Assembly: GCA_945897755.1 (NCBI GenBank)
Contig: CAMDGH010000012.1
Span: 1 to 41,754 of the forward strand
DNA from: Chryseobacterium gleum
GTDB lineage: Bacteria; Bacteroidota; Bacteroidia; Flavobacteriales_D; Crocinitomicaceae
Length of the DNA: 41,754 nt
Direction: 5' to 3'
Positions 1 to 41,754 of this stretch are shown in pieces; within the stretch, counting starts at the first letter, position 1; every line of letters begins with the position of its first letter. The notes below the pieces were generated by a model. The model was not told the origin of the DNA, searched no databases, and saw only the letters and a program-made list of their open reading frames with translations. The position numbers were made by a program, and so were the translations under genes.

Positions 1-2
1 CA

Positions 3-3000
3 TATACCCACCCCATAACTGGATGCGTTAAGTACGATACATTGGTTGCGGAAGTTCATCCCTTACCAATTCCAGCGTTTAAGATCGATTCAATCGTTTG
101 TCTGCGTTCAACACACATTATAAAAAACACTACTCAATTCTTGAATAAATCGGATTGGACCATTTATCCAGTAACTAAATACTTCTCAAAAGAGCCGACT
201 CATAAGTTTGATAGTGTTGGGTTCTTTGATATTAGATTGATAGCAACATCCCCTTTTGGTTGTATTGATTCGCTCATCAAAAACATAGAGGTAAGGGAAG
301 CTCCAATTGCACGATTTACGCGAACACCAGATAGTACTTGTGGATTAGTTGCTTTTGAGAATCTTTCCAAAGGGATTGGAGTAGATTACGCATGGAATTT
401 TGGGAATGGTGTAAAAAGCACGTTAAAATCCCCTGCAGACTTAATTTACAAACCAGGCATCATAAAAGACACTTCCTACACCATAAAGTTAAGAATACAA
501 AACATGTGCGGTGCTGATTCAATGAGTATTCCAATCGTTGTTAAACCTGTTCCGAAAATTATTTTTGCTCCAAATGTGAGAGAAGGTTGCTCTGTATTAC
601 CAATTTTGTATGCAAATAGAAGTGTAGGTTTAGCTGATACGTTAAAATGGGATTTTTATGGAGATGGTAAATTTATAAATTCAAAAGACTCATTGTTTTA
701 TCGTAATTATTTGTCAGATACCCTTAAATCGAAGACGTATTTGGTCACTGTGATCGCAATTAATGAATGTGGAACAGATACTGCAAAAACGTCGATTCTT
801 GTTCATCCGAATATCGTAAAAGCGCATTTTCAACCAGATAAATTAGAGGGATGTACCGATCTTGTAGTTAAGTTTACTCAATACTCTATGGGAAATACCT
901 TTCATGTTTGGAACTTTGGAGATGGAACAACCACCAAAGACCTTCATCCAAATCATGTGTATAAAAAACCAGGGTCTTACAAGGTTTTTTTAGCTGTAAA
1001 TAACGGGTGTAGTTATGATACCATGAGGGTAACAATCAATGTGTATCAAAAACCGAAAATTGACTTCACCAAATCCTATGATACCTTATGTTTGAAAGGA
1101 GTATTTTCGTTTAAGAGTATTTCAACGGAAAAATTAGCGTATAAATGGTATTTTGGGGATGGTGATAGCTCGTTAATGAAAGATCCACAGCATACCTATT
1201 TAAGTGCAGGGAAATATCAGGTTGATTTAATGGTATCTAATTCCGATAATTATTGCAGTGCAAATACCTCTTCTTCCGTATTTGTAAAGCCAAGGCCAAT
1301 TTCAAAATTTACGATGGATACCACACTTGGGTGTGCTCCAGTCTCTGTTAAGTTTAAAAATATAAGTAGTGGGGGTAATTTTTATTCTTGGAATTATGGT
1401 GATGGTAATTTTTCCAGTTTAATTGAGTCCAATCATACTTTTTCTACTGCAATGAAGGATACACTGTATTCAATTCGTTTAATTGTTGAAAATTCAGCAT
1501 CGTGTAGGGATACTTTTATTAAACAAGTTCATGTTTTCCCAGTGCCAAAGGTGAGCTATACCTATACACCTTCTGACCAGTGTTATACTCCAATGTACGC
1601 TGACTTTACGAATACATCAGTTGGAGCTCAATTCTATAAGTGGTTTTTTCACGATGGAATTACTTCGCTAGAAACAAATCCTACCATGTCATATACCTTA
1701 CCGGGTAAGTATGAAGTAACCCTTCGTGGAGAAAATGAATTTAGATGTGTAGACTCGGTAACGCATGATGTGATTAAATATCCTAAACCGAAAGCAAATT
1801 TTACGCCAGACAAACTTGTTGGTTGTATTCCTTTATCGGTTTCGTTTACAAATACAAGTCTTGGTGCATCTAAGTACAATTGGGATTTTGGTGATGGAAA
1901 TGCGAAGAATACGAAAGATGCCTCAATTACCTATGGGAAAGACGGTACTTTTAACGTTCGATTGATTGTTGAAAATAGTGATAAGTGTACAGATACGCTT
2001 ACTATACCAATAATTGCTCACCCAATTCCAACTCCTGATTTTAGTTTTAAAAATACAGATCCTTGCTTCAATCCAATGTTTTCTGAATTTGAAAATGTAA
2101 CTATTGGAGGTGATTTTTATGAATGGGATTTTATGAATGGATTGGTATCTTCTTTAAAGTCTCCTAAAACAAAATATACCATTTCTGGGGATTATAAAGT
2201 TAAACTTACTGCTATTAATAAGTTCAATTGTGCAGTATCTAAAGAAAAGGTGATTACAATGCTTCAAAAACCGAAATCACTCTTTACAATAAATAAGCTT
2301 GTTGGATGTATTCCGTTTACAGTCGAGTTTAAAAACACCTCTCAGTTTGGAACATATTATTCCTGGGATTTTAAAGATGGGAACGTATCGACTCAAACAG
2401 ACACAAAAAATACCTTCATGTTTGCCGATGGAAAGGTTTCAAAAGACTTTAACGTTCAATTGATTTCTGAAGGATTAAATGGCTGTAAGGACACAAGTGA
2501 ACAAACGATTACAACACTTCCTTTACCATTTCCTTCATTTAGTTATACCACTTCTGACCCTTGTTATAATCCAATGATAGCTAATTTTACAAATACTTCC
2601 ATCGATGCTAAAAAGTACGAATGGAATTTCCAAAATGGTTCATCTTCCAGTTTAACAAATCCAAAAGCAATATTTACAAGTAGTGGAACATACGATGTAA
2701 TGTTGATTGCTACAAATCAATATGCGTGTAATGATACAATAAGAAAAAAAGTGGTGATGAAACCGAAACCACGTTCTAATTTTACAATGGATCAAGAACA
2801 AGGATGTTTACCTTTAACGATTAGCTTTACCAATACAGCGCTTGGATCTGATTTTAATTCGTGGAATTTTGGTGATGCTAACTCATCTGCTGATAAGTCG
2901 CCTGTGCATACTTTCACAAAGCTGGGTAAAATGGAAGTGCAATTGATTGTTGAGAATAGTCAAGGGTGTAAGGATACGATTAAAAAAGAGCTTACAACTT

Positions 3001-4553
3001 TTCCTGTTCCTATTGCTGACTTTAGCTTTACAACTTCTGACCCGTGTTATATTCCTATGTATGCAAGTATGAAAAATCTTTCTACTGGTGCAACTGGATA
3101 TAGCTGGGATTTTAACAATACGCAAACGTCTTCACTTGTTGATCCTACAGCAAAATATACTTCTTCTGGAACTTTTGCAGCACAACTTACAGCAATAAAT
3201 GAATTTCAATGTCGAAATACAATTTCAAAGAATATTGGGGTGAATAATAAACCCAAAGCAATTTTTAGTTCTGATAAAACAGAAGGATGTATGCCTTTAA
3301 AAGTGGTGTTTTCAAATTCAAGTCAGGGGTTTTCCTATAGTTCATGGGATTTTGGAGATACAAATTATTCAGGAAAAACAAATCCAATTCATGTTTTTGA
3401 TAAAGCAGGGACTTTTACAAGTTCCTTAATCGTTGAAAATGCGCAAGGGTGTAGAGATACGGTCAAACATGACTATTTAATTCATCCAACACCGATAGCA
3501 GATTATAGATTTACTACTTCAGATCTATGCTATCGTCCTACGCATGTCTATTTTACAAATGTTTCGGTGGGTGCCGTTTCATATAAATGGGATTTTGATA
3601 ATGGGATAGAATCCATTCAGACAAGTCCTGAAACATTCTATAATTCCCATGGAACAATCCGCCCGATGTTAGAGGCAACGACTTTATTTGGATGTAAGGA
3701 TACCGTTTATAAGCCGATTGTATTTTATCCTTCACCAACCATTGTGGAAAATAAAATACCTAGTCAACTGTGCGCTGAGGATCAATCTGCTTTTTCAGTG
3801 AAAACGACCTATGCTGATTCAATTGTTTGGCATATGGGAAATGGAGACATACTTCGGGGTAAAGCAATTTCGTACACTTATCCAAAAGAGGGCACCTATC
3901 CAATCGTTGTTTATGCATATGGTGAGGGTGGATGTATTGATACCTTAGAAGTAAGTAATAAAATAACCATACACCCAGATCCACAAGCTGATTTTACGCA
4001 CGAAAACGTATTTATTGATGGTAAGAAAAATGGCACAATCCAATTTACAAATGCATCTCTTAATACGACTGAATATCTTTGGAAGTTTGGTGATGGAGGA
4101 GTTGGTTCGGAAAAAGATCCAATTCACAAATATTTTTACGATGGTTTTTATGACATAACCCTTATAGCAACAAATAAGTTTCTTTGTATTGATAGTGTTG
4201 TTAAAAAAATTCAGGTTGATTTCTTTAAAGGGCTTTATGTGCCGAATGCAATGTATTTAGCCCATCATGATTTTGAAGTTTCTCATTTTGTTCCGAAAGG
4301 GGTAGGTATTAAGGAATATCAATTGTTGATTTACGATACGTGGGGAAATGTGATTTTTGAAACCACTAAGTTAGATGAGCATGGACGACCTGTGGATGCT
4401 TGGGATGGTTATTATATGGGTGTTCCAGTTCAGCAAGATGCGTATGTTTGGAAAATTACAGCGCTGTTTAGAGATGAATCTATCTGGCCAGGAAAAGAAT
4501 ACGATAAAGGTGTGATTAAGATGTCTGGCACAGTAACAGTAATTAGGGACTGA
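3..4553 (+). CDS. Giant PKD-repeat surface/secreted protein with gliding-motility-associated (type B T9SS sorting) C-terminal domain; 5' end truncated by window edge
   Basis: Many PKD motifs (WDFGDG, NTS.G) and a C-terminal segment FFKGLYVPNAM...YQLLIYDTWGNVIFET..DAWDGYYMGVPVQQDAYVWKI typical of CHU_C/gliding motility C-terminal domains. The frame is open upstream of the listed TTG at 42 to the window edge (YTHPITGCVKYDT...), so the true start lies outside. Confidence 0.9.
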   Translation, partial: YTHPITGCVKYDTLVAEVHPLPIPAFKIDSIVCLRSTHIIKNTTQFLNKSDWTIYPVTKYFSKEPTHKFDSVGFFDIRLIATSPFGCIDSLIKNIEVREAPIARFTRTPDSTCGLVAFENLSKGIGVDYAWNFGNGVKSTLKSPADLIYKPGIIKDTSYTIKLRIQNMCGADSMSIPIVVKPVPKIIFAPNVREGCSVLPILYANRSVGLADTLKWDFYGDGKFINSKDSLFYRNYLSDTLKSKTYLVTVIAINECGTDTAKTSILVHPNIVKAHFQPDKLEGCTDLVVKFTQYSMGNTFHVWNFGDGTTTKDLHPNHVYKKPGSYKVFLAVNNGCSYDTMRVTINVYQKPKIDFTKSYDTLCLKGVFSFKSISTEKLAYKWYFGDGDSSLMKDPQHTYLSAGKYQVDLMVSNSDNYCSANTSSSVFVKPRPISKFTMDTTLGCAPVSVKFKNISSGGNFYSWNYGDGNFSSLIESNHTFSTAMKDTLYSIRLIVENSASCRDTFIKQVHVFPVPKVSYTYTPSDQCYTPMYADFTNTSVGAQFYKWFFHDGITSLETNPTMSYTLPGKYEVTLRGENEFRCVDSVTHDVIKYPKPKANFTPDKLVGCIPLSVSFTNTSLGASKYNWDFGDGNAKNTKDASITYGKDGTFNVRLIVENSDKCTDTLTIPIIAHPIPTPDFSFKNTDPCFNPMFSEFENVTIGGDFYEWDFMNGLVSSLKSPKTKYTISGDYKVKLTAINKFNCAVSKEKVITMLQKPKSLFTINKLVGCIPFTVEFKNTSQFGTYYSWDFKDGNVSTQTDTKNTFMFADGKVSKDFNVQLISEGLNGCKDTSEQTITTLPLPFPSFSYTTSDPCYNPMIANFTNTSIDAKKYEWNFQNGSSSSLTNPKAIFTSSGTYDVMLIATNQYACNDTIRKKVVMKPKPRSNFTMDQEQGCLPLTISFTNTALGSDFNSWNFGDANSSADKSPVHTFTKLGKMEVQLIVENSQGCKDTIKKELTTFPVPIADFSFTTSDPCYIPMYASMKNLSTGATGYSWDFNNTQTSSLVDPTAKYTSSGTFAAQLTAINEFQCRNTISKNIGVNNKPKAIFSSDKTEGCMPLKVVFSNSSQGFSYSSWDFGDTNYSGKTNPIHVFDKAGTFTSSLIVENAQGCRDTVKHDYLIHPTPIADYRFTTSDLCYRPTHVYFTNVSVGAVSYKWDFDNGIESIQTSPETFYNSHGTIRPMLEATTLFGCKDTVYKPIVFYPSPTIVENKIPSQLCAEDQSAFSVKTTYADSIVWHMGNGDILRGKAISYTYPKEGTYPIVVYAYGEGGCIDTLEVSNKITIHPDPQADFTHENVFIDGKKNGTIQFTNASLNTTEYLWKFGDGGVGSEKDPIHKYFYDGFYDITLIATNKFLCIDSVVKKIQVDFFKGLYVPNAMYLAHHDFEVSHFVPKGVGIKEYQLLIYDTWGNVIFETTKLDEHGRPVDAWDGYYMGVPVQQDAYVWKITALFRDESIWPGKEYDKGVIKMSGTVTVIRD

Positions 4554-5617
4554 TGGGTATAATTAAAAATATAGGGTATATTTTTACATTGTGTGTTGTA
4601 ACATTGTGTGTTGATTTTGTGAATGCACAAGACCCCAACTTATCAATGTTTTACAATAATCCAATGTTTTACAATCCTGCAATGACTGCTTATGCTAGTG
4701 GTTTTGGGCTGAAAGTAAATGCTCGAAATCAATGGCACCCAATTCAAGGAAAGTTTAATACGGTTATAGCGTCATTTGAAAGTGAGGTAGTGAATCGGTT
4801 TGGACTAGGATTAATTGGTTTATCCGATGTTGCTGGCGAAGGATTACTTAAAACAACTGCTGGTTATATCAATTATTCGTATCGCCCGATCGATACTAAA
4901 AAAGGGTTTGTTCAATTCGGAATGTCAGGCGGATATGTTTCAAAATCGATTGACTGGAAAAGACTAACCTTTTCTGATCAATATGATGAGGTTTTAGGGA
5001 AGGTTAATCCTACGGCTTTTCTTGCTCCATCGTATAATTCAATCTCTTATCCTGATGTGGGTTTCGGTCTTTGTGGTCAATTCCAAGGAAAAAGTAGAAT
5101 TGTAGGTTTGATGAAAAAATGGATGCTTACTGGCGGTGCAGGGTTTCATCATTTAAATCGTCCAAAAGATGCTTTTTTTCAAGACAAAAACCATTTACCA
5201 ATAAAAACCGTTTTACATGTTAAAGCGTATGCATTGCTTGGTGATTATGCATCAACATTTGCTACTATTTTTGAGAATCAAAATCGCTTTAGAACACTTA
5301 CATTTGGTGCAAACATTCACAATCAAAATTTAAATTTAGGCGCTTGGGTAAGAAATAAGAATGTATTAGGAATTGGTTCTTTTGATTCCTTTATTTTTAG
5401 TTTAGGCAGTTATTTGCCTCTGTCTAACAAAAAATCAATCCGAATTACGTATAGTGTTGACTTTACAATATCAAGACTTCGAACTTCTTCTTTTTGGTCT
5501 CACGAAATTGCACTTGTCTACGGAATAGATAATTTTTATCTCTTAAGGGGATTTCAAGAAAAAAGAAATAGAGATCGAAAAACACAATGTCCTTCCGAAT
5601 TTAAGGTGTTTGATTAA
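4553..5617 (+). CDS. PorP/SprF family type IX secretion system membrane protein
   Basis: Signal peptide then AQDPNLSMFYNNPMFYNPAMTA, the N-terminal hallmark of PorP/SprF. TGATG overlap with the upstream PKD gene. Confidence 0.9.
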   Translation: MGIIKNIGYIFTLCVVTLCVDFVNAQDPNLSMFYNNPMFYNPAMTAYASGFGLKVNARNQWHPIQGKFNTVIASFESEVVNRFGLGLIGLSDVAGEGLLKTTAGYINYSYRPIDTKKGFVQFGMSGGYVSKSIDWKRLTFSDQYDEVLGKVNPTAFLAPSYNSISYPDVGFGLCGQFQGKSRIVGLMKKWMLTGGAGFHHLNRPKDAFFQDKNHLPIKTVLHVKAYALLGDYASTFATIFENQNRFRTLTFGANIHNQNLNLGAWVRNKNVLGIGSFDSFIFSLGSYLPLSNKKSIRITYSVDFTISRLRTSSFWSHEIALVYGIDNFYLLRGFQEKRNRDRKTQCPSEFKVFD

Positions 5618-5722
5618 ATTTTTACGCAACAATGAATGAGTGATTTTTAAATGGTCTTGAAATCCGTATTGCTTCCTTTGATCTAGTGCAACTTATTTGT
5701 TATGGGGATAGAGATAATTCCT

Positions 5723-5730
5723 TATCTTCG
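5723..5730 (+). promoter_or_regulatory. Possible Bacteroidetes-type -7 box (TATCTTCG) for topB
   Basis: TATCTTCG resembles TAnnTTTG. An upstream TTG at 5697-5699 is 23 nt away and the ATG at 5749 is 18 nt downstream. One mismatch to consensus. Confidence 0.35.
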
Positions 5731-5748
5731 TGAATCCAATAATTTCAT

Positions 5749-7875
5749 ATGATTGTTTGTATAGCTGAGAAACCAAGTGTTGCACGTGATATTGCTAAAA
5801 TATTAGGCGCAACACAGGCTAAAAATGGATATATGGAAGGAAATGGTTATCAGGTTACTTGGACCTTTGGTCATTTGTGTACATTAAAAGAACCACAAGA
5901 TTATAATGAAAAATGGAAATCGTGGAGACTAGAAGATCTTCCGATGGTTCCATCGAGTTTTGGAATAAAGTTGATTAATCAACAATCTTCCATGAAGCAA
6001 TTTCATACCATTGCACATTTAGTTCAAAATTGTACGGAGGTTATCAACTGTGGTGATGCTGGGCAAGAAGGAGAATTGATCCAACGATGGGTATTATTGA
6101 AAGCAAAATGTAATGTTCCGATCAAACGTTTGTGGATTTCATCCCTTACCGAAGAAGCCATCAAAGAAGGGTTCTCGAAACTAGTTGAATCTTCCAAATA
6201 CGATAACTTATATAAAGCTGGAAGTGCACGTGCAATCGGTGATTGGATGTTAGGAATGAACGCTACACGTTTGTTTACGGTTAAATATGGTCGTGGAAAA
6301 GCAACGTTATCCGTTGGTCGTGTTCAAACTCCAACACTTTCTATGATTGTTCAACGGCATAAGGAAATTGAAGCGTTCGTGATCGATGAATACTGGGAAT
6401 TAAAAACCGTTTATAGAGAAACAGAATTTACCGCAACGATTGAGCGTATTCGTTCAAATGAAAAAGCGATAAAAGGCCTAGAGTACCTAAAAAAACATCA
6501 TTTCGAAGTAACTTCCTTCGAACAAAAAGAAGCAAAAGAAGGAAATCCCAGACTATTCGATTTGACCGCACTCCAGGTGGAAGCAAATCGTAAATATGCC
6601 TTTACCGCAGATGATACATTGAAGGGGATTCAAAATTTATATGAAAAGAAACTAGTTACATATCCTAGGGTAGATACTACGTATCTTTCTGAAGACATTC
6701 ATCCAAAGGTGACTGGAATTTTAAAAGCGATGAAACCTTATGAAAGACTTATTGAACCACTTTTACAAAAACCAATTCCAAAATCAAAAGTAGTTTTTGA
6801 TGATAAAAAGGTGACAGACCACCACGCAATTATTCCTACGGGTGAATTCCCTCAAGGTTTACCCCTTAATGAAAAGCAGCTTTATGATTTGATTGCAAAA
6901 CGGTTTATAGCGGTTTTTTATCCAGAATGTAAAGTTTCTAATACGACTGTCCTTGCTATTGTGGGACAGCTGGAATTTAAAGCAACGGGAAAACAAATCA
7001 TCGAACCGGGTTGGAGAGAGGTCTATCATAACGATAAACAGGGTGAAAATGATAAAAAAGTGGAGGAGGAAATGGTAATGCCTCATTTTGAAAAAGGAGA
7101 ATCTGGACCGCATTTACCAAAAATACATCAGGGAAAAACTTCACCGCCAAAGTATTATACAGAAGCAACTTTATTACGTGCAATGGAAACTGCAGGTAAA
7201 CAAGTGGAAGATGAAGAAATGAGAGAATTGTTAAAAGATAATGGAATAGGAAGACCATCAACCCGCGCCAATATTATTGAAACCTTATTTCGTAGAAAGT
7301 ATATCGAACGAAAAAAGAAAAACATTGTTCCGACACAAACAGGAATAGATTTAATTGATACCATTCAAAATGAATTATTAAAAAGCCCAGAGCTTACAGG
7401 CAGCTGGGAACGTAAAATTCGACTTATTGAAAAAGGAGAATACGAATTAGATACCTTTAAGAAGGAATTAGTTCAAATGGTTTCCGAATTGACCGAAGAA
7501 GTTATCTTTAATACCAAACGTATTATTGCAATTGCACCTTCATCACCAGTAGAGCTTGTCAAAGAGAAAATCTCTAAACCACGTGAGAAAAAAGAAAAGA
7601 AAATAGAAAATCCCGTAGATTTAATTTGCCCAAAATGTAAACAAGCAAATTTACGTAAAGGTAAAACAGCTTATGGTTGTGCCAATTTTTCCAATTGTGG
7701 GTTTAAAATCCCTTTTGGATTACTCAACAAAAAATTAACGGATAAACACATAGTGGATTTGATCACCACAGGGAAAACAGCAAAAATAAAAGGTCTTGAA
7801 ATGCCTGGAACTGAAAAGACGATGGATGCTCGTTTCGTTTTAACATCGGATTTTAGTATTGAGATTGAACGATAA
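5749..7875 (+). CDS. topB: DNA topoisomerase III (type IA) with C-terminal zinc-ribbon
   Basis: MIVCIAEKPSVARDIAKILGA start, CGDAGQEGELIQRW Toprim motif, SVGRVQTPTLSMIV, DNGIGRPSTRANIIETL, C-terminal CPKCKQANLRKGKTAYGCANFSNC. Confidence 0.95.
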   Translation: MIVCIAEKPSVARDIAKILGATQAKNGYMEGNGYQVTWTFGHLCTLKEPQDYNEKWKSWRLEDLPMVPSSFGIKLINQQSSMKQFHTIAHLVQNCTEVINCGDAGQEGELIQRWVLLKAKCNVPIKRLWISSLTEEAIKEGFSKLVESSKYDNLYKAGSARAIGDWMLGMNATRLFTVKYGRGKATLSVGRVQTPTLSMIVQRHKEIEAFVIDEYWELKTVYRETEFTATIERIRSNEKAIKGLEYLKKHHFEVTSFEQKEAKEGNPRLFDLTALQVEANRKYAFTADDTLKGIQNLYEKKLVTYPRVDTTYLSEDIHPKVTGILKAMKPYERLIEPLLQKPIPKSKVVFDDKKVTDHHAIIPTGEFPQGLPLNEKQLYDLIAKRFIAVFYPECKVSNTTVLAIVGQLEFKATGKQIIEPGWREVYHNDKQGENDKKVEEEMVMPHFEKGESGPHLPKIHQGKTSPPKYYTEATLLRAMETAGKQVEDEEMRELLKDNGIGRPSTRANIIETLFRRKYIERKKKNIVPTQTGIDLIDTIQNELLKSPELTGSWERKIRLIEKGEYELDTFKKELVQMVSELTEEVIFNTKRIIAIAPSSPVELVKEKISKPREKKEKKIENPVDLICPKCKQANLRKGKTAYGCANFSNCGFKIPFGLLNKKLTDKHIVDLITTGKTAKIKGLEMPGTEKTMDARFVLTSDFSIEIER

Positions 7876-7881
7876 GAATAA

Positions 7882-8355
7882 ATGAAAATCAAGTTAATTT
7901 GTATTGGTAAAACCGGAAAGTCTTTTTTAATTGAAGGTGAAAAAGAATATTTAGATCGCTTGAAGCATTATGTTCAGATTGAACGAATAGAAATTCCAGA
8001 CATTAAGCATGCGAAGAAATTGACTTTTCAGCAAGTGAAGGAAATCGAAGGAAAAGAAATTTACAATCGAATTACCTTAGGCGATAAAGTTTTTTTACTA
8101 GATGAGCGAGGAAAAACATATAGTTCGATTGAATTTTCTCAATTTATTCAAGGTCAATTTAATCAAGGTGGGAAGGCCTTAGTCTTTGTAATTGGAGGAG
8201 CGTATGGTTTTTCAGAGGAAATCTATAAATTGGCAAGTGGTAAAATTTCTTTGTCTTCAATGACATTTTCTCATCAAATGATTAGGATGATCTTTTTTGA
8301 GCAAGTATATCGTGCAATGACTATTTTAAATAATGAACCTTATCACCATGAGTGA
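7882..8355 (+). CDS. rlmH: 23S rRNA (pseudouridine1915-N3)-methyltransferase RlmH
   Basis: 157 aa; FVIGGAYGFSEEIY...ISLSSMTFSHQMIRMIFFEQVYRAMTILNNEPYHHE is diagnostic. Confidence 0.95.
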   Translation: MKIKLICIGKTGKSFLIEGEKEYLDRLKHYVQIERIEIPDIKHAKKLTFQQVKEIEGKEIYNRITLGDKVFLLDERGKTYSSIEFSQFIQGQFNQGGKALVFVIGGAYGFSEEIYKLASGKISLSSMTFSHQMIRMIFFEQVYRAMTILNNEPYHHE

Positions 8356-8728
8356 ACATAAAACCATTGAATTAACTTATTATACTTATATTTCTCAGGA
8401 TAATCGAGGCACTACATCCGAAATTATGTTGGATAGAAATGGAAAAGCATTGTCCATTTTTAGAAAAAAAGGAACCGTTTTTGGAAATCATTATCATTCG
8501 GGTGAACAAAAAACGAAAAATCCAGAGTTGTTTTATTTATTACATGGAGAACTTAAATTTGAATACCGTCTTTTAGTATCGAGTGAGTGGATAGAAATTC
8601 ATGCAGTTGCTCCTGTGAAAATTGATATCTATCCAAATGTAATTCACCGCGTTACAGCGATTACCGATGCTTACATGTTGGAATTAAATAGTTTGCAGGA
8701 ACACATCGACGATACTTTTTATCCTTAA
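8348..8728 (+). CDS. Cupin-like/RmlC-fold small protein
   Basis: Likely start at ATG 8348 (MSEHKTIEL), overlapping the rlmH stop by 8 nt. FGNHYHSGEQKTKNPELFYLLHGELKFEYR resembles a cupin metal-binding motif. Confidence 0.6.
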   Translation: MSEHKTIELTYYTYISQDNRGTTSEIMLDRNGKALSIFRKKGTVFGNHYHSGEQKTKNPELFYLLHGELKFEYRLLVSSEWIEIHAVAPVKIDIYPNVIHRVTAITDAYMLELNSLQEHIDDTFYP

Positions 8729-8737
8729 ATCGTTTTT

Positions 8738-9088
8738 ATGAGATTTTTCTTCCTTTTTTTCTTACTTGTTACACTCGCATTAAAAGTTAATGCGCAAGAG
8801 TTGACTGAAACAAATGATGCTCAGTTCATAGAAACCTCAGGCATGATTACACGCATAGAAGAAGTGCCATTTGTTGTTTTTTCACTCAAAGATATTAAGG
8901 GGCTTACACTAAAACTATATTGGTTTGCGGAGGTGGATTCAGAGCTAGATATGCCTATGGTATTTCGTTCTCTGTTGGGAAAAAAAGTTGATGTGATGTA
9001 TTCAATAGATGCCTATTTTGATCCATTGTCAAAGGAGTACAAATCAGTTTATATATTAGAATCAGTAGACCTTAGCTTTAAAAAATAA
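8738..9088 (+). CDS. Small exported hypothetical protein
   Basis: Hydrophobic N-terminal signal ending NAQE; no recognised family. Confidence 0.5.
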   Translation: MRFFFLFFLLVTLALKVNAQELTETNDAQFIETSGMITRIEEVPFVVFSLKDIKGLTLKLYWFAEVDSELDMPMVFRSLLGKKVDVMYSIDAYFDPLSKEYKSVYILESVDLSFKK

Positions 9089-9130
9089 CATAAAAGGGTA
9101 ATCCTATTTTAACTTAGTTTAATTTTATTT

Positions 9131-10303
9131 ATGGAAAATCAGGCAAAACTTAAAAAACTTTTTTTACTTCGTCCAGACATTACTTTTTTAAATTTTGGGT
9201 CATTTGGAGCTTGTCCAAAGCCGATTTTTGAAGATTATCAACGTTGGCAATTGGAATTAGAATCAGATCCTGTTCAATTCATTACTGTAAAAGGATTGTC
9301 TTATTTAAGTAAATCGAGAGATGCTCTAGGAGAATACCTTAATTGTTCGCCAGAAGACCTAGTTTTTATGGTCAATCCTACTTACGCTGTAAATACGGTA
9401 GCGAAGAGCTTGGATTTAAAACCGGGAGATGAGATTTTAAGTACCAATATTGAATATGGGGCATCAGATCGTACCTGGGATTTCGTTTGCGAACAAACGG
9501 GTGCAATTTATGTAAGACAAGAAATTCAATTTCCGCTTGTTTCAAAAAGCCAATTTATAACTGATTTTTTTTTAGGTCTTAGTGAAAAAACAAAGCTCAT
9601 TTTTATAAGTCAAATTACAAGTGCTACAGGATTGATATTGCCAGTTGCTGAAATTTGTGAAATTGCAAAAGCGAAGGGTATAATTACTTTTGTTGATGGA
9701 GCCCATGTACCAGGTCATATACCACTCGATTTAAGTAATTTAAAAGCTGATTTTTATACAGGAGCTTGCCATAAATGGATGATGGCTCCAAAAGGATGTT
9801 CCTTTTTAATGGCGAATAAATCAGTGCAAAACATGCTAAAACCGCTTTCTGTAAGTTGGGGGTATAAAAGCTTGTTCCCTTCTCAATCCATGTTTTTAGA
9901 CCATCACCAAATGACAGGTACACGCGATTTTTCAGCGTTTCTTACCATTCCTAAAGCGATTCAATTTATGAGAGATAATCGTTGGGAAGAAGTTGCAGCT
10001 TCATGTCATCAGTTATTGATAGCTAATGCGCAGCGTTTTTGTGATTTATTAGGAACGGAACCCTTAGCTCCCTTAACGAATGAATTTTTCGGACAGTTAT
10101 TTAGTATCCCAATTCGAACGCAAGAACCTGAAAAACTACATCGATTGCTCGTTGACACTTACCGGATAGAAATTCCTTTAGCGCGGCAAGATGATCGGGT
10201 ATATTTACGTTATTCTATTCAAGGATTCAATACGCAATCAGATTTAGACATTCTCTATCATGCATTGATTGAGATAATGAGAGATACAGATTTGATAAGA
10301 TAA
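9131..10303 (+). CDS. Aminotransferase class V-fold PLP enzyme (isopenicillin-N-epimerase/cysteine desulfurase-like)
   Basis: NFGSFGACPKPI start, FVDGAHVPGHIPLDL and GACHKWMMAPKGCSFL (PLP lysine), C-terminal VYLRYSIQGFNTQSDLDIL. Confidence 0.85.
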   Translation: MENQAKLKKLFLLRPDITFLNFGSFGACPKPIFEDYQRWQLELESDPVQFITVKGLSYLSKSRDALGEYLNCSPEDLVFMVNPTYAVNTVAKSLDLKPGDEILSTNIEYGASDRTWDFVCEQTGAIYVRQEIQFPLVSKSQFITDFFLGLSEKTKLIFISQITSATGLILPVAEICEIAKAKGIITFVDGAHVPGHIPLDLSNLKADFYTGACHKWMMAPKGCSFLMANKSVQNMLKPLSVSWGYKSLFPSQSMFLDHHQMTGTRDFSAFLTIPKAIQFMRDNRWEEVAASCHQLLIANAQRFCDLLGTEPLAPLTNEFFGQLFSIPIRTQEPEKLHRLLVDTYRIEIPLARQDDRVYLRYSIQGFNTQSDLDILYHALIEIMRDTDLIR

Positions 10304-10480
10304 GGCATTTTTAGTAAACTGTTTTTGAGCATTTTAATCGATTTTGAACTAGCTGGATTTTTTAAGTTTTGATATCTGCTTGATAATAATAATGAATAAG
10401 AAATCAATTTATTATTACTAACTTCAATTTTGAATCAATAAACCCGATTTTATCAACTTTTCTAATTATAAATAAAATAA

Positions 10481-11761
10481 ATGGCTTCTTCATCAGATAA
10501 AAGCAACAAGGCAATTCGGATACTAAGCATCTTTGAAGATGTAAATTCAATTATCGATAATATAAATAATAAATCAACTTTAAATTTAAAACTAGATGCA
10601 CGCTTGCCGATTGATTTGAGTGTTTCTGAAGAGGGTAAGCGTAAACGAAATCTTTTTTTATCCGAGGAAACAGGTATAAAACTAGATGTGCTTTCAGGAG
10701 AAAAACCCTTCTCTGATTTTAGCCAATTAGAAGGAAATATAGAAAATTACATTGGAATGACTTTAATTCCAACAGGGGTAATCGGTCCCTTGCGTGTTGT
10801 CGGCTCTGCTGCAAAAGGAGATTTTTATATCCCTCTTGCTACAAGCGAAGGTGTTTTGGTAGCTTCTTACCACAGAGGTGCAAAAGCGTGCTATCTTGCT
10901 GGAGGTGTAACTTCTATTTGCTTGGTTGAAGGAGTGCAACGAAGTCCTCTCTTTAAATTCAATAACATCTCCGAACTCGGATTATTTATTGTTTGGGTGC
11001 TTACGGAAATTGAAATGTTTAAAGCAATCACTGAAAAAACAAGTCGTTTTGCTAAGCTTTTTGATATGAAATCGAATATCGAAGGAAATCACCTTATTTT
11101 AACTTTTGAGTTCTTGACTGGTGATGCTGCGGGACAAAATATGGTTACTATTTGTACTGATGCAATTTGTCAATACATAGTCGAAAATGCACCCATAAAA
11201 CCAAAATTTTGGTTTGTAGAAGGAAATTATTCAGGGGATAAAAAAGCAACAGCACTTTCATTCTCTAATGTAAGAGGAAAAAAAGTAACTGCCGAAATTG
11301 TGCTATCAGAAAAAATAGTTAATGAAGTACTTAAATCTACTCCTAAAGCAATTGCAGAATACTGGAGGTCTTCGACCATTGGTGTTATTCAAAGTGGTGC
11401 TATTGGTGCTCAAGGACATTACGCTAATGGTCTGGCGGCTTTGTTTATTGCAACCGGGCAGGATGCTGCATGTGTTTCGGAAGCGGCCATTGGAATCACT
11501 CGAATGGAATTGAATGACGATGGCTCCTTATATGCGAGTGTCACTTTACCAAACTTAATTGTTGGAACTGTTGGGGGAGGAACTTCGCTTCCTACTCAAA
11601 AGGAATGCCTAGAGCTTATGGATTGTTATGGGGAAGGAAAATCTCGAAAATATGCTGAAATATGTGGTGCATTGGTTTTGGCTGGAGAACTCTCTATTGC
11701 TGCCGCCTTATCAGCTGGTCACTTTGCCTCTGCTCACAAAAAACATGGGAGAAAAAAATAA
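10481..11761 (+). CDS. Hydroxymethylglutaryl-CoA reductase-like protein (class I-like)
   Basis: ENYIGMTLIPTGVIGPLRV, LATSEGVLVASYHRGAKA, GNYSGDKKATA, TGQDAACVSEAAIGITRME, GTVGGGTSLPTQ, AGELSIAAALSAGHFASAHKKH align by eye with class I HMGR catalytic motifs (Glu, Lys, Asp, His conserved). Confidence 0.85.
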   Translation: MASSSDKSNKAIRILSIFEDVNSIIDNINNKSTLNLKLDARLPIDLSVSEEGKRKRNLFLSEETGIKLDVLSGEKPFSDFSQLEGNIENYIGMTLIPTGVIGPLRVVGSAAKGDFYIPLATSEGVLVASYHRGAKACYLAGGVTSICLVEGVQRSPLFKFNNISELGLFIVWVLTEIEMFKAITEKTSRFAKLFDMKSNIEGNHLILTFEFLTGDAAGQNMVTICTDAICQYIVENAPIKPKFWFVEGNYSGDKKATALSFSNVRGKKVTAEIVLSEKIVNEVLKSTPKAIAEYWRSSTIGVIQSGAIGAQGHYANGLAALFIATGQDAACVSEAAIGITRMELNDDGSLYASVTLPNLIVGTVGGGTSLPTQKECLELMDCYGEGKSRKYAEICGALVLAGELSIAAALSAGHFASAHKKHGRKK

Positions 11762-12733
11762 ATGGAGCATAATACCTCAATAAACGAGTTTAGTAAACCC
11801 GAAGAAAACAACGCTTCGCTATTAAAGCGATTTTATATCTATCAGAAAGAACGGTTCCCAATTATTGGTCACGGTATGCTGGTTGCTTCTTTCAGTTTTT
11901 CAGCAATTTCATATTCCCTTATTTGCAGGGGTGTTTCAGGTTTTGTGTCATGGAAAATTTACGCTGTGGGAATATTTACAACCATTTCGCTTTTTATGTT
12001 GGTCCGTATTTTCGATGAATTTAAAGATGCACAAGATGATGCTAAGTTTCGGAAAAATCTTCCTGTGCCAAGGGGATTAATTCGCCTAAAAGAATTGATG
12101 GTCATTGGAATTATATTAGCGGCTCTTCAGATTGCGGTAAATCTCTATTTCTTTCCAAAAATGCTTCTCATTTATGTTGTCATAATGGGGTATCTCTTGT
12201 TGATGACAAAAGAGTTTTTTATAGCGGATTGGCTTAAAAAACATCAGTTTTGGTATATTACTTCTCATATGTTCATTATCCCTTTAGTGGATGTCTATGC
12301 AAGTGGTTTGGATTGGCACTTGGCTGCTGCGGCTGCACCGAAAGGATTACTTTTTTTCTTTGTAGTTTCTTATATGAATGGAATTGTATTGGAAATTGGA
12401 AGGAAGATTCGTACTCCAGAAGATGAATCAGAAGGAGTTCTCACTTATACTGCTATGCTCGGAACGAATGCAGCACCTGTTGTCTGGATATTAGTGTTGT
12501 TTGTGACATACTGCTTAAGTATTGCAGCTGCTTATTATGCTGGTTATGGAACGGAATTGGTTGTCGTTCTTGGGGTGGTGTTTTTACTATGCTGTATTCC
12601 TGCATTGTTATTTATATCATATAAAACTAAAAAAACGGCTAAATTAATTGAAATTACAGCTGCCTTATGGACAGTCTCAATGTACTTAAGTTTAGGAGGT
12701 GTTCCCATGTTGAATCAATTAATGTTTAACTAA
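11762..12733 (+). CDS. UbiA-family integral-membrane prenyltransferase
   Basis: Multiple TM segments; RIFDEFKDAQDDAKFRKNLPVPRGLI matches the first UbiA Asp-rich motif, with EIGRKIRTPEDESEGVLTYT in the second-motif position. Start codon directly abuts the upstream stop. Confidence 0.8.
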   Translation: MEHNTSINEFSKPEENNASLLKRFYIYQKERFPIIGHGMLVASFSFSAISYSLICRGVSGFVSWKIYAVGIFTTISLFMLVRIFDEFKDAQDDAKFRKNLPVPRGLIRLKELMVIGIILAALQIAVNLYFFPKMLLIYVVIMGYLLLMTKEFFIADWLKKHQFWYITSHMFIIPLVDVYASGLDWHLAAAAAPKGLLFFFVVSYMNGIVLEIGRKIRTPEDESEGVLTYTAMLGTNAAPVVWILVLFVTYCLSIAAAYYAGYGTELVVVLGVVFLLCCIPALLFISYKTKKTAKLIEITAALWTVSMYLSLGGVPMLNQLMFN

Positions 12734-15346
12734 ATGAAATTTATTGCTGATTTAGAAGTAGATATAGCCGAAGGGTTTACAATTGGAGGTAAGGCACGTA
12801 ATTTATTCCGCCTGAACAAAAGTGGATTAGTTGTTCCAAAATGGATTGTAATTCCTCAGGAGACATTGACTGCAATTTTTCCTTCTGAAATTCAATTGAA
12901 TGAATATGATCAAATCATTCAATTTATTAATGCATTTGAAATTCCAGCTGTTTTTATTGAAGATGTAATCAGTCAGTTTTCAGACACGCTATTTTTTGCT
13001 GTTAGATCTTCTGCGCTAGATGAGGACGGGAATGATTTTTCTTTTGCGGGGCAATTTGAATCTCATTTGTTTGTTACAAAAGAAAATTTAGCGCTTAACA
13101 TCAAAAAAGTATGGTGTTCCGCTTTTTCGGAAAGGGTATTCCAGTACAGAAAAAACAATAAATTAAATCCTGTTTTTGGGATTGCGGTGATTGTTCAAGA
13201 AATGATCAATGCAGATGTAGCTGGGGTCGCTTTCGGAATGAATCCTGCGAATGGTGACCGAAAAGAGAAGGTGATTAGTGCAGTTTACGGGCTTGGCGAA
13301 GGCCTCGTCTCTGGTGAACTAGATTCGGATCATTTTACGGTTAAAAATGGTGTAGTTTCATCTCAATTGGCGCTTAAACAAGAACAAATTGTTTTTGATA
13401 ATTTGAATAAAACAGGAGTAATTAAAGTAGAAGTAGAAGAAAGTAAAAGATTACTTCCTTCACTTAATGAGGAGCAAATAAAAAAAATAGCAGATATACT
13501 TGATCTGTGCCATAAACAATATGGAAAACCTCAAGACATTGAATTTGCCATTTATGGTGGTAAGCTGTTTTTGTTACAAACGAGACCAATTACGAGTCTG
13601 CATAAAATAGCGGATAAGAATGGTGCTTATATTTTATGGGATAATAGTAATATTATTGAATCTTATCCTGGAGTGAGTTCGCCGCTTACTTTTTCCTTTA
13701 TTAGTAAATCATATGAAGGGGCTTACAAAATATTTTGTGAATTTATGGGGGTAAATAATAAGGTGATTCAAGCCAATGAACGCGTATTTGCAAATACCTT
13801 GGGTTTTATAAACGGACGTGTATTTTATAATTTAAAGACATGGTACCACATGCTAGCTATGCTGCCAGGGTACAGTATTAATGCACGCTTTATGGAAAAA
13901 ATGATGGGCGTAAAAGAACGCTTTGATATTCCTGAAAGTTATCATTTATCAAAGGGACTTGCTTGGTGGCGCATTATAAAGATGATTGTGAAAATGTATG
14001 CCCGTTTTTTATCGCTGCCTAAAAAAAGAAAAAAATTCATGAAATTACTCGATACAACAATTCATGAATTTAAAAATATCGAATACTCAGAAAAGGATGC
14101 TAATGAGTTGATGAACTTATATCTTGAATTTGAACGTAAATTATTGAACGAATGGAAAGCACCTCTTCTAAACGATTTTTTCGCAATGATTTGGTTCGGT
14201 ATGCTTCAAAAAAAATGCGAAAAGTATGGCTTGTCTTCTAATCCCAATATTCACAATGATTTACTTTGTGGAAGTAGCGATATTATTTCTACACAGCCCA
14301 TTCATAGAAGTATCGCATTGGCTGCACTGATTTCTAAAGACCCAATTTTAAAAGAGTTCTTTATTTCAGAAAATGAAAATGTGATTTGGAACATAATCTT
14401 GTCGGATAAAAAATACGCTGCGATTAAACAAGAGATTGACCGCTATATTTTTGATTTTGGTGAGCGTTGTGTAGGTGAGTTGAAGCTTGAAACCATTTCC
14501 TATACACAAGATCCTACTCTGTTTATCAAGATTCTTAAGTCGTATGTTGAAACGGGTATTACACTTGAAAAAACCGGTGGTAATATTGAATTGAAATTAA
14601 GAGGAGATGCTGAATTACAAGTCCGTAATGTACTTAAGAATAAGTTTCTAAAAAAAATGATATTAGGAAGAACCTTGCGTTTAACGAGGGAGCTAGTCAG
14701 TTCAAGGGAGAATTTAAGGTATGAAAGAACTAGGGCTTTTGGAATTGTGAGAACTCTTTTTACTCATATGGGGAAGCGATTTTATTCGGAAGGTATCCTG
14801 GGAAATGAGAGAGATGTTTTTTACTTAAGCAAAGATGAAATTTTCGCTTTTATTGAAGGAACTTCTATTTCTCAAGATGTGAAGGGATTGGTCGCGTTGC
14901 GAAAAAAAGAGTTTGATGGATTTAAAAAATTAAATCAACCCTCTGAGCGCTTTGCTTCCTATGGTGCTGTATATCATGCGAATGATTTTTATGGAACGGA
15001 TAAAATAGAACTCATTGAAGGCGACTTGAAAGGAATAGGATGTTGTCCAGGAATTGTTAGGGCTAAGGCAATGGTAGTACTAGACCCAAGTGAAGTTACC
15101 TCTTTAAATGGATGTATCCTTATTACTTCAAGTACTGATCCTGGTTGGGTTACACTATTTCCTAGTGCATCTGCTATTATTGTTGAGAGAGGTAGCTTAC
15201 TTAGTCATTCAGCGATTGTATCCAGAGAAATGGGAAAGCCTTGTATTGTGAGTGTAACAGGATTGTTGAAAAGAATAAAGTCCGGTGATGAAATTGAAAT
15301 GGACGGAAGTACGGGGCAAATTAAAATGATAACTCAAGCAGAATGA
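12734..15346 (+). CDS. PEP-synthase/rifampin-phosphotransferase-like dikinase (ATP-binding domain + central domain + C-terminal swivelling phosphohistidine domain)
   Basis: GGKARNLFRL, VRSSALDEDGNDFSFAGQFESHL, VIVQEMINADVAGVAFGMNP, DIEFAIYGGKLFLLQTRPIT (ATP-binding domain); ILWDNSNIIESYPGVSSPLTFSF; C-terminal ILITSSTDPGWVTLFPSASAIIVERGSLLSHSAIVSREMGKPCIVS, with candidate catalytic His at codon 15206-15208. No C-terminal PEP TIM-barrel. Confidence 0.85.
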   Translation: MKFIADLEVDIAEGFTIGGKARNLFRLNKSGLVVPKWIVIPQETLTAIFPSEIQLNEYDQIIQFINAFEIPAVFIEDVISQFSDTLFFAVRSSALDEDGNDFSFAGQFESHLFVTKENLALNIKKVWCSAFSERVFQYRKNNKLNPVFGIAVIVQEMINADVAGVAFGMNPANGDRKEKVISAVYGLGEGLVSGELDSDHFTVKNGVVSSQLALKQEQIVFDNLNKTGVIKVEVEESKRLLPSLNEEQIKKIADILDLCHKQYGKPQDIEFAIYGGKLFLLQTRPITSLHKIADKNGAYILWDNSNIIESYPGVSSPLTFSFISKSYEGAYKIFCEFMGVNNKVIQANERVFANTLGFINGRVFYNLKTWYHMLAMLPGYSINARFMEKMMGVKERFDIPESYHLSKGLAWWRIIKMIVKMYARFLSLPKKRKKFMKLLDTTIHEFKNIEYSEKDANELMNLYLEFERKLLNEWKAPLLNDFFAMIWFGMLQKKCEKYGLSSNPNIHNDLLCGSSDIISTQPIHRSIALAALISKDPILKEFFISENENVIWNIILSDKKYAAIKQEIDRYIFDFGERCVGELKLETISYTQDPTLFIKILKSYVETGITLEKTGGNIELKLRGDAELQVRNVLKNKFLKKMILGRTLRLTRELVSSRENLRYERTRAFGIVRTLFTHMGKRFYSEGILGNERDVFYLSKDEIFAFIEGTSISQDVKGLVALRKKEFDGFKKLNQPSERFASYGAVYHANDFYGTDKIELIEGDLKGIGCCPGIVRAKAMVVLDPSEVTSLNGCILITSSTDPGWVTLFPSASAIIVERGSLLSHSAIVSREMGKPCIVSVTGLLKRIKSGDEIEMDGSTGQIKMITQAE

Positions 15347-16443
15347 ACGATAAGCTAACCGAAAAAGTATCTTTTGATTTTATACGATATGCAAATTGTT
15401 GGGAAGATGCAGAATTGTTGTTGAAAGGATTGAATCCAGAACCAGGTAGTAAAATGCTTTCTATTGGATCGGCTGGTGATAACAGTTTTTCGATGCTCTA
15501 CTCTAATCCTATGATGGTTGTTGCTGTTGATGTAAATAAAACACAGTTGTACTTAATTGAATTAAAAAAAGCAGCTATTCAAACACTTTCTTACGATGAT
15601 TTACTGATATTTTTAGGGTTTAAAAATGTAGTAACGGAAAAAAGAATCATGTTTTTTAATCAAATTAAAGCGTTTTTGAGTTTAGAGGCCAAAGAATACT
15701 GGACTAGAAATTTGGAACAAATAAAAAAAGGAATTATAGATCAAGGTAAATTTGAACATTATTTTCAATTGTTTAGCAATAAGGTATTACCTTGGATACA
15801 TTCTAAAAAAAGAACAGAAGAATTACTTAGAGTGAAAAGTGCAGAAGATCAAAAGGTGTTTTATGATAAAAAATGGAATACATGGAGGTGGCGTCTTTTG
15901 TTTAAACTTTTTTTTAGTAAGTACGTGATGGGAAAATATGGACGTGATCCTGAATTTTTGAAAGAAGTGAATATTCCAGTTGGAGACTTTATTTTTAGAA
16001 AAGCGGAGGTTCATTTACAAAGTGTAAGCGCTCAAACTAATTTTATATTGCGGTATAATCTTACCGGTTCTTTTGGCAACTTACTTCCACACTATTTAAG
16101 GCCAGAGATTTATATAAAAGTGAAGGAAAACATCAATAAACTAGTTATAAAAGAAGGTTATGCTGAAGAAGCGATAAAGGAATATGGTGCTTTTAATTAC
16201 ATGAATCTTTCTAATATTTTTGAATATATGAATAATGAGTTGTTTAGCCAGACGGCGAATCAGTTGATAGAAGGCTTGTTGCCCAATGGTCTTATGTGTT
16301 ATTGGAATTTGATGGTGCCAAGACGAATATCCGCTATTTTTCCTGAACAAATGACTTTTCAAAAAGAACTTTCTAATACATTAAGTGAGTCGGATAATGG
16401 TTTTTTTTATAGTAAATGTATAATTGATCAAAAAAATGGATAA
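15343..16443 (+). CDS. DUF3419 / BtaA-like S-adenosylmethionine 3-amino-3-carboxypropyltransferase
   Basis: FDFIRYANCWEDAELLLKGLNPEPGSKMLSIGSAGDNSFSMLYSNPMMVVAVDVNKTQLYLIELKKAAI is the characteristic N-terminal SAM-binding region. ATGA overlap with the upstream gene. Confidence 0.8.
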   Translation: MNDKLTEKVSFDFIRYANCWEDAELLLKGLNPEPGSKMLSIGSAGDNSFSMLYSNPMMVVAVDVNKTQLYLIELKKAAIQTLSYDDLLIFLGFKNVVTEKRIMFFNQIKAFLSLEAKEYWTRNLEQIKKGIIDQGKFEHYFQLFSNKVLPWIHSKKRTEELLRVKSAEDQKVFYDKKWNTWRWRLLFKLFFSKYVMGKYGRDPEFLKEVNIPVGDFIFRKAEVHLQSVSAQTNFILRYNLTGSFGNLLPHYLRPEIYIKVKENINKLVIKEGYAEEAIKEYGAFNYMNLSNIFEYMNNELFSQTANQLIEGLLPNGLMCYWNLMVPRRISAIFPEQMTFQKELSNTLSESDNGFFYSKCIIDQKNG

Positions 16444-17104
16444 GGATTTTATTAATTCACTGATTTTAGCTGCTTTGTTTGCCGCTTTATTTACTCTGGC
16501 TGAATTAGCGTATCATCTCCTAAAAGTAAAAGTTGAACTTACACGCAAGTTTGTGCATGTGGGAACAGGTTTACTGACTTTCCTGTTTCCTAATATGATT
16601 GATAATCAATGGTTTGTTTTTTCTTTGTGTGCTGTTTTTGCGATTGTTCTTATGCTTAGTTTGAAGTTTAATCTGTTAAAATCGATCAATGCCATAGAAA
16701 GGGATTCTGTTGGAAGTATCGCTTATCCTATTTCAGTATATGGGTGTTATCTTGCTTACGATTTCTGTGATCATAACATCATCTATTTTTACCTTCCGAT
16801 TTTAATTCTTGCTATTTGTGATCCTATTGCAGCTTTATCTGGTAAAAAGTGGCCTTTGGGTAAATTTAAGGTCGGTAATGATTATAAAACAGTTGTAGGA
16901 TCAATGATGTTCTTTTTAAGTGCATCTGTCATTACTTCCTGTTTTTTGATGGATTACGATTCCGCTGGAAAAATATTTTTTATCGCTTTAAGTATTGCTT
17001 TTATTTCAACTATTTCCGAAGCTTTTAGTAAAAGGGGATATGATAATTTTTTTATACCCTTATCAGTATTGGTCAGTTTATTTATCATAGAACGGTTTTT
17101 TTAA
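16436..17104 (+). CDS. Phytol/dolichol/diacylglycerol kinase-like CTP-dependent membrane protein
   Basis: Multi-TM; ELTRKFVHVGTGLLTFLFP, RDSVGSIAYPISVY, DPIAALSGKKW, SEAFSKRGYDNFFIPL are polyprenol/phytol kinase family motifs. ATG at 16436 preferred over the TTG at 16424; overlaps the upstream stop. Confidence 0.75.
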   Translation: MDKDFINSLILAALFAALFTLAELAYHLLKVKVELTRKFVHVGTGLLTFLFPNMIDNQWFVFSLCAVFAIVLMLSLKFNLLKSINAIERDSVGSIAYPISVYGCYLAYDFCDHNIIYFYLPILILAICDPIAALSGKKWPLGKFKVGNDYKTVVGSMMFFLSASVITSCFLMDYDSAGKIFFIALSIAFISTISEAFSKRGYDNFFIPLSVLVSLFIIERFF

Positions 17105-18108
17105 TGGAAATAATTAAAATGCTTCCAGGCGATTCAAATTTTCATTTATTTGAATCTCTTCCAACTTTGCTGTATGGTGCAGATAATATGCCTCATAAAC
17201 AGTTAGGAGATCTTGATCAGGAGTTTTTACATGCATGCTATGTATTGGTCATCAACAATGAACCAAAAGCTAGATTGGCGGTTTATCATAATCCTAATTT
17301 GTATTTTAATGCTAAGAAAACAATTTGTATTGGGAATTATGAGTGCGTAGCGAACGATATCATTTCTGAGAAATTGATTTCTTTTTCATTAGAAGTTTCC
17401 AAAAGCCTAGGTGCTAATTTCATAGTAGGTCCAATGAATGGGTCTACCTGGAATTCTTATCGCTTTAGTAAACATAATGATTTCCCTAATTTTTTACTCG
17501 AGCCATTTCATCCTGTTTATTACAATGATCAATTTCTAAAAGCTGGTTTAATTCCAATTTCAAATTACATTTCAAGTATTGATCGAGGTGTAGCCCATAA
17601 TCCTATAAAGATGAATGGATTATACCTTAAGTTTCGTAGCCTAGGCGTGAAGATTAGATCGGTTGTGATGAGTGATTATGATAACGAGTTGAAAAAATTG
17701 TACCCCTTTATTTTGAAAATGTTTCAACATAATTTTTTATTTACTCCGATTTCTTGGGAAACATTTTCGAAAAAATATAAAGAAGCTGCAAGAATCATAA
17801 ATCCTGACTATTTTCTAATCGCTGAGGATAATGATGAAAATGTTATCGGATTTATTTTTTGTTACGATGATTTATTTAATCTAGAGGAAAAAAGCTTGGT
17901 TATTAAGACAATTGCTCGAGATCCTGCTAGACAATGGTCTGGATTAGCTCATTTATTGATTCTTAAGATACTTGATTTGATTAAATCTAAACAGTATGGT
18001 TCTGTAGTTCATGCTTTTATGAACGATAATGCTAAATCAACAAAGGTGTCAGATAAAATTTCAGGGAAGGTTTATAAAAATTATACACTTTATGGAATGG
18101 ACTTATGA
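17104..18108 (+). CDS. GNAT-like acyltransferase
   Basis: C-terminal VIKTIARDPARQWSGLAHLLILKILDLIKSKQYGSVVHAFMNDNAKS resembles a GNAT acyl-CoA site. TAATG overlap with the upstream gene. Confidence 0.6.
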   Translation: MEIIKMLPGDSNFHLFESLPTLLYGADNMPHKQLGDLDQEFLHACYVLVINNEPKARLAVYHNPNLYFNAKKTICIGNYECVANDIISEKLISFSLEVSKSLGANFIVGPMNGSTWNSYRFSKHNDFPNFLLEPFHPVYYNDQFLKAGLIPISNYISSIDRGVAHNPIKMNGLYLKFRSLGVKIRSVVMSDYDNELKKLYPFILKMFQHNFLFTPISWETFSKKYKEAARIINPDYFLIAEDNDENVIGFIFCYDDLFNLEEKSLVIKTIARDPARQWSGLAHLLILKILDLIKSKQYGSVVHAFMNDNAKSTKVSDKISGKVYKNYTLYGMDL

Positions 18109-19631
18109 TTGGAAATCCGTTTAATATCGTCTCGCTTTTTTTTAATGCTGCTCAGGAATATCCTACAAAAATAGCCATCATTGATAAAGATAAAGAAACG
18201 ACTTTCTCAGAATTTGAAAGGGATATAAAAGATACTGCAAATTATTTCAGGTATAAGGGAATCGAGAAGGGTGATCGTGTATTGATTTTTGTCCCGATGA
18301 GTATTGACTTGTATCGGATTGTTTTGGCGCTTTTTCACATTGGTGCTACTGCAGTATTTTTAGATGAATGGGTAAATGTGAGTAGAATGAAGGCTTGTTG
18401 TGAAGTTGCACAATGTAAAGTGTTTATTGGTTCTTCAAAGGCCCGCGTTTTATCTTTTTTTTTAAGTGGATTAAGAAAGATACCTTTAAATTTAGGTATT
18501 GGGTATTCACTTGTGCCGTTCCAGACTTCTGAATATGAAGATGTGTTTGAATCTGATACAGCATTAATCACATTTACAACAGGAAGTACCGGTGTTCCAA
18601 AGGCAGCAAAAAGAACACATGGCTTTTTAAATGCACAATTTAATGCCTTGTTTGAAAAAATTGAACCTACACCAGACGATATTGTAATGCCAGTATTACC
18701 CATCGTGTTATTGATTAATCTAGGGGTAGGGTGCACTTCTGTGATTCCTGATTTTAATGCGCGAAAACCTGAATCATTGAAACCTGAAAAAATTGTAGCT
18801 CAATTAACGCGTTATGGAGTAAGTCGTATTGTTTCATCTCCATTTTTCATTAAGAGAATGGCTGGATATATCTTAAATACGAAAAGAACTATTCCTACTC
18901 TAAATAAAATAATTACCGGTGGAGCTCCTGTTTTTCCCAGTGAAGCAGGCCTTTATATAAGTGCTTTCCCTGCTCTTAAAATAGAAATTGTTTATGGGTC
19001 AACTGAGGCTGAGCCAATTAGTTCTATCGATGCTCATTTATTATCTAAAGAGTCCCCAAACACCTTGAAAATAGGTTTAAATGTGGGTGTTCCTGATACT
19101 AAAATAAAGTTGAGAATACTGGAAATAGTGACAGGTCCAATTGTGTGTGAAGATGAAGCTTCGTTGGATGGGATGACTCTTTCAAATGGAATTATTGGTG
19201 AAATCATTGTCAGCGGAGCCCATGTGTTGACTGAATATTTTAATAATGAATCAGCACATAAATTAAATAAAATCGTGATTGGTCATACTTGTTGGCATCG
19301 CACCGGAGATAGTGGGTATCTAAATGAGCAAGGTGTCCTTTTTTTAACGGGGAGATGTAGTTCACTTATTTATAGCAATGGCAAGTGTATCGCTCCATTT
19401 ATGTACGAAAATTTTTTCCAATCGATTAATGGGGTTGAAATGGGTACCATTTTAGAAGTAGATAAAAAATTAATCGCTGTGATAGAACTCAAAAAAGGGG
19501 CATTTAAAAAAGACGTTCTTTTCAAAATGAATGGTGCTGATGTTTCTTTTGATGAGGTAAGGTTTTTAACTAAAATACCGAGAGACCCAAGACATAATTC
19601 TAAAATAGATTACGCTAAGATTAAAGTGTGA
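18105..19631 (+). CDS. AMP-dependent synthetase/ligase (fatty-acyl-CoA ligase, OleC-like)
   Basis: LITFTTGSTGVPKAAKRTHGFL (P-loop), ITGGAPVFP...EIVYGSTEAEPIS, WHRTGDSGYLNEQGVLFLTGR. ATGA overlap with the upstream gene. Confidence 0.85.
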   Translation: MIGNPFNIVSLFFNAAQEYPTKIAIIDKDKETTFSEFERDIKDTANYFRYKGIEKGDRVLIFVPMSIDLYRIVLALFHIGATAVFLDEWVNVSRMKACCEVAQCKVFIGSSKARVLSFFLSGLRKIPLNLGIGYSLVPFQTSEYEDVFESDTALITFTTGSTGVPKAAKRTHGFLNAQFNALFEKIEPTPDDIVMPVLPIVLLINLGVGCTSVIPDFNARKPESLKPEKIVAQLTRYGVSRIVSSPFFIKRMAGYILNTKRTIPTLNKIITGGAPVFPSEAGLYISAFPALKIEIVYGSTEAEPISSIDAHLLSKESPNTLKIGLNVGVPDTKIKLRILEIVTGPIVCEDEASLDGMTLSNGIIGEIIVSGAHVLTEYFNNESAHKLNKIVIGHTCWHRTGDSGYLNEQGVLFLTGRCSSLIYSNGKCIAPFMYENFFQSINGVEMGTILEVDKKLIAVIELKKGAFKKDVLFKMNGADVSFDEVRFLTKIPRDPRHNSKIDYAKIKV

Positions 19632-19707
19632 TCTAAGAAATAGGCTTAATTAAGAGTGTGTAATTTGGAGGTAATTAGTATTAAACAATTTAATCATATA
19701 ATAGTAT

Positions 19708-19738
19708 ACATATAATTTATTTTCAGTTAATTATATGT
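19708..19738. terminator. AT-rich hairpin between convergent genes (weak bidirectional terminator candidate)
   Basis: ACATATAATT (19708-19717) / AATTATATGT (19729-19738), perfect 10-bp arms in the convergent gap 19632-19875. Confidence 0.3.
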
Positions 19739-19875
19739 GTTTACATGAATTAAAAGTTTAGTGGTTTTTTTTGATTTTTAAGCTGTGCTGTTTAACCTAA
19801 ATTAGATTTTTTTTACCTGTAAATTTAAAAATAAAGATCCGTTTTTAGAGGGCGATAAGTAAGTATTCGCTTTGT

Positions 19876-20214
19876 TTAGCTGATTGCGGTTATAAAAATA
19901 TAACCGTTTAGAATGAGGAAGAATAAGGCAGGTAAAGAGATCCTGATACTGTCTTTTGACTTTATCCTAACGAGAAGGCCGATTAACATCAGTAATCCAA
20001 GTCCGAGTGCCGATGAAATTAATAAAGGGTTGAATCTTAGTCCTAAAATGAGACCAGTGGCTCCTAAAAATTGAAGTAAGATTGTGATAAGTCCAATTTT
20101 TTCTAATTTAAACCGCTTGAACTCATTTTTCATGTGAGGAGAAGTAAAATAAGAAATACCGTAAGCAATGAATGAAAAGCTAGATAATAAAACGCAACTG
20201 GTTTCTAATGTCAT
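19876..20214 (-). CDS. DoxX-like family membrane protein
   Basis: 112 aa, four predicted TM segments, LLQFLGATGLILGLRFNPLLISSALGLGLLMLIGLLVRIK. Confidence 0.6.
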   Translation of the reverse strand: MTLETSCVLLSSFSFIAYGISYFTSPHMKNEFKRFKLEKIGLITILLQFLGATGLILGLRFNPLLISSALGLGLLMLIGLLVRIKSKDSIRISLPALFFLILNGYIFITAIS

Positions 20215-20220
20215 CTGGAT

Positions 20221-20559
20221 TTAAAGGAATGATCCCAACGCTGTAAAAGCACATAAAATCAAAAGAAAGAATGATGGAAGGTGTTTAGTCAAAGGGTTTT
20301 TAATTTTAATGTGGAATAATTGTGCTGCGATCATGAAAAGACCCATAATAATAGAGGAAATAAAAACGAGGTTTGGGAACCAAATGCCTAAAATGAGTAT
20401 AGTGGATAAGGCGATTTTAATAGCGCCTACCAAGCTTCTAGTTAAGTCGCTTAAATTAAATTGATTGAATTCTTTAACTACATTGTGATTTCTGAATGTC
20501 CACACATAAAATACGGATAATGAGATAATAAGTTGGGCTGAAATAAGATAGATTTCCAT
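20221..20559 (-). CDS. DoxX-like family membrane protein (tandem paralog)
   Basis: Also 112 aa with similar TM layout: LVGAIKIALSTILILGIWFPNLVFISSIIMGLFMIAAQLFHIKIK. Confidence 0.6.
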   Translation of the reverse strand: MEIYLISAQLIISLSVFYVWTFRNHNVVKEFNQFNLSDLTRSLVGAIKIALSTILILGIWFPNLVFISSIIMGLFMIAAQLFHIKIKNPLTKHLPSFFLLILCAFTALGSFL

Positions 20560-20653
20560 TTTAGTGTACTTGTGTTACGTGATTAAAACTTAAACAACAG
20601 ATATCGATAAATGTTTATTCTAAAAATCAGTTGCTATTTTCAAAAGTCAAATA

Positions 20654-22237
20654 TCAAGGCTTAAACAAACAGATTATGTAATAGAAAATTGCAGCAAATA
20701 AACCACTCACAGGGATTGTGAGTATCCAAGCCCAAAGTAGGTTTATTGTTACTCCCCATCTTACAGCACTCAATCGTTTTGTTGCGCCAACTCCTATGAT
20801 AGATCCTGTGATGGTATGTGTTGTTGATACTGGGATACCCATTTGACTTACCGTAAACAATGTTAATGCTCCAGCTGTCTCAGCACAGACACCTTCTAGG
20901 GGAGTTACTTTTGTGATTTTAGAACCCATTGTTTTAACGATTTTCCAACCGCCAAATAAGGTACCAATACCAATCATTAAGTAACAACCGAAGGAAATCC
21001 AAATTGGCATACTATCTGAATTTACTTTTGTCTTGATTTTGTGGCCTTCTTTTAACTTGCCTTTCACAATGAAGTTGTCAAATATACTCGCATTTGAATA
21101 TTTTTCGTTTAACTTTTTTTCATTGAAGATTAGTTCATTTGTGGAAGCATCAAAAATAGCGTCACCATTCGTGTAAATTTGAAGTTTTTCAAGTCCTTCT
21201 TCCGCTTTTTTAAAAGATGGAAATAGAGAAGCTGAAGTGTATTTTTGGTTTGATTTTTTATTTTCAAAAATCACTTCTTTTGTTTTAGTATCGATGATTT
21301 TATCTCCGTCTACATGATACTTAACAGAATCCATTTTACCAATTTCAGGCTTGAATTTTCTCTTCTTACCATCTTTGTATTTGTATTCAACTTGCATTAA
21401 TTCAGAGATTTGAAATTGTTTTGAGATCGGCTCGGATAATTTGTTGTCTCGTCCCATATTTCCGTATACCATTAGGGCCGCACATATTATACCCATCACT
21501 TTTTGAGAATCTGCACCTCCATGTCCTAAAGAGAACGCTGCGGAAGAAAGTAATTGTAATTTTTTGTACATATTAGATTCTTTCAATGCTGTTTGGCGTT
21601 TTCCATGAACAATCATGTAATAGAGGTAAGCAAGAATAAAAACCAATAACATAATCAATACAATGTACATCATAATCGGCTTCATGTCCATGTATTCTAC
21701 CATGTAGTTCATTAGCAGGTATATGCCAAAACAACCAGCTAAAATGACAAAAAACTTTAACACAAAACGTCTACTCATAGTAACCATAGCGATTATAAAA
21801 GCAATAATACCTCCAATAAATGGAGCTAAGAAAATAAATAGAATTACAGGAATAATCTCATCAAGAGCGACAACATCAATGCCAGCGTGAGCAATTGCTG
21901 CTCCAGCAAAACCACCTATTAAGGTGTGGGATGACGATGATGGAATACCTAACCACCATGTAAATAAATTCCAAGTTGTAGCAGCTAATAAACCAGCTAA
22001 AATCACCCACAAATCAATGGCTCCACTATCAACCGTTTTTGCCACTGTGTTACCCACACTCATATCGAAAATCCAGAATGCAAGTACATTAAATGCTGCT
22101 GCCCAAATGACAGCTTGAAAAGGAGTCAACACTTTTGTAGAAACAACCGTTGCAATAGAGTTAGCAGCATCGTGAAAACCATTCACTAAATCAAAAATTA
22201 GTGCGATGACAATAACAATAATTAGTAAAGTAAACAT
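20654..22237 (-). CDS. Inorganic phosphate transporter, PiT family
   Basis: DLVNGFHDAANSIATVVSTKVLTPFQA and SQMGIPVSTTHTITGSIIGVGATKR are the PiT signatures; large cytoplasmic insert between halves. Confidence 0.95.
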   Translation of the reverse strand: MFTLLIIVIVIALIFDLVNGFHDAANSIATVVSTKVLTPFQAVIWAAAFNVLAFWIFDMSVGNTVAKTVDSGAIDLWVILAGLLAATTWNLFTWWLGIPSSSSHTLIGGFAGAAIAHAGIDVVALDEIIPVILFIFLAPFIGGIIAFIIAMVTMSRRFVLKFFVILAGCFGIYLLMNYMVEYMDMKPIMMYIVLIMLLVFILAYLYYMIVHGKRQTALKESNMYKKLQLLSSAAFSLGHGGADSQKVMGIICAALMVYGNMGRDNKLSEPISKQFQISELMQVEYKYKDGKKRKFKPEIGKMDSVKYHVDGDKIIDTKTKEVIFENKKSNQKYTSASLFPSFKKAEEGLEKLQIYTNGDAIFDASTNELIFNEKKLNEKYSNASIFDNFIVKGKLKEGHKIKTKVNSDSMPIWISFGCYLMIGIGTLFGGWKIVKTMGSKITKVTPLEGVCAETAGALTLFTVSQMGIPVSTTHTITGSIIGVGATKRLSAVRWGVTINLLWAWILTIPVSGLFAAIFYYIICLFKP

Positions 22238-22272
22238 ATAAACGAAGGGATTAAAATGTATATACGGATAGA

Positions 22273-22914
22273 TTAAGCATACTTAACTACAATTGACTCC
22301 ATTACTTTACCAGCATCTTCACATTTGTCACTAACCTCTTCCATTAATTGATAAATTTCCCTCTTTTTAATCAATGTTTTAACGTCTGCCTCATTTTCAA
22401 ATAAATTTTCTATACTCATATCAAAAATGTCATCTACTTGATTTTCAATCCCATTTATTTTGATAACACACTCAACCACTTTTTGAATGTTTTTCAAGTT
22501 GCGTAATTCAATGACTGCACTATTTACAGAAAGAACACATTCTTTGATTGCATCAGCCATTTTTTTGATTCCTTGATCATTCGTAGGCTCTATTTTATGA
22601 AAATTAATTTTTTTACCAGCGACATAAATGTAGTCTGCAATGTCATCTAAAGCAGTCGCTAAGCTATGGATATCTTCTCTATCAAAAGGAGTAATAAAGT
22701 TTTTACCCAATTCTACAAAAATTGTATGTGTTAATTTATCATTTTGGTTTTCTAAATCTTTCATTTCTTTAATTACAACTGATCTTTTATTAAAATCAGG
22801 TTCATTAACTAGTTCAACAAGCTTAGCGGATAAAGATTCAAGAGTTGCACTGACATTTTCGAAAAGTGAAAAAAACACTTTGTCTTTCGGTAAAAAGAAT
22901 TTTAAAATGGACAT
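22273..22914 (-). CDS. DUF47 / PhoU-like phosphate transport regulator
   Basis: MSILKFFLPKDKVFFSLFENVSATLESLSAKLVELV; adjacent to PiT. Start at 22914 preferred over 22944, because a TAAATTTG -7-like box covers 22942-22949. Confidence 0.85.
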   Translation of the reverse strand: MSILKFFLPKDKVFFSLFENVSATLESLSAKLVELVNEPDFNKRSVVIKEMKDLENQNDKLTHTIFVELGKNFITPFDREDIHSLATALDDIADYIYVAGKKINFHKIEPTNDQGIKKMADAIKECVLSVNSAVIELRNLKNIQKVVECVIKINGIENQVDDIFDMSIENLFENEADVKTLIKKREIYQLMEEVSDKCEDAGKVMESIVVKYA

Positions 22915-22941
22915 AAATTTTTTATTGTTTAAATAGGTGCT

Positions 22942-22949
22942 CAAATTTA
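22942..22949 (-). promoter_or_regulatory. Bacteroidetes -7-like box TAAATTTG for the DUF47-PiT operon
   Basis: Exact TAnnTTTG on the minus strand, 27 nt upstream of the start; no convincing -33 TTG. Confidence 0.4.
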
Positions 22950-23288
22950 ACTTAATTTTAACTTAAATTGAGTATTGTTTTAGCTTCTTAATGAAAACAT
23001 AATCTTTTTTAGTGAAATCAATCATTATTTTAAAAATGATATTAAGCTGAAATAAGTTGCCGTATTTTTTCACAGCAACTTTAAGAATTAAATAAATTTT
23101 AAGTCATATTTATTTTCTGGAAATGCTATTTATTAATAAATCAGCAATTAAAATTGTAAGAATTGATAGTAATTTAAGTTAAAATAGCGATCAATTGAGA
23201 TTTAAGTATTAGACATCTGAAAAGGATGAATAATTATATTTCCACCTACTATACTTGCTATTTGAAAGAAAATAGATTAAAAAAGCTA

Positions 23289-23531
23289 CTATTTTATACT
23301 TTTGTGGGCTCCATCGCAAAATCCAGGATTAGCAGTCTGTTTACAATTACAAAGGTAAACTGTTTTAGATTCTTCTACTTCAAAAATAGTAGGTGCAAAG
23401 GATGATCCTTTATGGGCTCCATCGCAAAAGGGTTGCTTAGAGGAGTTTCCACAAGAACACCATGCATATTTTTTTCCTGATTCAAGTTCAACAGCGATTG
23501 GTGTTGTGCCTGCAATAGTTGGTTTTTCCAT
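23289..23531 (-). CDS. Double CDGSH-type iron-sulfur domain protein
   Basis: Two motifs: CSCGNSSKQPFCDGAHKG and CNCKQTANPGFCDGAHKS. Confidence 0.9.
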   Translation of the reverse strand: MEKPTIAGTTPIAVELESGKKYAWCSCGNSSKQPFCDGAHKGSSFAPTIFEVEESKTVYLCNCKQTANPGFCDGAHKSIK

Positions 23532-23747
23532 TTTAGTTTAGTTTAAAATTAAAATTAGCAAATTATTTTGATTCCAACTATATTAATTTTTATTGGCAAT
23601 GTTTTGATTCACTAAAAATAACCATGGTTTTGTTATTTAGCTCTTCATCAAAAGTCACTTTAAAAAAAAATAAAATACGCATTAAGATTGGGTAAACCCA
23701 CTATGTCAATTTTTAATAATCCTTCATTTTTCTATTGAAAATGCAGC

Positions 23748-25451
23748 TTACAGTTTCATTGTTCGAACGACCTCTCCATTAACGATAAGCTTATAGTAAT
23801 ATTCAGGATCAGTATACACGGAAGAGTCAAATGCAAATTTCATATTCACATTTCCAATTTTGGATTTTTCATCATAAAACAATTCACGCACCAAAATACC
23901 TTCTTTATTAAACATAGCGATCATTGTTTCAGAAGTCTCTGTAAATTCAAAGTCAAAACTGCCTTCTGTTTTTTGCTTAAAGGTCTCTTGATTGTAATTA
24001 ATTAAACTTGGATCAACAGTTTTGTATATATCTTGATTTAACTCGTAGAGATTATTTTCTAATTTTTTTAGCTTTAATTCTTCTTTTGAGATTTCATTTA
24101 TTCCATAAAACGTTAATGTTTTAACAAACTCTTTCAACTTATTTTGAGAGAGTTCATTAATTCCTGATATAAGGTCAATTTGTTTATGATCTGATAATAC
24201 CCAAATTGCCTCTTGACCAAGAGGATTATGGTAATTGTTTTTTTCAATAAATCGAGCTAAAGTAATCATGTTTTCATTTGCGATTGGTCCAAGGGTATAT
24301 TTTACATCAGCTCGAGGAGAAGGTTTAGATGATTGAATACACATTGCATTTAAATCAATTTTTTCTGACTCCATAGGACGTATTTGAAGCAGTTTTTTTT
24401 GTGTTACAATTAAATTTTGGGTACAGTTTTTTTCAGATAAAAATGTTCTTCCAGCTTCAATCATTACTTGAATAGAAGTGTTTGTAATGTTTTGAATATT
24501 TACTTCTAACGGTTTAAGATAATGAGTTGAATTAGCTGATCCATTGCAAGATATTTTTATTTTATTTTGAGATAATGCTTTTTCTAATGACAAATAGTGA
24601 TTGAGGTCTATTTCATAATTAGAAAGAATAGTGTATTCATTTATGTTGGAACTTCGGAGCTTATTGTAAAGTGAAAACTTTTCGTTTTTCTTTGCCTTTT
24701 CTAGTTTAATCTCATCGTTTATTTTTAATCTTTCTTCTTCTAGAACCTTTATTTTTCGCTTTCTTTTTTCTTCCTCTTCTTCAAGAAAAACTGTTCCTAG
24801 ATAGCTGATCATCATTTTTTTACGATCTAACTTTTCATTTTTATTTACAAATACAGATGTGAATTCTGGATTTCTTTTAAAACTTAGTTTGTAAAAAGTT
24901 CCTTTTTGAATGTTTATTGAGGCTATGCCTGAAGCATTTGTTTTTCCTTTGAGAATATCACCGCCAGATTTTGGTTTTAATGTGAATTCTTCTCCAATTA
25001 AAGGTTGGCGGTTTAAATTTTCAATTAAAATATCTACTATAATGGTTGGAATTATAGCTTGAATTAGGGAATTGTTATTGTCTGAAATGAGTTTTTCATT
25101 GTATTTTAGAATTTCATTATCATAGGTAATTTTTTTTCGAATTGATTTGTATTTTTTATCAAGTAAGGTGAAATTGTCAATAAATTCTTCATTTACATAT
25201 AAGCGGTATGAGTCATTACAGGGTAAATTAATTTCAGCGTTGCCTTTCGTATCCGTATATATAGCATACCTTTTTTTTGAAGAGGAAGTAATTTCAATTA
25301 ATACTTTTTCTATTGGCGATTTATCTGGTTTAACAACATTCAAGTTAACAATTGCGTTTTTTGAATTCGTTTGAAGGTGAACATTTCCGAATGGGATTAG
25401 AAGTATGAGCAGAAAAGACACTCTAAAAACTCCTTTCGTATCAGCTTTCAT
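23748..25451 (-). CDS. Exported hypothetical protein with carboxypeptidase-regulatory-like domains and FlgD-like C-terminus
   Basis: Hydrophobic N-terminus; two segments with VNLNVVKPDKSPIEKVLIEI / VDILIENLNRQPLIGEEFTL-type beta repeats; a charged EEEEEKRKRKIKVLEEERLK segment; C-terminal FNKEGILVRELFYDEKSKIG...YYYKLIVNGEVVRTMKL. Confidence 0.55.
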   Translation of the reverse strand: MKADTKGVFRVSFLLILLIPFGNVHLQTNSKNAIVNLNVVKPDKSPIEKVLIEITSSSKKRYAIYTDTKGNAEINLPCNDSYRLYVNEEFIDNFTLLDKKYKSIRKKITYDNEILKYNEKLISDNNNSLIQAIIPTIIVDILIENLNRQPLIGEEFTLKPKSGGDILKGKTNASGIASINIQKGTFYKLSFKRNPEFTSVFVNKNEKLDRKKMMISYLGTVFLEEEEEKRKRKIKVLEEERLKINDEIKLEKAKKNEKFSLYNKLRSSNINEYTILSNYEIDLNHYLSLEKALSQNKIKISCNGSANSTHYLKPLEVNIQNITNTSIQVMIEAGRTFLSEKNCTQNLIVTQKKLLQIRPMESEKIDLNAMCIQSSKPSPRADVKYTLGPIANENMITLARFIEKNNYHNPLGQEAIWVLSDHKQIDLISGINELSQNKLKEFVKTLTFYGINEISKEELKLKKLENNLYELNQDIYKTVDPSLINYNQETFKQKTEGSFDFEFTETSETMIAMFNKEGILVRELFYDEKSKIGNVNMKFAFDSSVYTDPEYYYKLIVNGEVVRTMKL

Positions 25452-25798
25452 AATAAGTTAGATTTAATGGGTTAGTTAGCTTGATGATTACTTAAAATTA
25501 AACGCTGTTTTTTACAATATAGTATATCTTTTATTCATTTAGTCATACCTGATTATTCTATTATTAGATTAAAGGGTATTCCTGAATAGGTTTTTTTGAG
25601 AAAAACAGGGTATTTATTTCAAGGCATAAATCAGTTCAATACCGATACCGGATTTAAATTAAAGCTTAATGAAATAAGACCTTAATTGGGATTTTTATTA
25701 GTTCTGGTATAAAATACTAAATAGCGTATTTTCTTTTATTAGTGAACAGGTAAAAAAAGCTTTCAATTTTTCAAAGTGCCTATTATTTTACGTTAGGA

Positions 25799-26503
25799 TC
25801 AATCATTGTTTAAGAACCAAAATGAAGTGTCTGTGAGGCCATTAGTTGTTGTGTACATTGGATATTTATTCATAAATTCAAAAACAATTTTATAATGGTC
25901 ACGTTCACTGTTGTCTAAAATAACGATTCCGTTTTTCTTCATTTTTGGGAGTGCATAATACAAGCATTCCGGACGTGCTCTTCCATCAACTAAAACAAAA
26001 TCAAGTGAATTATCAGGAATAGAATCAACAGTCATATAATAATTAAAATAATCTCTTCGCACATTAAAATTTAAATCAGATTCCATTTTAATGGGTGTTT
26101 CAAGATGTGAATTTTCATCATTTTGAAGAATCAAACGGTAATCAATATTAGAAATCCCCTCATATTCAAATCGTTTAGAAATCTTATCGAACCATTCTTT
26201 GTTGTGTTCTATGGAAATTAGATGTTTTACTTTAGGCGCAGTAAATAATGTACTTATACCAGATCCAAATTCTAATCCATTCATCTCTTTATTGAGGTAT
26301 TTTTTCAAAAACCGAACACTCGAAGGAGATAGCCATGGACAGGGGTTATTAAATTTTCTAAAAAAATAATACCTTGTTTTTAGTATCGGTCGCAAAAAAC
26401 GATAAGCCAAATAGCCACTTTGGCTCGATGAACGTAAATAGCTTTTTTTAACAGCAAAAAAGGTTGATTCACATTGTTTAAGTTGGTCTAATCTATTATC
26501 CAT
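25799..26503 (-). CDS. Class I SAM-dependent methyltransferase-like protein (glycan locus)
   Basis: GLEFGSGISTLFTAPKVKHLISIEHNKEWFDKI and LDFVLVDGRARPECLYYALPKMKKNGIVILDN. Confidence 0.65.
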   Translation of the reverse strand: MDNRLDQLKQCESTFFAVKKSYLRSSSQSGYLAYRFLRPILKTRYYFFRKFNNPCPWLSPSSVRFLKKYLNKEMNGLEFGSGISTLFTAPKVKHLISIEHNKEWFDKISKRFEYEGISNIDYRLILQNDENSHLETPIKMESDLNFNVRRDYFNYYMTVDSIPDNSLDFVLVDGRARPECLYYALPKMKKNGIVILDNSERDHYKIVFEFMNKYPMYTTTNGLTDTSFWFLNND

Positions 26504-27704
26504 TGAGTTTATTTATAAGTTTTACCAGTGTTTGTGCTTCTTTTTCCCAGTTTAAATGTTCGCTTATCAATTGATAAGCATTTAAAACCCTTTTTTTAAC
26601 TTCAGCATTATTATTCATCATGTTTTCGATAACAGCTATAAAATCGGTAGGATTAGATGATTCAAAAATAAATCCAGCATTATTATTCATTAAAATCCGT
26701 TTCATAGGATTGCAATTACTAACCAATAGCGGCGATTTTTGAGTCATTATTTGGAATAATTTATGAGGGATTGTATTGTCGGTATGATCGTTTTTTATGT
26801 GTGGAATTACATTGACATTGACATTTTCTATATAATAATTAATCTTTTTAAATGGTTTATGTCCAAGAAAATGAATTCTTTCCGCGCAATCTAACATAAT
26901 AGCTAATTGCCTGAGAGAATTAACGTACGTTGAATTTCCATTTCCTACAATTATAAATTCAACTTTTTTATTTTGTTCTTTGAAAATAGAAATCGCTTGA
27001 ATAACCGTTTCTAGGCCTCTAACAGCACTTATCCCACCTACATAAGCAATATAAAACACTTCATTTTTAAAAATAAAATCATCAGGTTCGCTATGATTTG
27101 CAAAATCGAGCTTTTCATAATTTGAAATGACAGTGATCTTATCACTAGCAATAGCGTATTCGCGAATCAATTTTTCTTTCATTTCATCTATTACTGCAAT
27201 AATATGGTCTGATTTATGAATGTATTTTTTTTCGTATTTTTTCCATCTTTCTACATTGAAAAAGAGTTTGTCTTTCAGCGTTTTAAACAAACCTTTGCTT
27301 GAAAATTTTAATTCTTCAAGCATTTCAGGGTAATTCTCGTGAAGATCTAAAACAACTTTTAAATCCTTAGTTTTCAACCTTAAAATAGTTTTTATTAAAG
27401 GTAAGTCATGGACATGTAAAATAGAAATAGATTCTTGTTTTAGAATTTTTTTCAACTCCTTCTTAAAAGGGAAATCAGTAAAAAAAATAGCAGTTATTAT
27501 ATCATTGATTCCCTTCCGAGCGTGAGAGTAATTGTTTCCCAATCTCAAAACTGAAACACCATTAACCGTTTCATAACGCTTTTCACCTATTTTCCATCTA
27601 GTTAAAATTTGTATTGGAATACCAGCAGCAGCTATTGATTCAGCTTCTTTTCGCACACGAATATCTTGAGGATAGCTGCCGTCCAATAGCATTGTGTATT
27701 TCAT
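26496..27704 (-). CDS. Glycosyltransferase family 4-like protein
   Basis: GT-B C-terminal pattern: YVGGISAVRGLETVIQAI..., VEFIIVGNGNSTYVNSLRQLA, ERIHFLGHKP, VNVIPHIKNDHTDNTIPHKLFQIMTQKSPLLVSNC. Confidence 0.8.
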   Translation of the reverse strand: MKYTMLLDGSYPQDIRVRKEAESIAAAGIPIQILTRWKIGEKRYETVNGVSVLRLGNNYSHARKGINDIITAIFFTDFPFKKELKKILKQESISILHVHDLPLIKTILRLKTKDLKVVLDLHENYPEMLEELKFSSKGLFKTLKDKLFFNVERWKKYEKKYIHKSDHIIAVIDEMKEKLIREYAIASDKITVISNYEKLDFANHSEPDDFIFKNEVFYIAYVGGISAVRGLETVIQAISIFKEQNKKVEFIIVGNGNSTYVNSLRQLAIMLDCAERIHFLGHKPFKKINYYIENVNVNVIPHIKNDHTDNTIPHKLFQIMTQKSPLLVSNCNPMKRILMNNNAGFIFESSNPTDFIAVIENMMNNNAEVKKRVLNAYQLISEHLNWEKEAQTLVKLINKLNG

Positions 27705-27705
27705 G

Positions 27706-28785
27706 CTAAAAGATGGAATTTATGATTGAAACAATACGTTTAGTTGCTTGGCCATCCCAAAATTCAGGAATTTCACTTTTTTTGGATTTTATTTTTTTTA
27801 TTTTCTCTAAAATTTCATTTGGCTCAAATTCCATCAATACATTTGTGCCTAGTTCAACCGTAATTGGACGTTCTGTATTTTTTCGAAGCGTAATACATGG
27901 GATTTTTAAAAATGTGGTCTCTTCCTGTAGCCCCCCCGAATCGGTTATTACTGCAGATGAAATAGAAATCAGTTTTTGAAATGCAAAATAGTCTAAGGGA
28001 GAAGATATTGTCAGGTTAGAAATCAGATCCAAACGTGATTGAAGCTCAAATTTCTTGAAATTTTCCTCTGTTCTTGGATGAATGGGAAATATAATGTGAA
28101 AATGAAGAGTCAGTTTTTCTAATAAAAATAGAATTTTATGAAGTCCATCACGTGAATCAACATTAGACGGACGATGTAATGTAAGTGTGATTAAAGGTAA
28201 TGTGAAATCTGTTTCAAAGGGAAGCTTTTGGCATTGTATTTGTGTATCGAAATGAACAAGTGTGTCAATCATCGTATTACCTACAAAAAATAATTGCTCT
28301 GGTTTTTTTCCTGCATTTATTAAATTTTCATATCCGCTTTTTTCGGTTATAAAAAAATAATCCGATAATTCGTCCACTATAATTCTATTTATTTCTTCAG
28401 GCATTGCTTTGTCATTACTTCTTAATCCGCTTTCTAAATGCGCTATTTTTAGAGATAATTTATTTGCAACAATTGCCCCAGCTAATGTAGTATTTACATC
28501 TCCAACAACGATTAATAAATCAGGAGTAAGTATACTTAACGTCTCACTTAAACATGAAATTATATGCCCCATTTGTGATGCGGTGTTTCCATGAAATTGA
28601 GGTAATATTTTATCTATTGTAACATCAAATTGAGTGAAAAATGTACTTGACACAGAATCACTATAATGTTGATTACTATGAATTATGATCAACTCATGTT
28701 GAGGGTAATTTAAAAATTCTTTTCTAAACTGTGATATTTTCACAATATTTGGACGAGTACCAACGAGTAAAGCAATTTTTGCCAT
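27706..28785 (-). CDS. wecB: Non-hydrolysing UDP-N-acetylglucosamine 2-epimerase
   Basis: LLVGTRPNIVKISQF, HSNQHYSDSV, VVGDVNTTLAGAIVANKLSLKIAHLESGLRS, MPEEINRIIVDELSDYFF, ITDSGGLQEETTFLKIPCITLRKNTERP. Confidence 0.9.
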   Translation of the reverse strand: MAKIALLVGTRPNIVKISQFRKEFLNYPQHELIIIHSNQHYSDSVSSTFFTQFDVTIDKILPQFHGNTASQMGHIISCLSETLSILTPDLLIVVGDVNTTLAGAIVANKLSLKIAHLESGLRSNDKAMPEEINRIIVDELSDYFFITEKSGYENLINAGKKPEQLFFVGNTMIDTLVHFDTQIQCQKLPFETDFTLPLITLTLHRPSNVDSRDGLHKILFLLEKLTLHFHIIFPIHPRTEENFKKFELQSRLDLISNLTISSPLDYFAFQKLISISSAVITDSGGLQEETTFLKIPCITLRKNTERPITVELGTNVLMEFEPNEILEKIKKIKSKKSEIPEFWDGQATKRIVSIINSIF

Positions 28786-28816
28786 TTTAAGGGGTTTAAA
28801 AAATATTTTTTGTAAA

Positions 28817-28824
28817 ACAAATAT
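28817..28824 (-). promoter_or_regulatory. Bacteroidetes -7-like box TATATTTG upstream of the UDP-GlcNAc 2-epimerase
   Basis: Exact TAnnTTTG on the minus strand, about 31 nt upstream of the start at 28785; no clear -33 TTG. Confidence 0.4.
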
Positions 28825-29299
28825 ACAATTAATGTATCACTTGTATTACGGGTTAACTAATTACTGATTTTATTTTTTTTTTATAGTTTATGAAATTAAC
28901 ATACTGTTAATCTATTGTTTACAATATTTAATCTGTTAAATTGCTTGAAACTTTTATGACTAATATTTACGTTGCAGCAAAATTTATTCATCTCTTCAAC
29001 TACTTCGCTTACATTGTTTTTCGTGAAGATTAATTACGCAGTATTTATTTTTAAAGACGTATCTTACTTTTTTTATTTTTGGACCCTTATTTCTATGTTT
29101 TAGTTGTAGTGTGTAATTTACACTTATGTTTCTGTTAAATGTGAAGTTTCATACCTCCTTAATTCAAATTAATTTTTTAATGCAAATCTTCTAAAGTTGT
29201 TGCTCTTAATGAATTTATTTGCTATTTTTAGTATTCAAGTTTTGATTAAAAAATCAATATACAATACAACATTTTTTATCAACAATTAAAATAAGAACA

Positions 29300-29635
29300 A
29301 TGGAAGCGATTGAAATGGAAATTATTGAACATCCTATTACTGGAGATAAAATTAAAGTTGCTAAAAATGATTTACTAGAAAAAATGGAATGGGAACAAGC
29401 CAAAAAAGCATGTGAAGAAATTGGTAATGGTTGGAGGTTACCTTCAGTTGATGAATTGAAAGAAATTCACAGACTAAAAGATGATATAGGAGGTTTCAAA
29501 CTTAACCAACGCTATTGGAGTATTTTGGAAAATGGAGATTCCTCCGCTTGGTACTTCGACTTTCCATTTGGATGTGATGATAGTACTAGCGGAAAATCAA
29601 ATACCGGATTTGTGCGTGCTGTTAAGAATTTATAG
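29300..29635 (+). CDS. Small DUF1566/Lcl-like domain protein
   Basis: MEWEQAKKACEEIGNGWRLPSVDELKEI...YWSILENGDSSAWYFDF...GFVRAVKNL resembles the DUF1566 fold (WRLPS..EL, W.s, vRaV). Confidence 0.65.
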   Translation: MEAIEMEIIEHPITGDKIKVAKNDLLEKMEWEQAKKACEEIGNGWRLPSVDELKEIHRLKDDIGGFKLNQRYWSILENGDSSAWYFDFPFGCDDSTSGKSNTGFVRAVKNL

Positions 29636-29785
29636 CTACTATCCATTAACTAAAAAATAGGTGTGCTCTTTTTAGGATTACTTATTCTCTTTTTGAATTA
29701 AATTTTCAGCTAAAACTTCATTTGAAGATTTTAGAATAAATAATTTCTTAAATAAAAATGGTGTAGCTATCTATATTTTCAATTA

Positions 29786-29824
29786 ATACATTACCTAGGT
29801 ATCCGAAATACATAGGTAATGTAT
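29786..29824. repeat. Long inverted repeat/hairpin (17-bp arms, one mismatch, 5-nt loop)
   Basis: ATACATTACCTAGGTAT-CCGAA-ATACATAGGTAATGTAT. Confidence 0.75.
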
Positions 29825-29906
29825 GTCTATTTTTCAACACTTTCTGTGTTGGTGAAATCAACTCCGAATATATTTCTAAGTTCTGAATGACTTCTAATAA
29901 TTCCCT

Positions 29907-30041
29907 ACATAACTACCACACTAAAATAAGTTTAAAACACTTTTTCTAAGTCCAGAAACCATTTTCCGCTACCAGACAGATATCGATTTGGGATAGCTAT
30001 CCCTAAAGAACAGGTAGATTGGACTTGTTTTGTAGTTATGT
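29907..30041. repeat. 135-bp segment bounded by 10-bp inverted repeats, with an internal palindrome (possible miniature/decayed mobile element)
   Basis: ACATAACTAC (29907-29916) and GTAGTTATGT (30032-30041); perfect palindrome GGGATAGCTATCCC at 29990-30003. Confidence 0.35.
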
Positions 30042-30161
30042 TTGGTATTACTACTAAATAGAGTTATTTCAATGTTTGGGTTAAACATAAACTTGATTAA
30101 AAATAAAGAAAAGGTACTGCAACTCATAGAATATGGGAAAATAGCAGCTTAAAAATTTAAC

Positions 30162-30178
30162 GAAGTATTGAATACTTC
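30162..30178. repeat. Short palindrome GAAGTATT-G-AATACTTC
   Basis: Perfect 8-bp arms around one central base. Confidence 0.5.
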
Positions 30179-30537
30179 AGTTGCTTTAAATTTCGGTCAT
30201 ACTTTTTTTGTTCCCCGTTACTCTATTTTTTATTCCTAGTATTTAGTTTAAATTATACTCCTATTAAATGAGAAGCTTTACTCTTTCCACACCTAGATTC
30301 AGTATAATTTTTTTAAATAACATTTAAATGTCAAATATTTTCAATCTGTTATATTGTTGTATTTAATTGTAATTCAAATGTATATTCAATTTTAATTAGA
30401 TATAAACGAATAACAATCGAAAGCAAATGGTTAAAATTCGAATGTTTTTTGAAACTCACTACAACTTTGCACTGTCGATTAAAACAACTAAACAAACGAC
30501 GTTAAATCAATTTATTCATTTATTAAAAAAAACACCT

Positions 30538-30903
30538 ATGAACAGCTTAAAAAACAAAGTGAATTTAATCGGAAGATTGGGAGCTAAACCAGAAAAAAAA
30601 GAGGGCGAAGGGTATACGCTAGTAAGAGTTACATTGGCAACAAACGAAAATTTTAAGGATAAATCAGGGGAGTGGAAAACAACTACGATTTGGAATCAGC
30701 TAGTTGCTTGGGGTAAAACAGCTGATCGTATGTGTGAAGTTTTAGATAAAGGTGTTGAAGTCGCTATTGAAGGGCGTTTAGTTCAAAAGACCTTTGAAAC
30801 TAAAGATGGTGTTAAACGAACCTCTGTTGAAGTCGAGGTTAGTGATTTTTTATTAATACCATCAAAGAAAAGTAGTAATCAAGAAGTGCTAACTCAATCA
30901 TAA
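30538..30903 (+). CDS. Single-stranded DNA-binding protein (paralog 1), no acidic C-terminal tip
   Basis: NKVNLIGRLGAKPEKK...WNQLVAWGKTADRMCEVLDKGVEVAIEGRLVQKTFETKDGVKRTSVEVEVSDFLLI. Likely start at ATG 30538 (MNSLKN) rather than 30427. C-terminus ends SSNQEVLTQS. Confidence 0.85.
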   Translation: MNSLKNKVNLIGRLGAKPEKKEGEGYTLVRVTLATNENFKDKSGEWKTTTIWNQLVAWGKTADRMCEVLDKGVEVAIEGRLVQKTFETKDGVKRTSVEVEVSDFLLIPSKKSSNQEVLTQS

Positions 30904-30944
30904 TATTAAACTTATATAATAGTTATACTTTAATCTAAAGCATT

Positions 30945-31259
30945 ATGAATCACGTAAATTTAATTGGAACAATCTGTTCTGAACCAACGGTACACTTTTT
31001 AGCTAATGGAAGAAAAATAGCTCAGTTCTCGATGTCAACTCAAGAGCAGTATTTAGATGCTGAGGGGAATACTAAAGTTCAGCGTCAATGGCATCGAGTT
31101 AATGCTTGGGGGAATTGGGTAAAAGTACTAGAGGAGTTTGGTTCGAAAGGATTAAAACTAGCCATAGAAGGACGTTTGGTTTCTCGCTTTTATAAAAGTA
31201 TCGAGGGTAAGCGAAAGTTTGTTACTGAAGTTGAGGTAAACGATCTTATTATATTATAA
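30945..31259 (+). CDS. Single-stranded DNA-binding protein (paralog 2), OB-fold only
   Basis: MNHVNLIGTICSEPTVHFLANGRKIAQFSMST...VNAWGNWVKVLEEFGSKGLKLAIEGRLVSRFY...EVEVNDLIIL-stop. Confidence 0.85.
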   Translation: MNHVNLIGTICSEPTVHFLANGRKIAQFSMSTQEQYLDAEGNTKVQRQWHRVNAWGNWVKVLEEFGSKGLKLAIEGRLVSRFYKSIEGKRKFVTEVEVNDLIIL

Positions 31260-31312
31260 TTCAAGGCCTAATTCAACAATCTTATTTTTTTATTATCGAA
31301 TCAATTGTCTCC

Positions 31313-31675
31313 ATGCTAAATATGGAGACAATTTTAAAATCAAACGCTATGTATACATTTATAAAAAACACACTTGTTAATCAAGTCACTTTAGTTGGAA
31401 ATATGGGCGATTGTCCTAGGATATTTACAAATGATAATGGGTCCAAAATTGCACGATTTAGTTTGGCAACTGACGTAAAGTGTAAAGAGGGTAAAAAAAC
31501 AGAGTGGTATCCTGTATTTGCTTGGGGAAATATTGCTCATTTCTTGGAGAAATTTGGGGATAAAGGCAAAAAGATTATAATTACCGGTAAATTGGTTACC
31601 CGAACTTTTATGAATAAAGAGGGTATGCAGCAGAAAGTTACTGAAATTGAATTGAGGAACGTGATAGGTTTGTGA
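31313..31675 (+). CDS. Single-stranded DNA-binding protein (paralog 3), OB-fold only
   Basis: NQVTLVGNMGDCPRIFTNDNGSKIARFSLATD...FAWGNIAHFLEKFGDKGKKIIITGKLVTRTF...EIELRNVIGL-stop. Start may be an internal Met (31325 or 31349). Confidence 0.8.
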   Translation: MLNMETILKSNAMYTFIKNTLVNQVTLVGNMGDCPRIFTNDNGSKIARFSLATDVKCKEGKKTEWYPVFAWGNIAHFLEKFGDKGKKIIITGKLVTRTFMNKEGMQQKVTEIELRNVIGL

Positions 31676-31688
31676 TGCAAATGCTATA

Positions 31689-32168
31689 TTAAGCTATATC
31701 AGCATCTTTATTTTCATTGAGTTTTTTAACGATTTTTTTTGTTTCGATTAGATGCTTATTTGTATCAATCATATTGTTAATGACATGTTCAATGGTGCCT
31801 TTTCTATTCACGATGTAAGTAACTCGTCCAGGAATGAGCCCGAAAAGTGAATTTGGGACTTTAAATAAGTTTCGCGCAGTTTTGTTTGTATCTGATAATA
31901 ATTGAAAGTTAAGCTGATGTTTCAATGCGAATTTTTCGTGAGACTTAATGCTGTCACTACTGATTCCGATAACTTCACAGCCGAGTGTTTGCAATTCATC
32001 AAAATTATCTCTAAAAAGGCACGCTTCAGCAGTGCAACCTGAAGTGTTGTCTTTTGGATAAAAATAAATCACAAGGATTTTCTTTTTTAGGAAGTCTATA
32101 CTATTGAATAACTCGCTATTTTGGTTAGGAAGAGAGAATTGTGGACAAGGTTCACCGATTTGTAACAT
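31689..32168 (-). CDS. bcp: Thioredoxin-dependent thiol peroxidase (Bcp/PrxQ peroxiredoxin)
   Basis: VIYFYPKDNTSGCTAEACLFRDNFDELQTLGCEVIGIS. Confidence 0.9.
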   Translation of the reverse strand: MLQIGEPCPQFSLPNQNSELFNSIDFLKKKILVIYFYPKDNTSGCTAEACLFRDNFDELQTLGCEVIGISSDSIKSHEKFALKHQLNFQLLSDTNKTARNLFKVPNSLFGLIPGRVTYIVNRKGTIEHVINNMIDTNKHLIETKKIVKKLNENKDADIA

Positions 32169-32171
32169 GGT

Positions 32172-33479
32172 TTAAATTGCGTTAAGACAAGATTTGAAAA
32201 TGGAAATGGTTCTTTTGGTTGCTTCAGCATGAACAACAATTGGCTTGGGGTAGGATAGCGTATTGTATTCAGGTACCCATTTTAATACGTAGTTTAATTC
32301 TTTATCAAATTTCAGGAGTTGTAATGAAGGATTAAATATTCGAAAATAGGGGGATGCATCGCAACCACTTCCTGCTGCCCATTGCCAGCCACCAGCGTTA
32401 CTTGCTAGCTCGAAGTCAAGTAATTTTTCAGCAAAGTAAACAGCACCCCAACGCCAATCTATCAATAGATGTTTAGTCAAGAAACTAGCAACTATCATTC
32501 TTACACGATTATGCATGTGTCCTGTCTGGTTTAATTCCCGCATGCCTGCATCAACTAAAGGATATCCTGTTTTCCCTTCACACCATAATGCAAATAGGAT
32601 TTCGTTATTATCCCAGGTAATACGGTCGTAAAGAGGTTTAAATGAATTAGATGCGCTGTGGGGAAAATGAAAAAGAATCATTTGATAAAATTCTCTCCAA
32701 ATTAGTTCATTTAGGAATGTTTCGTTGAGCTCTTTTGCTTTTTTAGCTATTGATCTGATACTAATTGTTCCAAAACGTAAATGTACCCCGAGTCTGCTCG
32801 TTCCATTGCGCGCTGGATAATCTCTGTCTTCAGTATAATTTGAAATGATTTCAGTTGCACATGTTTCACTTGGAAAAGTATGTGTTTGTAATCCATTAAA
32901 TCCGATAGTAGAAAGGGGGATAAGTGCTTGATTTTCAGTAAATCGATGTGTTTTATCAAGGTGTAACTCGCTTGGGTAAGATGTTAAATCTTTTTCGCTT
33001 AGATTTAATTTCCATTTTTTGGAATAAGGAGTGAAGATGGTGTAGGGTTTTCCATCGTCTTTTTGGATCTCTGATTTTTCAAATATAACATGGTCCTTTG
33101 AACCAATAAAAGAAATATTTTTTTGTGCCAACGAAGTAAATAATGTCTTATCTCTTTCTATTGCATTTGGTTCGTAGTCTCGGTTTGTAAATACATGACT
33201 AATGTTGAGTGATTCGCAAATTTTAGGTATTAAATCGCAGGGATCACCGTAATATACAAGTAAGTCAGATTGAACGGCTTGGTATTGTTTTTTTAAATCT
33301 TCAAGTTTGTGATGAATAAAAATAATTCGTTGATCATTTTCATTTAATTTATTTAAAATTTGGGAATCAAAAATAAATACTGGAACAACATTTCCAACTT
33401 CACTTAGCGCTTTGAAAAGTCCAGCATTATCTTCAATGCGTAGGTCTCTCCGATGCCAAAATAGCGCTTTATTTTCCAT
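32172..33479 (-). CDS. Cryptochrome/deoxyribodipyrimidine photolyase family protein
   Basis: LFWHRRDLRIEDNAGL; C-terminal FAD-binding region LIWREFYQMILFHFP, GKTGYPLVDAGMRELNQTGHMHNRVRMIVASFLTKHLLIDWRWGAVYFAEKLLDFELASNAGGWQWAAGSGCDASPYFRIFNP. Likely start MENKALF at 33479. Confidence 0.93.
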   Translation of the reverse strand: MENKALFWHRRDLRIEDNAGLFKALSEVGNVVPVFIFDSQILNKLNENDQRIIFIHHKLEDLKKQYQAVQSDLLVYYGDPCDLIPKICESLNISHVFTNRDYEPNAIERDKTLFTSLAQKNISFIGSKDHVIFEKSEIQKDDGKPYTIFTPYSKKWKLNLSEKDLTSYPSELHLDKTHRFTENQALIPLSTIGFNGLQTHTFPSETCATEIISNYTEDRDYPARNGTSRLGVHLRFGTISIRSIAKKAKELNETFLNELIWREFYQMILFHFPHSASNSFKPLYDRITWDNNEILFALWCEGKTGYPLVDAGMRELNQTGHMHNRVRMIVASFLTKHLLIDWRWGAVYFAEKLLDFELASNAGGWQWAAGSGCDASPYFRIFNPSLQLLKFDKELNYVLKWVPEYNTLSYPKPIVVHAEATKRTISIFKSCLNAI

Positions 33480-33873
33480 TGTAATATACACTATTTCGTT
33501 CCGTCTCCCATAATCGAATTTCTAAGCCGAAATTGTCATCTAATCGGGTTTTAATTTTGTTCCAAATTACATAAGCAATGTTTTCTGCTGTAGGAATTAG
33601 ATGTTCAAATTCAGGGCAGTCTAAATTTAAATTTCGATGATCAAATGCTTCGAGTACTTCAGAATGTATTATTTCGGAAACGATTTTTAAGTCAATAACA
33701 TAGCCTGTATTTGGATCAATTTGACCTTCTATCCAAACCTCAAGAACGTAGTTGTGACCATGAAAGTTTTTGTTATTGCATTTACCAAAGATGCTGTCAT
33801 TTTTTTCATCGGTAAAAGTAGGATTGTATAAACGATGAGCGGCATTAAATGTTTCTCTTCTACAGACTTTCAT
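33469..33873 (-). CDS. 6-pyruvoyl-tetrahydropterin synthase / 6-carboxytetrahydropterin synthase family
   Basis: FNAAHRLYNP, GKCNNKNFHGHNYVLEVW, GYVIDLKIVSEII, FDHRNLNLD, PTAENIAYVIW. Confidence 0.88.
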   Translation of the reverse strand: MKVCRRETFNAAHRLYNPTFTDEKNDSIFGKCNNKNFHGHNYVLEVWIEGQIDPNTGYVIDLKIVSEIIHSEVLEAFDHRNLNLDCPEFEHLIPTAENIAYVIWNKIKTRLDDNFGLEIRLWETERNSVYYNGK

Positions 33874-34408
33874 GGGGTAGTGATTGTTTGATTTGGGATG
33901 ATATTTGATTAGTATAATCTAAAGCTAATTTTTTAAACCAGTAGGTAAATTGATCAGGGTATTGATTCATTTCAAAGATTAAATCATCCATGCAAATCCA
34001 TCTAAGTTCTGAAATTTCTTCTGTGTTTGGAACTGGAGTATGGTTGTATTTTCCAACAAATACGTGGTCTAATTCGTTTTCTGTCAGTTGGTTTTCTAAT
34101 TCTGTTTTGTAAATGAAGTTAAATCTGTATTCTAAGGGAGTATTGAAATTACATTCTTCTTTCAATCTTCTATCAGCTGCATCTTCCGTTATTTCTCCGG
34201 GAAGAGGATGAGAACAACATGTATTTGACCACAAGCCAGCAGAATGGTATTTACCGTAAGCCCTTTTTTGAATTAGCATTTCTTCTTTTTCATTCCATAT
34301 AACTATAGAAAAGGCGCGGTGTAAGAGACCCTTTTTGTGAGCTTCTAATTTAGGCATAGTGCCAATTTCTTTGTCATTTTCGTCGACTAAGATTACGTTG
34401 TTTTCCAT
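33860..34408 (-). CDS. idi: Isopentenyl-diphosphate delta-isomerase (type I)
   Basis: VILVDENDKEIGTMPKLEAHKKGLLHRAFSIVIWN, SAGLWSNTCCSHPLPGE, ELDHVFVGKYN. Start MENN at 34408, TAATG overlap with crtB. Confidence 0.92.
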   Translation of the reverse strand: MENNVILVDENDKEIGTMPKLEAHKKGLLHRAFSIVIWNEKEEMLIQKRAYGKYHSAGLWSNTCCSHPLPGEITEDAADRRLKEECNFNTPLEYRFNFIYKTELENQLTENELDHVFVGKYNHTPVPNTEEISELRWICMDDLIFEMNQYPDQFTYWFKKLALDYTNQISSQIKQSLPHESL

Positions 34409-35244
34409 TAAATTAAATTCAAATTGTGTTTTAAAAAGGAATAACAAAAAAGACTAAATTTCCGCTTGTTAGTTATTCTGATTCTTGAGCTTAGTATGAT
34501 TTCAGGTTGTGTGTCTTTTATTTTTTCAAAAAGTTTAGAATAATATATGTAAGCCATATAAACACCAAAACGAGCTGATTTAGGGAGTTTTAAAATGCCT
34601 TCATACCCTGTTTTAAAATCTTGTTCAATGTCCTGTTCAATCTCTTTTTTCACACTTGCATTGAATGTGTTTAAATCTACTCCAGGAAAATAGGTTCTTC
34701 CCAATTCTTTGAAATCTGCTTTGAGATCGCGTAAAAAATTGATTTTTTGAAAAGCAGATCCTAGCTTCATCGCTTCAAAAGTAAGTTTGTCGTATGATTC
34801 TTTATCTCCCTTTACAAATACTTTTAAACACATTAAACCGACCACTTCAGCGGAACCTAAAATATATTCTTCATACCTTTTCTGATCGTACTTTTGCTTG
34901 TTTAAATCCATTTCCATACTTGCTAGGAATTTCTCGATTAAGCTTATGGGTATTTCATAAGTGTTAACTACCCATTGAAAGCTATTTAAAATTGGATTTA
35001 ATGAAATGCCATGATCAATAGCTTGATAAGTTTGATTTTTAAAATCGTTTAAAAGTGAGGCTTTATCAAAACTGTGAAATGAATCTACTATTTCATCAGC
35101 AAATCTAACGAATCCGTATATCGCATAAATTGGTTTTCGGATTGATTTATCTAAGAATCGAATTCCTAATGAAAAAGAAGTACTATAGCGCTTGGTAGTA
35201 AGTATGCTTATGTCATGCGATAAAGTATCAAAAATAACTTTCAT
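34408..35244 (-). CDS. crtB: Phytoene/squalene synthase family protein
   Basis: YAIYGFVRFADEIVD, YILGSAEVVGLMCLKVF, GSAFQKINFLRDLKADFKELGRTYFP. Confidence 0.9.
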   Translation of the reverse strand: MKVIFDTLSHDISILTTKRYSTSFSLGIRFLDKSIRKPIYAIYGFVRFADEIVDSFHSFDKASLLNDFKNQTYQAIDHGISLNPILNSFQWVVNTYEIPISLIEKFLASMEMDLNKQKYDQKRYEEYILGSAEVVGLMCLKVFVKGDKESYDKLTFEAMKLGSAFQKINFLRDLKADFKELGRTYFPGVDLNTFNASVKKEIEQDIEQDFKTGYEGILKLPKSARFGVYMAYIYYSKLFEKIKDTQPEIILSSRIRITNKRKFSLFCYSFLKHNLNLI

Positions 35245-35255
35245 AGTTTGAGTTA

Positions 35256-36728
35256 TTAGGCGTAAATTGATTTTAGTACTTCTCTCGCTACAACTTCTCC
35301 AGAAATAATTGAAGGTGGAACTCCAGGACCTGGTACAGTCAACTGTCCGGTATAGTACATGTTTTTTAATTTTTTGTTCTTCAATGAAGGTTTAAGTATT
35401 GCAGTTTGCATTAAGGTGTTTGCTAGTCCGTATGCATTTCCTTTATAAGCGTGATAGTCTTTTTTGAAATCGGAGATACAAAAACTTTTTTGATATGTAA
35501 TATTTGACCTTATCGAACAGTTTGTTTTATCTTCTAATCGTGAAATTATCATGTTGAAATAATGAGCTCTTAATTCTGGTGTGTCTTCTAAATCTGGTGC
35601 TAAAGGTATAAGTAAAAAAAGATTTTCATGTCCTTCTGGAGCAACTGAATCATCTGTTTTTGATGGGCAGCATGCATAAAATAATGGGTTTGATGGCCAG
35701 CAAGGTGTTTCGTATATTTCTTTAGCATGCGGCTCGAAAGGGGCGTCAAAAAATAAATTGTGGTGCTGTAAATTTTCGATTTTTTTATCAATTCCAATAT
35801 AGAATAGTAAGCTTGATGGTGCTATTGTTCTTTTATCCCAATAGTTTGACTTGTAATTTGCTTTTTCTTTTAGAATTTCTTTGTCTGTATGGTGATAATC
35901 TGCTCCTGAAACAATATAGTCTGCATCAAATTCACCTTGTGATGTTTTTACTTTTACAATTGTTTTATTATAGTACTCAAAGTCGGTTACCTCATGATTA
36001 GTTAAAATCGTTACGCCTTGTTCAATGGCTATTTTTTCAAAAGATTCAATGATTTTATACATTCCACCTTTAGGATACCAAGTGCCTAATTCAATGTCTG
36101 CGTAATTCATAAGTGAATATAATGCGGGAGTTTTGGAAGGCATTGCTCCTAAGAAAAGAATCGGGAATTCGAGTAAAGATAAAATTTTAGGATGTTTAAA
36201 ATAAGATCGTATGTAAGCAGAAAACGAGGTAAACATGTGGAGATTAAATACACTTTTAAGTATTCTAATATCCATAAATTCAGACCATTTTAAACTTGGC
36301 TTTTGAACCAAATCATTGATTCCAACTTCGTATTTGTAGGCAGCTTCGTTTAAAAATTTCCTGAGTTTAGCACCACTTCCTTTCTCCATTGATTCGAACC
36401 ATTCAACATATGTTTCTAAGTCTGCAGGTATATCGTTGTGAGGGCTGTCTTCCCAAAAAACACGGTAGGATGGATCTAATCTGATTAATTCGTAAAAATC
36501 TGAAGCTGTATGATCGAAAGCCTTGTAGAAACGTTCAAATACACCAGGCATCCAATACCAACTGGGTCCCATGTCAAATGTAAATCCTGCCTCATTGAAT
36601 GATCGGGCTCTACCGCCAATTGTACTGTTTTTTTCAAGTATAGTTACCTTATTTCCATCTTTAGCTAAATAGCTAGCACAAGAAAGACTTGAAATTCCAG
36701 ATCCAATTACGATTATTTTTTTTGACAT
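35256..36728 (-). CDS. crtI: Phytoene desaturase/isomerase (CrtI family FAD oxidoreductase)
   Basis: KIIVIGSGISSLSCASYLAKDGNKVTILEKNSTIGGRARSFNEAGFTFDMGPSWYWMPGVF; C-terminal NMYYTGQLTVPGPGVPPSIISGEVVAREV. Confidence 0.93.
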   Translation of the reverse strand: MSKKIIVIGSGISSLSCASYLAKDGNKVTILEKNSTIGGRARSFNEAGFTFDMGPSWYWMPGVFERFYKAFDHTASDFYELIRLDPSYRVFWEDSPHNDIPADLETYVEWFESMEKGSGAKLRKFLNEAAYKYEVGINDLVQKPSLKWSEFMDIRILKSVFNLHMFTSFSAYIRSYFKHPKILSLLEFPILFLGAMPSKTPALYSLMNYADIELGTWYPKGGMYKIIESFEKIAIEQGVTILTNHEVTDFEYYNKTIVKVKTSQGEFDADYIVSGADYHHTDKEILKEKANYKSNYWDKRTIAPSSLLFYIGIDKKIENLQHHNLFFDAPFEPHAKEIYETPCWPSNPLFYACCPSKTDDSVAPEGHENLFLLIPLAPDLEDTPELRAHYFNMIISRLEDKTNCSIRSNITYQKSFCISDFKKDYHAYKGNAYGLANTLMQTAILKPSLKNKKLKNMYYTGQLTVPGPGVPPSIISGEVVAREVLKSIYA

Positions 36729-36730
36729 AG

Positions 36731-36795
36731 TAAGTTTAATTTAAAAAAGAATAAGTTTACTAATATGGTAATCAAAAAATATTTTTGTAAACTTA
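36731..36795. promoter_or_regulatory. Candidate crt operon control region with repeated TAAGTTTAC half-sites
   Basis: TAAGTTTAA 36731-36739, TAAGTTTAC 36752-36760, inverted GTAAACTTA 36787-36795, directly upstream of crtI (start 36728). Confidence 0.3.
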
Positions 36796-36895
36796 ATTTA
36801 AAACAAATTATCTTTTTTTAAGGTTTGTTTATACAAATTAAGTACTACTAATTATATTTTACAAGTTTTAGAAAGCTTATATTATATAAATTGGT

Positions 36896-37393
36896 TTAGT
36901 ACTCGGAAACTTGATTCATTAGTTTTTTTCGGGCAATAAAAATTCTACTTTTTACTGTTCCAATCGGAATTTCTAATTTTTCTGAAATTTCTTTGTATTT
37001 GTACCCTTCAAAATGCATTTTAAATGGTATTTGATATTCGTTGTTTAAGGCGTCTATTTTTTCGTTAATGTCTTTTTCATAGATATAGTTTGTAGGGATG
37101 TCTTGATTAGAAACTGAGTTTGCTAATAAGTATAACTCCTTACTTCCATCAAACATTACTTTCGCTTTTGATCTTCTTCGATATTGATTTATGAAGATGT
37201 TTCTCATAATCGTAAATACCCAAGCTTTGAAATTAGTCTGAGGGGTATACTGAGATCTGTAAGTTAATGCTTTAAGCATTGTTTCTTGGGTTAAATCTCT
37301 TGCATCTTCTTCATTTCGTGTAAAGTTTTTTGCAAAAGTGATAAGATTACGCTCTAGTCTTATCAGTGTGTCGTTAAATTCGATCGTAGACAT
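36896..37393 (-). CDS. ECF-family RNA polymerase sigma factor
   Basis: RNEEDARDLTQETMLKALTYRSQY, FKAWVFTIMRNIFINQYRR, HFEGYKYKEISEKLEIPIGTVKSRIFIARKKL. Confidence 0.92.
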   Translation of the reverse strand: MSTIEFNDTLIRLERNLITFAKNFTRNEEDARDLTQETMLKALTYRSQYTPQTNFKAWVFTIMRNIFINQYRRRSKAKVMFDGSKELYLLANSVSNQDIPTNYIYEKDINEKIDALNNEYQIPFKMHFEGYKYKEISEKLEIPIGTVKSRIFIARKKLMNQVSEY

Positions 37394-37808
37394 GGCTTTT
37401 AAATTTACGTTTAACTTTAAATTTGTTTTTACACTTTGTTTTGTTTAACAAATTAACAAAAAGATTAAACGGAATACAACTTTTTATGCTTTTTTTATTT
37501 AATATTTATTTTTATTTTTATCTAATATATTGATTTTAAGTACTTAATGTGTTTTAGGCGCATTTGTTTTATATACCAAGGTAATTAAACGTATGATTAA
37601 AACTAATACAGCTTATATTTTTTGTAGTTATTTCTGGTATAAAATAGTTAGTGAGTATAATTTATTTTTTAATAAGCATCAATGATCTTACTTATGGGAG
37701 TATACTATATTATGGGGTTGGTTACGTTGCCAAAATAGGTGTTCCAATGAAGCTATTTAATGTAAAATATCATTGTGGTCAGTCATTAGGATTTAATATA
37801 AGGTGAAA

Positions 37809-38894
37809 TTACCTAATCTTAATTCCTTTACTTGTTAAGATAGATTTGTTTTTTTGTCGTTCTCTGTTTAATGTAAACGAAAAAGTACTACCAATATCTA
37901 CCGTACTTCTTATGTTTATTGAATGCCCATGAGATTCAATGATGTGTTTTACAATTGCTAAGCCGAGTCCTGATCCTCCTTCATTTCGAGTTCTACTTTT
38001 TTCTACCCGATAAAATCGTTCAAATAATCGGTTTATATCTTTATTTTCTATTCCTGGTCCATTATCTGAGATTTCAACCAACAGAATTTCATTCATCTCG
38101 TGAAATCGAATCACTGTTGTTCCATTGTTATTTCCGTAATTTATAGAATTGTTGATTAAGTTCAAAAGAACTTGATATATTTTTGTTCGGTCAGCGTGAA
38201 CAATTGTGGTAGCATATTCTTTAGAAAATTTGATTTTTATATTTCGGTCTTTGGCTTTTAGTTCTAATGATTCGATTACTTCAGTAGTTAGTTGTAATAA
38301 ATCAAAATTTTCAAACTCCATCTTCATTGTGTTTGCTTCTAATTTTGTTATTTCATCTAAATCTTCGATTAAATTAACGAGTCGCTCAACTGAAATTGCT
38401 GCCCTTTCTAAAAATAGACGATTTATTTTCTCGTCTTCTAGGCCACCATCTAAAAGAGTTAATATATATCCTTGAATTGAAAACAGAGGGGTTTTTAGTT
38501 CATGTGCAAGATTGCCTAAAAATTCTTTTCTAAAGTCATCTTTTTCTTTTAAATTGATTATTTCTTCATTCTTTTCTTCTACCCAAATGTCTGCTGCTTG
38601 TTCTACGGATTCAAAAATATTTTTTGTTAATTTAAATTTTTGATTATTTGAAGGAATTGTTTTTCCTTTCTGGATAGAGCGGTAAACAACTTTTAGTTTT
38701 TCGCTTATAAACTTCTTTATAAATAAGTAAAAAACACTAAAAGAAATTCCAGCAATAGCTATTGGTATAACGACAATGTAAACCCAATGAATAATCGAGT
38801 AATTGTACTTAATTAAAAGTAAAAAAAACAAGGAAACGATCATTAAAATACCGCTTCCCGCAAAAATAAAATGAATGGGTTTATTGCTCTTCAC
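37809..38894 (-). CDS. Sensor histidine kinase (PhoR-like)
   Basis: FLGNLAHELKTPLFSIQGYILTLLDGG (H box), NLINNSINYG (N box), ISDNGPGIENKDINRLFERFYRVEKSRTRNEGGSGLGLAIVKHIIESHG. Confidence 0.93.
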   Translation of the reverse strand: MKSNKPIHFIFAGSGILMIVSLFFLLLIKYNYSIIHWVYIVVIPIAIAGISFSVFYLFIKKFISEKLKVVYRSIQKGKTIPSNNQKFKLTKNIFESVEQAADIWVEEKNEEIINLKEKDDFRKEFLGNLAHELKTPLFSIQGYILTLLDGGLEDEKINRLFLERAAISVERLVNLIEDLDEITKLEANTMKMEFENFDLLQLTTEVIESLELKAKDRNIKIKFSKEYATTIVHADRTKIYQVLLNLINNSINYGNNNGTTVIRFHEMNEILLVEISDNGPGIENKDINRLFERFYRVEKSRTRNEGGSGLGLAIVKHIIESHGHSINIRSTVDIGSTFSFTLNRERQKNKSILTSKGIKIR

Positions 38895-39594
38895 TTTCTA
38901 CAAACGTATATCCAACACCTTTTATAGTACGAATATAATCATCTCCTAGTTTTTCGCGTAATTTTCTAATATGAACATCAATTGTTCTTTCTCCAACAAT
39001 TGTTTCGTTACCCCATACGGCTGCTAATATTTCATCACGTGTAAATACTTTTTGAGGTCGGGACAATAAAAGTTCTAATAATTCAAATTCTTTTTTTGGA
39101 AGTTGAATTTCTTTGTTTGAAGCAACAACTAGGTATTTATCTCTGTCAACTTTAATATTTCCTACTTCAATGATTTTTTTAGAAGTGTCTTCTGATTTGA
39201 CTCTTCTTAATAATGATTCAACTTTACTGATAAGCAAACGAGGTCTTATTGGTTTTGTGATGTAATCATCTGCTCCTGCCTCAAATCCAGCTACTTGAGA
39301 GTAATCTTCAGATCGAGATGTTAAAAAGGTAATTATGGGTTGAGGAAATGTTGTTAGTTTACGTATTGCAAAACAGGCTTCAATACCATCCATAACAGGC
39401 ATCATAACATCCATTATAATTAATGCTGGTTTTACGCGCTGAAATACCTCTACTGCATTTGCACCATTTGAAGCTGTATGAACATAGAAACCTTCTTTTT
39501 CAAGGTTGTATTTCAAGAAATCAAGAATGTCTTGTTCGTCATCAACTAATAAGATATGAATTGCTTTTTTTTCCTTTAATGATTTAGTCTGCAT
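38881..39594 (-). CDS. OmpR/PhoB-family response regulator
   Basis: HILLVDDEQDILDFLKYNLEKEGF, IIMDVMMPVMDGIEA, winged-helix ILAAVWGNETIVGERTIDVHIRKLREKLGDDYIRTIKGVGYTF. Probable start MQTKSLK at 39594; overlaps the kinase gene. Confidence 0.93.
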   Translation of the reverse strand: MQTKSLKEKKAIHILLVDDEQDILDFLKYNLEKEGFYVHTASNGANAVEVFQRVKPALIIMDVMMPVMDGIEACFAIRKLTTFPQPIITFLTSRSEDYSQVAGFEAGADDYITKPIRPRLLISKVESLLRRVKSEDTSKKIIEVGNIKVDRDKYLVVASNKEIQLPKKEFELLELLLSRPQKVFTRDEILAAVWGNETIVGERTIDVHIRKLREKLGDDYIRTIKGVGYTFVESEEQ

Positions 39595-39713
39595 CGCTTT
39601 TTTATTGCTTATTTTTATTTTAAGCAAAGTTAGATTTGGATTTTCGGTCAGTAGTTAATAGACTTTTATTTTTGTGTTAACTAATCCTTCTATACGTTAT
39701 GTTTTGTTAATGT

Positions 39714-39747
39714 AAAAAAAGAGGTAGTTTTTTATGAATACCTCTTT
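39714..39747 (-). terminator. Rho-independent terminator downstream of clpX
   Basis: Arms AAAGAGGTA (39718-39726) / TACCTCTTT (39739-39747); on the minus strand followed by a T-run (A7 at 39714-39720 on the plus strand). Confidence 0.7.
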
Positions 39748-39772
39748 GTAAAATTATTTGATAATATGATTG

Positions 39773-41005
39773 TTATGCACTAATGTTTAATTGAGCAACT
39801 TTAGATTTAGAAAATTGATCTCGGGCGTAATCAAGGGTTACTTTAAAGGATGCTGTTTTTGTAGAAGGAATTTCATACATTGCATCATTCAATATGGCTT
39901 CACAGATTGAACGTAAGCCACGAGCACCTAACTTAAATTCGATTGCTTTGTCTACAATGAATTCAATTGCTTCGGCATCGAATAATAATTTTGTGCCATC
40001 AATTTCAAATAAATGAAGGTATTGCTTTATAAGTGCATTTTTAGGCTCTGTAAGAATACGTCTAAGACTCTTAGCATCCAATGGTTCTAGGTAAGTTAGG
40101 GATGGAAAACGCCCAATTAATTCTGGGATTAACCCAAATGTTTTAATGTCCGTAGGATTGATGTATTTTAAAAAGTTATCCCCATCGATTTTCACATCTT
40201 CTTGTTTTGAAAATCCGATCGTTTGACGATTAACCCTTCGTGCTATGATTTTTTCAATTCCGTCGAAAGCCCCACCACATACAAAAAGTATATTTTTGGT
40301 CTCTACTTGAATCATTTTTTGTTCTGGGTGTTTTCTACCTCCTTGAGGCGGGACATTAACCACCGTTCCTTCAAGTAATTTTAAAAGGGCCTGCTGAACT
40401 CCTTCTCCTGAAACATCACGGGTGATAGACGGATTGTCGCTCTTTCGAGCAATTTTGTCAATTTCATCTATAAATACGATCCCTCGTTGAGCTGACTCTA
40501 CATTAAAGTCAGCAGCCTGAAGTAAACGAGAAAGAATACTCTCCACATCTTCACCAACATAACCAGCTTCTGTTAAAACCGTAGCGTCGGCTATGCAAAA
40601 CGGAACGTTCAACATTTTAGCAATTGTCTTGGCTAATAACGTTTTTCCAGTTCCAGTCCTTCCAACTAAAATAACATTTGACTTTTCAATTTCAACATCG
40701 TCATTACTTGATTTTTGATTTAAACGTTTGTAATGATTGTATACTGCTACGGACAATACTTTTTTTGCATCTTCTTGACCAATCACATACTCGTCTAATC
40801 GCTCCTTAATTTCTTTTGGTTTTAAAATTGTTAAGGGAGTTTGACCATTTATTTCAGTTTTTTTCGTGCTAAATTCTTCTTGTATAATAGAATATCCTTG
40901 TGTAATGCAATTTTCACAAATGTGACCTGAAATTCCTGCTATAAGCATTCCTACTTGTGCGCGTGGTCTGCCACAAAATGAACAAGATGTTTCTTTTTTC
41001 GCCAT
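39773..41005 (-). CDS. clpX: ATP-dependent Clp protease ATP-binding subunit ClpX
   Basis: [17 protein letters not shown]...ICENCI zinc finger, [52 protein letters not shown]. Confidence 0.97.
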
Positions 41006-41065
41006 AAATTAATGCTAAATTTTTCTTTGAAATACTGAATGTTTATTCTATGCTTATTAGCGCGA

Positions 41066-41734
41066 TTATCTTGGGTTACGAATTAAGATATCGTCAACCA
41101 TTCCATATGCTTTAGCTTCTTCAGCAGTCATCCAGTAATCTCGGTCAGAATCAGCCCATACTTTTTCAAAGGTTTGTTTTGAATGTTGAGCAATAATTTC
41201 GTAAAGTTCTTCTTTTAGTTTCTTGATTTCTCGCGCGGTAATTTCAATGTCAGAAGCTTGACCTTGAGCCCCACCTAGTGGTTGGTGAATCATTACGCGT
41301 GAATGTTTTAAGGCAGATCTTTTTCCTTCGGCACCAGCACACATTAAAACAGCTCCCATAGAAGCAGCCATTCCAGTACATATGGTAGCTACATCTGGTT
41401 TGATGTATTGCATTGTATCATAGATTCCTAAGCCTGCATAAACAGAACCTCCTGGAGAATTTAAGTAGATTTGTATGTCTTTTTTAGCATCAACAGACTC
41501 TAAAAACAACAATTGTGCATTGATGATGTTTGCTACTTGATCATTAATCCCTGTGCCAAGAAAAATAATCCTATCCATCATTAATCGAGAGAACACATCC
41601 ATTTGAGTCATATTTAAATGACGTTCTTCAATGATGTAAGGAGTTAATGATGATTCGATATAACTATCTAAGTGCATACTGCTTATGCCTACATGCTTTG
41701 TAGCGTATTTTTTGAATTCGTCTTTTCCAAACAT
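41066..41734 (-). CDS. clpP: ATP-dependent Clp protease proteolytic subunit ClpP
   Basis: LNSPGGSVYAGLGIYDTMQYIKPDVATICTGMAASMGAVLMCAGAEGKRSALKHSRVMIHQPLGGAQGQASDIEI. Confidence 0.97.
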   Translation of the reverse strand: MFGKDEFKKYATKHVGISSMHLDSYIESSLTPYIIEERHLNMTQMDVFSRLMMDRIIFLGTGINDQVANIINAQLLFLESVDAKKDIQIYLNSPGGSVYAGLGIYDTMQYIKPDVATICTGMAASMGAVLMCAGAEGKRSALKHSRVMIHQPLGGAQGQASDIEITAREIKKLKEELYEIIAQHSKQTFEKVWADSDRDYWMTAEEAKAYGMVDDILIRNPR

Positions 41735-41754
41735 ATGTATTAATTTAAATTTTG

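Follow-up and report, generated by a model that had tools for sequence, protein, structure and literature searches.

Three consecutive plus-strand genes of the window (the whole 41,754-nucleotide stretch of DNA analysed here) encode single-stranded DNA-binding (SSB) proteins that all end just past the OB fold and carry no acidic tip, as an earlier note on this DNA had claimed. That observation is correct and, if anything, understated. The three products are almost certainly accessory ssDNA binders and, far more tentatively, are proposed to be a dedicated accessory ssDNA-coating system of the host family, the Crocinitomicaceae (Flavobacteriales), in which the products assemble into a single mixed oligomer. 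Descriptions of bacterial SSBs are of homo-oligomers in which the acidic tip organises replication and repair. An ordered, family-wide set of three different tailless SSBs would offer a natural setting in which to test whether bacterial SSBs can be heteromeric, and what coating of ssDNA achieves when the tip is absent.

The three open reading frames (ORFs; ssb1, ssb2 and ssb3, Table 1) are real SSB genes, as all match Pfam PF00436 well above the cut-off and also match NCBIfam TIGR00621 and solved SSB structures in the PDB. Their C-termini (...NQEVLTQS, ...EVNDLIIL and ...LRNVIGL, respectively) read the same here as reported before. The ssb1 product is a member of a Bacteroidia-wide lineage of tailless SSBs (the gene-1 type), as placed by alignment A3 and by the tree, while the hallmark of ssb2 is NHVNLIG...EVNDLVIL and its conservation is the highest among the three paralogs. 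The start of ssb1 is probably 30538; a longer ORF start at 30427 is unlikely because a conserved promoter-like block lies between it and 30538 and because the relatives start at MxxL(R/K)N. The ORF start listed for ssb3, 31313, is most likely not used, as it falls inside a perfect inverted repeat and the relatives begin near 'MNQVTLIGN'. The ssb3 start is instead placed at 31349 or slightly 3' of it; the first 8 residues of the 31349 form are of low confidence in the model.

Table 1. Features of the tailless ssb triplet and their positions in the window
Feature	Position	Strand	Description
ssb1	30538..30903	+	tailless SSB, 121 aa; PF00436 E 1e-24, alignment A3, tree
ssb2	30945..31259	+	tailless SSB, 104 aa; PF00436 E 5e-22, alignments A1/A5
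ssb3	31349..31675	+	tailless SSB, about 100-108 aa; PF00436 E 2e-20, alignments A2/A6
promoter -7-like element CAACTTTG	30462..30469	+	inside conserved block CAACTTTGCANNGTCGA, upstream of ssb1
perfect 12-bp inverted repeat	31303..31333	.	ssb2-ssb3 gap; RNA hairpin -16.1 kcal/mol, z -5.6

The promoter-like block CAACTTTGCANNGTCGA (30462-30478) lies about 60-75 bp before 30538 and is kept in 10/10 congeneric loci; the CAACTTTG within it is presumably an instance of the Bacteroidetes -7 motif TANNTTTG. The inverted repeat between ssb2 and ssb3 is a possible attenuator or processing site. An intrinsic terminator was considered for this gap and rejected, as the repeat is real but without a canonical T-run. 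Many loci of relatives (L102, L105, L110, L116 and L135) likewise have a stable RNA hairpin between ssb1 and ssb2 or between ssb2 and ssb3; the sequences of these hairpins differ, and the hairpins may serve to tune subunit ratios. A paper from 2010 notes the STAXI RNA motif close to SSB genes.

Compact SSB folds are predicted by AlphaFold2 for the two proteins modelled, ssb2 (pLDDT 95) and ssb3 (pLDDT 89), and the top 50 solved structures retrieved by Foldseek with each model are SSBs (TM mostly 0.77-0.90). An acidic tip is found in 0/240 triplet proteins and in 38/38 housekeeping SSBs, and the residues beyond the fold number 10-26 in ssb1, 5-6 in ssb2, 5-7 in ssb3 and 42-59 in the housekeeping proteins. 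The positions equivalent to the E. coli ssDNA contacts W54, F60 (to W) and W88 (to Y) stay aromatic in the triplet proteins. Position 40 (E. coli W40) is aromatic in ssb1 and ssb2 and often lost in ssb3; thus, all four positions are mostly aromatic in ssb1 and ssb2, and ssb3 keeps three. The paralogs also differ at K7, I9, Q76 and Y78, which we take to be subunit-contact positions of E. coli SSB: (i) ssb2 has K7 replaced by H (99%) and I9 by N (100%), (ii) Q76 is E in 100% of ssb1 and K/Q/R in ssb3, and (iii) Y78 is absent from all tailless types and is Y in 100% of housekeeping SSBs. H55, also a subunit-contact position in E. coli SSB, where H55Y weakens the tetramer (PMC11947617), is Y in 24% of ssb3. 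To judge from these substitutions, the class-specific contact residues would fit distinct partner roles, perhaps with a charge-matched contact between ssb1 and ssb3.

The assembly has five SSB genes. The gene for the housekeeping SSB has mutY on one side and a gldE-like gene on the other, and its product ends in ...STDLDTFLF; the same protein ends in DLDELPF in most congeners and in DDDLPF or similar in the rest of the Crocinitomicaceae. The mutY-ssb-gldE site is occupied by this tailed SSB, in the host genome and across the family, and not by any gene of the triplet. Thus, the suggestion that the three proteins are not the housekeeping SSB holds, and the lack of any other ssb in the genome, which the earlier note had named as a refutation, does not apply, as a canonical tailed gene lies outside the triplet. 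The tip of the host housekeeping SSB (L002:1489-1932), DLDTFLF, is altered relative to the DLDELPF or ELDNLPF of the congeners seen. The fifth SSB ends in ...SIDEDDF and is present family-wide in the Crocinitomicaceae. This protein (L005:1483-1932; about 149 aa, MATVFETRLIGNIGKDA..., tip DEDDF) forms its own long branch, and its gene adjoins an amidase-like gene in several genera.

Among the relatives searched, tandem triplets are found in nearly all congeners and in many genera of the Crocinitomicaceae, doublets occur in some relatives, and most other families of the order have a single tailless ssb of about 112 aa. When the genome collection was scanned with the ssb2 alignment, 80 loci came back, with names that include Crocinitomicaceae, Fluviicola, Brumimicrobium and Lishizhenia. 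The complete triplet, in one order and on one strand, is present in 79/80 of these loci and the remaining one is cut by a contig end, a figure that, being seeded with ssb2, gauges the co-retention of ssb1 and ssb3 given ssb2 and leaves genomes without ssb2 uncounted. On the strength of this conservation, the triplet is not a chance arrangement. Some family members have only two tailless genes (G015, G016, G019 and G022) or one (G014); thus, not every member needs the full triplet. The flanking genes vary outside the genus of the window while the triplet stays, which marks the triplet itself as the conserved unit. Reading the photolyase/peroxiredoxin/carotenoid neighbourhood as a DNA-damage operon was rejected, as this arrangement is convergent and confined to the one genus. 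In the loci of the scan, the two intergenic gaps have medians of 22 bp and 18 bp. By longest-ORF start, ssb1 and ssb2 abut or overlap in 18/79 loci, and in 11/79 they share exactly 4 bp or 1 bp, as is typical of translationally coupled genes. Four loci (L118, L120, L125 and L132) have an insert of 388-500 bp between ssb2 and ssb3 that apparently encodes a small four-helix-bundle-like protein (DLIAWQKGH...). A Crocinitomicaceae triplet is also contained in CP034120 (L158), which is titled as a Glaciecola amylolytica chromosome and may be mislabelled.

In a tree of 114 SSBs the paralogs cluster by their place in the row and not by organism, from which it follows that the duplications predate the radiation of the family. 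Support is 100 for ssb2 (plus one doublet gene) and 86 for ssb3, while ssb1 forms one side of a weakly supported branch (35). This ancient, position-specific paralogy bears out the specialisation that the earlier note had proposed. The dN/dS values of 0.01-0.11 for each of the three genes, taken from close genome pairs, place all three under functional constraint by strong purifying selection. G038, from a different family of the order, has an array of three such genes whose copies form one group of their own (support 92); as this expansion is separate, tailless SSBs expanded in tandem more than once. Other families of the Bacteroidia, too, have pairs or triplets of tandem tailless SSBs that arose independently (G062, G075, G098, G105, G071, G172 and G194). 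A few gene-1-type SSBs bear an LPF tip (L188:2948-3313, L213:3787-4167 and L220:319-891). The genomes outside the Crocinitomicaceae with gene-1-type proteins of this ending include G104 and G094; thus, the tailless state is not absolute outside the family.

In Bacteroidia outside the Crocinitomicaceae, the single tailless ssb is often divergent from a gene for a protein of ~120 aa with an N-terminal zinc ribbon (CxxC...CxxxC), such as L179:2331-2714 (-). The zinc-ribbon protein has no Pfam match above the cut-off (DUF2116 is just below) and no relative in the PDB. Across 80 genomes, the gene-1-type tailless SSB and the zinc-ribbon gene (presence at E < 1e-20) are both found in 55, the SSB only in 1, the zinc-ribbon gene only in 0 and neither in 24, where the SSB type, if the sequence was not fetched, is judged by the start of its match to the ssb1 profile. 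The Fisher p-value for this co-occurrence is 1.5e-19 and ignores shared ancestry. Contrasts within families are concordant (G057/G095 in f29, G072/G106 in f44, G075/G109 in f47 and G104/G070 in f42), as is that of family f21 with its genus g131; the contrast of G066/G100 in f38 is concordant but weaker, as G100 gave no SSB of any kind. G191 is discordant, with the zinc-ribbon gene present and a tailless SSB not found, and G032 is an exception that has the tailless SSB with just a partial zinc-ribbon match. None of 45 sampled genomes from the phylum's other classes has the zinc-ribbon gene. In the Crocinitomicaceae it does not adjoin the triplet, and the host genome has the homolog (L236:3373-3735 (+)) on a different contig, where it diverges from a MoxR-type operon. 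The zinc-ribbon protein is likely a partner or regulator of the tailless SSB system, and the tight pairing of the parent tailless SSB with this unnamed protein offers two concrete genes through which an undescribed ssDNA pathway of the Bacteroidia could be tested.

The triplet is proposed to have arisen by duplication of a gene-1-type tailless SSB that was already in the Bacteroidia beside the tailed housekeeping SSB. Ssb1-3 would join in one mixed oligomer that covers and protects ssDNA and, without the acidic tip, recruits none of the partners of the housekeeping SSB. Because a tailless oligomer would avoid the housekeeping SSB interactome, it would hold a special pool of ssDNA, which may be incoming DNA in transformation or intermediates of recombination or repair; the zinc-ribbon protein would work with the oligomer as its likely partner or regulator. 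This pathway is suggested by analogy with Bacillus subtilis SsbB and by a single genus in which ssb and dprA are in tandem. Assembly of the three products into a mixed oligomer, to which we give slightly less than an even chance, is consistent with the strict retention of the triplet, the overlapping genes and the class-specific residues. Each paralog could instead make its own homo-oligomer, in which case three separate SSBs with condition-specific duties would be adjacent only through co-regulation. This possibility is a serious one, if doubtful: every paralog retains the DNA-contact aromatics, some genomes have just two tailless SSBs or one, the inter-gene hairpins suggest unequal expression levels, and the gene-1 type stands alone in most other Bacteroidia. 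By contrast, the strict order and co-retention in 79/80 of the ssb2-seeded loci, despite shuffled neighbours, favour a joint product, as do the start/stop overlaps. The mixed oligomer invites comparison with the replication protein A (RPA) heterotrimer, in which three different OB-fold ssDNA binders cooperate. The likeness is one of analogy, as homology is limited to the OB fold, an RPA-type large subunit is not present here and the heteromer is conjectural in the triplet; distinct subunits that are encoded and kept together (79/80 ssb2-seeded loci, positional orthology) are a feature shared by both. That the triplet encodes an RPA-like hetero-oligomeric SSB, reached independently and acting with an unrecognised zinc-ribbon partner in a Bacteroidia-wide ssDNA pathway, is a rather doubtful extension.

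Whichever way the subunits assemble, the triplet could be a competence SSB set that shields imported ssDNA and hands it to DprA/RecA; this reading can be true together with a mixed oligomer or with separate homo-oligomers. The counterpart would be B. subtilis SsbB, a short paralog without the acidic tail that accompanies the tailed SsbA and acts in transformation (PMC3976300). Unlike the triplet, SsbB is a single gene, and the three diverged paralogs do not have competence genes adjacent; linkage to such genes is not seen in the Crocinitomicaceae neighbourhoods. In G088 a gene-1-type ssb precedes dprA by 74 bp on the same strand, and G176 has this arrangement as well, yet it is confined to one genus (g72). 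The tandem spans L176:2545-4100 and is likewise seen in L264. ComEC and DprA (each in 63/64 genomes) are near-universal in the class, even without a tailless SSB; thus, their co-occurrence cannot discriminate. The paper on a Riemerella transposon screen names DprA and ComEC, and a search of its text gave no SSB among the hits (PMC8459023). A role in transformation is accordingly unlikely for the triplet as a whole; of the specialisations suggested in the earlier note, competence keeps a hint, from two species of a single distant genus in which ssb and dprA are in tandem, and a relation to phages or mobile elements is not supported. That the triplet is left over from a phage, plasmid or integrative element, or is carried by one, is very improbable, even though phages often carry SSBs and PHROG phrog_44 matches all three proteins: inheritance is vertical and family-wide with positional orthology, integrase or phage genes are not seen nearby, and the phage matches of ssb2 are all below 60% identity (35-37% for the best among the matches listed). 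A phage or defence origin was rejected on the lack of a close phage relative and of a PADLOC hit. A replication-restart factor, in which a tailless SSB derivative acts in the primosome as PriB does, is improbable. PriB, too, is an OB protein that resembles SSB and lacks the tail (PMC8509808), and at about 104 aa it resembles ssb2 in length. PriB identity was rejected on the structure search, as the top 50 solved structures for each of the two modelled proteins are SSBs and not PriB; the PriB family is not matched and the DNA-binding aromatics of SSB are retained.

Single tailless SSB paralogs are already known, as exemplified by B. subtilis SsbB and by Alr0088 and Alr7579 of Anabaena (PMC3976300). 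The Anabaena proteins consist of the OB fold only and are dimers by gel filtration, with the tailed All4779 encoded elsewhere in the genome (PMC3976300). These truncated SSBs differ from the triplet in being two separate cyanobacterial genes and not three, and a conserved triplet is not described for them. In the literature searched, with most subscription journals outside, nothing relevant was found on tailless or tandem SSBs in Bacteroidetes, nor was a row of three paralogs or a link to a zinc-ribbon gene. Among the best sequence and structure matches of the triplet proteins is the SSB of Salinibacter ruber (PDB 5odn), which, unlike a tailless paralog, continues far past the OB fold in a chain of 196 aa.
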